64,000 bases of DNA from Sphingopyxis chilensis (GTDB lineage: Bacteria; Pseudomonadota; Alphaproteobacteria; Sphingomonadales; Sphingomonadaceae). The stretch's first letter is position 1; every line of letters begins with the position of its first letter. The notes beneath the pieces were generated by a model. It searched no databases and was not told the origin of the DNA. It saw only the letters and a program-made list of their open reading frames with translations. The stretch is from the NCBI RefSeq assembly GCF_035930445.1, contig NZ_CP142394.1:2327501-2391500 (forward strand), in the 5' to 3' direction. Positions 1 through 64,000 of the stretch are shown in pieces. Made by a program: the position numbers and the translations under genes.

Positions 1-588
1 GTCGATCCGAAGCTCGCCGGCCAGTCGAACCGCAACGCCGTCGGGCCGGGCAACCGGCCGATCGACGGCGGCGTCCCCGGCATCGCGGGCGGCAAGGCCG
101 CGACCGCCGCCGAAGCCGCCGCGGCGCTGAAGGCCGGCAAGCTGCTCACCGCGCCCCGGGCACTTCCGATGGAAGCGGCCGGCTGCGACGGCTGCGCGGC
201 GCAGGCGCGCCCGGTCACCATCGGCGCGCTCGCGCGCGACCAGCAGAAGGGCGGCTGCGACGCCAAGCTGACCTACAGCAACGCCTGGGCCGACCGCCTG
301 CCCGCCGCGTTCAAAGTCTATCCGCGCGCGACGCTGCGCGAAGCCGCCGGGATCGCCGGCGGCAAATGCAATATCCGCGTCGTCAATTTCCAGACCGCGG
401 CGTCGATGCAGGCAGTGCTCGATTATTATCACACGATGGCGATCCGCGCCGGCTATACCAGCGATCACCGCGTCAACGGCAACGAGCATCTGCTCGGCGG
501 CACGAAGGGCGATCTCGCCTATGTGCTGATGATGCGCCGCGACGGCGGGATGACCGACGTCGATCTCGTCGCCTCGGGCGGCAAATAG
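1..588 (+). CDS. C-terminal part of an unrecognised protein
   Basis: The reading frame is open from the first base, so the N-terminus lies outside the window; about 195 codons are visible before a TAG stop. The first 50 or so visible residues are rich in Gly, Ala and Pro and look like a disordered linker. They are followed by a more structured, mixed segment that includes GCDGC and a lone Cys in KCNIR. I do not recognise the family. Codon use matches the neighbours and a strong hairpin follows the stop, which supports a real gene end. An internal ATG at 169 exists but there is no sign that it is the true start. Confidence 0.7.
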   Translation, partial: VDPKLAGQSNRNAVGPGNRPIDGGVPGIAGGKAATAAEAAAALKAGKLLTAPRALPMEAAGCDGCAAQARPVTIGALARDQQKGGCDAKLTYSNAWADRLPAAFKVYPRATLREAAGIAGGKCNIRVVNFQTAASMQAVLDYYHTMAIRAGYTSDHRVNGNEHLLGGTKGDLAYVLMMRRDGGMTDVDLVASGGK

Positions 589-611
589 GCCTCACCTCCG
601 CGCGGCCCATG

Positions 612-649
612 AAAAAGGCCCCGGGGAGAGGGTTCCCGGGGCCTTTTTT
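612..649. terminator. Bidirectional rho-independent terminator
   Basis: A GGCCCCGGG / CCCGGGGCC stem with a short purine-rich loop is flanked by an A-run on the left and a T-run on the right. It can therefore end both the upstream plus-strand gene and the minus-strand CsbD gene. Confidence 0.85.
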
Positions 650-684
650 GTCGCTTGCGTGAGCAAGCTATCAGGTCTTGGCGG

Positions 685-867
685 TCAGATCTTGTCGCCG
701 AGCGCGCCCTGGACCTTGCCCTTCAGATTCTGGGCTTCGCCCTTGCGCTCCTGCGCCTCGCCTTCGGCACGAAGACGCTCGTTGTCGGTCGCCTTGCCCG
801 TCGCCTGCTTCACATTGCCGGCGGCTTCGTTGGCAAGACCTTTGGCTTTTTCGGTGAGTTCACCCAC
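685..867 (-). CDS. CsbD family stress-response protein
   Basis: This 60-residue, highly charged Lys/Glu/Ala protein has the CsbD pattern: an N-terminal ELTEKAKGLANEAAGNVKQ-like stretch and a C-terminal NLKGKVQGALGD motif. CsbD proteins are small cytoplasmic proteins of the general stress response with no known enzyme activity. The chosen start is a GTG 7 nt behind a clear AAGGAG; a longer in-frame extension upstream has no ribosome site and reads as non-coding. An EcfG-type promoter lies about 54 nt upstream, fitting general-stress control. Length is normal for the family. Confidence 0.88.
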   Translation of the reverse strand: MGELTEKAKGLANEAAGNVKQATGKATDNERLRAEGEAQERKGEAQNLKGKVQGALGDKI

Positions 868-920
868 GGCGTATCTCCTTGTTTTTCCAGAGGCGAAGGG
901 GGTGCGCCTCTTGTCCAACC

Positions 921-945
921 AACGAGGCGCGGGGACAGATGTTCC
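921..945 (-). promoter_or_regulatory. Candidate EcfG general-stress promoter of the csbD-like gene
   Basis: On the minus strand GGAAC (945-941) and CGTT (924-921) are separated by exactly 16 nt. This is the consensus architecture of alphaproteobacterial sigma-EcfG promoters (GGAAC-N16/17-CGTT). The -10 element lies about 54 nt before the GTG start of the CsbD gene, itself a typical general-stress target. The match is read directly; sigma-factor dependence is inferred. Confidence 0.65.
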
Positions 946-1260
946 GTGACGGCGACAGAATGTTCCGGAGAAAGGACGACTGCCCAAGAGGGAGAGTGGA
1001 TGGCCTCGCGTCGCCGTGCCGCAACTGATCGGGGATCCATAGCCGCGCTGGCCTCGACCGACCGCCCCGCGGGCCCGCATCACCCAAATGGGCAAGAGGC
1101 GCTGCGAGTCCCCGGGGCGAGTCCCCCGGAATGCCGGTTCGCTCCTCCCGCTACGGCAAATGCTCGCCTCACCCCGTCCAAGGCACGGTTCGTCAGCCTT
1201 GGCGTGGCCCTTGCGCCCTTATGCGCGTTCAAGATTCATCCGTTCCAATCTCAATTCCTC
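946..1260. other. Intergenic region with no gene seen
   Basis: GC-rich spacer upstream of the secreted repeat protein. It holds a second GACAGAATGTTCCG-like element 20 bp from the first copy (934-946 and 954-967) but no convincing ORF with a ribosome site. Overlapping open frames here are out of register with any recognisable protein. Confidence 0.5.
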
Positions 1261-1277
1261 AAAGGAGGCCCCAAGCG

Positions 1278-2123
1278 ATGCGGAAACTCGCAGGCTTTGT
1301 TGCAACTTTCTCTCTCGGCATGGCGGCCGTCGTGGCCGCCCCCGCAATGGCACAGGACGCCGCCGCGGCGACGGTCGACCTTTCGGTCGGCACCAAGGTT
1401 TTCGACTCCGAGGGCGCCGAACTCGGCACCGTCTCGAGCGCGCAGGGCGCGAATGTCGTCGTCGATCTCGGCGAAGGCAAGCAGGTCACCCTCCCGGCCA
1501 ATTCCTTCGGCAAGCTTGAACAGGGTCCGACGATCGGCGCCACCAAGGCGCAGGTCATGGCTGCGGTCGATCAGGCCGCCGCGGGCAACGAGGCCAAGCT
1601 GACCGCCGCGCTCCAGCCCGGCGCCGACGTCCGCGGCGTCAACGGCAACTCCATCCTCGGCAAGGTCAAGCTTGTCGCCGCCGATGGCGTGGTGCTCACC
1701 AGCCCGACCGGCGACGTGAAACTGCCGCGCAGCGCCTTCTTCATCGGCCAGGCCGGTCTCGCGACCAGCTTCACCGCCGAACAGTTCGCCGCCGCGATGC
1801 AGGAAGTGAACACCGCCGCCGCCGCCGATGACGCCGCGGTCGCCGCAGCGCTCGTCGCCGGCACCGACGTCCGCAGCCTCAAGGGCGCCGCCGTGCTCGG
1901 CAAGGTCAAATCGGCCAGCGCCGATGCGGTTGTGGTGACGACGCCTTCGGGCGATGATGTCAGCCTGCCGCGCAGCGCTTTCCTGATGTCGCCCGCCGGT
2001 CTGGCAGCAGCCTATACCGCCGAACAGTTCGCCGCCGCCGTCGCGCAGGCGACGGGCGAACCGGCGCAGCAGGCCGACGCGACCGCCGCCGCCGACGCGA
2101 CGGTCGAACAGCCCGCCAACTAA
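1278..2123 (+). CDS. Secreted alanine-rich protein with three internal repeats
   Basis: The 281-residue protein starts at an ATG 10 nt behind AAAGGAG and has a clear signal peptide (MRKLAGFVATFSLGMAAVV..., cleavage likely after AMA-Q), so it is exported. The mature part contains three related units of about 60 residues built on G(T/A)xV...LGxV.....xVV..P.G...LPRSAF. The last two units also share an AYTAEQFAAA-like tail. The short beta-strand pattern resembles a PRC-barrel or KOW-like fold, but this is not certain. The C-terminus is a low-complexity Ala/Thr tail. No enzyme motif is visible; a structural or cell-envelope role is a guess. Confidence 0.75.
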   Translation: MRKLAGFVATFSLGMAAVVAAPAMAQDAAAATVDLSVGTKVFDSEGAELGTVSSAQGANVVVDLGEGKQVTLPANSFGKLEQGPTIGATKAQVMAAVDQAAAGNEAKLTAALQPGADVRGVNGNSILGKVKLVAADGVVLTSPTGDVKLPRSAFFIGQAGLATSFTAEQFAAAMQEVNTAAAADDAAVAAALVAGTDVRSLKGAAVLGKVKSASADAVVVTTPSGDDVSLPRSAFLMSPAGLAAAYTAEQFAAAVAQATGEPAQQADATAAADATVEQPAN

Positions 2124-2144
2124 GCCGTTTCGGCTCAGGGATCG

Positions 2145-2175
2145 GGGCGCGGAAGCATCGCTTCCGCGCCCTTTT
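2145..2175 (+). terminator. Rho-independent terminator
   Basis: A perfect 11-bp stem (GGGCGCGGAAG / CTTCCGCGCCC) with a 5-nt loop is followed by TTTT, 21 nt after the stop of the repeat protein. Confidence 0.85.
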
Positions 2176-2260
2176 CCATGCGCGAAGCCACCCTCGCCCC
2201 ATTCTCCTGATCGTCATCAGCTCAGCCGTCGCAATATCGCCTTGCAATATATAACTTATC

Positions 2261-2289
2261 GATTATCGATATGTAGCGTATCGATAATC
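2261..2289. promoter_or_regulatory. Perfect 11-bp inverted repeat, candidate operator
   Basis: GATTATCGATA and TATCGATAATC flank a 7-nt spacer, ending 15 nt before the start of the DUF2975 gene. A further TTATCGAT overlaps on the left (2257-2264). It lies between an AT-rich putative -10 region and the ribosome site, where a repressor would block transcription. The obvious candidate ligand is the Cro/CI-type HTH protein encoded second in the operon, giving autoregulation; that assignment is inferred. Confidence 0.65.
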
Positions 2290-2304
2290 AAAGAGGGATT
2301 CGCG

Positions 2305-2808
2305 ATGTTGCTCTGGAGCCGCCGGCTGCTCATGGGATTGAATATCCTGAACTGGGTGCTGCTCGCGCTGTTCATGGTGGCGCTGGTCGCGACCAGCCTG
2401 CGGCCCGATATCGTCGTGGACGCGATCGCCGGCGCCAAGCCCGCGGTCGATGGCGGTTACATGCTCGACCTGTTCCGCATCACCCTCCTGCTCTGCATCC
2501 CGATCGCCATTGCGGCGCATGCGATCTTCACGCGGCTGATCGCGATGATTGACGCGACACGGGCGGGCGCGGCCTTCACCTCCGATAACGCCCGGCGCCT
2601 CCGCACGATCGGCTGGTGGCTGCTCGCGACGCAGGTCATCGACGCGGGTTACGGCTGGCTTTCGCTCGAAATGTCGCGCACCAGCGGCGAGGTGTTCGGC
2701 TGGCAGCCCAGCCTGACCGCGTGGCTCGCCGTCCTCCTCCTCTTCGTCCTCGCGCGCATCTTTGAACAGGGCGCGGCGATGCGCGAAGAACTCGAACAGA
2801 CGATTTAG
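2305..2808 (+). CDS. DUF2975 family membrane protein
   Basis: This 167-residue protein has four predicted transmembrane helices (about 13-35, 52-75, 102-122 and 137-157) and the DUF2975 layout, including the RLRTIGWWLL segment before helix 3. The ATG at 2305 is chosen because AGAGGG precedes it; the longer open frame upstream runs through the palindromic operator. DUF2975 genes are commonly paired with a tiny Cro/CI HTH regulator, as here, only 9 nt downstream. The biochemical role is unknown. Confidence 0.82.
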   Translation: MLLWSRRLLMGLNILNWVLLALFMVALVATSLRPDIVVDAIAGAKPAVDGGYMLDLFRITLLLCIPIAIAAHAIFTRLIAMIDATRAGAAFTSDNARRLRTIGWWLLATQVIDAGYGWLSLEMSRTSGEVFGWQPSLTAWLAVLLLFVLARIFEQGAAMREELEQTI

Positions 2809-2817
2809 GGTCCTAAT

Positions 2818-3042
2818 ATGGCGATCCGCATCCTGCTCGACGACATGCTGTGGCGGCGGCGGATGACGCTGACCGAACTCAGCGAACGCGTCGACATCAC
2901 CGTCGCCAACCTGTCGGTGCTCAAGACCGGCAAGGCCAAGGCGATCCGCTTCTCGACGCTCGACGCGATCTGCCGCGCGCTCGAATGCCAACCCGGCGAC
3001 CTGATCGCCTTCGACCCGGAAGGGCCCGCCGATGCAGACTGA
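2818..3042 (+). CDS. Small XRE/Cro-CI type transcriptional regulator
   Basis: The 74-residue protein is essentially a single helix-turn-helix domain (TLTELSERVDITVANLSVLK is the HTH core), with the conserved tail CRALECQPGDLI seen in YozG-like regulators. It follows the DUF2975 gene by 9 nt and overlaps the next gene by 11 nt, so the three are one operon. The likely binding site is the 11-bp inverted repeat upstream of the operon. Such pairs are widespread in bacteria, but their signals are unknown. Confidence 0.88.
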   Translation: MAIRILLDDMLWRRRMTLTELSERVDITVANLSVLKTGKAKAIRFSTLDAICRALECQPGDLIAFDPEGPADAD

Positions 3043-3802
3043 CATCGCGACCATCTATCGCAGCGCGTGGGCCTTCGCCCTCGCCTGCCCGCTCCTCTTC
3101 ATCATTCCCGTGCTGGTCGAACTCGCGCAGCATGTCGTCGAATGGCGCGCGGGCATGTACGACGGGATCGCCGGGGCCAAGGCGGCCGAGGGCGACATGC
3201 TTCGCCTCCAGTTCGGGTTCGCGAAGACGCTGGCGCTGCTGCTGCCCGGTTACTGGTTCACGCGCTACATCCTCTTCGATTTCGACGCGCGGCGCGCGGC
3301 ACGCATCGAATGGCCCGCGATCGGCCTGTGGCTCATCCTGTTTGCGCTCAATGGCTTGCAGCAATGGTGGGCGCTGTTCGGCCCCTCGCTCACCGGCCTC
3401 ATGGGCCTTTCCGGCCCGGCCGCGCAATGGACCGGCTATGCGCTGGTCCTGCTCGGCAGCATTGCCGGCATCTATTTCACCGCATGGACCGTCGCCTGGG
3501 CGCTCGGCAACGCCGCGATCGGCCCGATCCGCTCGATCCGGATCATGGCGGGCAGCTTCTGGCGCACCGTGCTGCTGATCCTCGCGGGCGTGCTGCCGCT
3601 GATGATCGTGCATTATGCGCTCAGCTTCGGCGCGATCGTCGCCCCGGCGATCATCGACGGGCCGCTCCTCCTGCTCGACGCGCTCGTCGTCGGCCTGCTG
3701 GCGCTGACCATGGCGGGCAGCAACGCCGTCGCCGCGCGCCATGCCGCCGCGGTAAAGGGCGAAGACCTGCGGCCCGATCCGGCGCAGGCCCCGATGATTT
3801 GA
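3032..3802 (+). CDS. Unrecognised multi-pass membrane protein
   Basis: A 256-residue integral membrane protein with about six hydrophobic helices (near residues 10-30, 60-85, 94-115, 130-158, 175-200 and 205-230) and a charged C-terminal tail. Its start ATG overlaps the end of the HTH gene by 11 nt, implying translational coupling with the DUF2975/HTH pair. I see no transporter signature or catalytic motif. It may act together with the DUF2975 protein, judging only from the operon. Confidence 0.75.
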   Translation: MQTDIATIYRSAWAFALACPLLFIIPVLVELAQHVVEWRAGMYDGIAGAKAAEGDMLRLQFGFAKTLALLLPGYWFTRYILFDFDARRAARIEWPAIGLWLILFALNGLQQWWALFGPSLTGLMGLSGPAAQWTGYALVLLGSIAGIYFTAWTVAWALGNAAIGPIRSIRIMAGSFWRTVLLILAGVLPLMIVHYALSFGAIVAPAIIDGPLLLLDALVVGLLALTMAGSNAVAARHAAAVKGEDLRPDPAQAPMI

Positions 3803-3810
3803 AGAGCCCG

Positions 3811-3930
3811 CGATGGCGAACGGTAGCTTTCGACCAGAAGTCGCCGTTCCGCGCCGACTTCGGCCGACACGGAACCGGTCATGGTGTTGGGCATTGCAAT
3901 CGGCTACGCTAATGCCGATTTTCATCGGCG
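3811..3930. other. Low-information intergenic stretch
   Basis: No gene seen. It contains GAAGTCG / CGACTTC as a 7-bp inverted pair and fragments resembling the dispersed GGGGTGG-AGCGGAC repeat family, so it is probably decayed repeat sequence. Confidence 0.35.
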
Positions 3931-3942
3931 TGGGGGCTCGTT

Positions 3943-4173
3943 GTGCAGAAATTTGATAGCAAGATGCGGAAGGATGCGAAGATCACCGTTATATTGCTTG
4001 AGGTAGTTTGCGTTGCAGCTCTGGCAGCATATCTTATCGAGCACATGTTCGCGGTCGATCTTGGTGTAAGCGATCGAGATGCTTTAGCCGCGGGACTTGT
4101 AGCAACTGGCGGAGGATTGGTTTACCTCCTGCATTCAGCAATCTTAAACGCGCTGGGCCGTGCCAAGCTTTAA
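3943..4173 (+). CDS. Small two-helix membrane protein, hypothetical
   Basis: The 76-residue frame starts at GTG 3943 or ATG 3964; no strong ribosome site decides between them. Two hydrophobic segments (about residues 15-32 and 47-66) predict a hairpin inner-membrane protein. Base composition is lower in GC than in neighbouring genes and the flanks carry dispersed repeats, so it may be acquired or weakly constrained. No family recognised. Confidence 0.5.
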   Translation: MQKFDSKMRKDAKITVILLEVVCVAALAAYLIEHMFAVDLGVSDRDALAAGLVATGGGLVYLLHSAILNALGRAKL

Positions 4174-4260
4174 TCCGTCTCGATAATCGCGTGCGTCAAT
4201 GTCTACAGATAATATTCGACAGCCAAATGCGGTCCGGCAGCTAACCACCCCGTTTCTGTC

Positions 4261-4304
4261 GTTCGTCGCCGATCCGGATGCAATGTCGGGAAACGACCGG
4301 TTGC
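4261..4304 (+). repeat. Copy 1 of a 44-bp dispersed repeat
   Basis: These 44 bases recur in inverted orientation at 17512-17555 with one mismatch. The shared core includes GATCCGGATGCAATGTCGGG. Here it lies immediately upstream of the RraB-like gene; the other copy lies upstream of the CDI-immunity-like gene's neighbour. Confidence 0.85.
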
Positions 4305-4326
4305 AGACATCGGTGGGCAGTGGCAC

Positions 4327-4734
4327 ATGAGCCAAATGTTATCGATGGTTCTCGCCGCAGGAATCCTCTCAATGGGGTTGGATCAGGTTCCGATCACGGC
4401 AGAGCGCCTCGCAAAAGAGGAGATGTCTGACGCTGAAGTCGTCAGCGCCCTGAGGGACGCTGGGGACGCCCCCAATATCGTTCGACCAGTCAGCGTGTAT
4501 TTTGCTGGGGAAGATGCACCGATCAATCGACTTAAAGGCGATGCCATTGCCTTAGGTTGGCGATTGGTTGATGTAAGTGACGCTGACGGCAAACTCTATC
4601 TTTGGCTTGAACGAGAGCAATCGACGACGCCCGAGGATTTGGCTCGGCTTCGCCAAGACACGCTGAGGATGGAGGCTCATTACAAGGTAAAATATGACGG
4701 ATGGGAAACTTCCGTCGAAGAAGCAACCGACTGA
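4327..4734 (+). CDS. RraB-like ribonuclease E inhibitor domain protein
   Basis: The 135-residue protein has an RraB-type domain from about residue 50 on: the VSVYFAGED strand, a small helix with ALGWRLVDV, and the terminal YDGWET motif typical of the RraB/PF06877 family. RraB binds the C-terminal region of RNase E and changes RNA turnover in Escherichia coli; here that function is only inferred. The first 20 residues are hydrophobic, unlike classical cytosolic RraB, which could mean an export signal, a membrane anchor or a start placed too far upstream. Composition is less GC-rich than surrounding core genes and dispersed repeats flank it on both sides. Confidence 0.6.
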   Translation: MSQMLSMVLAAGILSMGLDQVPITAERLAKEEMSDAEVVSALRDAGDAPNIVRPVSVYFAGEDAPINRLKGDAIALGWRLVDVSDADGKLYLWLEREQSTTPEDLARLRQDTLRMEAHYKVKYDGWETSVEEATD

Positions 4735-4766
4735 GCCCATCCCAGCGTCGCAGCATCCGGCCCGCT

Positions 4767-4786
4767 GTCCGCTTCCCACCCCAAAC
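4767..4786 (-). repeat. Dispersed repeat fragment (GGGGTGG...AGCGGAC family)
   Basis: On the minus strand this reads GTTTGGGGTGGGAAGCGGAC, nearly identical to segments at 16917-16939 and 17561-17580 and similar to 18370-18390. All lie between genes and next to accessory-looking genes. Confidence 0.7.
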
Positions 4787-4819
4787 CCGCCAATATTCCC
4801 AAACCGGAACCTTCCGCCC

Positions 4820-6622
4820 TCAGGCCGCCATGCGCAGCCGGTTCCGGCCGTCGCGCTTCGCCGCATAGAGCGCCTGATCCGCACGGTGCAACAGCTCCTC
4901 GATGTCGAGCTCGCCGTCAAAGACCGCAAGGCCGATGCTGACCGTCGCCTGCGGCAGGCCGTCTTCGGCCGCGGTGCCGGTTTCGACCGCCTTGCGGACG
5001 CGCTCGGCGACGATTTCGGCGGCCTGCGCGCTCGCGCGCTGGAGGATACAGACGAATTCCTCGCCGCCGATCCGGCCCAGCATATCCTCGTCGCGCAGCG
5101 CGGCCTTGGCGCGCTGTCCGACGCGGTGGATGACGCGGTCGCCCATCGCATGGCCGTGGGTATCGTTGATCCGCTTGAAATGGTCGATGTCGAATATCGC
5201 GACGGCCAGCGGCGCGCCATGTTCGCGCGCGCCCTCCAGCGCCTTTTCGAGGAAGGCCAGCGTGTGCCGCCGGTTGGGCAGGCCGGTCAGCATGTCGGTG
5301 TTCGCGACGCGCTCGGCGGCGCTGCGCGCAGCTTCCAGTATCCGCGCATTTTCGACGATCTCGGTGACGTCCTGCACGGTACCGAAAATCGCGATGGCCC
5401 GGCCGCCCCGCCCCGTTTCGATCGATCCGTGCGACTTCACGTGGCGGATCTCGCCGTCGGCGCGCCGGATGCGCCCCTGGAACTCGAACGGTTCGCCGGT
5501 ACGGACCGCCTGTTCCAATATCTTTCGCACCGCGGCGCCGTCTTCGGCGATATATTGTTCGACGCTATAGTTCACATCGACGGGCGTGCCGGGAACGAGC
5601 CCGTGGATGCGATAGGCCTGGTCGGACCAGCGGATCGACCAGCCGACCAGATCGACGCGCCAATGGCCGACGAGCGCCGCCGCCTCGGCCTGGAGCAGCC
5701 AGCGGTTGCTCTGCTCCAGCCGCTTCGCCAGCCGCTGGCGGACGATCAGCATCGCCGCCAGCGGCAGCGTCGTGAACAGCAGCGACAGCAGATAGAATTG
5801 CAGGAACAGCACCTTGACCTTCGACGCCTCCTCGATCGCGGCGATCGGCCCATAGCCTTGCCCGGTCATCAACGATGTGATGATCGTCACGATCAGCATC
5901 CCTGCCGCGGCGCCGAACGGACCGAGCCGGTACGCCGCCGCTACGACCGCCATGCACGGCAGGAAGGTCAGCGGAAACGCGGACTGCGAAAAGGCCGCGA
6001 TGGTGACGAGGCCCGACAGCGTCAGGATCGCTGCGGCTTCGGCCTTCATCGCCCGCGATGCATTGTCCATCGCCTTTGTCCCGATCATCCGCGCGAGCAT
6101 CACGATCGGCGGCGTGACGATCAGCATCCCCAACAGCACCGTGGTCAGCCACGACAGGAAGAAATCGGCGCTCGCCCCGGTCAGTCCTTCGACCAGGGCC
6201 CAGGCCACCGCGGCGCTGACCACGCTCGCGCCCAGGGCCGCTAGGCAAAAACCCGCGACCGCGCGCGGAACCATGAACGACAGCTCGCCCACCTCGCGGC
6301 GGCGGATCAGCCACAGCGCGACCGCGGCTTCGCACGCGTTCGCCAATGTATAGGCGATGCACGACAGCGGCGGCACGCCGCCCCACAGGTTCGCCGCGAA
6401 ACTCGCCGACGCCATGCCCGCGAACGCCGAAAGGCGCGCGCGCGCATGGCTCGGCATCAACAGCAGCAGCGCCAGGAAATAGCCGCTCGGCGGCCAGACC
6501 GCCGCGATATTGTCGGCGCCCTTGGTCGCGTGCAGCGACAGGCTCGCCAGCAGGAAATATCCCGTCGCGGTCAGGAGGAACCAAAAGACCGCCTCGACTC
6601 TGGGGGACAGCGACTGGGTCAT
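4820..6622 (-). CDS. MASE1-PAS-GGDEF diguanylate cyclase
   Basis: This 600-residue protein should make c-di-GMP from two GTP. Residues about 10-300 form a MASE1-like sensory membrane module of 8-10 helices (with AAVWPPSGYFLALL near the start). A PAS/PAC domain follows (about 310-425), then a GGDEF domain to the end. The catalytic motif is GGEEF, and RDED five residues before it is an RxxD product-inhibition site, so the enzyme is probably active and feedback-controlled. No EAL domain is present. The start chosen is the ATG of MTQSLSPR; an extension upstream is out of character for the family. It is a single-gene unit. Confidence 0.92.
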   Translation of the reverse strand: MTQSLSPRVEAVFWFLLTATGYFLLASLSLHATKGADNIAAVWPPSGYFLALLLLMPSHARARLSAFAGMASASFAANLWGGVPPLSCIAYTLANACEAAVALWLIRRREVGELSFMVPRAVAGFCLAALGASVVSAAVAWALVEGLTGASADFFLSWLTTVLLGMLIVTPPIVMLARMIGTKAMDNASRAMKAEAAAILTLSGLVTIAAFSQSAFPLTFLPCMAVVAAAYRLGPFGAAAGMLIVTIITSLMTGQGYGPIAAIEEASKVKVLFLQFYLLSLLFTTLPLAAMLIVRQRLAKRLEQSNRWLLQAEAAALVGHWRVDLVGWSIRWSDQAYRIHGLVPGTPVDVNYSVEQYIAEDGAAVRKILEQAVRTGEPFEFQGRIRRADGEIRHVKSHGSIETGRGGRAIAIFGTVQDVTEIVENARILEAARSAAERVANTDMLTGLPNRRHTLAFLEKALEGAREHGAPLAVAIFDIDHFKRINDTHGHAMGDRVIHRVGQRAKAALRDEDMLGRIGGEEFVCILQRASAQAAEIVAERVRKAVETGTAAEDGLPQATVSIGLAVFDGELDIEELLHRADQALYAAKRDGRNRLRMAA

Positions 6623-6698
6623 GCAACCAGTTAGCCGAAAAGGGTAAAATAAACCGCTAATATAACGCGCCGCCCTTGCGGCCCGGTTTTTCCCGCGA

Positions 6699-7304
6699 TC
6701 AGTCCACCCCGCCAAAGGTCAGGCCGACGACTTCCGCCACCTTCGCCTCGTCCCAGTCGATGCGCCGGTCGAGGATCAGCATCGCGAGGCCGTGCACCAG
6801 CGCCCAGGCGTGCAGGGCGGCGATATCGACATTGTCCACGCCGGGCAGCGCTTCGCCGACCCCGGCGCGCAGCAGATTGTACGCAACCTCGCCGCCGTCG
6901 CCGCCTTCCTTGCGGTCGGGCATCTGGCGCGTGAAGCTCAGGCGGAAAAGCGCGGGCTCGTCGTGGGCGAAGCGGACATAGGCGATCCCCGTCGCCTTGA
7001 AGCCCGCGACCCCGCCGCCCGCCTTCAGCCACGCCTGCGCCTGCAACGCGCCGAGCCGCCGCAGCCCCTCGTCGGCGAGCGCGTCGAGCAGCGCTTCCTT
7101 GTCGGGGAAATGGCGGTAGAGCGCGGTCGCGCTGACCCCGACGTCGCGCGCCAGCGCGCGCAGCCCCAGCTCGGCGCCGTCGCCCTCGGCCAGCCTCTTC
7201 AGCCCCGTCGCGATGACCGCCGCGCGCAGGTCGCCATGATGATAGGCGCGCGCCGTCTTCGGCGCCCCGCCTTTTAAGTTGACACTGTTATCTTTGCTTG
7301 CCAT
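6699..7304 (-). CDS. TetR family transcriptional regulator
   Basis: A 201-residue TetR protein. The N-terminal HTH is visible around residues 25-70 (LGLRALARDVGVSATALYRHF and KEALLDALADEG), and the C-terminal half resembles the TetR_C_33-type ligand domain (ALHAWALVHGLAMLILD). It is divergent from the carotenoid oxygenase gene with 86 bp between starts, so it probably represses that gene, itself, or both. The ATG of MASKDNSV is preferred over an upstream in-frame start because it places the shared control region in non-coding DNA. Confidence 0.88.
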   Translation of the reverse strand: MASKDNSVNLKGGAPKTARAYHHGDLRAAVIATGLKRLAEGDGAELGLRALARDVGVSATALYRHFPDKEALLDALADEGLRRLGALQAQAWLKAGGGVAGFKATGIAYVRFAHDEPALFRLSFTRQMPDRKEGGDGGEVAYNLLRAGVGEALPGVDNVDIAALHAWALVHGLAMLILDRRIDWDEAKVAEVVGLTFGGVD

Positions 7305-7320
7305 GATGTTGCCACTGTAA
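7278..7320. promoter_or_regulatory. Repeated GTTGNCACTGTNA motif at the TetR start
   Basis: GTTGACACTGTTA (7278-7290) and GTTGCCACTGTAA (7308-7320) are direct repeats exactly 30 bp apart, the first inside the tetR 5' end and the second just upstream of it. Three helical turns of spacing suits a regulator that binds one DNA face. Autoregulation by the TetR protein is inferred. Confidence 0.45.
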
Positions 7321-7390
7321 ACATATCGAGTCGCCGGCGCAACCCCCACGCTACGCGGCACCTTCGTCACCTTCCGTAAGGAGCATCGTC

Positions 7391-8833
7391 ATGGCAAGCA
7401 ACGTCGAAACCCTCATCCGCGGCGCGGTCGTCAAAGGCATCGGCAAGGTCGCCGACTTCAACCGCAAGCGCCTCCCCCGCCCCACCGACGCCCACCCCTT
7501 CCTCACCGGCATCCACAAACCGATGACCGAAGAACTCACGCTCGAAGCGCTCCGCGTCGATGGCGAGATCCCGGCGCAGCTCACCGGCCGCTACCTGCGC
7601 AACGGCCCGAACCCCGCCGCCGCGCCCGATCCCGCCAGCTACCACTGGTTCACCGGCGCCGGCATGGTCCACGGCATCCGCATCGAAGGCGGCAAGGCCG
7701 ACTGGTACCGCAACCGCTGGGTCCGCGGCACCGAGGCGTGCGAAGTTCTGGGTGAGGAACTGCCTCCCGGCCCGCGCGAAGACCGCAACGACGCGCCGAA
7801 CACCAATGTCGTCGGCCTCGCGGGTCGTACGTTCGCTATCGTCGAGGCCGGCGGAAAGCCTGTCGAACTGGGCTACGAGTTGAACTCGATCGCGCACAAC
7901 CCGTTCGACGGCACGCTGATCGGAGGATATACGGCACATCCGCATCACGATCCCTTCACCGACGAGATGCACGCCATCACCTATCGCGGCGACGAGCCGA
8001 ACAAGGTCTGGCACGTCGTGCTCGACAGCCAAGCGCACGTCATCCGGGAGGAGCCGGTCACGGTCAGCGACGGCCCTTCGATCCACGATTGCGCCATCAC
8101 CGAAAATTACGTGCTGGTCTTTGACCTCCCCGTCACCTTCTCGATGAAAATGCTGCTGGCGGGCTATCGCTTCCCCTACGCATGGAACGATGCGCATCCA
8201 GCGCGCGTCGGGCTCCTCCCCAGGAAAGGCAGCGGCGACAGTATCATCTGGGTGCCGGTCGAGCCCTGCTATGTCTTCCACCCCGCAAACGCCTATGAAA
8301 CAGCTGACGGCAAGGTGATCGTCGACGTCGTCGCGCACGAGACGATGTTCGCGAGTTCGAAGCGCGGTCCCGACAGCGAAAAATCGCGATTGGAACGCTG
8401 GACGATCGATCCGGTCGCCGGAACGACGACCCGCACCGTCATCCACGATCATGCGCAGGAATTCCCGCGCTACGATGAACGATTGACGACGAAGCCTTAT
8501 CGCTATGCCTATACGATTGCGATCCCCGACAACGTGTCTGCCGAATGGGCGCTGGCAGAAACGCGCCTGTTCAAGCACGACCTCGAAAAGGGAACGACCG
8601 CCATCCATGATTTCGGTCCCGGCCGCCATCCCGGCGAGTTCGTCTTCGTCCCGCGCAGCGCAAGCGGCGCCGAGGATGACGGCTGGCTGATCGGGCTGGT
8701 CGTGAACATGAATAACGAAACGACCGCGCTCGTCATCGTCGACGCCGATGATTTTACCGGGTCACCGCAAGCTGTCGTTCACCTGCCCCACCGCGTCCCC
8801 CCGGGTTTTCACGGGAACTGGGTCGCGGATTGA
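7391..8833 (+). CDS. Carotenoid oxygenase (RPE65/CCD family)
   Basis: The 480-residue protein belongs to the non-haem iron dioxygenases that cleave carotenoids, apocarotenoids or stilbenes with O2. The four iron-binding histidines are visible: His183 in TAHPHHDP, His232 in SIHDCAIT, His297 in VFHPANAYE and His474 in PPGFHGNW. Length is normal and there is no signal peptide. A GGAG ribosome site precedes the ATG. It is divergent from a TetR gene, which probably controls it. Substrate cannot be told from sequence; stilbene or apocarotenoid cleavage are both possible. Its last 80 bp overlap the convergent nucleotidyltransferase gene antisense. Confidence 0.93.
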   Translation: MASNVETLIRGAVVKGIGKVADFNRKRLPRPTDAHPFLTGIHKPMTEELTLEALRVDGEIPAQLTGRYLRNGPNPAAAPDPASYHWFTGAGMVHGIRIEGGKADWYRNRWVRGTEACEVLGEELPPGPREDRNDAPNTNVVGLAGRTFAIVEAGGKPVELGYELNSIAHNPFDGTLIGGYTAHPHHDPFTDEMHAITYRGDEPNKVWHVVLDSQAHVIREEPVTVSDGPSIHDCAITENYVLVFDLPVTFSMKMLLAGYRFPYAWNDAHPARVGLLPRKGSGDSIIWVPVEPCYVFHPANAYETADGKVIVDVVAHETMFASSKRGPDSEKSRLERWTIDPVAGTTTRTVIHDHAQEFPRYDERLTTKPYRYAYTIAIPDNVSAEWALAETRLFKHDLEKGTTAIHDFGPGRHPGEFVFVPRSASGAEDDGWLIGLVVNMNNETTALVIVDADDFTGSPQAVVHLPHRVPPGFHGNWVAD

Positions 8834-9614
8834 TGATATCGAGGCGCTTCATCAGCGCCTCTGTCACTCGTAGCGACCTTTCATTGTCAACATCGATCGC
8901 CGTCGCCCCGTTGCTCACCAGCAACGGGGCGATCTCGACTCCCAGATGACGTGAAATGCGCCGGAAGATATGATGGATTGGTCCAAGGCCGAAGCGGAAA
9001 CGGAGCAAGTTGATGAGGCCGAACGCCTGCATCACGCGGAGTGGCTTCTTCACGAACTGCCCACCCCCGCGAAATGCCTCCGCCGCTTTCAAGGCGCCGG
9101 GATGGCCGATCCAATAGGCGTTGCAGTTCGACACCGCGACGTCCGAAAACTCGTAAAAGCGCCGCTGACCTTCCGGATGGGCCGCAAGCACGTCCTCGCG
9201 GCGCGCCAGCGCCACGCCCGCATCGACATCCAGCCGCACGGCCTCCGCCTCGATCTCCGCGATCGTCGCAGGGGTCAGCAGGCAATTATCCGCCGTGGTG
9301 ACAAGCAAAGGAAACGCGGCGTTGTCGGCAACCGCGAGGACCGAATCCGCCAGATTGTCGGCCGCCGGCGTGACCATCAGGCGGCCGCCCAGCAATTCGA
9401 CCACCGGATCGGCGAGATCGTCGAGCAGCCCGGCGTGGTGCGTCGAAACGAAGATCCGCACCGCCTTGCTGTCCGCGGCGCTTTCAAGAACATGCGCGAT
9501 CATCGGCCGTCCCGCGACGGGAACAAGGCATTTGTCGGCAACGCCATGCGCCTCGGCAAGCGGATCGACGGCTCCTTGTCGCCGCCCGGCCAGGATCAGG
9601 ATCGATCCGCTCAC
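8754..9614 (-). CDS. MobA-like nucleotidyltransferase domain protein
   Basis: This 286-residue protein starts with the NTP-transferase fold signature ILILAGRRQG...KCLVPVAGRPM, followed by VTTADNCLL as the likely metal-binding strand. It should transfer a nucleotide, or use one to activate a sugar, polyol or cofactor; the acceptor is unknown. The usual LAGG of MobA/IspD-type enzymes is LAGR here. It overlaps the upstream ATP-grasp gene by 4 bp (ATGA), so the two are translated together. Its 3' end runs 80 bp antisense into the carotenoid oxygenase gene, an unusual arrangement. A basic C-terminal tail (ENPGGRGGAGERQ) may be a dispensable extension. Confidence 0.8.
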   Translation of the reverse strand: MSGSILILAGRRQGAVDPLAEAHGVADKCLVPVAGRPMIAHVLESAADSKAVRIFVSTHHAGLLDDLADPVVELLGGRLMVTPAADNLADSVLAVADNAAFPLLVTTADNCLLTPATIAEIEAEAVRLDVDAGVALARREDVLAAHPEGQRRFYEFSDVAVSNCNAYWIGHPGALKAAEAFRGGGQFVKKPLRVMQAFGLINLLRFRFGLGPIHHIFRRISRHLGVEIAPLLVSNGATAIDVDNERSLRVTEALMKRLDIINPRPSSRENPGGRGGAGERQLAVTR

Positions 9615-10639
9615 GCCGCGTTGCGCCGCGCTGCCGCGGGCACGATCTGGCGGATCATGCTTTCCGCGACGATCGTTTCGATCAGCTCGGCGTGGGAAAA
9701 GCCCGCGGCCACCGCGGAGCGCGAGAACAGCTTTTCGGACCAGAGGTTGCAGTTCAGGTTGACCTCGAGCAACCGGACGTCGCCGGTCGCATGATCGACG
9801 CGAAACTCGAACCGACCATAATCGAACGGGCGAAAAATATCCGCCATTCGAGCCGTATAGTCCGCAACCCGGCCAGCGATGAATGGATCGTCGAACCGCT
9901 TGATCGAATATCCGACATGACCGACTAGGTCGCGCTTCTCCTGATACGAGCGGAGTTGGGTCGGGTCGGCCTGCTCGAAAATCATCATCGGCAGCATGGT
10001 CGGCTCGCCATCGAGCGTGATGACCGGCACCTCGATATCGCTGCCGTCGATAAAGGGCTCGACGATCGCATCATGGTCAAGCGCGTGGATTCCGGCGACC
10101 GCCCGCGCAAGTTGCACACGGTCGTGGGCATCGCGCACGCCCCACGAGGCGGAGCTGTTGTTCGGCTTGATCACCCAGCGCCGCGCCGGCGGGCAACGCG
10201 ACACGTCGATGGGCGCGCCGCGGCGGAACAAGGCCCAGGGTGCAGTCGGCACGCCGCGCGCCGCTGCTTCCAGCTTGGTCAGATGCTTGTCGTCGGACAA
10301 GCCGCGAACAATCGGCGAGGCGCCCAGATACGGCAAACCATGCTGGTTGCACAGCAAGGGAAGCAGCATTTCCGAATTGAAGAAGCCGCCGCGATTCAGT
10401 AGCGGAAAGACGAAATCGACCGCCGGCCGATCGAACAGCGCGGCATAGCTGTCAGCGATCGATAGCGCGATGCCAAGCCGCTCAAGCGTTTCGCGCATTT
10501 CGCTGTGATAGGGCGCGTGGTTGCCATCGTCGGGATGCAGGCCGCCCGTCCAGCGCGCATGTTTGGCGATGAAAAGCAGGCGCTGCGTTTCGCGCAGATG
10601 GTCGGGTAGCCGGGTGGGGACAGGGTCGGTCGTCTTCAT
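9611..10639 (-). CDS. ATP-grasp ligase, D-Ala-D-Ala-ligase-like
   Basis: A 342-residue ATP-grasp enzyme. Visible features are the lysine-containing strand RRWVIKPNNSSASWGV (nucleotide grip, about residues 153-168), the IVEPFIDGSDIEVPVI segment, and the metal-binding LLEVNLNCNLW near residue 300. N-terminal DFVFPLLNRGG and YLGASP match the D-alanine--D-alanine ligase pattern of substrate loops. It should join a carboxylate and an amine using ATP, but the presence of a nucleotidyltransferase in the same operon suggests a specialised pathway, not cell-wall Ddl. Standard mur/ddl neighbours are absent. Confidence 0.82.
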   Translation of the reverse strand: MKTTDPVPTRLPDHLRETQRLLFIAKHARWTGGLHPDDGNHAPYHSEMRETLERLGIALSIADSYAALFDRPAVDFVFPLLNRGGFFNSEMLLPLLCNQHGLPYLGASPIVRGLSDDKHLTKLEAAARGVPTAPWALFRRGAPIDVSRCPPARRWVIKPNNSSASWGVRDAHDRVQLARAVAGIHALDHDAIVEPFIDGSDIEVPVITLDGEPTMLPMMIFEQADPTQLRSYQEKRDLVGHVGYSIKRFDDPFIAGRVADYTARMADIFRPFDYGRFEFRVDHATGDVRLLEVNLNCNLWSEKLFSRSAVAAGFSHAELIETIVAESMIRQIVPAAARRNAA

Positions 10640-10869
10640 GCCCGGCGTTGATCACACCAAGGTTGCGCGCGAATGACGTATTGGTGACGCGGCTGCCATC
10701 AAAACGCAAAATCACTGTCACTTTCATCCCGAAAGTCTGGAAAAGGCGGCTTCCCTATAATGGTCTATCGTGGCGAAATCTTCGCCGCGCCGTTCGACGC
10801 GCACGGCTCGTCGCGGAAGCGCCGCATTTCGGGCAGCACTTTCAACACGTGGCTCGTTCCTTCCTCACT

Positions 10870-11925
10870 ATGACAAAGAATATCGCCCTCTCCCGCCCCG
10901 CCATGAGCGCGATTGCCGCGTTTCTGGCCCTGTCCACCCCCGGCGCGTTCGCACAGGAAGCGCCGACGATCACAATGACCCCGCCGGTCGCTGCGCCTGC
11001 CCCGCAAACCCCGCCAACGGTGCCCGAGCCGAGTACGCCCGCCCCCGTTGCGGCGCCGGAAGCCGCACAGCCCCCCGCCACGCAGCCGCCGGCGCCGAGG
11101 CCGGTCATCCGAGTGCCGCTCGAAATCGAGCCGGCGGAACCCGCCCCCGCGCCTAAGGCGGCCGAGCGAGCCGCTCCTGCTCCGGCCAAGAGCGAACGGG
11201 CATCGCCGCGCGCCCGCACGGCCGCTGCTCCGGCAGCCGCGCCTGAGCGGGTCGCCGAAACGCCCGCCACCGATGCCGCGCCTGCCCAAGATGTCGCACC
11301 TGTCGCCGCTCAGATGACTGCCCCCGCCGAACCCGTCGCGGAAGCCGCATCGCCGCCGATTGCTGAAAATTCGAGCGTTGGCGGCAACGATTTCCCTTGG
11401 GAACTCGCTGGAGGCGCGGCCGCGCTGCTCATCGTCGGGGGTGCGGGTCTCGCCTTTGCTCGCCGCCGCCGCAGCGCGAGCGCGAATGCAGAAAATGCGC
11501 GCGCCTATGACAGTGAGCCGGCGGTGACCGCCACGCCCGCGATGACCGAAGCGCAGCCGTGGATCACACCCGCTTATACTCCGCGCGAACGCGTCGAGGC
11601 ACCGCGCACCACCCCCGCTTTCGCCGCGGCGCCGAGCGGCAGCATGGGACGTCACGAAGCGATGGCCCTTGCGGGGCCGACGCCCGGCAATCCTTTTGCG
11701 ACGCTCAGCAAGCGCCTCAAGCGTGCCCGTTTCCTCGACCGTCAGGAACGCGTCGCCTACGACGAAACGCTGGCTAATCAGCAAGATATGACGCGCAAGC
11801 CAGTAAGTGCATGGGAAATTGCCCAGCGCGAAGTCACTCAGACGCCCGCGGAACAGGAAGTTCGCCGCCCCGAGCGCGGCTTGGTACGCCCTGGTACGCT
11901 TCGCCCCGGCTTTGCCCGGAACTGA
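10870..11925 (+). CDS. Secreted or anchored Pro/Ala-rich protein with C-terminal membrane helix
   Basis: The 351-residue protein has a signal peptide (ending near GAFAQEA), then about 130 residues of low-complexity Pro/Ala/Glu sequence. A single transmembrane helix (about 174-192, GGAAALLIVGGAGLAFA) is followed by RRRR. The organisation signal-spacer-helix-Arg cluster resembles a sortase-type anchor without an LPXTG box, with the low-complexity part outside the inner membrane. The C-terminal ~150 residues are polar and include NPFATLSKRLKRARFL and a basic end. I do not recognise a family. The start ATG lies in a weak context; longer in-frame starts read through the promoter region. Confidence 0.65.
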   Translation: MTKNIALSRPAMSAIAAFLALSTPGAFAQEAPTITMTPPVAAPAPQTPPTVPEPSTPAPVAAPEAAQPPATQPPAPRPVIRVPLEIEPAEPAPAPKAAERAAPAPAKSERASPRARTAAAPAAAPERVAETPATDAAPAQDVAPVAAQMTAPAEPVAEAASPPIAENSSVGGNDFPWELAGGAAALLIVGGAGLAFARRRRSASANAENARAYDSEPAVTATPAMTEAQPWITPAYTPRERVEAPRTTPAFAAAPSGSMGRHEAMALAGPTPGNPFATLSKRLKRARFLDRQERVAYDETLANQQDMTRKPVSAWEIAQREVTQTPAEQEVRRPERGLVRPGTLRPGFARN

Positions 11926-11944
11926 CCGGCGGCCTCCCGCCGAA

Positions 11945-11982
11945 TAAAAAAGGGCGGTGCCTTCCGGCACCGCCCTTTTTTT
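11945..11982. terminator. Bidirectional terminator between convergent genes
   Basis: GGGCGGTGCC / GGCACCGCCC stem with a TTCC loop, A-run on the left and eight T on the right. It serves both the upstream plus-strand gene and the convergent rplJ-rplL operon. Confidence 0.92.
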
Positions 11983-12025
11983 CGCTGGAACCCGGCCGGT
12001 TGACCGGCCGGAACCCCGAACCGAA

Positions 12026-12403
12026 TTACTTCAGTTCGACGGTCGCGCCGGCAGCTTCGAGCTTCTTCTTCAGCTCTTCGGCTTCCGCCTTGCTGGCGCC
12101 TTCCTTCACGGCCTTCGGCGCGCCTTCGACGAGCGCCTTGGCTTCGCCAAGACCCAGGCCGGTGATCGCGCGGACTTCCTTGATGACGTTGATCTTCTGG
12201 CCGCCGTCACCCGTCAGGATGACGTCAAATTCGGTCTGCTCTTCAGCAGCCGGGCCAGCAGCGGCAGCGGCCGGAGCGGCAGCGACAGCAGCGGCGGCCG
12301 AAACGCCCCACTTTTCTTCGAGCATCTTCGACAGGTCAGCCGCTTCGAGGACGGTCAGTGCCGACAATTCTTCAACGATCTTTGCAAGATCAGCCATGTT
12401 CAT
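12026..12403 (-). CDS. rplL: 50S ribosomal protein L7/L12
   Basis: 125 residues with the full L7/L12 layout. The N-terminal dimerisation helix ([20 protein letters not shown]) is followed by an Ala-rich hinge (about 37-55) and the compact C-terminal domain with [19 protein letters not shown] and [15 protein letters not shown]. It forms the ribosomal stalk that recruits translation factors and sits 53 nt downstream of rplJ. It is the last gene of the operon; rpoB does not follow here, because a terminator and a convergent gene come next. Confidence 0.98.
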
Positions 12404-12456
12404 TCTCCATCAGAACCGGGATATCCCGGCAGTAAGTTTCAAGGGTTAGTTCGAAA

Positions 12457-12972
12457 TCACGCTGCTTCTTTGGCGGCATATGCGCCAAAAACCCGCGCCA
12501 ACTGGCCCGCCGGGGCTGCGGCAATCTGCGCAACCTTGGTGGCCGGAGCCTGCACCAGACCGATGATCTTGGCGCGGAGCTCGTCGAGCGAGGGAAGCGA
12601 AGCCAGCGCCTTCACGCCATTCACGTCGAGGACCACGTCGCCCATGCCGCCGCCAACGATTTCAAGCTTGTCGTTGGTCTTGGCAAATTCCACGGCGATC
12701 TTCGCAGCCGAGACCGGATCGGTCGAGGTCGCGAGGGCCGTGGGACCGGTCAGCAGTTCGCCGATACCGGTGTAGGACGTGCCATCGAGCGCGATTTTGG
12801 CAAGACGGTTCTTCGTGACGCGAAAGTCGGCCCCTGCATCGCGCATTTGCTGGCGCAGCACCGTCGACTGAGCGACGGTCATGCCGAGGTTGCGGACGAC
12901 CACAACAGCAGCAGCTGATCCCAGCGTAGCGTTCAGCGAGGATACGGCTTCGGCCTTTTCCGTACGATCCAT
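12457..12972 (-). CDS. rplJ: 50S ribosomal protein L10
   Basis: 171 residues matching L10: an N-terminal rRNA-binding domain with VVVVRNLGMTVAQSTVLRQQMR and VTKNRLAKIAL, and a C-terminal helix (RVFGAYAAKE) that carries the L7/L12 dimers. The ATG of MDRTEKAE is the standard family start; the long open frame upstream is the leader RNA. The L10-L12 complex normally represses its own mRNA by binding the leader. Confidence 0.97.
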   Translation of the reverse strand: MDRTEKAEAVSSLNATLGSAAAVVVVRNLGMTVAQSTVLRQQMRDAGADFRVTKNRLAKIALDGTSYTGIGELLTGPTALATSTDPVSAAKIAVEFAKTNDKLEIVGGGMGDVVLDVNGVKALASLPSLDELRAKIIGLVQAPATKVAQIAAAPAGQLARVFGAYAAKEAA

Positions 12973-13238
12973 GCCTATACTCCACTCATCTGCCCGGATG
13001 CCCGCACGCCGAAGCACGCGCGCCGCCGGGCGGCTAACACACGCAAATGCCGACGCGAGCCAAGGCTCACCTGCATTTGCGCAACGATGTCCGATGGGGT
13101 CGGTCAAGACGCGTCGCCTGAAAACAGGCGGGCGACCGAAAAAGACTGTTCCCCGTCTCGGCTGGAAATTAAGAAGGGCAGATCCCCTTCACCAACTGTC
13201 TCGGACGGAATTGCCGCGAGCAAGCCCGTGGCAACACG
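12973..13238 (-). ncRNA. Probable L10 autoregulatory leader of rplJL
   Basis: About 265 nt lie between the predicted start of transcription and rplJ, with hairpin-forming sequence such as CCCGTG-TTGC-CACGGG near the 5' end. Leaders of this position and size bind the L10/L12 complex in many bacteria. The fold was not computed, so only the position and the hairpin are seen. Confidence 0.45.
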
Positions 13239-13244
13239 GGGGCG

Positions 13245-13272
13245 CTAATAGCGGGAATGGCCGCGAAGTCAA
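13245..13272 (-). promoter_or_regulatory. Sigma-70-type promoter for rplJL
   Basis: On the minus strand TTGACT and TATTAG are separated by 16 nt, about 270 nt before rplJ. It is the best -35/-10 pair in this 410-bp gap. Confidence 0.5.
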
Positions 13273-13338
13273 GGCGTGCGGTGGAAGTTGGCGAAGGTGC
13301 CGCGCAGCGCGGGGGGCAGCCCTTGCAAAGCTCGTATT

Positions 13339-13352
13339 ACGATATATCTTAG
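13339..13352. promoter_or_regulatory. Near-perfect palindrome upstream of the PadR gene
   Basis: TACGATATATCTTA differs at one position from the perfect palindrome TAAGATATATCTTA. It lies 32 bp before the PadR start, within the likely promoter, and is a good candidate operator for the PadR protein itself. Confidence 0.5.
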
Positions 13353-13383
13353 ACACATCTCGAATCACTCTGAGGAACGACAA

Positions 13384-13995
13384 ATGATTTTTTATGCAAA
13401 ATTGGACGGCCGGGGTTGCGGCGGGCGGCGGGCGATCCATCGCGGCGGCGGGCGAGGATTTGGCCACGGTTTCGGACATGGCTTTGGCGGCGGGGGCCGT
13501 CGCGGCGGCGGCGGCCGGGGCGAGCGCGGCGAGCGCCGCCGGATGTTCGACGGCGGCGAGTTGCGGCTTGTGCTGCTCAAGCTGATCGCCGACGAACCGC
13601 GCCACGGTTATGATCTGATCCGCCACATCGAGGAGCTGACCGGCGGTTCCTATGCGCCGAGCCCCGGCGTCATCTATCCGACGCTGACGATGCTCGACGA
13701 CATGGGACAGATCGAGGCGCAGCGGAGCGAAGGCGCCAAAAGGCTGTTCGCGATCACCGACGCCGGGCGCGCCGAACTGGAGGCCAACAGCGAAATCGTC
13801 GATGCCGCCCTCGCCCGCCTGACCGCGGTGGGCGAAGAAACCCAGCGCACCGACCCTGCTTCGGTCCGCCGCGCGATGGGCAATTTGAAAGCGGTGTTGA
13901 TGAACCGGCTCGGCGATCGCGATCTCGATAATGAGACCATGCACGCCATTGTCGCGCTGATCGACGAGGCATCACAAAAGATCGAACGACTGTAA
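13384..13995 (+). CDS. PadR family regulator, YqjI-like
   Basis: 203 residues. After a Gly/Arg/His-rich N-terminal extension (about 18-50, with HGFGHGFG) comes a PadR winged helix with GELRLVLLKLIADEPRHGYDL and SYAPSPGVIYPTL, very like Escherichia coli YqjI. YqjI also has a His-rich N-terminus and responds to nickel and iron to control a ferric reductase. GAGG lies 7 nt before the ATG. The next gene (DUF2218) is 12 nt away and is a known companion of PadR/siderophore-reductase loci, although the reductase itself is absent. Metal sensing is therefore likely but inferred. Confidence 0.85.
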   Translation: MIFYAKLDGRGCGGRRAIHRGGGRGFGHGFGHGFGGGGRRGGGGRGERGERRRMFDGGELRLVLLKLIADEPRHGYDLIRHIEELTGGSYAPSPGVIYPTLTMLDDMGQIEAQRSEGAKRLFAITDAGRAELEANSEIVDAALARLTAVGEETQRTDPASVRRAMGNLKAVLMNRLGDRDLDNETMHAIVALIDEASQKIERL

Positions 13996-14007
13996 GGAAA
14001 TCAGACC

Positions 14008-14328
14008 ATGACATTATCATCGGTAGCGCACGTACCGACGGCGCATGCGAGCAAATACCTGCAGCAACTGTGCAAGCATTGGCAGCACAACCTCGCGGTC
14101 GAATTCACCCCCGACCATGGCACCGTGACCTTCCCCAAGGATGGGCGCGGCGCCACCTGGACGAGCGATGCGCTCGTCACCTTCGACGCCGGCGCCGACG
14201 CACTGTCGGTCCGTATCGATGCGAGCAGCGAGGCGCATGTCGAAGCGATGACGGGCGTCGTCGCACGCCACCTCGACCGCTTTGCCTTTCGCGAAGCCCC
14301 GCTGGCGTTCGACTGGAAACCCGCCTGA
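14008..14328 (+). CDS. DUF2218 domain protein
   Basis: 106 residues, the usual size for DUF2218, with the family pattern of HxxKYLQQLCKHWQHN near the start and ARHLDRFAFREAPLAFDW at the end. It is 12 nt downstream of the PadR gene and is presumably co-transcribed with it. Members often sit beside siderophore-interacting flavin reductases and may help in iron release; no activity is proven. Confidence 0.85.
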   Translation: MTLSSVAHVPTAHASKYLQQLCKHWQHNLAVEFTPDHGTVTFPKDGRGATWTSDALVTFDAGADALSVRIDASSEAHVEAMTGVVARHLDRFAFREAPLAFDWKPA

Positions 14329-14451
14329 CATCGGCCCGCTCCGCCTCCGTAGGCCGGATCGGGCCTTCCGGCTTGCGGAACGCAGGCCGGCGGTGGCACG
14401 TTGAAGCGAGACGGCAGCCGGTGGGCCGCCTTTACGAAGAAAGGAATATCC

Positions 14452-14751
14452 GTGTCCGAACCCCAAGGCCTGCTTTGCCCAACCTGCCGCGTGAATTTGA
14501 CGATGTCGGAACGTCAGGGGATCGAGATCGATTATTGCCCGCAATGCCGCGGCGTGTGGCTCGATCGCGGCGAACTCGACAAGATCATCGAGCGCAGCGA
14601 AGCCGCGAGCGCCCCCGCGCCGCGCGCGTCGGCCCCTCCCCCGCCGCCACAGCCCGAATATCGCGAACGCGGCTATGATGACCGCCATTATGGCGGCAAG
14701 CCGTACAAGAAAAATTACAAAAAGAGCTTCCTCAGCGACCTGTTCGATTGA
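14452..14751 (+). CDS. TFIIB-type zinc-ribbon protein
   Basis: 99 residues starting at a GTG 6 nt behind AAAGGA. The N-terminal zinc ribbon is clear: CPTC and CPQC about 20 residues apart, with GVWLDRGELDKI following, as in the zf-TFIIB (PF13453) family. A Pro-rich linker and a Tyr/Lys-rich tail (YKKNYKKSFLSDLF) follow. The role is unknown; members are small cytosolic proteins, possibly binding nucleic acid or partner proteins. Confidence 0.85.
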   Translation: MSEPQGLLCPTCRVNLTMSERQGIEIDYCPQCRGVWLDRGELDKIIERSEAASAPAPRASAPPPPPQPEYRERGYDDRHYGGKPYKKNYKKSFLSDLFD

Positions 14752-14769
14752 AGCGGCGGCGGCGCGCCG

Positions 14770-15408
14770 TCAGGTGCGCCGCTCCGCCCATGGCGCCCGC
14801 GCCGTCAGCCCTGCCGAAAACAGAACCGCCAGGCCATAGGCCAGCGGCGGCGACCAGATGACGGCGCGCGCACCGGCGATCGCCCCGACGACGAGCGCCG
14901 CCCACAATGCGAGGTGCGGCAACCAGCGCGCGTCACCGTCGCCGCGCAGCGCATTGGCGATCTTGTAACCCATGTGGACCAGCGTTCCCGTCATATAGGT
15001 CACGCCGACGACGGCCCCGCCCCGCCCCTCGATCGCCGCATTGACCATGCCCATCGCGAGCGCGAGGCAGGCGACCGAAAGCCATGCAAGATCGAACAGC
15101 CGAAGCGCGCCGGCGACGGCGAGCAGCATGGTGACGGACAGAAGGATCCACCCGCTCCGCCGGACGGCCGCGCGCGCGGCGAGGAGCGAACCCGCGACGA
15201 CCCCGGTAAGGAACAGCGCGATGATCGCGCCCGCGATCAGCGCCGCGGCGGTCCATTCCGCCGCCCCGACCGCGAGCCGCGTCGAATTCCCGGTCATGAA
15301 GGAGACGAAAAAGCCCCCCGATTCGACAAAGCCGATCGCGTCGATAAAGCCGGCGAGCGCCGAAACGCCCGCTGCCAGCCTCTGCTGCGACCGGTCGAAA
15401 CGGATCAT
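14770..15408 (-). CDS. DUF1275 (YoaK-like) membrane protein
   Basis: 212 residues with about six helices and the DUF1275 signatures: GFIDAIGFVESGGFFVSFMTGN at the start and VVGVTYMTGTLVHMG in the fourth helix. The family is made of inner-membrane proteins of unknown transport activity. It starts 12 nt after the stop of the permease gene on the same strand and is probably co-transcribed. Upstream in-frame sequence is the permease read in another frame. Confidence 0.85.
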   Translation of the reverse strand: MIRFDRSQQRLAAGVSALAGFIDAIGFVESGGFFVSFMTGNSTRLAVGAAEWTAAALIAGAIIALFLTGVVAGSLLAARAAVRRSGWILLSVTMLLAVAGALRLFDLAWLSVACLALAMGMVNAAIEGRGGAVVGVTYMTGTLVHMGYKIANALRGDGDARWLPHLALWAALVVGAIAGARAVIWSPPLAYGLAVLFSAGLTARAPWAERRT

Positions 15409-15419
15409 GCCGGCAGCGG

Positions 15420-16820
15420 TCAGCCCACGGCCGCGTTGCGGCGCGCGTAGAGGAAATAGACCGCCAGCCCGCCGATATTCCAGACGACGAACCAGAGCTG
15501 CGTCTGCACGGGCAGGCTGAAGAAGAGATAGATGCAGCCGAGCACGGCGATGCCGCCCACGACCCACGGCAGCGGCGTGCGGAAGGTGCGTGGTGCTTGC
15601 GGAGCGCGGCGGCGCATGATCAGCATGCACACCGACACCGCGGAGAAAGCCGCGAGCGTGCCGGCGTTGGCGAGCGCGGCGAGCTCGCCCAGGGGAATGA
15701 AGCCCGCGAGCACCGCGACGACGATCGCCGTGAAGATGGTGATGCGCACCGGCGTGCCCCGCGACGACAGCTTCGCAAGGCCCGCGGGCAGCAAGCCGTC
15801 GCGCGCCATGGTGAAGAAGATGCGGCTCTGTCCGTAAAAGAAGGCGAGGATCACGGTCGGCAGCGCGATGACCGCCGACACGGCGAGATATTGCGCCGCG
15901 AGCGGACTGCCGAGTTCGCGCAGGATCAGCGCGAGCGGTTCGGGGCTGTTGGCGAAGCGCGTGTAGGCGATCGCCCCCACCGCGGCGACCGCGACCGCGA
16001 TATAGATGGCGACGCACGCGACCATCGAACCGACGATGCCGATCTTGAGGTCGCGGTCGGGATTTTTCGCTTCTTCGGCCGCGGTCGCGATCGCGTCGAA
16101 GCCGTAGAAGGCGAAGAAGATGATCGCCGCCGCCGCCATCACCCCGCGTTCGACGCCGTCGGGGCCCATATGCTTGGCGAAGCCATAGGGGCTGAAGGGT
16201 TCGAGGTTGGCCGCATCGAAGGCGGGGAGCGCGACCGCGACGAAGACGACAAGCGCGGCGATCTTGACCAGCACGAGGATCGCGTTGAGCGTCGCGCTCT
16301 CTCGCGTGCCGACGAGCAGCAGCCCCGCGACGACGGCGATGATCGCGATCGCCGGCAGGTTGACGATGCCGCCGAGTTCGGGCCCCTGCATCAGCGCCAT
16401 CGGGAATCCCGCCCACGCCTGGAGCAAGGGCGCGGCATAGCCCGACCAGCCAACCGCGACGGCGCTGACGACGAGCGAATATTCGAGGATCAGGCTCCAC
16501 CCGACAACCCATGCGATGAGTTCGCCGATCACGACATAGGAATAGGTATAGGCGCTGCCCGACGCGGGAATCATCGTTGCCATCTCGGCGTAGGCGAGCG
16601 CGGCGCAGGCGCAGATCAGCCCGGCCACGGCGAAAGAGAGGATGACCGCCGGCCCCGCCTTGTCGGCGCCAACGCCGATCAGCGTCAAAATGCCCGTGCC
16701 GACGATCGCGCCGACACCGAGCGCGATAAGGTGCGGCCAGCCGAGCGTCCGCGCCAGCGCCTGCTCCCCCTCCCGCCGTTCCGGAACGATCGGTTTGCGG
16801 CGAAACAGGCTGTCGGTCAT
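15420..16820 (-). CDS. APC-family amino-acid permease (YfnA/CAT-like)
   Basis: 466 residues, about 12-14 transmembrane helices. The helix-1 substrate motif GVGAIVGTGIL (about 35-45), the EMATMIPASGSAYTYSY segment and the FYGFDAIATAAEEAKNP loop are typical of the cationic amino-acid transporter branch of the APC superfamily. It should import an amino acid together with a cation. It lies upstream of the DUF1275 gene. No local catabolic gene reveals the substrate. Confidence 0.9.
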   Translation of the reverse strand: MTDSLFRRKPIVPERREGEQALARTLGWPHLIALGVGAIVGTGILTLIGVGADKAGPAVILSFAVAGLICACAALAYAEMATMIPASGSAYTYSYVVIGELIAWVVGWSLILEYSLVVSAVAVGWSGYAAPLLQAWAGFPMALMQGPELGGIVNLPAIAIIAVVAGLLLVGTRESATLNAILVLVKIAALVVFVAVALPAFDAANLEPFSPYGFAKHMGPDGVERGVMAAAAIIFFAFYGFDAIATAAEEAKNPDRDLKIGIVGSMVACVAIYIAVAVAAVGAIAYTRFANSPEPLALILRELGSPLAAQYLAVSAVIALPTVILAFFYGQSRIFFTMARDGLLPAGLAKLSSRGTPVRITIFTAIVVAVLAGFIPLGELAALANAGTLAAFSAVSVCMLIMRRRAPQAPRTFRTPLPWVVGGIAVLGCIYLFFSLPVQTQLWFVVWNIGGLAVYFLYARRNAAVG

Positions 16821-16916
16821 GCGGCGGGATCCCCCTTGGGCGCTAAATGGCTTTCGGCCGCTTGTAAGGTCGTCCGGCGCCAGCGCAAGACGTGCAATCG
16901 GGAGGGCAGCGATTGG

Positions 16917-16939
16917 CGGTTTTGGGGTGGAAAGCGGAC
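16917..16939 (+). repeat. Dispersed repeat fragment (GGGGTGG...AGCGGAC family)
   Basis: CGGTTTTGGGGTGGAAAGCGGAC here matches the segments at 17561-17580 and, inverted, 4767-4786. It lies 9 bp beyond the stop of the DUF2059 gene. Confidence 0.7.
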
Positions 16940-16947
16940 CAGATGGC

Positions 16948-17481
16948 TTATCGCTTTTGATAGAGCTCGACCGCCTGCTTCACGAGCAGTTCCTCGGTCT
17001 CTTCCATATTAGTGCCGGTGTAAGCCTCCATTCGCCATGTCCCGTCGAGATAGTGTTCGCCGAGTGGCGACTCCAAAAAGCTCACGATTCCGCGCAGCTC
17101 TTCCTCGGTGAATTCCCAGTTGATATGACTCTCATATGCTTCCTGATATTGCGGGCGATATTTCTCATAGGCTGCTTTCAGGGTGTCTATGGGGCCGGTC
17201 CATATCTCCATCAGCGTCCTGTTCTGTGGAGCATTTTCGGTGCCTTGCGCCCAACCCAACTCGGGTATGAAAGCGTATCTTTCTAAAAAGCTCCCTGTGT
17301 CGATCCGGACTTGAAGGCCAGACGCCTTCATAAACCGATGAATCAGAGCTAACTTCTCGGCACTCGGTGGGGAGGATTCCTGTGCGGACGGCGCAATGAC
17401 GGCGGCGGAACTTTGCGGCTCTGCATTTGCTGGCGAATTATGGCCGAGGGCCAGCAGGGCAATACAAATTAGCATTTTCAT
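16948..17481 (-). CDS. DUF2059 domain secreted protein
   Basis: 177 residues. A signal peptide (MKMLICIALLALGHNSPANA) predicts a periplasmic or exported protein. The mature part matches DUF2059: KLALIHRFMKASGLQ followed by a helical region and the FTEEELRGIVSFLESPLGEHYLD motif (about 125-145). The ATG chosen gives the signal peptide directly. Function unknown. The gene lies between two members of a dispersed repeat and has lower GC than the core genes, so it may belong to an accessory patch. Confidence 0.8.
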   Translation of the reverse strand: MKMLICIALLALGHNSPANAEPQSSAAVIAPSAQESSPPSAEKLALIHRFMKASGLQVRIDTGSFLERYAFIPELGWAQGTENAPQNRTLMEIWTGPIDTLKAAYEKYRPQYQEAYESHINWEFTEEELRGIVSFLESPLGEHYLDGTWRMEAYTGTNMEETEELLVKQAVELYQKR

Positions 17482-17511
17482 GCAGGCACTATGGCATCTT
17501 TGCCGACGGCC

Positions 17512-17580
17512 GCAATCGGTCGTTTCCCGACATTGCATCCGGATCGGCGACGAACGTCGGTTTTGGGGTGGGGAGCGGAC
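17512..17580. repeat. Copy 2 of the dispersed repeat, composite
   Basis: Positions 17512-17555 are the inverted partner of 4261-4304 (43 of 44 bases identical), and 17561-17580 carry the TTTTGGGGTGG...AGCGGAC motif. Together they show the repeat as a composite unit of at least 69 bp. Confidence 0.85.
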
Positions 17581-17587
17581 TTAAGGT

Positions 17588-18004
17588 TCAGGAAATGACG
17601 GCGCCTTCTTCCGGCAGGTCAAGGCTAGCCCGAAACGCATCATTTTCCTCTGGATTGCGGTGAATCGCTCGCTGGTAAAGGGAAATCAATTGTGCCTGAT
17701 AGCTTGGACGAGCGTCCCATAGCTTTGGATCACATCGAATGAGGCTGGAAAGGACGTCGCCCGGATAATAGCCTCCGTCGAATAGGGGGTCGATTTCCAG
17801 CTTCGGCCAAACAAGATCGAGGACGTAAGGAAACCCATTGCGTTGCACCACGAGCCGGCCGATTTCATCGTCCGACAAATCGCGAAGCGGTTTTTTCCAA
17901 GACCTAATGACCCACTCAATCAGCGGCGTCTCCGCGGCGTCAGGTTCGCTAACAGTAAGGCCGGTAAGCTCTTCCAGCGATTTAGATGGGTCAAAGGATT
18001 CCAT
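17588..18004 (-). CDS. Orphan CDI-system immunity-like protein
   Basis: 138 residues with the pattern of one family annotated as contact-dependent growth inhibition immunity proteins: KSLEELTG near the N-terminus, KKPLRDLSDDEIGRLVVQ in the middle, and the DPLFDGGYYPGDVLSSLI motif. Immunity proteins bind and neutralise the toxic C-terminus of CdiA delivered by a neighbour. No cdiA, cdiB or toxin fragment is visible in the window, so this would be an orphan. The ATG of MESFDPSK fits the family start. Flanking repeats suggest that it arrived by transfer. Family membership is from memory. Confidence 0.6.
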   Translation of the reverse strand: MESFDPSKSLEELTGLTVSEPDAAETPLIEWVIRSWKKPLRDLSDDEIGRLVVQRNGFPYVLDLVWPKLEIDPLFDGGYYPGDVLSSLIRCDPKLWDARPSYQAQLISLYQRAIHRNPEENDAFRASLDLPEEGAVIS

Positions 18005-18058
18005 CCTACCATTGAGCGGATATTCTGGATGTCCGCAACCGGTCGTTTTCAGACCTTC

Positions 18059-18129
18059 GTCATCCCGGACTTGATCCGGGATCCACTGCGGCGTTGAAGT
18101 CGTGGACCCCGGATCAAGTCCGGGGTGAC
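18059..18129. repeat. REP-like palindrome, family A
   Basis: GTCATCCCGGACTTGATCC and an inverted, nearly perfect second copy (ending GGGGTGAC) face each other about 17 bp apart. This sequence is a common interspersed palindrome of sphingomonads. Confidence 0.85.
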
Positions 18130-18198
18130 GGTTCAAAAGAATGTCCACTTCCGGTCGAATGCCGTCATTCTTGCCAAATCGGCAGTGAATGGTCGGAA

Positions 18199-18209
18199 GG
18201 GGGGGGGGG
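18199..18209 (+). repeat. G11 homopolymer
   Basis: Eleven consecutive G between two REP-like palindromes; no gene or promoter overlaps it. Confidence 0.9.
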
Positions 18210-18224
18210 CGGACGCTCCTCTCT

Positions 18225-18311
18225 GTCCGTTCGTGTCGAGCGAGGTCGAGACATCCATCGACGTGGCGCTTCGCCCGAGGGGCATCTCGACTTCGCTCGA
18301 TGCGAACGGAG
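18225..18311. repeat. REP-like palindrome, family B
   Basis: GTCCGTTCGTGTCGAGCGAG on the left and its inverted relative (ending CTCGATGCGAACGGAG) on the right form about 30-bp imperfect arms with 24 bp between them. Sequence is unrelated to families A and C. Confidence 0.8.
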
Positions 18312-18369
18312 TTGGGCTGCATGTCGGCAATCGGTGCCGGTCATTGCCGCCAGATCGGCCACCGACGAC

Positions 18370-18390
18370 CGACATGGGGTGGAGAGCGGG
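18370..18390 (+). repeat. Dispersed repeat fragment, diverged
   Basis: GACATGGGGTGGAGAGCGGG resembles the GGGGTGG...AGCGGAC element at 16917, 17561 and 4767, more diverged. Confidence 0.45.
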
Positions 18391-18405
18391 CGATCCCGCC
18401 TCCCC

Positions 18406-18486
18406 CGTCATTCCCGCGAAAGCGGGAACCCGGTGCGGGGTCGGCCCAAGCCCGCTCTGGCCCCCCGCTTTCGCGGGGATGGCGAA
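18406..18486. repeat. REP-like palindrome, family C
   Basis: CGTCATTCCCGCGAAAGCGG and the inverted CCGCTTTCGCGGGGATGGCG surround about 30 bp. Each arm also holds its own CCCGCGAAAGCGGG hairpin. Confidence 0.85.
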
Positions 18487-18574
18487 GCAAGAAGGCGAGC
18501 AGCTGCCATCGGCGGGATGCGAGCGTGGTCGCGCCCCCTTCCCCCTTGCACTCGCCCGGCAAATGCGTCACAAC

Positions 18575-18590
18575 TTTACGTGAACGTAAA
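18575..18590. promoter_or_regulatory. Palindromic operator-like site TTTACGTGAACGTAAA
   Basis: A perfect 7-bp inverted repeat around GA, 30 bp before the enoyl-CoA hydratase start. ACGT-centred palindromes of this kind are, from memory, bound by MerR-type regulators such as LiuR that control acyl-CoA and branched-chain degradation. No regulator gene lies next to it. Confidence 0.5.
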
Positions 18591-18620
18591 GGTAAAGCAT
18601 TTGCGAGAGGATTCTTCCCC

Positions 18621-19427
18621 ATGACCGACAGTCCCAGCTTCGACACGATCAAGCTCGCCGTCGCCGACAATGTCGCGACGATCACGCTCAACCGCCCCGA
18701 CCGGCTGAATTCGATGCCGCCCGCGATGGCCGACGACATTCGCGCGGCGCTCGATCATTTGCCGGGGCTTGGCGCGCGCGCGCTGCTGATCACGGGTGAA
18801 GGCCGGGGGTTTTGCTCGGGCGCCGATCTGGCGGGCGACCGGTCGGCGGGCGACGCCGTCAGCGGCGGGGCGCGGAGCCGCAATGCGCTGCGCGGCCATT
18901 ACAACCCGATGCTGCTTTCGCTCGCCAATCTCGACATCCCCGTCGTGGTCGCGGTCAACGGCCCCGCGGCGGGCGTCGGGTGCAGCTTTGCGCTGTCGGG
19001 CGATTTCACCATCGCGGGCAAGAGCGCCTATTTCCTGCAGGCGTTCGTCAATATCGGGCTCGTTCCCGACGGCGGATCCTCGTGGCTGCTGCCGCGCCTG
19101 ATCGGCGTGCCGCGCGCGTTGCAGATGATGATGCTCGGCGAGAAGATCGGTGCCGAGCAGGCGGCCGACTGGGGCATGATCTATAAATGCGTCGACGATG
19201 CCGAGTTGATGGCCGAAGCAAAGGCGCTGGCGACGCGGCTCGCGAACGGTCCGACCATCGCGCTCGGCACGATGCGCAAGGTGCTGCGCGACGGGCTGTC
19301 GCAGGATTTCGCAACCACGCTCGACGCCGAAGCCAAGGGCCAGTTCATCGCGGGCGGCACCGCGGACGCGATGGAAGGCATCATGGCGTTCCAGCAGAAG
19401 CGCAAGACCGAGTTCAAGGGGAAGTAA
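18621..19427 (+). CDS. Enoyl-CoA hydratase/isomerase (PaaG-like)
   Basis: 268 residues of the crotonase superfamily. The oxyanion-hole motifs are visible as GRGFCSGADLAG (about 61-72) and NGPAAGVGCSFALSGDF (about 113-130). FVNIGLVPDGGSSWLLPRLIG matches the PaaG/FadB-like catalytic region, with Asp where many hydratases have Glu. It should hydrate or isomerise an enoyl-CoA. It is alone, so the pathway is unclear. A palindromic operator precedes it and there is no in-frame start closer to the ribosome site than the ATG chosen. Confidence 0.9.
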   Translation: MTDSPSFDTIKLAVADNVATITLNRPDRLNSMPPAMADDIRAALDHLPGLGARALLITGEGRGFCSGADLAGDRSAGDAVSGGARSRNALRGHYNPMLLSLANLDIPVVVAVNGPAAGVGCSFALSGDFTIAGKSAYFLQAFVNIGLVPDGGSSWLLPRLIGVPRALQMMMLGEKIGAEQAADWGMIYKCVDDAELMAEAKALATRLANGPTIALGTMRKVLRDGLSQDFATTLDAEAKGQFIAGGTADAMEGIMAFQQKRKTEFKGK

Positions 19428-19483
19428 GTCCGGAAAACATATCCGGCGTCGACCGATGACTTTTACCGGTTAGGCCAGAAGTG

Positions 19484-19723
19484 TCACAATTCCGCGCTGT
19501 CGCCGTTCATCGCTCTCACGATAAAATCAACAAAATTTATGAAGACGAATCCGAACACGAACGAGGCCCAGATCAGGGCATATTTCAGATAATCTTCGCC
19601 GCTCATTTCAACGCCGCTAGAAATCTTATTGAAGATTTCTAGCGGTAGCACGATCGATATGAACAGAAGTATCAGCAGAAGGAATTTGTTGAAATTCCTC
19701 AATGCCTTGAAACGCGACCACAT
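19484..19723 (-). CDS. Small two-helix membrane protein, hypothetical
   Basis: 79 residues with helices at about 11-30 (FNKFLLLILLFISIVLPLEIF) and 47-68, basic N-terminus. Base composition is clearly AT-richer than the neighbours (AAATTTAT, ATTTCTAG), which hints at transfer. An internal inverted pair (ATTTCTAGCGG / CCGCTAGAAAT) lies in the gene. No family recognised. Confidence 0.55.
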   Translation of the reverse strand: MWSRFKALRNFNKFLLLILLFISIVLPLEIFNKISSGVEMSGEDYLKYALIWASFVFGFVFINFVDFIVRAMNGDSAEL

Positions 19724-19751
19724 CGGTTAACTGAACTCCCGCAACCCGCTA

Positions 19752-20354
19752 CTACTCCGCCGCTTCCTCGACCATCACCTTTTTGTAGATGCTCGTGCGC
19801 GGATAGGAGCAGAGGCGCATCACCATCGGCTCGAAAAACTCGATGCTCTCGCTGTCATAATCGGGGTCGAACGCCGGCGCGTCATATTTTTCGCAGAATT
19901 CGGCGCACGCGGCATAATGGGGATGATCCTTGAACTGGTCGCGCATGTCGCGGTCGAGCCCGAGATAGTGGAAGAAATAATGGCCCTGGAAGATTCCGTG
20001 ATGCTGGACGATCCACAGATTTTCCTCTGACAGGAAGGGCTTGAGGATCGCCGCCGCGACGTCGGGGTGGTTGAACGCGCCGAGCGTGTCGCCGATGTCG
20101 TGGAGCAAAGCCATCACGACATATTCCTCGTCGCGGCCATCCCTATGCGCCCTGGTCGCGGTCTGCAGGCAATGTTCGAGCCGGTCGACGGGGAAGCCGC
20201 CATAATCGCCGCCGAGCAGCTTCAGATGGTCGAGGATGCGCTTGCCATTGTTCGGCGCGAACTCCTTTTGCTCGCGTGCGATAATGTCCCAATCTTCCTG
20301 CGTTCCGTCGATCATCGAGCGGAAAGTGGCGTGATCGTGCGTCATCTCGTTCAT
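19752..20354 (-). CDS. HD-domain metal-dependent protein
   Basis: 200 residues with an HD domain: His61 in LEHCLQTA, the ALLHDIGD pair (His85-Asp86), His96 in FNHPD and His118/119 in VQHHG, then a C-terminal YDSESIEFFEP helix. The spacing and overall length resemble the PhnZ/MIOX-like oxygenase branch of HD proteins more than the nucleotide phosphohydrolases, but substrate is unknown. The start ATG has a fair ribosome site (GGAGAGG). Nothing nearby reveals a pathway. Confidence 0.75.
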   Translation of the reverse strand: MNEMTHDHATFRSMIDGTQEDWDIIAREQKEFAPNNGKRILDHLKLLGGDYGGFPVDRLEHCLQTATRAHRDGRDEEYVVMALLHDIGDTLGAFNHPDVAAAILKPFLSEENLWIVQHHGIFQGHYFFHYLGLDRDMRDQFKDHPHYAACAEFCEKYDAPAFDPDYDSESIEFFEPMVMRLCSYPRTSIYKKVMVEEAAE

Positions 20355-20387
20355 GGCAGCCTCTCCTATTTTGAGGCGCAGCCTATC

Positions 20388-21104
20388 CTATTCGTTGTTA
20401 TTTGCAACGTTATAGGTCTTCACCTCGGCCTGCGTCAGGCAGCGGCGCGTCGATTTGTCGTCGGCATTTTCGAGCGCCTTCTGCTGGTACATGACCTCGG
20501 TCAGCAGCTTGCGCGACACCCCCATGCGGATGAGGAAATCATTGTCCTCGCTCGCGAGCAGCGCGGCGTCCTGTTCGATGTCGCCGATCAATTCCTTGGT
20601 CGCGTCGGTGCCCATCGCGACGCTCATGTCGATCGTGCTGCGATCGCCGGTGCGGGTGAACATATGGACGATGAAGAGCCCGCCGGGGTCGATCACGCGC
20701 GGCTGCCCGCCCATGAAGACGAAGTTGCACGCGCTGAAACAGGCCCAGCCCGCCGGGATGCGCGTCGTCAGCCCGAAGTTCGAGCGGATGATCCGTCCCG
20801 CGGCATTGCCCGCGCGCGCGTCGCCGCCCGGCGAGCGCAGCCAGACCTCGCCGACGTCGGGATTGGCGGCGAGCGCGGCCTTCAGCCGCTCGGGCAGCCC
20901 CGCGTCGATCCGCCCCTCGGCGAGCAGCACCTTGCCGTTCTTCATGGCGACGGGGGTGAGCTTCATCGCCGGATTGGCCGACCAGTCGGGGTTCAGCGGA
21001 CAGGTCGGGTTCTGCGGATCGACCGCCGGTTTCGCGGCGCCGGTCAGGCAGGCGATCAGCCCCGCCGCCGCCGCGAGACGAACGAATTTACGCGGCCAGG
21101 ACAT
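20388..21104 (-). CDS. ClpP/crotonase-fold exported protein (COG3904-like)
   Basis: 238 residues. An N-terminal signal with LIAC (Cys19) may be a lipobox, so this is probably a periplasm-facing lipoprotein. The ClpP-like fold is marked by VWLRSPGGDARAGN (oxyanion loop, about 88-100) and ACFSACNFVFMGG, in which Ser124 is the likely nucleophile. Related proteins are annotated as predicted periplasmic proteins of unknown substrate. It overlaps the upstream gene by 17 bp and is probably translated with it. Confidence 0.7.
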   Translation of the reverse strand: MSWPRKFVRLAAAAGLIACLTGAAKPAVDPQNPTCPLNPDWSANPAMKLTPVAMKNGKVLLAEGRIDAGLPERLKAALAANPDVGEVWLRSPGGDARAGNAAGRIIRSNFGLTTRIPAGWACFSACNFVFMGGQPRVIDPGGLFIVHMFTRTGDRSTIDMSVAMGTDATKELIGDIEQDAALLASEDNDFLIRMGVSRKLLTEVMYQQKALENADDKSTRRCLTQAEVKTYNVANNNE

Positions 21105-21657
21105 AGCGTGCCTGCCCCGGCCCCTTGCACATCCGTTTCGACACGCGCGTTTCCTCGCCCTCGACGATGATGATGTCGGTGACGTTCATGCACTGCGTCC
21201 CGTCGGCGAGTTCGTTCTTCGCCGCGACCGTCGACGACCCGCTGACATTCTCGCGCGTTCCGCTCGTCCAGTTCGCGGTCGCGCCGACCTCTTCGCCGCG
21301 CGTCGCCTCCTCGGTCGCCGCCGCCGCCTGCACCTGTTCGGCGGGGTCGAGGCGGCAGGCGATGGCGTCGGTGAGCGTGCCGCTGACCTCCGAAATCGGC
21401 ACATAGGAGTAGACGCCGGCCTTGCTCGCGACGTCGCCGACCGCGTCGTTGATCACATTGCCCAATATGTTGCGGCCGATGCTATTGCCCTTCTTGCCCT
21501 TGGGGCAGCCGCCATTGTCGTCCTCGCTCGGCTTGGGCGCCGGCGTCGTCACCTTGCGAAGCAGGCCGCCGAACTGCGCCTGCGCCGGCGCGACGGCAAG
21601 CAGGCAGGCCGCGAGCACGGCCGGGGTCGCCAAAATTTTCCGCATCATCCTGTCCAC
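21088..21657 (-). CDS. Exported protein with 17-kDa-surface-antigen-like tail
   Basis: 189 residues with a signal peptide (cleavage near AQAQ). An acidic Gly/Lys region and a helical ILGNVINDAVGDVASKAG stretch are followed by a C-terminal GTQCMNVTDIIIVEGEETRVSKRMCK module. That module resembles the Cys-containing end of rickettsial 17-kDa surface-antigen proteins. Its 3' end overlaps the ClpP-like gene, so the two exported proteins may act together. An alternative start four codons in (MMRKIL) is equally possible. Confidence 0.65.
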   Translation of the reverse strand: MDRMMRKILATPAVLAACLLAVAPAQAQFGGLLRKVTTPAPKPSEDDNGGCPKGKKGNSIGRNILGNVINDAVGDVASKAGVYSYVPISEVSGTLTDAIACRLDPAEQVQAAAATEEATRGEEVGATANWTSGTRENVSGSSTVAAKNELADGTQCMNVTDIIIVEGEETRVSKRMCKGPGQARYVLAA

Positions 21658-21797
21658 CCTCGATGCGCCCGAACCCGGGCTGTCCAGCGACCCTTTTATC
21701 GGTGATTCATGCCACCCGCTGTGATTTTCATCAACCGTGCAACATTTGTCATCCAGACAGGTTGAATTAAGGTCGAATATGTCACAGTAACGCCGCC

Positions 21798-22244
21798 ATG
21801 CTCTCGCAGAAGACCCGCTATACGATCCGCGCGTTCCAGCACCTGGCCGATCATTGGGGCAAGGGGCAGGTGCAGCTGGCGGACATTGCGGACGCGCAGA
21901 ATATCCCGCCCAAGTTTCTGACCGTGATCCTGTCCGAAATGGCGCGCGAGGGGCTGCTCATCTCGCAGCGCGGGCGCGATGGCGGGTACCAGCTCGCGCT
22001 GCCCCCGATCGACATCAGCTATGGTGATCTTGTGCGGCTGACGCGCGGTTCGCTCGCGCTCGTCCCCTGCGCCGCACGCAACGCGCACGAGCATTGCAAG
22101 AATTGCCTGCCCGAAATCGACTGCCGGTTGCGCAGCCTGATGCTCCGGGTTCGCGACGACACGGCGTCGATCCTCGACCGCATCACGCTCGCCGACCCGA
22201 TCGAGATGCTGCCGCTGTTCGACAAGGAAGAGGCGGCGGAATAG
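21798..22244 (+). CDS. Rrf2 family regulator with cysteine cluster
   Basis: 148 residues: Rrf2 winged helix (LSQKTRYTIRAFQHLADHW, then IPPKFLTVILSEMAREGLL and the wing GRDGGYQL), followed by Cys91, Cys100, Cys103 and Cys109 in a CxxC-type cluster. This matches Rrf2 proteins that carry an iron-sulphur cluster and sense redox state, oxygen or nitric oxide. IscR and NsrR are related but no isc or norB genes are adjacent. It is divergent from the exported protein pair, which may be a target. Confidence 0.88.
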   Translation: MLSQKTRYTIRAFQHLADHWGKGQVQLADIADAQNIPPKFLTVILSEMAREGLLISQRGRDGGYQLALPPIDISYGDLVRLTRGSLALVPCAARNAHEHCKNCLPEIDCRLRSLMLRVRDDTASILDRITLADPIEMLPLFDKEEAAE

Positions 22245-22336
22245 CTTCGCCGCCACCCCACTACGGCTTCGCTTGAACAGCCGGCGCCAACGCGGCATTT
22301 AGCCGGACATTAACCAATTCGCCCCACACCGCTATC

Positions 22337-23281
22337 ATGAGGGGCAGGATCCATGGTCTCGACGCATTGCGTGGGATAGCCGCGTGGCTCGTCCTGCTGA
22401 TGCACGCGAGCCAGACGTTGGCCGGAGCGCATCTTGCGGTCGATTTCTTCTTCATGCTGTCGGGCTTCGTCATGGCCCGCACCTATGAGGATCGCCTTCG
22501 CGACAGGTCGCTGAGCCCCCTGTCCTTTCTGCTCAAACGCTATCGGCGGCTCTGGTTCACGATGGCCGTCGGCGCATCGCTTGGCCTGGCCTTGCCTCTT
22601 TGGGCGCTGGGGCCGTCGCCCAATCTGGCGGTGACCTATTTATTCGCCATGCTCCTGATCCCCTATGGAGCAACGACGCCCTATATCCTGAACAGCCCGG
22701 CCTGGTCGATCACCTATGAGCTTCTGGCAAATGCGCTTCACGGCCTGTGGTTGGCAAAGATGGGTGATCGCATGTTGTGGGTCGCGCTCGCAACGGTCAG
22801 CGCGGCGTTTGTCGCGGCCTATTCCTACGGCGGCTTCCCGCGCATTCTTCAACACACGTCCGCCGAAACCCAGTTGCTGATCATATTCCGGGCGATGACG
22901 GCTTATATCATCGGCATATTGGTGGCGCGGTTGACGATGAAACGGTCGCTGCCGAAGATTCCCTTCTGGGCCGGGGCCGCGGCGCTTCCAGCCTATATCG
23001 CGCTGGTGACGGCGTGGCCGTTCGCCTTCTGGCCGCTGCCTTTCATCTTCCTGGTTGCCCCCCTGGCGCTGCTCGCCGGACTCGACCCGAGCGCGCCCAA
23101 GGGGCCATCGGCCCTGCTCGGCGACATTTCATTTCCGCTATATGCGATTCACATGCCCATCGTGCAGGCCGGATTTCATTTTGGCTGGCCGCGCGAGACC
23201 GCCATCATCCTGTCGGTGGCCATCGCCTGCTTGTGGATCATCCGCTTACCCGAACGACGGCCGACCGGCCTCGCGACCTGA
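22337..23281 (+). CDS. Acyltransferase 3 (OafA-like) membrane protein
   Basis: 314 residues, about ten helices. N-terminal GLDALRGIAAWLVLLMHAS contains the conserved R...H motif and is followed by VDFFFMLSGFVMARTYEDRL and FLLKRYRRLWF, all typical of acyltransferase 3 proteins that acetylate or succinylate surface glycans. The C-terminus (ALLGDISFPLYAIHMPIV) also fits. It is slightly shorter than many members and no glycan operon is nearby, so the acceptor is unknown. The start ATG is 11 codons before the R...H core as usual. Confidence 0.88.
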   Translation: MRGRIHGLDALRGIAAWLVLLMHASQTLAGAHLAVDFFFMLSGFVMARTYEDRLRDRSLSPLSFLLKRYRRLWFTMAVGASLGLALPLWALGPSPNLAVTYLFAMLLIPYGATTPYILNSPAWSITYELLANALHGLWLAKMGDRMLWVALATVSAAFVAAYSYGGFPRILQHTSAETQLLIIFRAMTAYIIGILVARLTMKRSLPKIPFWAGAAALPAYIALVTAWPFAFWPLPFIFLVAPLALLAGLDPSAPKGPSALLGDISFPLYAIHMPIVQAGFHFGWPRETAIILSVAIACLWIIRLPERRPTGLAT

Positions 23282-23358
23282 TTGAGGCCATCGGCGACGG
23301 CATTGACCATCGCCGGCTCGGATTGCCGTTTCGTTCGATATCGGGAGTTAAACAGAAA

Positions 23359-23434
23359 TGGTGGAGCCTAGCGGGATCGAACCGCTGACCTCCTGCATGC
23401 CATGCAGGCGCTCTCCCAGCTGAGCTAAGGCCCC
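23359..23434 (-). tRNA. tRNA-Ala (GGC)
   Basis: 76 nt with an encoded CCA. The acceptor GGGGCCT pairs with AGGCTCC, the anticodon loop ATGGCAT gives GGC, and the T loop TTCGATC is conserved. Confidence 0.97.
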
Positions 23435-23563
23435 GTGCCATTCGTGCGGGTCGCGCCTGGGCGGTGCGACCGGGACGCCGCCTTTAGCAGCGCCGTCGGG
23501 TGATGCAAGGGGCCAAATCATCTTTCGATGCTTTTTTGACCTCCGGCGCTCACCCGCCGATAA

Positions 23564-23890
23564 TCAGCTTTCGTCGTCCTCGTCGTCGCCCGTGGCAACG
23601 CCCAGATCGTCGTCGCCGCCAAGGTCGACATCATTGTCCGGCGAGTCGCTGTCCTCGTCGACATCGACGTCCAGATCCAGATCCTCGTCGGCCGCGACAT
23701 CTTCCTTCACGACCTTGCCGGGCTTCTCGGCTTCTTCGAACGGCATCGGCTGCTTCGATTTCAGCACCGATTCCGGAATCCAGCTATAGCCGCAATTGAT
23801 GCAGCTGACCGGATCGTCCTTCGTCAAATCATAGAATCGGGTGGCGCATTTCGGGCAGCTGCGCTTCGTGCCCCATTCAGCCTTGATCAT
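23564..23890 (-). CDS. TIGR02300 (FYDLN-acid) family protein
   Basis: 108 residues. The N-terminal zinc-ribbon-like part has CPKC (Cys12, Cys15) and CINC (Cys30, Cys33) around RFYDLTKDD. The C-terminal 60 residues are a highly acidic Asp/Glu tail. This layout defines the FYDLN-acid family of alphaproteobacteria; the function is unknown. It is divergent from aroA. Typical length and no signal peptide. Confidence 0.93.
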   Translation of the reverse strand: MIKAEWGTKRSCPKCATRFYDLTKDDPVSCINCGYSWIPESVLKSKQPMPFEEAEKPGKVVKEDVAADEDLDLDVDVDEDSDSPDNDVDLGGDDDLGVATGDDEDDES

Positions 23891-24014
23891 AAACGCCTCA
23901 TAATCCTTTGGAAACAGGATAGAAATATGGAAGAGCGACGGCGCCTGAATAGCTATCCGTCAAATCGGCGTGCGCCTTGCCAGATTGCAAGGCCGCTGTC
24001 AAAAGCCGCACGCC

Positions 24015-25343
24015 ATGACCGATCAAACCGCCACCCCGCGCAGCTTTTCCGCTTCCGTTCCGCTGAAGGGCAGGATCGCGATTCCGGGGGACAAAAGCAT
24101 CTCGCACCGCTCGCTGATGCTCTCCGCGCTCGCGGTCGGGGAAAGCCGCGTCACCGGCCTGCTCGAAGGGCATGACGTGCTCGCGACCGCCGCGGCGATG
24201 CGCGCGATGGGCGCAACCATCGAGCGGCGGGACGATGGCGAATGGCGCATCCACGGCGTCGGGGTCGCCGGGCTGCTCCAGCCGCGCGCAGCGCTCGACA
24301 TGGGCAACAGCGGCACCTCGACGCGCCTGTTGATGGGGCTGGTCGCCAGCCACCCGATCACCGCCACCTTCGTCGGCGACGCCAGCCTGTCGGGGCGCCC
24401 GATGGGCCGCGTCATCGATCCGCTGTCGCTGATGGGGGCCGACATCTCGGCCTCTCCGGGGGGCCGCCTTCCCCTGATGATCCGCGGCCTCGCCCCCGCC
24501 ATCCCCCTTTCCTACCGCCTGCCGATGGCATCGGCGCAGGTGAAGAGCGCCGTGCTGCTCGCCGGGCTCAACACGCCGGGGATCACCGAAGTCATCGAAC
24601 CCGTCCCGACGCGCGACCACAGCGAACGCATGCTCAAGGGCTTCGGCGCCGAGCTGACGGTCGACTCCGACGGCGAAGGCACGCGCCATATCCGCATTCG
24701 CGGCGAAGCCGAGTTGAAGCCGCAGACGATCATCGTCCCCGGCGACCCGTCGTCGGCCGCCTTCTTTATCGTCGCCGCGCTGGTCGTGCCCGGATCGGAC
24801 GTCACCATCGCCAATGTCGGCCTGAACCCCACCCGCGCTGGCCTCGTCGAGGTGCTCAGGCAGATGGGCGGCGACATCGAACTCCTCGATGCGCGCGAAG
24901 TCGGCGGCGAGCCGGTCGCGGACCTGCGCGTCCGCCACAGCGCGCTCAAGGGCATCGACGTCGATCCCGCCGTCGCACCGAGCATGATCGACGAATTCCC
25001 GATCCTGTTCGTCGCCGCGGCGCTCGCCGAAGGCCGCACCGTCACGACCGGGCTCGACGAGCTTCGCGTCAAGGAAAGCGACCGCCTGGCCGTGATGGCA
25101 ACCGGCCTCGCGGCGATCGGCGTGCGCGTCGAAGAGAGCGAAGATGGCCTCGTCATCCACGGCACCGGCGGCGATCTGTTACCTGGCGGCGCGACCATCG
25201 CGGGCCACCTCGATCACCGCATCTGCATGAGCTTCGCGGTCGCGGGGCTCGTCTGCAAGGCGCCGGTGACGATCGACGACATTGCGCCGGTCGCGACGAG
25301 CTTCCCCAATTTCGAAGCCTTGCTTGCGGGCTTGCAACAATGA
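24015..25343 (+). CDS. aroA: 3-phosphoshikimate 1-carboxyvinyltransferase (EPSP synthase)
   Basis: 442 residues, catalysing the sixth step of the shikimate pathway (shikimate-3-phosphate plus PEP). Motifs include [10 protein letters not shown] (Lys27), [12 protein letters not shown] (97-108), [26 protein letters not shown] and [10 protein letters not shown]. Overall sequence resembles the class II Agrobacterium CP4 enzyme, but residue 100 is Gly, not the Ala that gives CP4 its glyphosate tolerance. It overlaps cmk by 4 bp. The ATG before TDQTATPR is preferred over an in-frame ATG 15 codons upstream. Confidence 0.97.
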
Positions 25344-25969
25344 TCATCGCGGTCGACGGCCCCACCGCGTCGGGCAAGGGCACGATCGCCAAGGCGCTCG
25401 CCGCCCATTTCGGCCTTCCCGTGCTCGACACCGGCCTGCTCTATCGCGCGGTCGGCTATCAGACCCAGCTCGATCACGGCGACCCCGACAACGCCGCCGA
25501 CGCGCTCGCTGCCTGCGAATTCCCCGCCAGCCTGCTCGATGATCCCGCGCTGCGCTTCGAAAGCACGGGCAGCCTCGCCAGCCGCGCGTCGGTCCACCCG
25601 CAGGTCCGCGCCGCGCTGTTCCAGCGCCAGGTCGATTTCGCGAACCAGCCCGGCGGCGCGGTGCTCGACGGGCGCGACATCGGCACCGTCATCGCGCCGC
25701 ACGCCGACGCCAAATTGTTCGTGACAGCGACCGCCGAGGAACGTGCGCGCCGGCGTCACGCCGAAATGCTGGGGCGCGGAGTCGAGGTCGGTTTCGACGC
25801 GGTGCTCGCCGACGTCCATGCCCGCGATGCGCGCGACACGGGCCGCGCCGACGCTCCGCTCGTCCGCGCGCCCGACGCGATGCTGCTCGACAATAGCGCG
25901 CTCGATCGCGACGCCGCCATCGCCGCCGCGATCGCCTTTGTGGAAAGCAGGATCGGCGCGCGCGGCTGA
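25340..25969 (+). CDS. cmk: Cytidylate kinase
   Basis: 209 residues with P-loop GPTASGKGT (7-15), the [10 protein letters not shown] substrate segment and [10 protein letters not shown] (about 110-119), and the basic RRRHAEML lid. It phosphorylates CMP and dCMP. It begins inside the aroA stop codon (ATGA) and precedes rpsA, a very conserved aroA-cmk-rpsA arrangement in proteobacteria. Confidence 0.97.
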
Positions 25970-25984
25970 AGAGCATCGCGCATA

Positions 25985-26002
25985 GGCCGCCCGAAGGCGG
26001 CC
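25985..26002 (+). terminator. Hairpin after cmk, possible weak terminator
   Basis: GGCCGCC-CGAA-GGCGGCC, followed by a C/G-rich stretch and only then TTTTCC, so the T-run is displaced from the stem. Confidence 0.35.
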
Positions 26003-26277
26003 GGCCCGGCCTTTTCCCTTGCCGAAAGCCCCTTTCCCGCATATACGCGCGCCGTCCGACGGGCTTTTGCCGGTCGAGGCACGGACAAGCCGCCGCTCGC
26101 AATCGGGCGTCGGGCGCGATGGGGTTCACCCTTCGCGCCCATTTTGCTTTGCCCGTGCCTTGGCCGACGAACAGCCCTGAAGATGTCCCGCCTCGCATCC
26201 GGCGGACGGGACGGATCGGCCACAAGACCAGCGGAACCAACCGCTTGGCCGGAACAATGAAGTAAGGAATACACTCT
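26003..26277 (+). other. 5' leader region of rpsA
   Basis: About 275 nt without a gene, rich in short inverted pairs such as GCCGACGAA and CAAGCGGTTGG-like segments. It probably carries the rpsA promoter and an untranslated leader, but I cannot assign specific boxes. AAGTAAGGAAT provides the ribosome site. Confidence 0.35.
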
Positions 26278-27990
<1,713 letters not shown>

Positions 27991-28015
27991 TCCTCCTTCC
28001 GCCGTCAGGTAACAG

Positions 28016-28052
28016 AAAAGGCCCGCAGAGTGTCCCTCTGCGGGCCTTTTTC
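28016..28052 (+). terminator. Rho-independent terminator of rpsA
   Basis: GGCCCGCAGAG / CTCTGCGGGCC stem with a short loop, preceded by AAAA and followed by TTTTT. Confidence 0.93.
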
Positions 28053-28194
28053 ATGTCGCGATATATTTTTGACCGGATCGGGATTCGTGATACCTTTGCG
28101 GCGCGTTGGGAGGGGTCTCACGCATTAAGGGCCGGCAACGTCCGGAATCCTGCTTCGGCGGGAAACGCGTGGCTGTATATATTAGGGGAAGCAC

Positions 28195-28473
28195 ATGATC
28201 CGGTCAGAACTGGTTCAAAAGATCGCGAGCGAAAACAGCGATTTGAGACTCGAAGAAGTCGAGCGCATCGTCGACACCTTCTTCGACTCGATCGTCGACC
28301 AACTCGCGGCGGGCGGCCGCGTCGAGTTGCGCGGCTTCGGCGCCTTCTCGACCCGCTCGCGCGAATCGCGCACCGGCCGCAACCCCCGCACCGGGGCCGC
28401 CGTCGATGTGAAGGCGAAAAGCGTCCCCTATTTCAAACCGGGCAAGGAAATGCGCGAGCGGCTGAACAGCTGA
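28195..28473 (+). CDS. ihfB: Integration host factor subunit beta
   Basis: 92 residues matching IhfB (HimD): [11 protein letters not shown], the [14 protein letters not shown] core, and RNPRTG (62-67) at the DNA-intercalating beta-arm tip. With IhfA it bends DNA in recombination and transcription. It follows rpsA, as in many proteobacteria. A TATATATTA sequence 20 nt upstream is a possible -10. Confidence 0.96.
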
Positions 28474-28490
28474 GCGACAGTCCGAACGCC

Positions 28491-28560
28491 GTCATTGCGA
28501 GCGCAGCGAAGCACTCTCCCGTTCGATAGCGGGAGAGTGCTTCGCTGCGCTCGCAATGAC
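28491..28560. repeat. Perfect 31-bp inverted repeat of the GTCATTGCGAGCG REP family
   Basis: Both arms are 31 of 31 complementary around an 8-nt loop (TTCGATAG). It lies between convergent ihfB and the ABC permease, where it may end transcription from both sides. Unlike other copies in the window it carries GCACTCTCCCG in place of GCAATCCAG. Confidence 0.93.
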
Positions 28561-28572
28561 GTTATTGAAGCC

Positions 28573-29340
28573 TCAGTTCTTGAGCCGGTATCCGGTGCGG
28601 AACATCCAGAAGATCACGCCAAGGCACAGCGCCAGAAACAGCGCGACCGCGCCCATGCTGACCTCGATCCCGACGTCACCCTTGCCGAAGAAGGTCCAGC
28701 GGAAGCCGCTGATCAGATAGACGACGGGATTGAACAGCGTGATCGTCCGCCATGCCGCGGGCAGCATGTCGAGCGAGTAGAAGGCGCCGCCAAGGAAGGT
28801 CAGCGGATAGATCACCAGCATCGGAATGACCTGAAGCTGCTCGAAGCTTTGCGCCCAGATGCCGATGATGAAGCCGAACAGGCAAAAGGTCACCGCCATC
28901 AGGATCATGAAGGCGACCATCAACAGCGGATAGGCGACCTGCACGTCGACGAACAGGTGCGCGGTGGCGAAAATGATCGACCCGATGACCACCGATTTCG
29001 TCGCCGCCGCGCCGACATAGGCGATCACCGTTTCGAGCGGCGACAGCGGCGCCGACAGCATTTCATAGATCGTCCCCGTCCATTTCGGCATATAGATGCC
29101 GAACGAGGCGTTGCTGATGCTTTCGGTGAACATCGTCAGCATCATCAGCCCGGGCACGATGAAGGCGCCATAGGGCACATCGCTGACCTCGGTCATCCGG
29201 CTGCCGATCGCCGATCCGAAGACGACGAAATAAAGCGCCGTGGTGATCACCGGCAGCATCAGGCTGGTCCAGAAGGTGCGCCCGAAGCGCGCCATTTCGA
29301 AGGCGTAGATCGCGCGTACGCCGCGCCAGTTCGCGGTCAT
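28573..29340 (-). CDS. ABC-2 type transporter permease
   Basis: 255 residues with six helices and the ABC-2 pattern: [13 protein letters not shown], then [24 protein letters not shown] and [16 protein letters not shown] near helix 5. It forms the membrane half of an exporter with the ATPase gene upstream, whose stop it overlaps by 4 bp (ATGA). The closest well-known relatives are YadH-type exporters; substrate unknown. Confidence 0.92.
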
Positions 29341-30284
29341 GCGGCTTCTCCCTTGGTAACGTTCGATTCGTGCACCAGCCCGACGAAAATATCCTCGAGC
29401 GAGCTTTGCCTGGTATGCAGATCCTTGAACTGGACCCCGATGTCGGTCATCCGCCGCAGCAGCGACGGCACGCCCGTCGCCTCGGCCCGGCTGTCGAACT
29501 CATAGACCAGCTCATTGCCCTCGCCCGCGAGTTCGAGCTTCCACTGTGCGAGCTCTTCGGGGATCGCCGCCAGCGGTTCGGTGAGATTGAGCGTGAGCGT
29601 CTTGCGCCCCAGCTTCTTGATCAGCTCGTCCTTCTGCTCGACCAGGATCAGCCGCCCGCCGGTGATCACCCCCACCCGGTCAGCCATTTCCTCGGCTTCC
29701 TCGATATAATGGGTTGTCAGGATGATCGTCACGCCGCGCTCGCGAAGGCCGCGCACCATGTTCCACATGTCGCGGCGCAATTCGACGTCGACACCCGCGG
29801 TCGGTTCGTCGAGGAACAGGATTTCGGGCTCGTGGCTCAGCGCCTTCGCGATCATCACGCGGCGTTTCATCCCGCCCGACAATTCCATGATCTTCGACGA
29901 GCGCTTGTCCCAGAGCGACAGGTCGCGCAGCAGCTGCTCGATGAACGCCGGGTCCTTGGGCTTGCCGAACAGGCCGCGCGAGAAAGTGACCGTCGCCATC
30001 ACCGTCTCGAACGCGTCGGTGTGCAGTTCCTGCGGCACCAGCCCGATCAGCGCCCGCGCGGCGCGATAGCCCTGCGCGTGGTCGTGACCGCCGACGGTCA
30101 CCGTCCCCGCGCTCGGCGTGACGATGCCGCAGACGATGCTGATCATCGTCGTCTTGCCCGCGCCGTTCGGCCCGAGCAGCGCGAAAATCTCGCCCTTGTT
30201 GATGGTAAGGTCGACGTCGCTCAGGGCTTTGTGACCGCTCTTGTAGGTTTTTCCGAGACCGGAAATTTGGAGGACAGCTGTCAT
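29337..30284 (-). CDS. ABC transporter ATP-binding protein (YadG-like)
   Basis: 315 residues: Walker A GPNGAGKT (38-45), signature LSGGMKRR, Walker [13 protein letters not shown] and switch His in [19 protein letters not shown]. The C-terminal 90 residues are the DUF4162-like extension found in drug or antibiotic exporters. The ATG of MTAVLQIS gives the canonical start, and the ribosome site GGAGGA is visible. It is the first gene of the two-gene exporter operon. Confidence 0.94.
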
Positions 30285-30373
30285 GACACGCCGTCTAGCC
30301 GAGCAACCCCTTGCCGTGAAGCGACAAACATCGCTTGACCTCCATCGACCCATCGGCTTGACCAACGGGCCAG

Positions 30374-30459
30374 GCGGACGTGGCGAAATCGGTAGACGCA
30401 GCAGACTTAAAATCTGCCGGCCTAGTGTCATGCGGGTTCAAGTCCCGCCGTCCGCACCA
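30374..30459 (+). tRNA. tRNA-Leu (TAA)
   Basis: 86 nt with encoded CCA, a long variable arm, acceptor GCGGACG/CGTCCGC, and anticodon loop CTTAAAA giving TAA. Confidence 0.97.
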
Positions 30460-30530
30460 GATTGCCCCGCCGGAACGGTCGGCAATAGGGCATGGCCTTG
30501 CGAAGCGCGCCGTCCTAGGGTGCGTTCGCA

Positions 30531-32024
30531 ATGCGCCTGATCCGTCCCGCTATCCTCTTCTCCCTCGTCGCATCCGCATCGGTCGCGCTTTCGGGCTGCG
30601 ACCTCTTCGGCGAACGCGGCCCTGTGAAAATCGCCGCCATCGGCACGCTCAATCCCGCGGCGACGCCGCTTTCGGGGGAGTTGTCGGGCGCCAATGCCGC
30701 GCTGCTCGATGCGACCTCGCAGGGCCTCGTCAGCTATGACGGAGAAGGGCAGATCGACACCGGCCTCGCCGACCGCTGGACCGTCACCACCGACGGGCGC
30801 AGCTATATCTTCCGGCTTCGCGAAGCCAAGTGGACCAACGGGCGCAAGGTCACCGCCGAGGATGTCTCGGCGATCCTGCGCTCCTATCTCGCCCCCGCCA
30901 GCCGTCACATCCTCAAGGACGATTTCCCCGAGGTCGAGACGATCAAGGCGATGACCGAGACCGTCATCGAAATCCGCCTCGCGGTACCGCAGCCCGCGAT
31001 TCTCGAACTGCTCGCGCAGCCGTCGATGGCGATCGTCAACAAGGGCATGGGCTGGGGCCCGATGCGCGGGCGCAAGATCGGCCGCGCGGTGCTGCTGTCG
31101 CCCGTCCCGGACCCGCTCGCCGAGGATCCCGAAGCCGCCGAGGCCGCCGCGAACGATCCCGCCGCCTCGATCGAGCTCGTCGGCACATCGCCCGAGGGCG
31201 CGCTCGCGCGGTTCAAGAACGGCTATGCCGATGGCGTGATCGGGGGACGCTTTTCGACCCTGCCCTATTTCGTCGCCTCGAACGTCGGCCGTTCGCGGCT
31301 GGTCGTCGATCCGGTGCCCGGCCTGTTCGGCCTGTCGTTCGTGCGCGCCGAGGGGTTCCTCGCAACCGACATCAACCGCGACGCGCTCGTCCGCGCGATC
31401 CGGCGCGAGCGGCTGATCGAGGCCTTTGGCCTCGCCGAATGGCAGCCGCAGGTCACGCTGCGCCCGGCGCTCTACACGCGCGACGGCGGCCCGGTGCCGC
31501 TGGTCCCCGCCTGGGCCGATTTCGACGAAGCCTCGCGCCTCGCCCAGGCGAAACGCGTGGTCGATGCCTGGCGCGCCGCCGGGCGCGAGATCGAGCCGCT
31601 GCGCATTGCGGTGCCCGATACGCCGGGCGGTCGCATATTGTTCGCCTATGTCGCCGCCGACTTCAACGCGATCGGCGTGCCGAGCCGGCGCGTCGCGATG
31701 GCGTCGTCCGCCGACCTTCGCCTGATCGACGAGGTCGCCCCGAACGACGATCCCCTGTGGGGAATACGCCGCCTGTCGTGCCGCCGCGACACGCTGTGCA
31801 ACCGCGAGGCGCAAAACCTGATCGATCTGGCGACTGCCAACATCGATATCGGCCAGCGCCGCCAGCAGATCAGCGAGGCCGAGGCGGTGCTGGCGCGTTA
31901 CGCGCCCTTCATCCCGCTCGCGACGCCGCTGCGCTGGTCGGTCGCGTCGCAGCGCCTGACCGGGCTGCGCGCCAACGGCCGTGCGCAGCACCCATTGAAT
32001 CACCTGATCGCCGCGCCTAACTAA
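30531..32024 (+). CDS. Peptide/nickel-type ABC substrate-binding lipoprotein
   Basis: 497 residues of the SBP_bac_5 family. The signal peptide ends in lipobox LSGC (Cys23), so it is anchored to a membrane. GLVSYDGEGQIDTGLADRW and FRLREAKWTNGRKVTAEDV are family hallmarks of DppA/OppA-like proteins. No permease or ATPase genes are adjacent; it may serve a distant transporter or be a stand-alone binding protein. It lies 71 nt after tRNA-Leu. Confidence 0.87.
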   Translation: MRLIRPAILFSLVASASVALSGCDLFGERGPVKIAAIGTLNPAATPLSGELSGANAALLDATSQGLVSYDGEGQIDTGLADRWTVTTDGRSYIFRLREAKWTNGRKVTAEDVSAILRSYLAPASRHILKDDFPEVETIKAMTETVIEIRLAVPQPAILELLAQPSMAIVNKGMGWGPMRGRKIGRAVLLSPVPDPLAEDPEAAEAAANDPAASIELVGTSPEGALARFKNGYADGVIGGRFSTLPYFVASNVGRSRLVVDPVPGLFGLSFVRAEGFLATDINRDALVRAIRRERLIEAFGLAEWQPQVTLRPALYTRDGGPVPLVPAWADFDEASRLAQAKRVVDAWRAAGREIEPLRIAVPDTPGGRILFAYVAADFNAIGVPSRRVAMASSADLRLIDEVAPNDDPLWGIRRLSCRRDTLCNREAQNLIDLATANIDIGQRRQQISEAEAVLARYAPFIPLATPLRWSVASQRLTGLRANGRAQHPLNHLIAAPN

Positions 32025-32065
32025 ATGGAGGCGCTTCAAGTTCGAGCGCTTTTGAAAGGACCCTG

Positions 32066-32488
32066 ATGGCCCCTTCGACCCCCAATCCGGATGCGATCTT
32101 CGACGCTCTCATCCAGAACCGGACCGACCCCGCGGCGCTGCGCAAGCGTGTCGAAACGCTCGAAATCCTCCTCGAGCGCAGCTTCGTCATTCCCGGCATC
32201 AACCGTCCGGTCGGCCTTGACGCGATCGTCGGACTCGTCCCCGTGGTCGGCGACGTCATCGCCGCGACGATGGGCGCCTATCTTATCTGGGAAGCGCGCA
32301 ACCTCGGCATGCCGAAGTGGAAGATCTGGCGCATGGTCGGCAATCTGGGTGTCGATACCGCGCTCGGCGCGGTGCCGCTCGTCGGCGACGCGTTCGACTT
32401 TTTCTTTCGCTCGAACACGCGCAATCTCAAGATCATCAAGAAGCATCTCGACAAGCATCATCCGGGCACGATCATCATCGACCAGTAA
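32066..32488 (+). CDS. DUF4112 family membrane-associated protein
   Basis: 140 residues with the DUF4112 core: IPGINRPVGLDAIVGLVPVVGDVIAA (about 42-66), the MPKWKIWRMVGNLGVD segment, and GAVPLVGDAFDFFFRSNTRN (about 100-119). Two Gly/Val-rich hydrophobic hairpins predict membrane association. Function unknown. It follows the substrate-binding protein by 41 nt on the same strand, possibly as one operon, and ends just before a REP palindrome. Confidence 0.88.
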   Translation: MAPSTPNPDAIFDALIQNRTDPAALRKRVETLEILLERSFVIPGINRPVGLDAIVGLVPVVGDVIAATMGAYLIWEARNLGMPKWKIWRMVGNLGVDTALGAVPLVGDAFDFFFRSNTRNLKIIKKHLDKHHPGTIIIDQ

Positions 32489-32494
32489 TTTCCA

Positions 32495-32575
32495 GTCATT
32501 GCGAGGAGCGAAGCGACGCGGCAATCCAGAGTCGCGCAAGGCCGCCCTGGATTGCTTCGCTACGCTCGCAATGAC
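32495..32575. repeat. REP palindrome, GTCATTGCGAGCG family
   Basis: GTCATTGCGAGGAGCGAAGC on the left and inverted CTGGATTGCTTCGCTACGCTC on the right surround about 16 bp. It is the same family as 28491-28560, 53872-54030 and 59181-59264. Confidence 0.88.
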
Positions 32576-32659
32576 GATGGTGCATTGGCAACCGGCCTTC
32601 CCCTCCGCTGTATAATGCTGCTAGCACAGCGGCTCCACACCCCAGGGGAGACTTTCTGA

Positions 32660-34774
32660 ATGATCCGCGCCAGCCTTGCCGCGCTTGCCCTCAGCTGTTC
32701 GATGACCGCCGTCGCGCTCGCCGCACCGCAAGAGAAGGACCCCTATCTCTGGCTCGAGGATATCGAGGGCGCGAAGGCGCTGGACTGGGTCAAGAAAGAA
32801 AATGCGGCAACCGACAAGCTGATCACCGCCCGCCCCGGCTTCGAGGCGGACCGCAAGCGCGCGCGCGAAATCCTCGATGACGACCGCCAGATCGCCGAGC
32901 CGGGCGAGGTGATGGGCGACATGATCACCAATTTCTGGCGCGACGCGAACAACCCGCGCGGCATCTGGCGCCAGAGTTCGCTGGGCGCCTATCTTGCCGG
33001 CAAGCCCGTATGGACGACGCTGATCGACGTCGATGCGCTCGGCAAGGCGGAAAAGCAGAGCTGGGTCTGGCACGGTGCCGACTGCCTCGCCCCCGATTAC
33101 AAACGCTGCCTCGTGTCACTGAGCCCCGGCGGCACCGACGCCGACGTCGTGCGCGAATGGGACCGCACGACCAAAAGCTTCGTCGACGGCGGTTTCGCGC
33201 TGCCGCAGGCGAAGAGCAGCGTGACGTGGGAGGATGCCGACACACTGCTCGTCGCCACCGACTATGGCGAGGGCAGCATGACCGCGTCGGGCTATCCGCG
33301 CATCGTCAAGCGCTGGAAACGCGGCACCCCGCTCTCGGCCGCGACGATGGTCGCCGAGGGCGAGCATGAGGATGTCGGCATGAATGTCTTCGCGCTCGTC
33401 GACGGCGACACGCGCTGGCCGATGATCAGCCGCGGCAAGACCTTCTACACCGCCGACTATCTGATCCGCGGCGTCGGCAGCGACGGCTATCATTCGACGA
33501 TCATTCCCGACACCGCCAGCCTTCGCGACGTGCTGGATGGGCAGGCGATCGTCTTTCTCAACAAGGATTTCGGCACCCGCTTTCCCGCAGGCTCGCTGAT
33601 CTCGCTGTCGCTCGAAGATATGGCGGCCGACCGGCAGGTCCCGGTCATCCCGGTCATGGCGCCGACCAGCGCGCAGGCGATCGAGGATGTCTCGGCGACC
33701 GACAATATCCTGTGGGTCAAGGCGCTCGACGACGTCGAAGGCAAGTTGTTCGCGCTCCGCCGCGACCAGCCGAACGGGCGCTGGAGCCAGAAGGAAATTC
33801 CCCTCGCCGCCAATGCGACGGTCCATATCGCGGGCACAATCGGCAAACGCGAGACGATCCTCGCGAGCGCCGAGACGATGCTGATGCCCCCGACGCTCTA
33901 TGCCGTGAGCGCGGACAGCGCGCCGAAGCCGGTCCAAAGCCTGCCCGCGACCTTCGACGCAAAGGACATGACCGCCGAGAAACGGTTCGCAACGTCGAAG
34001 GACGGGACGAAAATTCCCTATTTCCTCGTCCGAAAAAAGGGTGCGACGGGCCCCGTCCCGGCTCTCGTCCACGCCTATGGCGGCTTCCGCGCCGCGCAGA
34101 CGCCGGGTTACCTGACCGGCCAGCCCTACCGCGCCGGCCCGCTCGGCCTCTTCTGGGTCGAGGACGGCAATGCCTATGTCCTCGCCAATATTCGCGGCGG
34201 CGGCGAATATGGTCCCGCCTGGCACCAGGCGGCGCTGCGCGAAAAGCGCCAGAACAGCTTCGACGACCTCCACGCGGTCGCCGAGGATCTGGTGAAAACC
34301 GGGGTCAGCGCCAAGGGCAAGATCGCGATCTCGGGCCGTTCGAACGGCGGCGTGCTCGTCGGTGCGGCGATGACGCAGCGCCCCGACCTTTACGGCGCGG
34401 TGATCTCGGGCTCGCCGATCAAGGATATGTGGCGCTACGACAAGATGCTCGCGGGGGCTTCGTGGGTCGCCGAATATGGCGATCCCGACGTTCCCGAGGA
34501 CTGGGCCTTCCTGTCGAAATATTCGCCCTATCACAACATCCGCAAGGGCGTGACCTACCCGCCGATCTTCCTTTATCTGTCGACCAAGGACGACCGCGTC
34601 CATCCGGGCCACGCGCGCAAATACGCCGCGCGGCTGATGGAGAATGGCAACCGCGTCTATTATCATGAATATATCGAGGGCGGCCATTCGGTCGGCGCCG
34701 ACCATGCCGAGGATGCGGTGCGTGCCGCAATGCTCCACGGTTTCCTGCTGCGCGAGCTGGTGGAGAAGAAGTAA
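32660..34774 (+). CDS. Prolyl oligopeptidase family serine peptidase (S9)
   Basis: 704 residues with a signal peptide (cleavage near LAAP), so probably periplasmic. The N-terminal two thirds form the seven-blade propeller that filters substrates and the C-terminal third is the alpha/beta-hydrolase. The catalytic triad is Ser561 in SGRSNGG, Asp644/645 in TKDDRVHP and His676 in EGGHSVGA, and the oxyanion segment is NIRGGGEYGPAWH. It should cut short peptides after proline or related residues. It may supply nutrients together with the nearby peptide-binding lipoprotein. Confidence 0.93.
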   Translation: MIRASLAALALSCSMTAVALAAPQEKDPYLWLEDIEGAKALDWVKKENAATDKLITARPGFEADRKRAREILDDDRQIAEPGEVMGDMITNFWRDANNPRGIWRQSSLGAYLAGKPVWTTLIDVDALGKAEKQSWVWHGADCLAPDYKRCLVSLSPGGTDADVVREWDRTTKSFVDGGFALPQAKSSVTWEDADTLLVATDYGEGSMTASGYPRIVKRWKRGTPLSAATMVAEGEHEDVGMNVFALVDGDTRWPMISRGKTFYTADYLIRGVGSDGYHSTIIPDTASLRDVLDGQAIVFLNKDFGTRFPAGSLISLSLEDMAADRQVPVIPVMAPTSAQAIEDVSATDNILWVKALDDVEGKLFALRRDQPNGRWSQKEIPLAANATVHIAGTIGKRETILASAETMLMPPTLYAVSADSAPKPVQSLPATFDAKDMTAEKRFATSKDGTKIPYFLVRKKGATGPVPALVHAYGGFRAAQTPGYLTGQPYRAGPLGLFWVEDGNAYVLANIRGGGEYGPAWHQAALREKRQNSFDDLHAVAEDLVKTGVSAKGKIAISGRSNGGVLVGAAMTQRPDLYGAVISGSPIKDMWRYDKMLAGASWVAEYGDPDVPEDWAFLSKYSPYHNIRKGVTYPPIFLYLSTKDDRVHPGHARKYAARLMENGNRVYYHEYIEGGHSVGADHAEDAVRAAMLHGFLLRELVEKK

Positions 34775-34831
34775 CTGCCCAACCTCTCAACTAATGGGGG
34801 GCAAGAATGATTGGCGCCGGGCCGTGCCCTT

Positions 34832-35377
34832 TCAGCGGATCTGCCTTTTCTCCAGCTTTCGCGCGAGCGTGCGCCGGTGCATTCCTAGCCGGCGTGCGGT
34901 CTCCGAAATATTGAAGTCGGTCTCGACCAGCGTCTGGTGGATATGCTCCCACTCGACCGTCTTGATCGACGAGGGACGCGCATCGAGCGGCACCTCGACA
35001 TTGCCCTCCGATCGTTCGAACGCCGCTTCGATATCGTCGGTGTTCGACGGCTTGGCGAGATAATAGGAGGCGCCGAGCTTGATCGCCTCGACCGCGGTGG
35101 CGATGCTCGCGAAGCCGGTCAGCACGACGATCCGCATCGTCGCATCGGCAGCGCGCAACGCCTGCACGCACGCGAGGCCCGACGCGCCGCCAAGCTTGAG
35201 GTCGACGACCGCATAGCCCGGCCGGAAAGTCGCAAGCAGCGCCTCCATTTCCTCGGGGCTGTGCGCGACCTTCACCGCGTAGCCGCGCCGCTCGAACGAG
35301 CGTTTCAGCGTGCGTGCGAAGGCATCGTCATCCTCGACGATCAGCAGATGGCGCCGATCATTTCCGGCGTCGGTCAT
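34832..35377 (-). CDS. regA: Redox response regulator RegA/PrrA/ActR type
   Basis: 181 residues. The receiver domain has acidic residues 15-18, phosphoacceptor Asp59 in VVDLKLGG and Lys109 in YLAKPSN. The C-terminal Fis-type HTH (NISETARRLGMHRRTLARKLEKR) is the conserved RegA DNA-binding end. RegA orthologues control respiration, photosynthesis and nitrogen genes in response to oxygen. It overlaps regB by 4 bp (ATGA) and ends the cyo operon, so its synthesis is coupled to that of the oxidase it may regulate. Confidence 0.93.
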   Translation of the reverse strand: MTDAGNDRRHLLIVEDDDAFARTLKRSFERRGYAVKVAHSPEEMEALLATFRPGYAVVDLKLGGASGLACVQALRAADATMRIVVLTGFASIATAVEAIKLGASYYLAKPSNTDDIEAAFERSEGNVEVPLDARPSSIKTVEWEHIHQTLVETDFNISETARRLGMHRRTLARKLEKRQIR

Positions 35378-36684
35378 GTCGCCTCTCCACCCGGCCGCGC
35401 GAGTGCCGAAATCGGCAGGAATATCCGAACCAGTGCGCCCCCCGCATCGCGGTTGGCAACGCTGGCGCCGCCGCCGAGCTTGCGCAGCACATTGACGAGC
35501 AGAAACAGGCCGAGCCCGCCGCCGGGACGCCCCTTGGTCGAGCGATAGGGCTGGCCGAAATTCTCCAGCATCTCCGGGCTGAATCCGGGGCCGCGATCGG
35601 CGATTTCGATCACCAGCATGTCGCCGTCGCGCGACGCCGTGAAGCTGGTCCAGTCGGGCGACACCTCCGCCGCATTGTCGAGGACGTTGCCGATCACCTG
35701 CCGCAGCGCGGGGTCCGACACGATCGCCACATCGGCACCGAAGCGGTCGTTGAATTCGACCGTGCCCGGACGGCGCACCGCGCGGGTATGCGCGACGATC
35801 TCGTTGAATGCGGCGCGCATCGTGGTCAGCTGCGGCGCTTCGCCGCGCGCCTCGCCCGCCGACATCAATATGCCGCTGACGATCGCCTTGCACCGCTGCA
35901 CCGCCGCATCCATGTCGGCGAGATCCTCCTGCAACTCACGGTCGTCCTTCAGCCGCGGCGCCGCCTGCCAGTCGCCGATCAGCACTGACAAGGTCGACAG
36001 CGGCGTGCCGAGTTCGTGCGCAGCGCCCGAGGCGAGCAGGCCCATGCGCACGATATGATCCTCTTCCGCCGCGCGCTGGCGGCTTGCCGCGAGCGCGGCG
36101 TCGCTGTCGCGCAAATTGCGGCTGATCCGCGTCACGAAGGCGACGAGCAGCACCGCGATCAGGAGGAAGCAGACGAAGCTGCCCTGCAGATAGAGCTTCA
36201 TCGGGTCGGCGGCATAGGGCGGCGGCAGCACGAGCGGCGTCGGGTCGACGCGCAGCGCCGCGAGCGCGGCGAGCGCCGCCGCAACGATCGCCCACGACGA
36301 GCGCGGCGTCAGCAGGATCGCCCCGATCACGACCTGGAGCAGAAAGAGCGAGGCGAAAGGATTGGCGAGCCCGCCGCTGTGATGAAGCTGCCAACCGAGC
36401 GCCGCGACGTCGAACAGCAGCGCCGCGGTGAGTTCGGCATTGGTCACCGACCGGCCGCGGCGGAGCAAGGCGGTGCTCGCGAAATTGATCGCGATCAGCA
36501 CGAGGATCGCGGCGAGCAGCGGCCCGCGCGCCAGCGAAATGCCCATCGGCCCGCTGACGATCCCGATCGTCGCGAGCTGTCCCCCGACCGCGAGCCAGCG
36601 CAACTGGATCAGCAGCGTCATGTTGCGGCGGCCCGCGGGCGCTTTCGCAGCTGCTGCGGGCAGGATCGTCGGGTCGGTCATCAT
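35374..36684 (-). CDS. regB: Sensor histidine kinase RegB/PrrB type
   Basis: 436 residues. Six N-terminal helices contain GGLANPF (104-110), the quinone-binding heptapeptide. His223 in AAHELGTPLST is the phosphorylation site. Cys265 in QRCKAIV is at the position of the redox-active cysteine of RegB. The C-terminal ATPase has NVLDNAAEVS and GGGLGLFLL. It senses the ubiquinone pool and redox state. It starts within the surf1 stop codon, and its stop overlaps regA. Confidence 0.95.
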   Translation of the reverse strand: MMTDPTILPAAAAKAPAGRRNMTLLIQLRWLAVGGQLATIGIVSGPMGISLARGPLLAAILVLIAINFASTALLRRGRSVTNAELTAALLFDVAALGWQLHHSGGLANPFASLFLLQVVIGAILLTPRSSWAIVAAALAALAALRVDPTPLVLPPPYAADPMKLYLQGSFVCFLLIAVLLVAFVTRISRNLRDSDAALAASRQRAAEEDHIVRMGLLASGAAHELGTPLSTLSVLIGDWQAAPRLKDDRELQEDLADMDAAVQRCKAIVSGILMSAGEARGEAPQLTTMRAAFNEIVAHTRAVRRPGTVEFNDRFGADVAIVSDPALRQVIGNVLDNAAEVSPDWTSFTASRDGDMLVIEIADRGPGFSPEMLENFGQPYRSTKGRPGGGLGLFLLVNVLRKLGGGASVANRDAGGALVRIFLPISALARPGGEAT

Positions 36685-37382
36685 TCGCGGATACGCCACA
36701 GCCGCCACGCAAAAAAGAGGCTGAGCGCAGATAACGCGAACCAGGTCAGCGCATAGACCATGTGATGGTCGCGAAAGCGCACGACGGTGAGGCCCCCGAG
36801 GGGATAGCCGCCGGGGTTCGGCGACGCGTCGGCATCGACGAAATAGGGCGCAGCGTTGCGCAGCCCCCTCGCCCTTGCGATCGCCGTCACATCGCGCGAA
36901 AACCAGCGGCCGCCCGCCGGGTCGTTGGAGCGAAGGAAGGCGCCGCCGGGCTCGGTCACGCGAAGGAGGCCGGTCACCGTCACCGGCCCCGCGACATTGC
37001 CCGCCGCGCGCGTCGCCGCGTCGCGCCGGTCGTTGGGCACGAAACCACGATTGACGAGCAGGGTGAAGCCGGGGGTTTCGAGGGGGGTAAGAACCCAGAA
37101 GCCCGGACCGCGATCGGTCACGGCCTGTACCAGCGTCTCGCGATCATGGCGGAATGTCCCCGTCGCCGCGACGCGCTGATAGGCGTCGTCCCGTGCGTTC
37201 ACCGCATCCCATCGCGCGGGTCCCGGTGCCGGAACCGGCGCGGCATGAATGCGCGCATCGACCGCGGCGACCAGCTCGTGCTTCCACGCGCGCCGCTCGA
37301 TCTGCCAGACGCCGAGCGCCGCGAGGCCGAGCGCCGCGATCAGCGCCGCCGCGGCGAAGGCCGCGCGGCGGGCGCGTGTCAC
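36681..37382 (-). CDS. SURF1 family cytochrome oxidase assembly protein
   Basis: 233 residues from a GTG that overlaps the cyoD stop (GTGA). An N-terminal membrane helix (about 10-28), a periplasmic domain with LGVWQIERRAWKHEL and LVNRGFVPNDRR, and a C-terminal helix ending in the run FFAWRLWRIRE define SURF1. It helps insert haem into haem-copper oxidases, here the adjacent cyoABCD enzyme. It may also be read from an upstream ATG, but that lies inside cyoD. Confidence 0.92.
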   Translation of the reverse strand: MTRARRAAFAAAALIAALGLAALGVWQIERRAWKHELVAAVDARIHAAPVPAPGPARWDAVNARDDAYQRVAATGTFRHDRETLVQAVTDRGPGFWVLTPLETPGFTLLVNRGFVPNDRRDAATRAAGNVAGPVTVTGLLRVTEPGGAFLRSNDPAGGRWFSRDVTAIARARGLRNAAPYFVDADASPNPGGYPLGGLTVVRFRDHHMVYALTWFALSALSLFFAWRLWRIRE

Positions 37383-37777
37383 GGGATCCGGCCCGTCGAC
37401 TGGCCGATGGATTGGCTCGTCGGCTCGTGCGGCATCGGCATCATGTTGGTGTTGAGGTGGTGCATCACCCACAGCGACCCCGCGAGCATGATCACCACCA
37501 CGATGATGGTGAAGACGAGCGAGGTCAGCGACCAGCCGCCCTCGGCCTTTGGCGTCATGTGAAGAAAAAAGACCATGTGGACGACGATCTGCACCACGGC
37601 AAAGCCCATGATGATCGCCCCCGTCGCACCCGCGCTCAGCGGCATCGTCATCACCAGCCAGAAGGGAATGGCGGTCAGGATTACCGACAGCACAAAACCG
37701 ATGACATAGTCGCGCATCGTCGCGTGCGGCATCTCGATCTCGTGGTGCGCGTCATGCGCGTGCGTATCGTGGCTCAC
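37379..37777 (-). CDS. cyoD: Cytochrome o ubiquinol oxidase subunit IV
   Basis: 132 residues with a His-rich N-terminus and three helices ([60 protein letters not shown]), as in CyoD. It stabilises the CuB centre in the bo3 complex. The GTG start overlaps the cyoC stop, and the stop overlaps the surf1 start. Confidence 0.94.
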
Positions 37778-38400
37778 CGCAGCACTCCCATCAGATAGAC
37801 AAAGGTGAAGACGCCGATCCACACGACGTCGAGGAAGTGCCAGAACATCGACAGGCACATCACGCGGCGCTTGTTCGCGGCGATCAGGCCATGCTTCGAG
37901 AGCTGGACCATCAGCGTGACGAGCCAGATGATACCGAAGGTGACGTGCAGACCGTGGGTGCCGACGAGCGTGAAAAAGCTCGACAGGAAGGCGCTGCGCT
38001 GCGGACCCGCGCCGATCTCGATCAGATGGTGGAATTCGTAAAGCTCGATCCCGAGGAAGGCGAGCCCGAACAGGCCGGTAACGCCAAGCCAGAGCTGGAC
38101 GCCCTTCACCTTGCCTTGCTGCATCTGGAGCACCGCGAAACCATAGGTGATCGACGAGAAGAGCAGCATCGCGGTGTTGAGCGCGATGAGCTTGAGATCG
38201 AACAGATCCTTCGGCGCCGGCCCTGCGGCATAGCTGCCGCCGAGCACGGCATAGCAGGCAAAAAGGATCGCAAAGATGAGGCAGTCGCTCATCAGGTAGA
38301 TCCAGAAGCCCAGCATCGTGCTGTGCCCCTCGGGATGCGCATGCTCGTCGAGGTCGTAGAACTGGACGGGTTCGTTCGCGGTGATGGTCTTGGCACTCAT
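37774..38400 (-). CDS. cyoC: Cytochrome o ubiquinol oxidase subunit III
   Basis: 208 residues, five helices, with [19 protein letters not shown] near the start, [17 protein letters not shown], and [14 protein letters not shown] typical of subunit III of haem-copper oxidases. It begins 4 nt after cyoB and overlaps cyoD by 4 bp. Confidence 0.96.
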
Positions 38401-38404
38401 CGCA

Positions 38405-40417
38405 TCAGGCTCCGGCCGCCAGCTGGCGGGTGCGCGCTTCCTCGACCGCGGTGACCGTTGCCGCCGGGATGTCGAAATCGCGCTTGTAGTTGAAGGTGTG
38501 ATAGATCGCGCCGACGATCGTCGCAGCGAAGCTCAGCGCCACGAGCCACCAGATGTGCCAGACCAGCGCAAATCCCATCACCAGGCAGAAACCCGACAGG
38601 ATCATCCCCGTGCCGGTGTTGCTCGGCATGTGGATGTCGCGATAGCCGCCGACCGGCCGCTGGTGCCCCCGCGTCTTCATATCGTACCACGCGTCGAGGT
38701 CGTGGATCACCGGCGTGAAGGCGAAATTATAGTCGGGCGGCGGCGAGCTGGTTGCCCATTCGAGCGTGCGACCGTCCCACGGATCGCCGCCCGTGGTGTC
38801 GCGCAGTTCCTTGCGGCGCCAGATGCTGACACCGAACTGGATCAGCATCGCGCCGATGCCCGCCGCGACGATCAGCGCGCCGATGCCGGCGATCACGAAC
38901 CAGATTTGCAGGCTCGGGTCGTCGAACACGCGCATGCGCCGTGTCACGCCCATCAGGCCGAGGATATAGAGCGGCGTGAAGGCGACCCAGAAACCGACCA
39001 CCCAGCACCAGAAGCTGACCTTGCCCCAGAAGACGTCGAGTTTGTAGCCGAACGCCTTGGGCCACCAGTAATTGATCGCCGCGAACAGGCCGAAGAGCAC
39101 GCCCCCGATGATGACATTGTGGAAGTGCGCGATCAGGAACAGCGAGTTGTGCAGCACGAAATCGGCGGGCGGCACCGCGAGCAGCACCCCGGTCATGCCG
39201 CCGATGACGAAGGTCAGCATGAAGGCGATCGTCCACATCATCGGCAGTTCGAACCGGATGCGGCCGCGGTACATGGTGAACAGCCAGTTGAAGAGCTTGG
39301 CCCCCGTCGGGATCGAGATCACCATCGTGGTGATGCCGAAGAAGCTGTTGACGCTCGCGCCCGACCCCATGGTGAAGAAATGGTGCAGCCAGACGAGGTA
39401 CGACAGGATCGTGATGCAGATCGTCGCATAGACCATCGAGGTATAGCCGAAGAGGCGCTTGCCCGAGAAGGTCGAGGTGACTTCGGAGAAGACGCCGAAC
39501 AGCGGCAGCACGAGGATATAGACTTCGGGGTGACCCCAGATCCAGATCAGGTTCACATACATCATCGGCGATCCGCCGAGATCGTTGGTGAAGAAATTGG
39601 TGCCGACATAACGGTCGAGCGTCAGCAGCACGAGCGTCGCCGTCAGGATCGGGAAGGAGGCGACGATCAGGATGTTCGCGCAGAGCGAGGTCCAGGTGAA
39701 GACGGGCATCTTCATCAGCCCCATGCCCGGCGCGCGCAGCTTCAGGATCGTGACGATCAGGTTGATACCCGACAGGGTCGTGCCGATCCCGGCTATCTGC
39801 AGCCCCCAGATATAATAATCGACGCCGACATTCGGGCTGTAGGCGATGCCCGACAAAGGCGGATAGGCGAGCCAGCCGGTCTGCGCATATTCACCGATGA
39901 ACAGCGAGATCATCGTCAGCACCGCGCCGGCGGTCGTCATCCAGAAACTGAAATTGTTGAGGAAGGGAAAGCTGACGTCGCGCGCGCCGATCTGGAGCGG
40001 CACGACATAGTTCATCAGGCCGGTGATGAACGGCATCGCGACGAAGAAGATCATGATCACGCCATGCGCCGTGAACACCTGGTCATAATGGTGGGGGGTC
40101 AGGTATCCTTCGGACCCGCCGAACGCCATCGCCTGTTGCAGGCGCATCATGATCGCGTCGGCAAAGCCGCGCAGGAACATGATGAGGCCGAGGATCATGT
40201 ACATGATCCCGATGCGCTTGTGGTCGACGGTGGTGAACCATTCGGTCCACAAATAACCCCAGAGGCGGAATTTGGTGATCAGGCCGAGCACGGCGATGCC
40301 GCCGAGGACGACGCCGATGAAGGTGACGACGAGGATCGGCTCGTGGAGCGGCAGCGCCTCGAGCGACAGCTTGCCGAGGATCGGACCGGTTTCGGGTGCG
40401 GGATGCGGGATGGTCAT
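38405..40417 (-). CDS. cyoB: Cytochrome o ubiquinol oxidase subunit I
   Basis: 670 residues, 15 helices. Haem and copper ligands are visible: [11 protein letters not shown] (low-spin haem), [12 protein letters not shown] (CuB and the cross-linked Tyr), HHFFTMG (CuB) and [12 protein letters not shown] (both haems). It reduces O2 to water with ubiquinol electrons and pumps protons. The internal ATG of MTIPHPAP is chosen because the earlier open frame starts inside cyoA. Confidence 0.98.
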
Positions 40418-40436
40418 GGGGATCTCGGGCTTAGGT

Positions 40437-41615
40437 TCAGGACATCGGGCGGGCGACACGCGCGTTGAGCGCGGTGCGTTCGGGCTCGGCCGGAACCGGA
40501 AGCCCCTCGCCCTTCAGCCTTTCCGGCGACACCGGCCTTGCGTCGGGGCGGTCGTTCGACATCACCGGCGAACTGCAATAGGCGGCGACATAGCGCATGC
40601 TCCAGCGGGCGGCGTCGACGGTGCCGCGCGCGGCGAACTTGTCGTAGGTGACCTGCCGGACATTGCCGATCCCCGCGATGCCCGCGCCGCCGGCCGCGTC
40701 GAGCGACATCATGTCGTGCATACACATCTTGCCGGGCTCGACGCACATGTTGACGACGGCATCGAACAGCTGCGGATCGCTCGCGGCAAAGCGGCGGACC
40801 GGCTCCTTGTGCGTCGGTTTTTCGAGCTTCAGATAGGCGTCACGGCTGAGGTCGCCTTCGGACGAGGCTTTTGCTTCGGCGACCCATTGGTCAAACTCGC
40901 CCGCGGGCAGGCTCTTCACCGCAAAGCGCATGTTCGAAAAGCCCCATCCCGAATAATTGGCCGAAAAGCCGGTGAACTCGCCGGTCTTGTCGAAGACGCC
41001 GTGCAGCTTCGTCTCCATGCCCGGCATCGCGTAAATCTGCCCCGCGAGCGCGGGCACGTAAAAGCTGTTCATCACCGACGAGGAGGAGATGCGGAAACGC
41101 ACCGGCCGGTTCACCGGCAGCGCCAGTTCGTTCACCGTCGCGACGCCCTGTTCGGGATAGATGAACAGCCATTTCCAATCGAGCGCCACCACCTGCACGT
41201 CGAGCGGCTTGACCTCCGCCGCAACGGGCTGGCCCGGCGCCGTGCGCGCGAGCGGGCGATAGGGGTCGAGCAAATGCGTCGCGACCCACGTCACTGCGCC
41301 CAGGCAGATGATGATCAAGAGCGGCGCCGACCAGATGACGAGTTCGAGCTGGGTCGAATGGTCCCAGTCGGGCTTGTACGTCGCCTCCTTGTTCGACGCG
41401 CGATATTTCCACGCGAAGAAGATCGTCAGCGCCATCACCGGCACGATGATGAGCAGCATCAGCACCGTCGACAGGACGATCAGATCGCCCTGCTGGCGCG
41501 CGACGTCGCCGGCGGGATCGAGCACGATCAGCCCGCAGCCCGACAGGAAGGGCAGCGCGGCGAGCAGCGGCAAAAACCGCCATCGAGCGAGAAAACGGGG
41601 GAGATAGCTTGGCAT
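40437..41615 (-). CDS. cyoA: Cytochrome o ubiquinol oxidase subunit II
   Basis: 392 residues, a lipoprotein (LSGC lipobox at about 24) with two helices and a cupredoxin domain lacking the CuA cysteines, so the donor is quinol, not cytochrome c. [26 protein letters not shown] and [13 protein letters not shown] match CyoA; the C-terminal CyoA extension is present ([12 protein letters not shown]). It is the first gene of cyoABCD-surf1-regBA. The ATG of MPSYLPRF is chosen; longer frames upstream merely translate the palindromic element. Confidence 0.96.
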
Positions 41616-41626
41616 GATGCGCGCGC

Positions 41627-41892
41627 AGGGCCCGCCCTCAATTCCAGCGGCGTCGAGGCGTCCAAATGGCAAACAGCTCGGGCCGAAAGACGCGCCGGGA
41701 AGGCTGGTTGCCTTCGCAAGCGGCTTTCGGCCCGAGATGGAAGCCATTTGGACGTCCCGAAGGGATTTGATCAAAATGGCCCATTGCTTCGTCAAGAAGT
41801 CTCGAAATATCGACATATGTCTTCGCCTTCTTTCCTCGCACTGGGCCATTTTGCTTCAAACCTCGGCGCCGCTGGATTTGAGGGCGGGCCCT
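41627..41892. repeat. 266-bp nested inverted-repeat element upstream of cyoA
   Basis: The terminal arms are 41627-41658 and 41861-41892, complementary at all but two positions. Inside lie two further hairpins. One is 41659-41689 with 41724-41754, containing CGTCCAAATGGC / GCCATTTGGACG and CTCGGGCCGAAAG / CTTTCGGCCCGAG. The other is 41771-41783 with 41842-41853, TCAAAATGGCCCA / TGGGCCATTTTG. It has the form of a MITE or a large cruciform. No target duplication is evident and no ORF with a ribosome site is inside. Confidence 0.85.
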
Positions 41893-41918
41893 AAGCCTCC
41901 TTTGTTGCACTGCACATA

Positions 41919-41988
41919 GGACATTTTGTCCAATCCCGCGACCGCTCTTCATCGCGCAGGGGCATTTTCATTCGGGGCAATTTTGCCC
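41919..41988. promoter_or_regulatory. Paired palindromes upstream of the MHS transporter
   Basis: GGACATTTTGTCC (41919-41931) and GGGCAATTTTGCCC (41975-41988) are perfect short palindromes of similar design, flanked outside by CATAGG and CCTATG. They sit in the 435-bp gap between cyoA and the transporter gene. Operator function for a dimeric regulator is inferred. Confidence 0.45.
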
Positions 41989-42050
41989 TATGACCGACTC
42001 GTGCCGCCGCATCCTGTCCTGCGGAGGGCGCCAGCTCAAGGATTGTTGCC

Positions 42051-43388
42051 ATGGCTGCCGACACCGTCCCCACCACCGAGGCCGAACGCGACGCCCGCGC
42101 CCTCCATGGCGCCGACGAACACGGGGGCCACCGCATCGACCCCGCCGAGATTGCGATCGGCGTCGTCATCGGCCGGACGTCGGAGTTTTTCGACTTCTTC
42201 GTCTATGCCATCGCATCGGTGCTGGTGTTCCCGAAGCTCGTCTTCCCGCACCTCGACCCGCTGACGGGCACACTCTGGTCGTTCGCCATCTTCGCCCTCG
42301 CCTTCGTCGCGCGCCCGGTCGGCACGGTCATCTTCACCGCGATCGACCGCGCCTATGGCCGCGGCGCCAAGCTCACCATCGCGCTGTTCCTGCTGGGCGG
42401 ATCGACCGCCGCGATCGCCTTCGTTCCCAGCTATGAATCGGCCGGCATCGGCGCCGCGCTCCTCCTCGCGCTGTTCCGCATGGGCCAGGGCGTCGCGCTC
42501 GGCGGCTCTTGGGACGGCCTCGCATCGCTGCTCGCGCTCAACGCGCCAGAGAACAAGCGCGGCTGGTACGCGATGATCCCGCAGCTCGGCGCGCCGCTCG
42601 GTCTCATCGTCGCCAGCCTGCTCTTCATGTTCCTGATAGCAGCGTTGCCGGCCGAGGATTTCCTCGACTGGGGCTGGCGCTATCCCTTTTTCGTCGCCTT
42701 CGCGATCAACGTCGTCGCGCTGTTTGCGCGGCTGCGCATCGTCGTGACGCCCGAATATGCCGAGCTGTTCGAAAACCGGGCGCTCCAGCCGGCGCCATTG
42801 CTCGAGACCGTGCGCTCGGAATGGAAAACGATCGTCATCGGCACCTTCGCGCCGCTCGCCAGCTTCGCGATGTTCCACATGGTAACCGTCTATCCGCTGT
42901 CGTGGGTGTTCCTCTTCACCGACGAGACTCCGGTGCGCTTCCTGATGATCGAGGCGATCGCCGCGGTCTTCGGTATCGGGACGATCATCGCATCGGGCGC
43001 GCTCGCCGACCGCTTCGGCCGCCGCACGCTTCTCGCTGCCACCGCTGCTGCCATCGCGGCGTTCAGCGGCTTCGCGCCGCAGTTGCTCGACGCCGGCCAG
43101 ATCGGCGAAGCGGCGTTCATGATCCTCGGCTTTGCGCTGCTCGGCCTGTCCTTCGGCCAGTCGTCGGGGGCGCTCTCGTCGAACTTCCACCCGCGCCACC
43201 GCTACACCGGATCGGCCTTCACCTCGGACCTCGCCTGGCTGTTCGGTGCCGGTTTCGCGCCGATGGTCGCGCTCTGGCTGTCGAGCGAATTCGGGCTGAT
43301 CGCGGCGGGCGCCTATCTGCTGTCGGGGGCGATCGGCACGCTCGTCGCGCTGTGGCTCAACCGCGAACTGGCGAGCACGATTGACTGA
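42051..43388 (+). CDS. MHS family (metabolite:H+ symporter) MFS transporter
   Basis: 445 residues, 12 helices. Signatures: GRTSEFFDFFVYAIASVLVFPKL in helix 1, ARPVGTVIF with the A-loop RAYGRGAKLT, GVALGGSWDGLASLLALN, and ADRFGRRTLL between helices 8 and 9. MHS proteins import organic acids such as citrate, ketoglutarate or aromatic acids with protons. The LysR gene begins 61 nt downstream on the same strand. Confidence 0.92.
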   Translation: MAADTVPTTEAERDARALHGADEHGGHRIDPAEIAIGVVIGRTSEFFDFFVYAIASVLVFPKLVFPHLDPLTGTLWSFAIFALAFVARPVGTVIFTAIDRAYGRGAKLTIALFLLGGSTAAIAFVPSYESAGIGAALLLALFRMGQGVALGGSWDGLASLLALNAPENKRGWYAMIPQLGAPLGLIVASLLFMFLIAALPAEDFLDWGWRYPFFVAFAINVVALFARLRIVVTPEYAELFENRALQPAPLLETVRSEWKTIVIGTFAPLASFAMFHMVTVYPLSWVFLFTDETPVRFLMIEAIAAVFGIGTIIASGALADRFGRRTLLAATAAAIAAFSGFAPQLLDAGQIGEAAFMILGFALLGLSFGQSSGALSSNFHPRHRYTGSAFTSDLAWLFGAGFAPMVALWLSSEFGLIAAGAYLLSGAIGTLVALWLNRELASTID

Positions 43389-43449
43389 TCGGCACGACAT
43401 GCCTGGCGTGGGTCGCCGATCGCGCGCGGCCTTCGTCTAGGAGCCGGCC

Positions 43450-44367
43450 TTGCGGCATCTCGCCCGGTTCGACCTCAACCTGCTGCGCATTTTCGACGCG
43501 ATCTTCGCCAAGGGCGGCGTATCGGCGGCGGCGCGGCACCTGAACCTGTCGCAGCCGGCGATCAGCCATGCGCTCGCACGGCTGCGCACGCAGTTCGACG
43601 ATCCGCTCTTCGTGCGGCAGGGCAATCGCCTCGTCCCCACCTCCGCCGCGCGCGCCATCGCGGGGCCGGTGCGCGAGGCGCTGCGCGCGCTCGACGTCGC
43701 GCTCGACGCGGCAACCGCGTTCGATCTCGCGCAGACGACGCGCGAATTCCGCATCGGGGTGCGTCTTTCGGGCGAAATGCCGCGCTTTTCCTCGCTGGTT
43801 GCGCGCGTGCGCGGCGAGGCTCCGCATGTCGCGCTCGCCAGCGTTACCTTCCGGCGCCGCGACCTCGTCGCGATGCTCGCGAACGGCGATCTCGATCTTG
43901 CGCTCGACGTCGAATTGCCTGCCGATGATCGGCTGTGCCGCCACTATCTGGGCGCCGAACCGCTCGTCGTCGTCGCGCGCAAGGGGCACCCGCGCGTCGA
44001 CGGAGCGATCGATCTCGACACCTATCTGGCGCTCGATCACATCATCGCCACCGCGCGGCCCTATGGTCCGGGAATCGAGGATATGGCGCTCGACCGCATG
44101 GGGCTGACGCGCCGTGTCGCCGTTCGCTGCCAGCACGCGATCACCGCCTGGCAGATCGTCGCCGCGTCCGACATGCTCTTCGCGCTGCCGAAATCGCATG
44201 CCGCGATCCTCGACGCGATGTGGCCGATGCAACTCGTCGAGCTGCCGTTGCCGGTCGAACCCGGCGGCAGCTATCTCTATTGGCATCAGGCGGCGCAGGC
44301 CGACCCCGGGCTCGGCTGGTTACGCGGGATCATCATCGAAGAGTTGGGCGGCCCTTCGCCGCGATGA
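43450..44367 (+). CDS. LysR family transcriptional regulator
   Basis: 305 residues from a TTG start. The N-terminal HTH is typical (FDLNLLRIFDAIFAKGGVSAAARHLNLSQPAISHALARLR), followed by a periplasmic-binding-like effector domain with FRIGVRLSG. It is a NodD-like LysR. It may control the MHS transporter before it or the acyl-CoA dehydrogenase after it. Confidence 0.9.
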   Translation: MRHLARFDLNLLRIFDAIFAKGGVSAAARHLNLSQPAISHALARLRTQFDDPLFVRQGNRLVPTSAARAIAGPVREALRALDVALDAATAFDLAQTTREFRIGVRLSGEMPRFSSLVARVRGEAPHVALASVTFRRRDLVAMLANGDLDLALDVELPADDRLCRHYLGAEPLVVVARKGHPRVDGAIDLDTYLALDHIIATARPYGPGIEDMALDRMGLTRRVAVRCQHAITAWQIVAASDMLFALPKSHAAILDAMWPMQLVELPLPVEPGGSYLYWHQAAQADPGLGWLRGIIIEELGGPSPR

Positions 44368-44463
44368 CTATTCGGTTTGTGAATATTGAATATTCAAACC
44401 TATCATTTTCATGGATGGCCCGGCGCCGCTAACCTTCTCCGGTAAAATCCATCGGAGACCCAA

Positions 44464-45708
44464 ATGACCGAGATCGAACTCGAAGCCGAACTCAACGACC
44501 TGCGCATGTCGAAGGAAGCGCAACCGCTCTTCGACGCCGTGAAGCGCCACATCGCCGACAATGTCGCGCCGATCACCGAAGAATTCTTCCGCCTCGGCGA
44601 AGACCGCGCCGATCGCTGGAGCTGGGCGCCGGGGCAGCTCGAATTGCTCGAAGGCGCGAAGGACAAGGCGAAGGCGGCGGGCCTGTGGAATTTCTTCCTG
44701 CCCCACGGCGACACGGGCACCCCGCTCAGCAACCTCGACTATGCCTATATCGCCGCCGAACTCGGCAAGTCGCCGCTCGCATCCGAATCGCTGAACTGCT
44801 CGGCGCCCGATACGGGCAATATGGAAGTGCTCGAAATGGTCGGCACGCCCGCGCAGAAGGAGCGCTGGCTGAAACCGCTTCTGAACGGCGAAATCCGCTC
44901 GGCCTATGTGATGACCGAGCCCGGCGTCGCCTCTTCCGACGCGAGCAACCTCGAAACGAGCGCGCGGCTCGAAGGCGACGAATGGGTCATCAACGGCGAG
45001 AAATATTTCATCAGCGGTGCGGGCGATCCGCGCTGCAAGATATTGATCTGCATGGTCAAGACCAACCCCGAAGCGGCGCGCAAGGCACAGCATTCGCAGA
45101 TCCTCGTGCCGATGGACACGCCCGGCGTGCAGGTGCTCGGCCCGATGCGGGTGTTCGGCGCCGACCATGCGCCGCAGGGGCATATGCACATGCGCTTCGA
45201 CAATGTCCGCGTGCCAAAGGACAATATGCTGCTCGGCGAGGGGCGCGGGTTCGAGATTTCGCAGATGCGCCTCGGCCCCGGCCGCATCCATCACTGCATG
45301 CGCACGATCGGCAAGGCCGAAGTCGCGCTCGACCTGATGGTGAAGCGCGGCAATTCGCGCACCGCCTTTGGTCGTCCGCTGTCGCAACTCGGCAAGAATC
45401 TGGAGGTGATCGCGCGGGCGCGGGTCGAGATCGAGGCCATGCGGCTGATCGTATTGAAAGCGGCGAAGGCGATGGACCTGCTCGGCAACCGCGAGGCGCG
45501 CGTCTGGGTGAGCATGGCGAAGGCGATGGTACCCGAACGCGTATGCCAGATCATCGACCAGGCGATCCAGATCCACGGCGCGACCGGTATCTCGCATTGG
45601 ACGCCGCTCGCCGACCTTTATGCCGATGTGCGCCACCTGCGCTTTGCCGACGGCCCCGACGAAGTGCATTATATGGTGGTGGGCCGCGACGAGCTCGGGC
45701 GTCATTGA
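44464..45708 (+). CDS. Acyl-CoA dehydrogenase
   Basis: 414 residues of the FAD-dependent acyl-CoA dehydrogenase family: VMTEPGVASSDASN (FAD/substrate loop, about 151-164), EGRGFEISQMRLGPGRIHHCMRTIG, and RTAFGRPLSQLGKNLE. The C-terminal LADLYADVRHLRFADGPDEVHY is typical of the isobutyryl/short-branched branch. It oxidises an acyl-CoA to enoyl-CoA. It is a single gene, with a LysR regulator before it. Confidence 0.93.
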   Translation: MTEIELEAELNDLRMSKEAQPLFDAVKRHIADNVAPITEEFFRLGEDRADRWSWAPGQLELLEGAKDKAKAAGLWNFFLPHGDTGTPLSNLDYAYIAAELGKSPLASESLNCSAPDTGNMEVLEMVGTPAQKERWLKPLLNGEIRSAYVMTEPGVASSDASNLETSARLEGDEWVINGEKYFISGAGDPRCKILICMVKTNPEAARKAQHSQILVPMDTPGVQVLGPMRVFGADHAPQGHMHMRFDNVRVPKDNMLLGEGRGFEISQMRLGPGRIHHCMRTIGKAEVALDLMVKRGNSRTAFGRPLSQLGKNLEVIARARVEIEAMRLIVLKAAKAMDLLGNREARVWVSMAKAMVPERVCQIIDQAIQIHGATGISHWTPLADLYADVRHLRFADGPDEVHYMVVGRDELGRH

Positions 45709-45746
45709 CGACACGGACGGCGGCCACCCGCCGCCGTCCCCACCCG

Positions 45747-46451
45747 TCAGGTGGCACCCTCCCCCAGCATATAATCGGCCACGCTGTAGGAATGGCTGGC
45801 CTGATAGGCGTTCCTGCCGCGATTCATATGGGTCAGGTTGAATCGCCGGACGGCGCGCAGCGCGCGGGGGGCCGCGAGGAAGTCGCGGATGGAGGCGGCG
45901 CCGCGTATCTTGACGATGAAGATGTCCGGGCCGCTCGGGAAGGAATAGGTCAAGTCCGCGGGCGCCCGCACGCACCGTTCGAGAAAGCTCTGGTCCACCG
46001 CCTCCGGGGCGAGCACGCCATCGGTCGTGAAATCCGAAAGATGGACAATGAACCGCGCGCGGAGGCCGTCGCCGTCGGCGTAGAGGGTGAACAGCTCCAT
46101 CCAGCTTGCGTTGACACGGACCAACGGTTTGTCCGAGGTCGATGGCAGGCAGGAAACGGACCAATAATATCGCTCCGTCGCGCGGGGCATGGGTATGCAG
46201 GTCTGGCCGTATAGCTCCAGAATCCCCAGGAGATCGGGCGCCTGCGACCGGCGAAGCAGCTTCTGGAAGCGCGGCGCATATTTCATCCGCTGCTCGATCG
46301 CATCCTGCCGCTCCCCGGCGTCGGCCAATTCCGCCCTTCCCTCCAGCCACGCGTCCTGTTGATCGGGATCCAGAAACTGACGCAGCCCCTTTGGGCCCTG
46401 GCTGGACGTCTTGCTCATGCCCCCGAGAATGCTCGATGCGCGCCCGTTCAT
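45747..46451 (-). CDS. Unrecognised protein between dehydrogenase and AraC gene
   Basis: Start is uncertain (ATG 46451, TTG 46454 or ATG 46418); about 234 residues. The N-terminal half is charged and helical, and the middle has the Trp/Tyr-rich segment TERYYWSVSCLP. The C-terminal half has strands and basic residues and ends in SVADYMLGEGAT. No signal peptide or membrane helix and no known domain are seen. It is convergent with the dehydrogenase gene and 70 bp downstream of the AraC gene on the same strand. Confidence 0.65.
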   Translation of the reverse strand: MNGRASSILGGMSKTSSQGPKGLRQFLDPDQQDAWLEGRAELADAGERQDAIEQRMKYAPRFQKLLRRSQAPDLLGILELYGQTCIPMPRATERYYWSVSCLPSTSDKPLVRVNASWMELFTLYADGDGLRARFIVHLSDFTTDGVLAPEAVDQSFLERCVRAPADLTYSFPSGPDIFIVKIRGAASIRDFLAAPRALRAVRRFNLTHMNRGRNAYQASHSYSVADYMLGEGAT

Positions 46452-46520
46452 CAATAGCGTCCTGGAACCGGGCCTTTACACCCATGACGACGCGGGCTGC
46501 GTACGCGCCGCAGAAACTTC

Positions 46521-47306
46521 CTATGGCGAAAGATCCGCGGGAACCGATCCGGCGGGCGGCTTTTCGTGCCGCCGCATTTCGGTCGGCGTCATGCCGAACC
46601 GGCGCGCAAAGGCGCGGGTAAAGCTGGCATTGCTTTGATAACCGCAACGATAACCGATGGTGGAGACCGGCAGGTCGCTTAGCGCCAGCAAGGTGCGGGC
46701 ATTCGACAGCCGTCGCTCACTCACCGCCTCGGCGACCGTGCATTTATACATCTCGCGAAAGCCCTGCGTCAGCTTCGCCTTGCCGAGCCCCGACCGCCGC
46801 GCCACTTCGGCTACCGTCAATGGCTCCTGCCAGGCTTCGCTGACCAGTTGGTGCGCGGCGGCGACGCGCATCGCGTCGATCTCGCTGAGCGTCGTCTTGC
46901 CATGGAATTCGACCATGCGATGTTCTTTCAGCGCCCCGAACAGCTGGCAGAGCAGTTCGAGGCTGCGCGCCACGCGGAGCATGCCCGCCACTTCGCCCTC
47001 TCCCTCCACCGCGACGAGCGCGCGGCCCAGTTCGCGCAGGTCCGCGGAAAGATACCAGCTGCCCTCCACGCTCGGCAGCAGGCCGAACATGCGCAGGCAA
47101 GCGGCGCGGCTGATCGCGAACAGCAGGATATGCCCGCCCGCTTCGCCTTCGATATCCTCGCTGGTCAATATGCTGACCGCCGGTTCGCCCATATCGCCGA
47201 AGCCGATGACGATCGGCGCGGGCGGCAGCCACGCCGTATCGAGCGGCCCGCGCCCGATGAAACTGGCGAATTCCGCCGATATGACGATGGCGCGCTTATG
47301 TGTCAT
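46521..47306 (-). CDS. AraC family regulator, PchR-like
   Basis: 261 residues. The C-terminal double HTH is clear: EPLTVAEVARRSGLGKAKLTQGFREMYKCTVAEAVSERRLSNAR, then LPVSTIGYRCGYQSNASFTRAF with RRFGMTPTEMRR. The N-terminal part resembles PchR-type sensors that bind ferric siderophores. Gene order next to the TonB receptor operon fits an activator of siderophore uptake. It is the last gene of the cluster on the minus strand with 97 bp separating it from DUF3325. Confidence 0.87.
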   Translation of the reverse strand: MTHKRAIVISAEFASFIGRGPLDTAWLPPAPIVIGFGDMGEPAVSILTSEDIEGEAGGHILLFAISRAACLRMFGLLPSVEGSWYLSADLRELGRALVAVEGEGEVAGMLRVARSLELLCQLFGALKEHRMVEFHGKTTLSEIDAMRVAAAHQLVSEAWQEPLTVAEVARRSGLGKAKLTQGFREMYKCTVAEAVSERRLSNARTLLALSDLPVSTIGYRCGYQSNASFTRAFARRFGMTPTEMRRHEKPPAGSVPADLSP

Positions 47307-47403
47307 CGAACCTGCCAGCCCCTCCCGAACAGCGTGGGTCAGGCTCCATTAGGATGCCGGTAGAAAGCCGTCCAGTTCGGGCGGAGACCATCCGGATAAT
47401 TGA

Positions 47404-47691
47404 TCAGCGGCCGGCGGCTCCGCGCGCCGACAGGCGATTGAGGAGCAGCACGGTGAGCAGCGCGCCGCCGCTGAGCTGGCCGAACCATTCGACCGCGCCA
47501 TAACCCCACCCGAGCGCGAGGCCCGCCACCGGATAGGCGAGCAGCAGCAGGAACAGGCCGCCCCGGCGCAAGCTGACGGCGGTCCTGGCGGGAAGCTTGC
47601 GGCCCAGAAGATCGCGCTGATGCCGGTCGCGTGCGAGGCAAAGCATCGCGAATCCCGACAAGGCAAGCAGGAAGAGCAGGATGTGGATCAC
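47404..47691 (-). CDS. DUF3325 membrane protein of iron-uptake operon
   Basis: 95 residues, three helices, starting at GTG that overlaps the stop of the PepSY gene (GTGA). DUF3325 proteins accompany PepSY and DUF3649 in many siderophore-receptor operons; function unknown. Sequence (RRGGLFLLLLAYPVAGLALGWGYG) fits. Confidence 0.8.
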   Translation of the reverse strand: MIHILLFLLALSGFAMLCLARDRHQRDLLGRKLPARTAVSLRRGGLFLLLLAYPVAGLALGWGYGAVEWFGQLSGGALLTVLLLNRLSARGAAGR

Positions 47692-49250
47692 GCCGCCTCC
47701 GCACCCGCTATCGCGCGCATCGGCGATCCGCGCGACGCCGCCTCGCGGTCCCGCCTGCGCGCGACCTTCAGCGCAGCCCAGCCGAAGCCGGCCGCCAAGA
47801 CCAGCATCACGCCATCGAACATGGCAAAAAGGCTGTCGCCGGCGGCAAGGCTGGCGACCAGCGACCGGTCGGTGGTCAAGGCGTTGACGAGCGGAACCGA
47901 GGCGAAGGCGAGCGCGGTCGCCGACAGCGCCTCCGGCCACGCGCGGCGGGCGGGCCGCGCGAGCGCCCATATCGCCACCGCGCCCCAGGCGATGAACATC
48001 GTGTCGATCTCGCGCTCGCTCCGCCCGGCGATGCCGAGCGGCAACAGGCGGTTGGCGAGAAAATAGGCCGCCATCCCGAAGGGCAGCCCGGCGATCGCCG
48101 CGATATTCAGCTTTTCGACGAGCCGGAAGCCGAAATGCGGCCGGTCGGGATCGGGAAGCTTGGGGCGGCGCTTCACCGTCCACAGGATCAGGCCCGAGGC
48201 GACCATGACGCAGCCCGCGAGCCCCGACATGAAATAGAGCGTTCGCAGCAAGGGCGAGGCGAAGCGCCCGGCGTGAAGGCCGATCATCGTGCCTTCGGTC
48301 GCGGTCGCGGCCCCCGATGGATCGTGCGCGTCGACCGGGCGGCCGGTCACTCCGTCGAAGGTCATCGAGCGCAGGCGAACCGACATGCCGGCGTCGGGCG
48401 CGCCCGAGACGATGACCCGCGCCGTGCGGTCGCCCGGGTTGAGGATACGGACGCTGCCCGCGGCGGTGCCCCACATGCGTTCGGCGCGCTCGACGATCGG
48501 CCCGATGGGCGCAAGCGGCGCCGGCCCGGCCCTTTCGGCCGGCACGGGCCAGGGGAAAGCGGCTTCGAAGAATTTGCCCTGGTTGGCGTAATTGGCGGCG
48601 ATACCCCAGGGCATATAATGGGTCGCGAGGCTGACGAGGCCGGTATAGGTGATCATCAGGATGAAGGGCAGGAACAGCACGCTCGACGCATTATGCGCAT
48701 CGAGCCAGCTCCGCTGGCCCTTGCCGAGGCGGAGCAGGAAGAAATCGGTGAGGATCTTCTTGTGCGTGACGATACCGCTGAGGATCGCGACCAGCATCGC
48801 CATCGCCGCAATCCCGACCAGCCAGCGCGCCCAATACCAGTTGATATAATGAAGGTCGTAATGAAAGCGGTAGAGGAACCAGCCGCCCAGCGTCTCGCGC
48901 GCGAAAACCTTGGTGCCGGTGCCGTCGAGACGCGCGCTGGTCGGCGCGTCGGCGGGCGCGTCGGGGCCGTTCACCCAATAGAGCTGCAGGCCGGCGGCGC
49001 GCTTGCCCGTCGAATAGATCGACCATTCGCTGCCACCGGGCGCCTCGCGCTTCAGCCACTCGGTCGCCGCCACGAAGCCGCTCGCGGGATCGGAGGGCAC
49101 GCTGCGCACCTCCGGGGTCATCCAGCGCGTGATCTCTTCCTGAAAATAGGCCGACGTCCCGGTCACGAAGATCGCAAACAGCAACCAGCCGAGCAGCAGC
49201 CCGGTCCAGGTGTGCAGCCACGCCATCGATTGCCGGAAGCCGCCTTTCAC
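47688..49250 (-). CDS. PepSY-associated TM protein, putative ferric reductase
   Basis: 520 residues with about seven helices. N-terminal HTWTGLLLGWLLFAIFVTGTSAYF and the LHYINWYWARWLVG segment are PepSY_TM hallmarks, and KILTDFFLLRLGKGQRSWLDAHNA contains conserved His. The family is associated with iron siderophore uptake and probably reduces or strips iron in the periplasm. GTG start overlaps DUF3649 stop; GTGA overlap to DUF3325. Confidence 0.9.
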   Translation of the reverse strand: MKGGFRQSMAWLHTWTGLLLGWLLFAIFVTGTSAYFQEEITRWMTPEVRSVPSDPASGFVAATEWLKREAPGGSEWSIYSTGKRAAGLQLYWVNGPDAPADAPTSARLDGTGTKVFARETLGGWFLYRFHYDLHYINWYWARWLVGIAAMAMLVAILSGIVTHKKILTDFFLLRLGKGQRSWLDAHNASSVLFLPFILMITYTGLVSLATHYMPWGIAANYANQGKFFEAAFPWPVPAERAGPAPLAPIGPIVERAERMWGTAAGSVRILNPGDRTARVIVSGAPDAGMSVRLRSMTFDGVTGRPVDAHDPSGAATATEGTMIGLHAGRFASPLLRTLYFMSGLAGCVMVASGLILWTVKRRPKLPDPDRPHFGFRLVEKLNIAAIAGLPFGMAAYFLANRLLPLGIAGRSEREIDTMFIAWGAVAIWALARPARRAWPEALSATALAFASVPLVNALTTDRSLVASLAAGDSLFAMFDGVMLVLAAGFGWAALKVARRRDREAASRGSPMRAIAGAEAA

Positions 49251-49555
49251 AGCCGTCCTCCCGCGGCGATCAGCAACCAGTCCGCAGCGCCCGCGACGAG
49301 CCCGGCGACAACCAGGCCGATCCACAGCTTCGCAACCGAGCGAACCGCGAAGGCGGTCATGGCGAGGCCTGCGAAGATCGCAAAGGACAGCATCGTCGCG
49401 CCGATCGAGGCCTGCGCCCCGCCGCCCGGCAACAGCCGCGCGATGAGCATGGTGAGCGCGGCGGTGACGGCATAGTTGAGCGGCACCGCGGCCAGCGCAC
49501 GCGCCGCGATCTCGCGCGCGCGCGCGCCGCCCAAATTTTGAACCGCCCTGCTCAT
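49247..49555 (-). CDS. DUF3649 membrane protein
   Basis: 102 residues with three helices (VPLNYAVTAALTMLIARLLPG...). DUF3649 proteins are annotated as iron transporters from gene context only. It lies 49 bp beyond the TonB receptor and its stop overlaps the PepSY start by 4 bp, so receptor, DUF3649, PepSY and DUF3325 form one operon. Confidence 0.8.
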   Translation of the reverse strand: MSRAVQNLGGARAREIAARALAAVPLNYAVTAALTMLIARLLPGGGAQASIGATMLSFAIFAGLAMTAFAVRSVAKLWIGLVVAGLVAGAADWLLIAAGGRL

Positions 49556-49564
49556 CGCACCCCT

Positions 49565-49591
49565 ATCGCAACATTGCGACTGACTCGCAAT
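49565..49591. promoter_or_regulatory. Overlapping inverted repeats before DUF3649, iron-operator-like
   Basis: TCGCAA-CA-TTGCGA (49565-49578) and ATTGCGA-CTGAC-TCGCAAT (49573-49591) overlap. The second resembles GC-type Fur boxes seen in other proteobacteria. The decamer CTCGCAATAG recurs upstream of the TonB receptor at 51761-51770. Confidence 0.45.
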
Positions 49592-49604
49592 AGCCTCGTC
49601 CGCG

Positions 49605-51704
49605 TCAGAAACGATAGCCGATCGTTCCCATCACGTTGCGCGGGGCGCCGACGAAGCAGTCGCCGCGCGCGAGGCAGGAGGCGAAATATTTATTGTTGAG
49701 CAGGTTCGTCGCGTTGACCGCGAAGCGCCAGTTGTTCCAGCTCACCTCCGCCAGCGCGTCGACCGTCGTGCGCGACGGCGTGACGATCGACCAGACGTCG
49801 CTGGTCGAGACACTCTTGCCGCTATAGACGACGCCGGCGCCGAGGCGCAGCTGCGCTTCGTCCGGAAGGCCGAAGGTCTTGGTCGACCAGAGCGACGCCG
49901 TGTGGCGCGGCATATAGTCGAGGCTGGTGTTGGTTTCCGACTTGAGTTTCGAATAGCCGTAATTGGCCAGCAGTTCGAAATTGCCGGGCAGCGTGTGGCT
50001 GGCCTCGATCTCGAAGCCCTTGGTGTTCAGCTCACCTGACTGGGCGGTGCCGCCGGCGGCGAGATAGAGGACGCGATTGCGTTCCTTGATCTTGAAGGCG
50101 GTCGCTGTGACCAGCGTATTGATGGTCGGCTGCCATTTCACGCCGGCTTCGTACTGCGTGCCCGTCTGCGGCCGGTAGGGATCGCCGAAGGTGCCGTCGC
50201 TATTTTCGATGCGGCCGGCGACCGGCAGGAAGCTTTCGGTATAGCTGAAGAAGGGCGAGAAGCCCGCGCCGATCTCGCCGATGATGCCGGCGCGGAAAGT
50301 GGTGGCATTGTCCTTTTGCCCCGAAGAACCGGTGACGCGGTCGCGGCGGGCACCGAGCACGACCGAAACGCGGTCGAAGAAGCGGATCTGGTCCTGGACA
50401 TAGACGCCCAGCTGCTTCTGGCTTTCGCTGGTGAAGGGGTCGGTCGGATCGTAAGTTGCCAGCGCATCATCATCGATGTCGTAGAGGTCGACGATCTCGA
50501 AACCGAAGATGCCGCGTTTGGCGACCTTGTTCCAGCTATAGTCGATGCCGACCAGCAACTTGTGCTCGATATTGGCGCCGGTGCTGAAATTGAACTGGAG
50601 ATTGTTGTCGGTCGAAAAGACGTTCATCCGCGCGTCGCTGGCATCGGCATACAGGCCGATGGTGCGCCCGTCGGTGCCGTAGACCGAGAAGGGATCCTGC
50701 GGGTTGGTATAGCTGTCGGCATAATGGGTTTTATATTCGAGGTCGCTGTCGATGTAGCGGGCCTTGAGGCTGAGCTTGACGGCGTCAGAGAAGCTGTGGG
50801 TGATCGAGGCGCCGCCCTGCAGCGAGCGGCCGGCATAGCGGTCCCAGCCCGCCTTGCCGACGAAGGTGTAGCGATCGAGCTGCTCGCCGGCGACCGTGTT
50901 CGGCCTGAAAGTGCCGACGATCGGCAGGAACTGCGAGGTCGAGCCGGTATCGTCCTCCTGATAGAGGCCGGTCAGCACGATGTCGGTATCAGGGGTCGGC
51001 TGCCAGCGGATCGAGGGCGCGAACATGACGCGGTCGTCGGGGACATGGTCGATGAAGGTGTCGGCGTCGCGCGCGCGGCCGACGAACCGGACAGCGAGAT
51101 TGTCGGCGAGCGCGAGGTTGACGTCGCCCAGCACTTCCTTGCGGTCATCGCTGCCGTAAACGAGGTTGACCTCGCCCCGCGTGTCGAAATCGGGCGTCTT
51201 GCTGACGAGGTTGACGATGCCGCCGATCGAACCCTGGCCGAACAGCACCGAGGCCGGCCCACGCACGATCTCGACGCGCGAAAAGTTGTACGGATCCGAG
51301 GTGATCGAGGCATAGTAGCTGAAGATGTCGCGCATGCCGTCGCGGAACTGCAGCGCGTCGAGCCCGCGGATGTTGAAGCCATCGACGCGCGTGTCGCGGC
51401 CATAGGGGTTGGCGAGAACGCCGGCGGCATATTTCACCGTGTCGCTGATGCTGATCGCGCCTTGCGCCTCATATTGTTCGGCGGTGATGACCTTGATCGG
51501 CTGTGGCAATTCGGTCAGCGCCGTATCGGTCTTGGTTCCGGTATAGCCGGTGACGACGATCGCGTCCTCATCTGCCCCCGCATCGGCTTCGGCAGCCGCG
51601 GCGTCGGCGGACGCGGCGACGTCCCCGCCCTCGCCCGCCCAAGCCGGATTGGCGGCAATCGCCAGCGTGGCAGCTCCACAGAGCGCGATCATTCGGACGG
51701 TCAT
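49605..51704 (-). CDS. TonB-dependent siderophore receptor
   Basis: 699 residues with a signal peptide (cleavage near AWA-G). The plug domain (about 60-190) contains RVDGFNIRGLDALQFRDGM and VEIVRGPASVLFGQGSIGGIVN. The 22-strand barrel follows, ending in MGTIGYRF with terminal Phe. TIGR01783-type receptors import ferric-hydroxamate or related siderophores with TonB energy. The start ATG of MTVRMIAL gives the signal peptide; the longer open frame runs through the promoter. It heads the iron-uptake operon. Confidence 0.93.
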   Translation of the reverse strand: MTVRMIALCGAATLAIAANPAWAGEGGDVAASADAAAAEADAGADEDAIVVTGYTGTKTDTALTELPQPIKVITAEQYEAQGAISISDTVKYAAGVLANPYGRDTRVDGFNIRGLDALQFRDGMRDIFSYYASITSDPYNFSRVEIVRGPASVLFGQGSIGGIVNLVSKTPDFDTRGEVNLVYGSDDRKEVLGDVNLALADNLAVRFVGRARDADTFIDHVPDDRVMFAPSIRWQPTPDTDIVLTGLYQEDDTGSTSQFLPIVGTFRPNTVAGEQLDRYTFVGKAGWDRYAGRSLQGGASITHSFSDAVKLSLKARYIDSDLEYKTHYADSYTNPQDPFSVYGTDGRTIGLYADASDARMNVFSTDNNLQFNFSTGANIEHKLLVGIDYSWNKVAKRGIFGFEIVDLYDIDDDALATYDPTDPFTSESQKQLGVYVQDQIRFFDRVSVVLGARRDRVTGSSGQKDNATTFRAGIIGEIGAGFSPFFSYTESFLPVAGRIENSDGTFGDPYRPQTGTQYEAGVKWQPTINTLVTATAFKIKERNRVLYLAAGGTAQSGELNTKGFEIEASHTLPGNFELLANYGYSKLKSETNTSLDYMPRHTASLWSTKTFGLPDEAQLRLGAGVVYSGKSVSTSDVWSIVTPSRTTVDALAEVSWNNWRFAVNATNLLNNKYFASCLARGDCFVGAPRNVMGTIGYRF

Positions 51705-51773
51705 GGCGTATCCCCTTTTGCGACTCAATCTCAATTGGGAGTGGCCGCTAAAGCGAACGGCTCGCAATAGCAA

Positions 51774-51792
51774 GCTAGTAATAATCGTTTGC
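51774..51792. promoter_or_regulatory. Candidate Fur box in the divergent promoter region
   Basis: GCTAGTAATAATCGTTTGC agrees with about 13 of 19 positions of the classical Fur consensus and lies between the TonB receptor and DUF4198 genes, where it could control both. Confidence 0.45.
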
Positions 51793-51884
51793 AATAAGCT
51801 GCACCTGCGGCCACATAACGGTCGCCGGACCTTGCCCACAGCGGGCGACAGCGTCCGGACCAGTCGGAATGAGAGAGGCCCCCG

Positions 51885-52532
51885 ATGAAAAAGACTTTTG
51901 CCGCGTTGATGGCTTTCAGCTTCCTGGCGTCACCCGCCACGGCCCATGAGGTCTGGGTGGAACGCGACGCGAGCGGCCCGGCACGCATCTATCTGGGCGA
52001 GCCCGCCGATCCGGTTCCCGAGGCCGGCGATCCCGAATTTTCCAAGCTGAAAGCGCCGCGCCTGATCGCGGCGGACGCCGCGAAGCCAGCGGCGCTGGTT
52101 CGCCGCGCGAACCATATCGAAGCGGCGGTGACCGGGGCCGGTGACGTCCGCCTGACCGACGACAATGTGTTCGCGCCGTGGGAAGCCGACGGCGGAAAAT
52201 GGGAAGGCGTGATCTATTATGCGCGCGCCGGACGCACCGAAACCCGCTCGGCGCTCGACCTCGAGATCGTTCCGACCGCTGCCGACGCGAACAGCTTCGT
52301 CGTCCATTGGCTCGGCAAGCCGCTGCCCGGTGCGAAGGTGACGGTGATCAACGCCGACCGCTGGCAGAAAAGCTTTGCCGCCAACGATCAGGGCCGGATC
52401 GACGTTCCCGTGACGGGCTCCGGCCGCTATCTGCTGTCGACCTCGCACGATGTCGAGGGCGCCCGCGCGCTCGGCGGCAAAGACGTCGCCAAGACCTATC
52501 ACATCTCGACGCTGACCTTCGTCGCACCGTAG
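51885..52532 (+). CDS. DUF4198 domain periplasmic protein
   Basis: 215 residues with a signal peptide (MKKTFAALMAFSFLASPATAHEVWVE). AHEVWVE and the Ig-like C-terminus with WLGKPLPGAKVTVINAD and GRIDVPVTGSGRYLL are DUF4198 traits. Members often sit beside TonB receptors and metal transport genes and are thought to handle metal in the periplasm. It is divergent from the receptor with a Fur-box-like site between. Confidence 0.85.
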   Translation: MKKTFAALMAFSFLASPATAHEVWVERDASGPARIYLGEPADPVPEAGDPEFSKLKAPRLIAADAAKPAALVRRANHIEAAVTGAGDVRLTDDNVFAPWEADGGKWEGVIYYARAGRTETRSALDLEIVPTAADANSFVVHWLGKPLPGAKVTVINADRWQKSFAANDQGRIDVPVTGSGRYLLSTSHDVEGARALGGKDVAKTYHISTLTFVAP

Positions 52533-52554
52533 ACGTCACCGCCGTCGCTTGTGT

Positions 52555-52639
52555 TGGTGCCCCTGGCCGGACTCGAACCAGCACTCCTTGCGGAACTCGA
52601 TTTTGAGTCGAGCGCGTCTACCAATTTCACCACAGGGGC
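52555..52639 (-). tRNA. tRNA-Leu (CAA)
   Basis: 85 nt with encoded CCA, acceptor GCCCCTG/CAGGGGC, long variable arm, anticodon loop CTCAAAA giving CAA. Confidence 0.97.
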
Positions 52640-52742
52640 CCGTGGACGCGGAGCCGTTGCCACAAAAGCACGGTCCGCGTCCAGCGTGAATCACGGCGCA
52701 GCATATGGTTGCGCGAAACGTCGTGGCCGATAAGGTCGCGCG

Positions 52743-53852
52743 ATGACCGAAAAGACGCCGGCGCACGCCGCCTCGACCGCCCGATCGCAGAATGAAGCGA
52801 AGTCCGCCGGCGCCCCGCCGCCCGCCTTCGGTCCCGGCCGAATCGCGGGGGCCACGCTGATCGTGCTGGCGCTGATCGGCGTCGCGCTATTGGTGATCGA
52901 GCTGACGCGTTTCTTGATGCTCGTTTTCGCGGCGATCGTGCTCGGCGCGATCTTCGACGCCATCGCGAGCTGGCTCTGCCGCAAGACGAAGATCGGCCGC
53001 GGTGTTGCACTGGCGCTGTCGGTCGCCGGGATCGTCGCGATTTTCGCGGGAGCCTTCATGCTGTTCGGGTCGCAGCTGGCGCGCGAGGTCGACACGATTC
53101 GCGAACAGATTCCGCAAGCATTGCGCGGGGTCGAGGCATTTCTCGACCGTTATGGGCTGGGGCAACGCGTGCGCGAGCTGGCCGAGGTGGGCAGCGACGA
53201 TCTTTCGCGCCTCGCATCGCAAGCCGGCGGCTACGCCCTCGCGGCGGGCAGCGGCATCGCCGATTTCGTGCTGGTGCTCGTCGCGGCGATTTTCCTCGCC
53301 AGCGATCCCGCGACCTATCGGCGCGGGCTGCTGCTCATGCTGCCCGAACGCGCCGAAGGGACGGCGGCGCTGGCGTTCGACGACGCTGCGCGCGGGCTGA
53401 AAGGCTGGATGGTCGGACAGGCGGTTTCCTCGCTCGTCGTCGCGGCGCTGACCTGGGCGGGGCTGGCGCTGCTCGGCGTGCCCGCTGCCGGGGGGCTCGG
53501 CCTGATCGCCGGGCTGCTCGACGTGATCCCGATGATCGGCCCGATCATCGCGGGCATTCCCGCGGTCCTGCTCGCCTTTACCGTATCGCCGATGACGGCG
53601 CTGTGGACGCTGATATTGTTCCTCGCGATCCAGCAGCTGCAGGGCAATTTCCTGCAGCCGATGATCCAGAAGCAGGCGGTCGACGTGCCCCCCGCAGTGC
53701 TGCTGTTCGCCGTAGTCGCGGCGGGGATCCTGTTCGGCTTCCTCGGCGTGCTGCTTGCCGCGCCGCTGACCGTGGTCGTCTATGTGCTGGTGCAGCGGGT
53801 GTATGTGAAAACGCTGCTCGGCAAGGACATCCGGATCGCAGGTGCGGATTAG
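52743..53852 (+). CDS. AI-2E transporter family (PerM/YdgG-like) membrane protein
   Basis: 369 residues, about eight helices, with the family motifs IVLGAIFDAI in helix 2, LDVIPMIGPIIAGIPAVLLAF and QLQGNFLQPMIQKQAVDVPPAVLLFAV. Members export small molecules such as autoinducer-2 or Na+; specificity cannot be told. An N-terminal 30-residue Pro/Ala extension is not conserved. It follows tRNA-Leu and is a single gene ending before a REP unit. Confidence 0.9.
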   Translation: MTEKTPAHAASTARSQNEAKSAGAPPPAFGPGRIAGATLIVLALIGVALLVIELTRFLMLVFAAIVLGAIFDAIASWLCRKTKIGRGVALALSVAGIVAIFAGAFMLFGSQLAREVDTIREQIPQALRGVEAFLDRYGLGQRVRELAEVGSDDLSRLASQAGGYALAAGSGIADFVLVLVAAIFLASDPATYRRGLLLMLPERAEGTAALAFDDAARGLKGWMVGQAVSSLVVAALTWAGLALLGVPAAGGLGLIAGLLDVIPMIGPIIAGIPAVLLAFTVSPMTALWTLILFLAIQQLQGNFLQPMIQKQAVDVPPAVLLFAVVAAGILFGFLGVLLAAPLTVVVYVLVQRVYVKTLLGKDIRIAGAD

Positions 53853-53871
53853 GTAGCTTTCGCCTGCTGCC

Positions 53872-54030
53872 GTCATTGCGAGCGAAGCGAAGCAATCCAG
53901 AGCGTCACTCGCTGCCATCGACTATTGTCGACCACGGATCGGCCCATTGAGGGTTGCTGGCTTCGATCAGCGCCATCTTTCCTTGCGCGGCATGGCCGCC
54001 CCTGGATTGCTTCGCTTCGCTCGCAATGAC
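53872..54030. repeat. REP unit flanking a GIY-YIG remnant
   Basis: GTCATTGCGAGCGAAGCGAAGCAATCCAG at 53872-53900 and the inverted CTGGATTGCTTCGCTTCGCTC at 54002-54030 face each other across 101 bp. That interval is largely a gene remnant. Contrast with the compact copies at 28491 and 32495, where only 8-16 bp separate the arms. Confidence 0.9.
53905..53979 (-). pseudogene. C-terminal remnant of a GIY-YIG endonuclease
   Basis: Read on the minus strand the 24 codons before a TGA give KMALIEASNPQWADPW...DGSE. The end of the GIY-YIG gene at 59269 gives KLALIEAENPLWLDLW...DGSE at the same place; more than half the residues are identical. No start or catalytic part is left. The stop codon is 4 bp from the REP arm, exactly as at the other locus. 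Confidence 0.75.
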
Positions 54031-54049
54031 GAAGTTTGGGAACTGAATT

Positions 54050-55504
54050 CTATTTCTTCAATTCCTTCGCCAGCGTCTTCGCCGTCGCCTTGCCATAGGG
54101 CGGCTTGAAGCCCGCGAGCCCGGCGACATCGAGCTTGGGCTGGCGATAGACCGCGCGCGCGTGGCTGAAGGTGCGGAAGCCGTCGACGCCGTGATAATTG
54201 CCCATCCCCGACGGCCCGACCCCGCCGAACGGCAGGTCCTCCATCGCATTGTGAAACAGCACGTCGTTGACCGTGACCCCGCCCGAGATCGTGCGCGTCA
54301 GCACACGGTCCTCCTCGCTCTTGTCCTGTCCGAAATAATAAAGCCCAAGCGGGCGGTCGTTCGCATTCACATAGTCGATCGCGTCGTCGATCGTCTTGTA
54401 GGTCTTGACCGGCAGGATCGGGCCAAAGATTTCCTCCTGCATCACCTTCATGTCGTCGGTCGGGTTGCGGACGATATGGAGCGGCATCTTGTGGCCGTTC
54501 GAGCTCGCGAAATCCTCGCCGCCCGGATTGACCTCGATCACCTCGCCGCCCTTCTCGCGCGCATCGGCAAGGTAGCTTTGCAGGCGGTCATAATTGCGCG
54601 TGTTGACGACCGACGTGTAATCGTCGTTGGCGAGTAGGGTCGGGTAGAGCGCGGTCGCGCCCTTCGTCACGCTGTCGATCACGTCGCTTTCCTGATCCTC
54701 CGCAACGAGCAGATAGTCGGGAGCGAGGCAAATCTGCCCTGCGTTCATCATCTTGCCGAGCGCGACGCGCTGACCAACGAGATCCTTGTTCGCGCTGCGC
54801 CCGATGAAGGTCGGCGACTTGCCGCCGAGCTCGAGCGTCACCGGCACCAGATTGTCCGCCGCGGCGCGCATGATGTGACGCCCGACGCTCGTCGCCCCGG
54901 TAAAGATCATATGGTCGAAGGCGAGCTTCGAGAAAGCGATGCCGACCTCGGCATCGCCGGTGAACACCGCCATTTCGCTTTCGTCGAAATAATCGGGAAC
55001 GAGCCGCGCCATCAGCGCCGACACATTTTCGGTGAATTCGCTGGGCTTGATCATCGCCCGGTTGCCCGCCGCGAGGATGCCCGCCATCGGCACGAAAACC
55101 ATGCCGACTGGGAAATTCCACGGCGCCACGATGCCGACGACGCCCTTCGGCTGAAACACCACCTCGGCCTTCGCGCCGAGCAGCCCGAGCGGAAAAGTGG
55201 GTTTGCGCTTCTCGCCCTTCGCCCAGCTCGCCATATGCTTCTTGGCGTGTTTGAGCGCGCTGACCGACGGCATGATGTCGGTCATCAGCGTCTGTTCGCG
55301 GCTACGGTGGCCAAAATCCTCGCTCACCGCCTTGGCGAAATCCTCGGCATGGTCGACAAGCATCGCGACCGCGCGGTCGATGCGATCGGTGCGGACGGCA
55401 AGGCTTTCGGGCATGGCAGCGGTGAAGCTCGCCTTCTGCGCCGCCAGAACCTGATGCATGCGCGCTGTTTCGCCGGCGATGTCCTGTGTGATCGCGGTAG
55501 CCAT
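54050..55504 (-). CDS. Coniferyl aldehyde dehydrogenase-like ALDH
   Basis: 484 residues of the NAD(P)-dependent aldehyde dehydrogenases. GIVAPWNFPVGMVFVPMAGILAAGN (nucleotide binding), FTGATSVGRHIM, the catalytic Glu in TLELGGKSP and catalytic Cys in NAGQICLAPDY are visible. The sequence FGHRSREQTLMTDIM is typical of the CalB (coniferyl-aldehyde dehydrogenase) branch; long-chain aldehydes are an alternative. It is a single gene. Confidence 0.9.
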   Translation of the reverse strand: MATAITQDIAGETARMHQVLAAQKASFTAAMPESLAVRTDRIDRAVAMLVDHAEDFAKAVSEDFGHRSREQTLMTDIMPSVSALKHAKKHMASWAKGEKRKPTFPLGLLGAKAEVVFQPKGVVGIVAPWNFPVGMVFVPMAGILAAGNRAMIKPSEFTENVSALMARLVPDYFDESEMAVFTGDAEVGIAFSKLAFDHMIFTGATSVGRHIMRAAADNLVPVTLELGGKSPTFIGRSANKDLVGQRVALGKMMNAGQICLAPDYLLVAEDQESDVIDSVTKGATALYPTLLANDDYTSVVNTRNYDRLQSYLADAREKGGEVIEVNPGGEDFASSNGHKMPLHIVRNPTDDMKVMQEEIFGPILPVKTYKTIDDAIDYVNANDRPLGLYYFGQDKSEEDRVLTRTISGGVTVNDVLFHNAMEDLPFGGVGPSGMGNYHGVDGFRTFSHARAVYRQPKLDVAGLAGFKPPYGKATAKTLAKELKK

Positions 55505-55661
55505 GACCCGTCTCCCCTATATCTGATGGCGATCTTTGATCATGCCCGATGGCGGGTTGCAAGATGAAACCGGCCTCCCATCTTTCCCCTGCCCCTTTCG
55601 CAATTGCAGCAAAGCCGCTAATCGGGCCGCCGACCAGTTTTCCCCTACGGAGTCTCTTGCC

Positions 55662-56849
55662 ATGACCGCCACCGATCCCGTCGTCTTCCTCTCCTATGCG
55701 CGCACCCCGATGGGCAGCATGCAGGGCAGCCTGTCGGACGCGAGCGCGACCGACCTCGGCGCGACCGCAGTCAAGGCGGCGGTCGAGCGCGCGGGCGTGT
55801 CGGGCGACGATATCGAGCGCATCTATATGGGCTGCGTGCTTCCCGCAGGGCTCGGCCAGGCACCCGCGCGCCAGGCCGCGATCAAGGCCGGCCTGCCCAA
55901 GTCGGTGCAGGCGACGACCGTGAACAAGGTGTGCGGTTCGGGCATGCAGACCGTCATCATGGGCGCCGAGGCGCTCGCCGCGGGCAGCGTCGACCTGATC
56001 GTCGCTGGCGGCATGGAATCGATGACCAATGCGCCCTATCTGCTCAAGAAGCATCGTTCGGGCGCGCGCATCGGCCACGACACGGCCTATGACCATATGT
56101 TCCTCGACGGGCTGGAGGACGCTTATGAGGCGGGCCGCGCGATGGGCACCTTCGCGCAGGATACCGCCGACGCCTATCAACTGAGCCGCCAGTCGCAGGA
56201 CGACTATACGCTGACCTCGCTGAGCCGCGCCAAGGCCGCGATCACCGACGGCGCCTTTGCCGCCGAAATCGCGCCGGTAACGATCGCCGGCCGCAAGGGC
56301 GACGTGATCGTCGATACCGACGAGGCGCCGGGCAAGGCGATGCCCGACAAGATCCCGACGCTGAAGCCCGCCTTTGCCAAGGACGGCACGATCACTGCCG
56401 CGACCAGCAGCTCGATCTCCGATGGCGCCGCCGCGGTCGTGCTGACGCGCCAGTCGGTCGCCGAGGCGAAGGGCGCGAAGCCCGTCGCGCGCCTCGTCGC
56501 GCACGCGGCACATGCGCAGGAACCCAAGGATTTCACCGTCGCCCCCGTCGGCGCGATCAACAAGCTGCTCGCCAAGACCGGCTGGTCGATCGGCGACGTC
56601 GACCTGTTCGAAGTCAACGAAGCCTTCGCCTGCGTCGCGATGTTCGCGATGCACGACCTCGGCATTCCGCACGACAAGATCAACGTCCACGGCGGCGCGA
56701 CCGCGCTCGGTCATCCGATCGGCGCCAGCGGCACGCGCATCATCACCACGCTGATCGCGGCGCTGCAGCGCCACGGCAAGACGCGCGGCATCGCCAGCCT
56801 GTGCATCGGCGGCGGCGAAGCGACCGCGGTGGCGATCGAACTGGTCTGA
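55662..56849 (+). CDS. Acetyl-CoA C-acyltransferase (thiolase II)
   Basis: 395 residues. The active-site Cys is in NKVCGSGMQTVI (about 87-98); the second Cys/His pair is in HGGATALGHPIGASGTR and CIGGGEA near the end. It condenses or cleaves acyl-CoAs, probably acetoacetyl-CoA. The ATG before TATDPVVF is chosen. It is divergent from the aldehyde dehydrogenase with 157 bp between starts. Confidence 0.95.
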   Translation: MTATDPVVFLSYARTPMGSMQGSLSDASATDLGATAVKAAVERAGVSGDDIERIYMGCVLPAGLGQAPARQAAIKAGLPKSVQATTVNKVCGSGMQTVIMGAEALAAGSVDLIVAGGMESMTNAPYLLKKHRSGARIGHDTAYDHMFLDGLEDAYEAGRAMGTFAQDTADAYQLSRQSQDDYTLTSLSRAKAAITDGAFAAEIAPVTIAGRKGDVIVDTDEAPGKAMPDKIPTLKPAFAKDGTITAATSSSISDGAAAVVLTRQSVAEAKGAKPVARLVAHAAHAQEPKDFTVAPVGAINKLLAKTGWSIGDVDLFEVNEAFACVAMFAMHDLGIPHDKINVHGGATALGHPIGASGTRIITTLIAALQRHGKTRGIASLCIGGGEATAVAIELV

Positions 56850-56872
56850 AGCCGAAAGCCGGGAAAAGTTGC

Positions 56873-56898
56873 ATGGCGCCGTCGCAAGACGGCGCCAT
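56873..56898 (+). terminator. Hairpin after thiolase
   Basis: A perfect 11-bp stem (ATGGCGCCGTC / GACGGCGCCAT) with a GCAA loop, followed by TTCGTCGTT, so the T-run is weak. Confidence 0.6.
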
Positions 56899-57041
56899 TT
56901 CGTCGTTAGAGCGCGACAAATTGCGACACTAATGACCTGAAAATAAACGCCGCATTCGGGGTCGGTTCAAATCGAATCGCCTAATCCTCCTTTCAGTCAT
57001 CGGGCAGTCCCCTCCCCCTGACGGAATGAAAGGATGTACCA

Positions 57042-57509
57042 ATGAAAACCAAATTTCTCACCGTCGGCCTGATCGCAGCTTTGATGGTGCCCGGCGTCGC
57101 CGCAGCCCAGACGCGCGGCGAAGTGCGCGACAGCCGCCGGGATGTGCGCGAAGAACAGCGCGAATTGCGCCAGGCAAAGCGTTATGGCGATCGCGGCGAT
57201 GTTCGCGAAGAGCGCCGCGACGTACGCGACGCGCGTCAGGAACTCCGCGAGGACAAGCGCGACTGGCGTCGTGAAACGCGCTACCAGAATTATCGCGCGC
57301 CCTTCCGCTACCAGCAGTTCCGCGTCGGTTCGACCCTGCGCTCGAACTATTACGCGCCCAGCTATCGCCCGGCGTGGGACAGCCGCTGGGGTGTGCCGCG
57401 GGCCGGGCGCAACCTGACCTATGTGCGCCATTATAACGACCTGCTGCTCGTCAATATGCGCAGTGGCAAGGTGATCCGGGTCTATCGCAACCACTTCCGG
57501 TGGCGCTAA
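57042..57509 (+). CDS. RcnB family exported protein
   Basis: 155 residues: signal peptide (cleavage near AAAQ), an Arg/Glu/Asp-rich coiled region (about 25-90, with repeated RRDVRE / RDARQELRED units), and the RcnB-like C-terminus (WGVPRAGRNLTYVRHYNDLLLVN). RcnB in E. coli limits nickel and cobalt efflux in the periplasm. Here the function is unproven. A strong terminator follows directly. Confidence 0.85.
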   Translation: MKTKFLTVGLIAALMVPGVAAAQTRGEVRDSRRDVREEQRELRQAKRYGDRGDVREERRDVRDARQELREDKRDWRRETRYQNYRAPFRYQQFRVGSTLRSNYYAPSYRPAWDSRWGVPRAGRNLTYVRHYNDLLLVNMRSGKVIRVYRNHFRWR

Positions 57510-57522
57510 CCGCTAACAACAG

Positions 57523-57555
57523 AAAGGGCCGGGCGAGCGATCGCCCGGCCCTTTT
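57523..57555 (+). terminator. Rho-independent terminator
   Basis: AGGGCCGGGCGA / TCGCCCGGCCCT stem with a GCGA loop, A-run before and T-run after; it can also serve the convergent SH3 gene. Confidence 0.93.
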
Positions 57556-57567
57556 TCCATGGGCCGG

Positions 57568-58026
57568 TCAGTCGCCCCAGATATGGTCGGTCTGGATCCA
57601 GCCCTTGCGGCCCTTGACGTCGAACAGGCACCAGCCGTTCTTGCAATCGCTGATCCGGCCGACGACGCCGGGTTCGGCGCGATAGGCGACCGCCGCCGAT
57701 ACGCTCGCATCCTCGCGCATCGGGCGGATCGTTCCGGTGACGATCGCGGTGCGCGTGCGGCTGAGCAGTCGCGCCGCCATCCAGCCTTGCGTCCCGTCGG
57801 GATCCTCGACCTTGCGCCAGTTTTCATGGCGCGCAACGACCTTTACCGGCAAATCCCTCCGCCGATATTCCCACATCACCGGGACGTCGGGCGACGGCCC
57901 CTTGCGCATCCGCGCCTCATCGACGCTGATCGACGCCCAATAGGGCAGTTCGACTTCGGATTGCGCGGCGGCCGGTCCCACGGTGGCCATCAGCGCGGCG
58001 GCGGCGAATATGTGGCGGCTGGTCAT
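57568..58026 (-). CDS. Exported bacterial SH3 domain protein
   Basis: 152 residues with a signal peptide (AAAQ). The SH3_3-type repeat ARMRKGPSPDVPVMWEYRRRDLPVKVV plus WRKVEDPDGTQGWM is followed by a second half (PMREDASVSAAVAYRAEPGVVG, GWCLFDVKGRKGWIQTDHIWG). It probably binds peptidoglycan in the periplasm. It is convergent with the RcnB-like gene and shares its terminator; divergent from the dehydrogenase. Confidence 0.88.
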   Translation of the reverse strand: MTSRHIFAAAALMATVGPAAAQSEVELPYWASISVDEARMRKGPSPDVPVMWEYRRRDLPVKVVARHENWRKVEDPDGTQGWMAARLLSRTRTAIVTGTIRPMREDASVSAAVAYRAEPGVVGRISDCKNGWCLFDVKGRKGWIQTDHIWGD

Positions 58027-58152
58027 CGCTTTGCCTTGTCAAACTCATATCCGCATTTCAACCGTTCACCGCGCAAAAGGCTGCGTTCATCCCCAGCCTT
58101 TTCGCTTGTCCCGCTCTTGACCGCCGCGCCGCGCCGCGCTCTATCGGCGGCC

Positions 58153-59151
58153 ATGCCTGATTCCACCCGCCCGAAGCGCCCCCGCGTCATCGTCACCCGC
58201 CAGTTGATGCCGCACGTCGAAGCGCGCATGGCCGAATTGTTCGATGTCGCGCTGTCGGCGAACGACCACGCCTTTACCCGCGGCGAATTGAAGGCCGCGG
58301 TCGCCGACTGCGACGTGTTCGTGCCGACCGTGACCGACGAGATCGACGCCGAAGTGATCGCCGCGGCGGGCGAGCGGCTCAAGCTGATCGCCAATTTCGG
58401 GGCAGGCGTCGATCACATCGACCTCGCCGCCGCGCGCGCGAAGGGCATCATGGTTTCGAACACGCCCGGCGTCTTCACCGAAGACACCGCCGACATGACG
58501 ATGGCCCTGATCCTCAGCGTGCCCAGACGCCTCGCGGAGGGCGAAAAGCTGATGCGGTCGGGTCAGTGGGCCGGCTGGGCGCCGAGCGCGATGCTGGGGC
58601 ACCGCGTCGGCGGCAAATTGCTCGGCATCATCGGCATGGGCCGCATCGGCCTGGCGGTCGCACGCCGCGCCCGCGCGTTCGGCCTGTCGATCCATTACCA
58701 CAACCGCCGCCGCCTTCCGCAAGCGATCGAGGAAGAATTGGGCGCCAGCTATCATGCGAGCGTCGATACGCTGCTCCGCATCAGCGACGTCGTCACGATC
58801 CACTGCCCGCACACCAATGAAACGCACGAGATGGTCAATGCCGCGCGCATCGGATCGATGAAGCCGACCGCTTATCTGATCAACACCGCGCGCGGCGAGA
58901 TTGTCGACGAAAAGGCGCTGATCGCGGCGCTCCAGACCGGCCGCATCGCCGGTGCCGGGCTCGACGTCTATACGCACGAACCCGCGGTCGATCCCGCGCT
59001 GCTCGCGCTCGACAATGTCGTGCTGCTGCCGCACCTCGGCTCGGCGACGATCGAGGGCCGCGAAGCCTCGGGCGAAAAGGTCATCGCCAACATCCGCGCC
59101 TGGTGCGACGGCCACCGCCCGCCCGACCAGGTGCTGGAGGGGTGGGCTTAA
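58153..59151 (+). CDS. D-2-hydroxyacid dehydrogenase (glyoxylate reductase type)
   Basis: 332 residues. Rossmann motif GIIGMGRIGLAVARRARAFG (about 158-177), catalytic Arg in NTARGEIVDE, Glu in DVYTHEP and His in LLPHLGSAT are present. It should reduce glyoxylate or hydroxypyruvate, or oxidise D-glycerate, with NAD(P)H. The ATG of MPDSTRPK is chosen over a long upstream frame that is antisense to the SH3 gene. Confidence 0.93.
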   Translation: MPDSTRPKRPRVIVTRQLMPHVEARMAELFDVALSANDHAFTRGELKAAVADCDVFVPTVTDEIDAEVIAAAGERLKLIANFGAGVDHIDLAAARAKGIMVSNTPGVFTEDTADMTMALILSVPRRLAEGEKLMRSGQWAGWAPSAMLGHRVGGKLLGIIGMGRIGLAVARRARAFGLSIHYHNRRRLPQAIEEELGASYHASVDTLLRISDVVTIHCPHTNETHEMVNAARIGSMKPTAYLINTARGEIVDEKALIAALQTGRIAGAGLDVYTHEPAVDPALLALDNVVLLPHLGSATIEGREASGEKVIANIRAWCDGHRPPDQVLEGWA

Positions 59152-59180
59152 GGCCTGCCGCGAAGGTCGGTTTGCTCCCG

Positions 59181-59264
59181 CTCTGGATTGCTTCGTCGCT
59201 GCGCTCCTCGCAATGACGAAGCTCAATAAAACTCCGTCATTGCGAGCGCAGCGAAGCAATCCGG
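59181..59264. repeat. REP pair next to the GIY-YIG gene
   Basis: CTGGATTGCTTCGTCGCTGC (59183 onward) and GTCATTGCGAGCGCAGCGAA (59236 onward) are inverted members of the GTCATTGCGAGCG family, separated by about 18 bp. The right arm ends 4 bp before the stop codon of the GIY-YIG gene. Confidence 0.9.
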
Positions 59265-59268
59265 AGCG

Positions 59269-59561
59269 TCACTCACTGCCATCGAGGATCGTCGGCCACA
59301 GGTCGAGCCAAAGCGGGTTCTCCGCCTCGATCAACGCAAGCTTCTTCGCCCGGCTCCCCGCCTTGATCTGTTTCTCGCGCGCAATGGCGGTTTCCATCGT
59401 CGCATGAATCTCGAACCAAACAAGGAGCTTACAGTCGTAGCGCGTCGAGAAGCCGCCGAGGCCTTCACGACGCTGCCATATCCGTTGAACAAGATGCGCT
59501 GTCACACCCGTATAGAGTGTTCCCCATTGCGCCGATTGGCGACGATATAGACCGCTGGCAA
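59269..59561 (-). pseudogene. Frameshifted GIY-YIG endonuclease gene
   Basis: Read on the minus strand, a GIY-like start (LPAVYIVANRRNG) lies in one frame and the YIG half and remainder (LYTGVTAHLVQRIW, FEIHATMETAIAREKQIKAG, LDGSE) lie in another. Two extra bases in GGGGAA explain the shift. The catalytic Arg and Glu of the GIY-YIG fold are present. With the shift the gene looks inactive, unless the frame is restored or the read has an error. A GCAATGACG fragment at 59558-59566 matches the REP end, so the gene may be bounded by REP sequence on both sides. Confidence 0.7.
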
Positions 59562-59573
59562 TGACGAGAGTTG

Positions 59574-60977
59574 CTAATCCCCCGTCAGGATCCGGTCGAC
59601 GAGCTGTTTCACCGTCGGGGTGAAGTTGTTCGAATAAAAGGGATCGGTCTTGAAGTTGAACGCGGCGTGGCCCGCGAACATCAGATTTTGCTCGACGTCG
59701 CCGCCGTGCGCGATGTCCTGGAGCGTCTTCTGGATGCAGAAGCTGCGCGGATCGGCGAGGTAGCCGGTCGTGTAATCGTCATGGTCCTTCCACGACGAAA
59801 AACCGCAATGCGACAGGCAGCCCATGCAATCGGTCTGATCCTTGCGGATCATCGCCTTGTCGGCCTCGGTCACGAACACCACCGTATTGTCGGGGGTCTT
59901 CAGCGCCTCGGTATAGCCCTCCGCGAACCAGTCGCGGGCGCGGGCGCGGTCATGCGGGGTGACCCAGAAATTCTTGCCCTTCACCCCGACGTCGAGCTGG
60001 ACGATATGATCGCCCGCTTGCTGCTTCGAATAAGGGATCTGGCGTTCCGAGCGCGCTTCGAGGTCGCGGAGGAACGGATTGCGCACCGCGCTCGAATAGA
60101 AACCGGTCGGCGAGAAGCGGTGGAGCAGCACGTCGCCGTCGTCGAGCGTGCGCAGACGGTCCTTCCACTGCTGCGGGATCGGGCTTTCCTCGGTCAGCAA
60201 CGGCCGGGTGCCGTACTGGAATACGATCTGGCCGAGTTCGGGATTGTCGATCCAGTTTTCCCAGTCGCGCAGATACCAGACGCCGCCGGCCATCACGATC
60301 GGCACATCGTCCGCGATACCCTCGGCGCGCATCGTCTCGCGCACCGCGGCGACGCGCGGATACGGGTCCTGCGGCACCAGCGGATCTTCGGCGTTCGACA
60401 GGCCGTTATGGCCGCCGGCAAGCCAGGGATCTTCATACACCACGGCGCCGAGCAGGTGCGGGACCTTGCTGTAAGCGCGCTTCCACAATGCGCGGAAGGC
60501 GCGCGCCGAGCTGATGATCGGCAGGTAGAGGACATTGTGCCGCGCGGCGATTTCGCTCAGTTTATACGGCATGCCGGCGCCGCAGGTCACGCCCGCGACC
60601 AGGCCCTTCGTCCGTTCGAGCACGCCTTCGAGGATCTGCTGCGCGCCGCCCATTTCCCAGAGCACGTTGATGTTGATCGCACCCTTGCCGCCCGACACGT
60701 CATAGGCGCGCTTGACCTGCGCGACCGCGCCCTCGATCCCGTACTGGATCAGTTCCTCGTGCCGCTCCTTGCGCGTGAGCGCGCGGTAAATCTGCGGAAT
60801 GATCTTGCCCTCGGCGTCGTAACTGTCGGCATTGACCGCCGAAACGGTGCCGATGCCGCCCGCCGCGGCCCACGCGCCGCTCGACATATGGTTGGTCGCC
60901 GACACGCCCTTGCCGCCTTCGACAAGCGGCCAGACTTCGCGCCCGCCATAAAGGATGGGCTTCAAACCTTTGAACAC
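59574..60977 (-). CDS. Nitronate monooxygenase-like flavoprotein
   Basis: 467 residues. The FMN-binding TIM barrel is visible: VSATNHMSSGAWAAAGGIGTVSAV near the N-terminus, VTCGAGMPYKLSEIA, GGHNGL and IVMAGGVWY. Nitronate monooxygenases oxidise alkyl nitronates; related enzymes act on other substrates. The C-terminal part has a CMGCLSHCGF segment that is unusual for the family and could bind a metal or iron-sulphur cluster. Length exceeds the usual 320-360 residues because of this extension. Confidence 0.82.
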   Translation of the reverse strand: MFKGLKPILYGGREVWPLVEGGKGVSATNHMSSGAWAAAGGIGTVSAVNADSYDAEGKIIPQIYRALTRKERHEELIQYGIEGAVAQVKRAYDVSGGKGAININVLWEMGGAQQILEGVLERTKGLVAGVTCGAGMPYKLSEIAARHNVLYLPIISSARAFRALWKRAYSKVPHLLGAVVYEDPWLAGGHNGLSNAEDPLVPQDPYPRVAAVRETMRAEGIADDVPIVMAGGVWYLRDWENWIDNPELGQIVFQYGTRPLLTEESPIPQQWKDRLRTLDDGDVLLHRFSPTGFYSSAVRNPFLRDLEARSERQIPYSKQQAGDHIVQLDVGVKGKNFWVTPHDRARARDWFAEGYTEALKTPDNTVVFVTEADKAMIRKDQTDCMGCLSHCGFSSWKDHDDYTTGYLADPRSFCIQKTLQDIAHGGDVEQNLMFAGHAAFNFKTDPFYSNNFTPTVKQLVDRILTGD

Positions 60978-61061
60978 TCTAAACCTTCTCTCTCTCCGCC
61001 GGTCCGCGCGCGCGAACCGGCCCCCGTTGCCGCCTGCGTAAGCGGAAATTGGGCCCTCTTG

Positions 61062-62243
61062 TCAATCGAAGCCGACCCATCCGCCGCTGAACGGCCCATA
61101 ACCATGAAGTCCGCGAGCATAGAGCTTTTCATAGGCGCCGACCATATCAGATTCGTCGAACCGCTCTGCGGCGGTGCGCCGGTTGGCAGCCCCGACATCG
61201 GCGCGCAGCGCCGCATTTCCTGCCAATTGCGCCAATGCCGCCCGGAAACCAGCCTCGTCCGCAGTCACATGGGGCCGGTTCGCGTCCGAAACCATCGCGG
61301 CGACATCGCCGACCGCCGGGCTCACCACGGGCAGCCCCGCTGCCATCGCCTCGATCACCGCGATCGGCGCCTGTTCGCTGAGCGACGAGAGCGCGAGCAG
61401 GTCGAAATGGCCGATCCAGCGCGCAGGGTCCGCCATGAAGCCGGGCATGACGAGCCGGTCGGCCATGCCGCAGGCGGCTGCCGTGGCGGCGATCGCCGCG
61501 CGCTCGGGCCCTTCGCCGACGATCACGAGCCGGACATGCGGCGGCAGCGTGGCGACAGCACGCACGAGCCGCGGCAGGTCCTTGACCTTGCGCAGCCCCG
61601 CGACCGTGCCGATGACCACCTCGCCGTCGCGCCGCTCGAAACCCGCGATCGGCACCGACGGTCCCTTGGCATAGGCGGCGACGTCGATGCCGTTGCGGAT
61701 CAAATGGGTGCGGGGTCCGGCACCCCATTCGTCGGCGGCAATCCGTTGCAAAAGGGTCGAGGGAACCACGACGCCCATCGCGTGCTTCAGCGCGGCGCGG
61801 CGAAACAGGTTGCGCTTCCAGTTGCGCCGGACGCTCTCGTCCTCGTTGAACCCGTCCTCATGATGGATGAGGCTGGGCGGCATCCTGTCCCACAGCCGGT
61901 TCCAAAACAGGCGGTGCGCCATCACCCCGTCCATCGCGCCCCAATTATAGCTGAGCACCAGTTCGAAATTCAGCATGTAATGCGCAAGGTCGCGGTAGCG
62001 GCCAAGCGCCGGTTTGCCGTGCAGCGGGGGCGCATCCTTCGGAAAATCGACGATAATCGCGGGATCGATCGCCTCGCGCGCGCCGAGCGCTTCGGGCATC
62101 GCCGACAGGATCGTGTGATGCGCGCGGTCGCCCATCAGATTCATCAGCCGCACCGCGCGCGCCTCCTTCCCGCCGAGCGAAAAGCTCGAATGAAGGTGCA
62201 GGATACGGATCGGCCACGGCGTCTCGGGCGCGTCGGCGCTCAC
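61062..62243 (-). CDS. GT4-type glycosyltransferase
   Basis: 393 residues from a GTG that overlaps the hydrolase stop (GTGA). N-terminal ILHLHSSFSLGGKEARAVRLMN is the acceptor-side Rossmann fold; VIGTVAGLRKVKDLPRLVRAV and SEQAPIAVIEAMAAGLPVVSP (Glu-X7-Glu motif) mark the nucleotide-sugar side of GT4 enzymes. It should transfer a sugar to a lipid or glycan; substrates unknown. Confidence 0.9.
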   Translation of the reverse strand: MSADAPETPWPIRILHLHSSFSLGGKEARAVRLMNLMGDRAHHTILSAMPEALGAREAIDPAIIVDFPKDAPPLHGKPALGRYRDLAHYMLNFELVLSYNWGAMDGVMAHRLFWNRLWDRMPPSLIHHEDGFNEDESVRRNWKRNLFRRAALKHAMGVVVPSTLLQRIAADEWGAGPRTHLIRNGIDVAAYAKGPSVPIAGFERRDGEVVIGTVAGLRKVKDLPRLVRAVATLPPHVRLVIVGEGPERAAIAATAAACGMADRLVMPGFMADPARWIGHFDLLALSSLSEQAPIAVIEAMAAGLPVVSPAVGDVAAMVSDANRPHVTADEAGFRAALAQLAGNAALRADVGAANRRTAAERFDESDMVGAYEKLYARGLHGYGPFSGGWVGFD

Positions 62244-63172
62244 GCTTGCGGAAGCTCCGCGACCCACGCATCGATGGCCGACAGCGCTTCGGGTTCGTCC
62301 ATCGTCGGTGCATGGCCGACCCCCGGCACTTCGACCAGCCGCGAACCCGGCAACTCCGCCACCATCTTCTCGCCCGCCGATCGCGCCAAAATGTCCGACA
62401 GCGCACCGCGCAGGACCAGGAGAGGAATGCCGCCCAGCGCGCGATACGCCGGCCACAGGTCGACCCCGGCATCGCCGCCGTTCGGCACCCGCAGCGGCGC
62501 CGCGATCTGTTTATCGTAATCGGTGACGATGCGTCCCTCGGGAGTCAGCCTGTGCGTGCGCTTGGTCAGCCGCAACCAGTCATGGATCTCATAGCCCGGA
62601 TAGACCGCGCCGTTGAGCTCGGCGAAGGCGCGCGCGGCGTGCATCCACGTCGGCTGGCTGCCGCCCGCGCCGATATAGTCGCGAATCCGCTCGAGCCCCG
62701 CGGTTTGGAGCTCGGGGCCGACGTCGTTGAGCACCGCGCCGACCAGCCGCCCCGGCAGCGTCGCCGCCATCAGCATGGCGACCAGCCCGCCGAGCGAGGT
62801 CCCGATCGCCGCAAACCGGTCGATTGCCAGTTCATCCAGCATCGCGACGACGTCCTGCACATAGGTCAGCGGGACATAGGTCATCGGATCCTTGGCATAG
62901 GCGCTCTCGCCTCGCCCGCGGAATTCGATCACGATCGCCTTGCGATATTGCGCCACGTGCGGCGCCAGCGCCTCGAAATCGCGGGCATTGCGCGCGAGGC
63001 CGGGCATGCACAGCACCGGCGGCGCGCCTTCGCTGCCTTCGGGCCCGGCATAGACGCGCGCGTGCAGCCGGACGCCGTCGTGCGACCACCAATATTGGTC
63101 CGACCAGTCGCGGCGCCGTTCCTGCTTTGCATCCTGCTGGGCCAATATGGCTCGTCCCCTTTGTCTTCGCAT
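62240..63172 (-). CDS. Alpha/beta-fold hydrolase
   Basis: 310 residues. Nucleophile Ser in AIGTSLGGLVAML, oxyanion HG replaced by MPGLARNARDFEALAPH, and terminal His in VPGVGHAPTMDEPEA are visible. Likely an esterase or lactonase of unknown substrate. The ATG at 63172 has a poor ribosome site; a TTG about ten codons downstream, behind GGGGACG, is an alternative. It is translationally coupled with the glycosyltransferase. Confidence 0.87.
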   Translation of the reverse strand: MRRQRGRAILAQQDAKQERRRDWSDQYWWSHDGVRLHARVYAGPEGSEGAPPVLCMPGLARNARDFEALAPHVAQYRKAIVIEFRGRGESAYAKDPMTYVPLTYVQDVVAMLDELAIDRFAAIGTSLGGLVAMLMAATLPGRLVGAVLNDVGPELQTAGLERIRDYIGAGGSQPTWMHAARAFAELNGAVYPGYEIHDWLRLTKRTHRLTPEGRIVTDYDKQIAAPLRVPNGGDAGVDLWPAYRALGGIPLLVLRGALSDILARSAGEKMVAELPGSRLVEVPGVGHAPTMDEPEALSAIDAWVAELPQA

Positions 63173-63302
63173 TGGCGCTGTCCCGACGCGCAGGACTCAT
63201 CGTCCGTCTATCGCCAACCGCGCGGCGCGGCGCAAGCAATCCGTCGCATCCACGTCCCGCAGGTTGCCGCCGCCCGCTTTCGCCGATAAGACGCGGGCGA
63301 CC

Positions 63303-64000
63303 ATGAGCGAGTCCTTGATTTCCTTCGAACCCGCAACCGGCGAGGAGCTCTGGCGCGGGCCGGTCAGCCATGTCGATGCCGAAATCGAAACCGCCCGCCG
63401 CGCCTGGCCCGAATGGGCGGCAAAGCCCGTCACCTTCCGCACCGAAACGCTGCGCCGTTTCGCCGACCGGGTAAAGGCCGAGGGCGAGTCGCTTGCCGAC
63501 CTGATCGCGCGCGAAACGGGCAAGCCCCTGTGGGAAGCCCGCACCGAGGTCGAATCGGTCGCGAACAAGGTCGATATTTCGGTGAAATCCTATGCCGAGC
63601 GCACCCCGAACCGCCGGATCGAGGGCGCAATGGGGCTGCGCAACGCGGTGCGTCACAAACCGCATGGCGCGGTCGCCGTGCTCGGCCCTTATAATTTCCC
63701 GGCCCACCTGCCGAACGGTCACATCGTTCCGGCGCTGATCGCGGGCAATTCGGTGGTCTTCAAGCCATCCGAAAAGACCCCCGCGGTCGGCGCCAAGCTT
63801 GTCGAACTGTTTCACAGCGCGGGCGTACCGCAAGAGGTGCTGCGCCTGGTGATCGGCGGACCCGAGACGGGCAAGGCGCTCGCGGGGCACGAAGGCATCG
63901 ACGGCCTGCTCTTCACCGGCTCGGCGCGCACCGGCCTCGCCTTGAACCGCCAGTTCGCGGGCCAGCCGGGCAAGATGCTCGCGCTCGAAATGGGCGGCAA
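63303..64000 (+). CDS. astD: Succinylglutamate-semialdehyde dehydrogenase, N-terminal part
   Basis: About 232 residues are present before the window ends. SFEPATGEELWRGPV, ETGKPLWEARTEV, GPYNFPAHLPNGHIVPALIAGN and LLFTGSARTG are the AstD hallmarks; the catalytic Cys lies beyond the end, as the sequence stops at the GG of ALEMGG. AstD is the fourth enzyme of the arginine succinyltransferase pathway, so other ast genes probably follow. Confidence 0.92.
   Translation, partial: MSESLISFEPATGEELWRGPVSHVDAEIETARRAWPEWAAKPVTFRTETLRRFADRVKAEGESLADLIARETGKPLWEARTEVESVANKVDISVKSYAERTPNRRIEGAMGLRNAVRHKPHGAVAVLGPYNFPAHLPNGHIVPALIAGNSVVFKPSEKTPAVGAKLVELFHSAGVPQEVLRLVIGGPETGKALAGHEGIDGLLFTGSARTGLALNRQFAGQPGKMLALEMGG

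Follow-up and report, generated by a model that had tools for sequence, protein, structure and literature searches.

A family of small GIY-YIG proteins, represented in the window (the whole 64,000-nucleotide stretch of Sphingopyxis chilensis DNA analysed here) by a broken gene, is encoded between inverted copies of CGTC-type REPs, and the type of REP follows the subfamily of the protein. We propose, with a probability of roughly 0.6, that this family is the dedicated REP-associated nuclease of CGTC REPs, the counterpart of the RAYTs that accompany GTAG REPs. Since enzyme lineage and repeat type go together, the family is a strong candidate for the enzyme that CGTC REPs have lacked, and thereby for the agent behind a large class of bacterial repeats. 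The proposal is built on the architecture itself, its excess over controls, the co-variation of protein and REP, the number of cognate REP copies, selection on the gene, invariant residues and the resemblance of the fold to known nucleases.

The available part of Di Nocera 2013 (PMC3733652) describes CGTC REPs as having a CGTC tag, an 8-9 bp stem, a 4-5 nt loop and a CCA tail and as forming mostly head-to-head dimers. REPs of this kind are found in several phyla, the dRS3 repeats of Neisseria included, and in 2013 their partner enzyme was missing. In that text the elements seemingly have no dedicated transposase, and CGTC REPs flank neither RAYT nor IS200 genes; its set of intragenic REPs omitted those within hypothetical proteins of fewer than 120 aa. 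The REPs described below share the tag, the CCA tail and the mostly head-to-head dimers, and those of types B, C and A. lipoferum also the stem-loop; the difference is that the paper discusses RAYT and IS200 genes, whereas the partner we propose is a GIY-YIG protein of about 95-110 aa. Our search of the open-licence literature, with subscription papers and preprints outside its scope, found no paper that, judged by its listing, links GIY-YIG proteins to REPs (REPIN, RAYT, CGTC or dRS3), and in a term search of the RepRanger paper of 2025 (PMC12306157) the words GIY, nuclease and transposase were absent.

The gene-bearing element of the window has the following parts:

59183-59218, minus strand: long-form CGTC REP (GTCATTGCGAGGAG...GCAATCCAG), the outer neighbour of the nuclease element
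59235-59264, plus strand: REP adjoining the 3' end of the nuclease gene, followed by an AGCG spacer and then the stop codon
59269-59556, minus strand: decayed GIY-YIG nuclease gene of subfamily A, recognised by a PF01541 match above cut-off and by its translation
59554-59566, minus strand: remainder of a second REP, recognised by comparison with locus L065 of strain G003 and shortened by a 45-bp deletion

An earlier note on this DNA had described a frameshifted GIY-YIG gene with a REP ending 4 bp before its stop codon, and both points hold: the PF01541 match exceeds the curated Pfam cut-off, and the REP at 59235-59264 is separated by AGCG from the stop codon at 59271-59269 on the minus strand. 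The ‘REP fragment’ that the note placed at the other end of the gene is what remains of the second REP, which is complete at L065 in the same-species strain G003; relative to G003, the window strain is missing 45 bp between two GCTGGCAA repeats. The frame break lies close to the 5' end of the gene, the start region of which is deleted. The same break is present in G003, so a sequencing error is an unlikely source and was rejected, and the check by resequencing that had been suggested is largely answered by this second strain. Together, the shared break and the further 45-bp loss in the window strain indicate that the gene is decaying in S. chilensis. Rfam gave no match at gathering scores between positions 53000 and 60500 of the window, and NCBIfam none for the four proteins searched.

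We also found a second, internally deleted relative of this element in the window, as well as REPINs (inverted REP pairs) that have no gene:

53871-53900, plus strand: REP of the second element, by sequence match
53901-54001, minus strand: relic of a GIY-YIG gene, its start region joined to its C-terminal end, by alignment to the 59269 copy
54002-54031, minus strand: inverted partner REP of the second element, by sequence match
28491-28560, strand not assigned: REPIN without a gene, by repeat search
32495-32575, strand not assigned: 81-bp REPIN without a gene, by repeat search

The relic is identical to the 59269 element in 74 of 101 aligned columns and ends in ...DGSE*; as had been claimed, it has the identical junction of REP (53871-53900), AGCG (53901-53904) and stop (from 53905). 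From the decayed gene and this relic, S. chilensis most likely once had two copies of the gene. For 19 of the 30 loci fetched for the 53871-54031 site, both neighbouring genes could be aligned, and two of these 19 are from S. chilensis; none of the 17 other comparable genomes has GIY-YIG sequence there, and short gaps or REPINs of several types occupy the site instead. The inner edges of the REPIN at 32495-32575 (CCAGAG...CCGCCCTGG) match those of the gene-bearing element. REPINs with CTCCAGC inner edges also occur in this genome, and a gene-bearing element with CTCCAGC edges is present in G003 and absent from that site in G000. Both intergenic regions, 53852-54050 and 59150-59574 of the window, resemble hot spots at the ends of genes: the REPIN type there differs from one species of the genus to another.

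Matches to a 13-mer of the REP with up to two mismatches number 15 in the window against 5.8 expected, a count reached by 0 of 100 shuffles, and the 3.95-Mb genome contains 68 exact copies, the reversed-pattern control giving 0. Type A REPs persist (53 copies of a 25-mer) while the subfamily A gene has decayed. A RAYT as the partner of these REPs was rejected for this genome, in which PF01797 (Y1/RAYT) has 0 matches, and the GIY-YIG gene is taken as the partner; PF01797 matches were found in 15 of 80 genus genomes.

The link between REPs and GIY-YIG genes is general beyond the window. Our genus set comprised 92 PF01541 hits from the S. chilensis genome and its genus, a non-random sample made up of the best-scoring among the matches listed over 80 genomes (two, with UvrC excluded, plus 30 and a further 60), and a family ORF was found in 91. 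We scored a flanking pair when an inverted repeat scoring at least 17 linked the 200 bp before the domain to the 200 bp around the stop. Such a REP pair brackets the ORF at 58 of these 91 best-scoring loci and at 0 of 30 ParE toxin control loci (top score 11), four of which are clipped by contig ends, so that the gene position is wrong in those four. By clade, the pair is present at 54 of 60 clade I and 4 of 31 clade II loci, a division that uses protein features only but was drawn with the flank scores already known; matched-length control segments from the same genus loci, drawn from the 31 with long enough flanks, gave 0 of 620. Our wide sample combined 80 named loci (the best 80 of 580 confirmed, with titles spanning several phyla) with 30 from a phylum sample in which 170 of 299 genomes have a match. 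Here the pair was found in 72 of 107 loci against 16 of 2180 matched segments; a first run had given 73 of 110, before one duplicate and two loci with short flanks were dropped. The rows dropped were L002 (UvrC), L059 (in which the HMM found no ORF), L281 (a duplicate of L001) and one genus locus with short flanks. Among the 54 clade I elements, the REP in front ends a median of 33.5 bp before the GIY domain, and in 35 the other REP overlaps the stop codon or is no more than 10 bp away from it.

The test proposed in the earlier note, whether REPs are over-represented near the stop codons of homologous genes, is strongly positive in genus and wide sample alike. That note had also named homologues without adjacent REPs as grounds for refutation: these do exist, a scored pair being missing at 6 of 60 clade I genus loci, 35 of 107 wide-sample loci and most of clade II, but the excess remains. 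Its suggestion that the nuclease may be part of the repeat unit is supported by the recurrent REP-ORF-REP arrangement with cognate REP types.

Protein and repeat also vary together. At non-homologous sites, the more alike two proteins are, the more alike their REPs tend to be (130 REP-flanked elements, r 0.32), a correlation that 0 of 2000 permutations reached (highest 0.13). When REPs were shuffled within genomes only, the observed r of 0.354 was reached by 0 of 5000 shuffles, the best coming close at 0.332 in a comparison that left only 27 of 58 genus elements, spread over 10 genomes, free to move. The copy number of each of two REP types follows its own nuclease subfamily and not detectably the other. 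REP A has a median of 71 copies in the 13 genomes with an intact A gene versus 8 in the 63 without (p 2.5e-6, AUC 0.92, kinship ignored; four genomes with a degraded A gene left out); REP C has 15.5 copies in the 12 genomes with a C gene, called at 64% identity or more, versus 1 in the other 68 (p 1.1e-5, AUC 0.89, kinship again ignored). At a 78% threshold the REP C values are 11 (7 genomes) versus 1 (73 genomes), with p 0.004, or 0.018 after subtraction of the two flanking copies. Crossed pairs of gene and REP show only weak relations (AUC 0.59 with p 0.34, AUC 0.63 with p 0.12), and the two REP counts correlate across genomes (Spearman 0.39). Some genomes are rich in a REP type and have no matching gene at the threshold used, such as G012 (32), G017 (40) and G065 (27) for REP C and G062 (79) for REP A. 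Subfamily A homologues that are at least 77% identical over residues 1-99 and have no internal stop occur in 13 other genus genomes; broken or partial copies are found in G000, G003, G006 and G051.

Clade I genes are under purifying selection (median dN/dS 0.095 over 21 disjoint pairs), and the catalytic-type residues Y10, Y21, H35, E68 and N87 are invariant in 102 sequences. The predicted structure (pLDDT 92.5) has UPF0213, SLX1 and UvrC entries as its top-ranked fold matches, with no Foldseek match at E 0.001 or better and Z always below 7; UPF0213 entries are also matched by sequence profile (E 2e-10 and 9e-8). By domain, catalytic-type residues and predicted fold, the REP-linked proteins belong to the GIY-YIG superfamily and are putative nucleases. 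They share fold and catalytic-type residues with UPF0213, YhbQ-YazA and SLX1, and their size with UPF0213; what distinguishes the clade found here is its REP linkage. YhbQ and YazA are named as Slx1 family members in the available text of PMC7017083.

How closely do the REPs themselves resemble published CGTC REPs? Types B and C and the A. lipoferum REPs have the CGTC/TGTC tag and the CCA tail, predicted stems of 7-8 bp and loops of 4-5 nt (z about -4.5), and type D (GTGATCCCCGG...) folds well, as they do. The type A REP of the window has tag and tail with a 5-bp outer stem only, and its single strand folds no better than shuffles. The bare CGTCAY hexamer was dropped as a marker, being too common to inform. 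A match was found in 35 plasmid-collection records, four of which were read, chosen because the CGTC-REP paper names their organism or genus. In three of them (A. lipoferum, S. meliloti, N. aromaticivorans) the gene has REP units on either side. In N. gonorrhoeae the gene lies inside a cluster of 10 repeats in 2.7 kb, which we take to be dRS3-like from their motif. The N. gonorrhoeae records NZ_CP119140.1 and NZ_CP119142.1 are of chromosome size (2.17 Mb) and filed as plasmids.

Clade II proteins, of the YYTGHTD type, keep different company. Within 200 bp of these genes, CCGTTCG-type repeats are present upstream in 20 of 31 cases and downstream in 21 of 31. Control windows have them in 10 of 374 cases, and clade I genes in 0 of 60 upstream and 1 of 60 downstream. 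Outside the genus, inverted repeats stand beside two of the three clade II genes read. The CCGTTCG repeats may form a repeat superfamily apart, served by a GIY-YIG nuclease of its own. At clade II loci L034-L170, CCGTTCG-type repeats occur without the CGTC tag.

We envisage that each subfamily would be a vertically inherited gene flanked on both sides by its own REP type in inverted orientation, with gene-less REPINs of the cognate type dispersed elsewhere in the genome. The cognate REP would fold into a hairpin or cruciform with a CGTC tag, an 8-9 bp stem, a 4-5 nt loop and a CCAG tail, probably while the DNA is briefly single-stranded. The enzyme would recognise this structure and nick it at the base, much as SLX1, to which it is structurally related, cleaves branched DNA; when the nicked DNA is repaired or replicated, REPINs could be spread or reshuffled. 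GIY-YIG chemistry is hydrolysis, so the joining step would differ from that of HUH enzymes. REP binding, cleavage and mobilisation would all fall to the GIY-YIG enzyme here, and we put at about even odds the fuller claim that it makes and moves CGTC REPs, with the second clade doing likewise for CCGTTCG repeats. Hairpin recognition and nicking are modelled on RAYTs as presented in the available text of Bertels and Rainey 2011 (PMC3116915). With the REPIN-RAYT system as described there, ours shares a nuclease gene next to the REP type that belongs to it, REPs arranged as inverted pairs, several distinct gene/REP pairs per genome, and a gene that is mostly vertical and apparently not self-mobile; it differs in pairing GIY-YIG with CGTC in place of a Y1 HUH tyrosine transposase with GTAG.

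Several other readings need to be weighed. The gene could be a free-standing homing endonuclease, its ORF having invaded a REPIN spacer so that it cuts gene-less REPINs and is copied in by repair. The ORF does sit in a REPIN-like frame with inner edges matching those of gene-less REPINs, GIY-YIG is a homing nuclease class with I-TevI among the fold matches, and the second, now deleted copy at 53871-54031 is found in this species and is missing from all 17 other genomes that were compared at the site. Homing would, however, be expected to leave near-identical copies at unrelated sites, and among 65 gene pairs with at least 85% DNA identity (54 loci) there is no case: 64 pairs share homologous flanks on both sides, and the remaining pair does so on a single side. 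The genes themselves, we conclude, do not hop, and active gene hopping found no support. With the family nearly absent from phage records (one weak match among 50,697), we consider homing unlikely; the I-TevI group shares the catalytic domain, but here no multi-copy spread was seen and the ORF is framed by palindromic repeats. A domesticated host enzyme that serves replication or repair by trimming or resolving the hairpins and cruciforms of REPs, with no role in their spread, would account for the strong purifying selection, the fixed sites and the SLX1-like predicted fold. Taken alone it leaves unexplained why REP sequence tracks protein subfamily, why cognate REPs are more numerous where the gene is present, and why the gene is bracketed by its own target repeats, and we regard it too as rather improbable.

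It is very unlikely that the REPs are regulatory hairpins for the gene (translational control at the 5' end, a terminator or stabiliser at the 3' end) that owe their dispersal to another cause: their positions, shortly before the GIY domain and immediately after the stop codon, would suit such a role, but genomes with the gene also have more cognate REPs at other places. Least credible of all is a passenger gene that reaches REP-rich intergenic hot spots by chance. The same intergenic sites do carry different REPIN types in different species, but the matched segments and the ParE control (the only other family tried) show such pairs rarely or never, the within-genome shuffles never reached the observed value, and the REP lies so near the stop in most clade I elements. 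Chance was rejected as the source of the association.

If the fuller claim is correct, REP-type selfish palindromes would have had two or more separate origins, each around a nuclease of unrelated chemistry (HUH in one case, GIY-YIG in another), and bacterial repeats would have a second engine of dispersal in GIY-YIG, CGTC REPs being one of two large REP superfamilies. A cognate nuclease for each repeat type would make the origin, spread and sequence specificity of CGTC REPs testable, and the GIY-YIG/CGTC system would offer an independent comparison for the REPIN-RAYT story.

The genes are mostly vertical and at fixed sites, and the window also has the diverged, deleted second copy; REPIN turnover is visible at intergenic sites. 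No clean empty/filled junction, target site or duplication was resolved in the loci compared. Between G000 and G003 we saw loss and turnover and no clean insertion; from sequence comparison, the L001 element in G003 is best read as lost, with one REP left behind. In A. lipoferum the gene lies between sufB and sufC; 11 other listed Azospirillum records (of 23 matched) gave two aligned pieces without the gene, and in the five read intergenic drift blurs the ends. S. meliloti SM11, compared over 40 kb with five records, showed three length differences at two positions (L330 gave no aligned pieces), and the one example read per position was in neither case a REPIN. Relative to SM11, S. meliloti Rm41 has a 291-bp insertion (L329, 12758-13048) that is group II intron fragment-like. 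At L084 (G053) the gene at the orthologous site passes partway into unrelated sequence, by an assembly join or a rearrangement. L315 and L316 come from two strains of one species that differ in the REP type found at a shared intergenic position (about 6187-6260 of L315).
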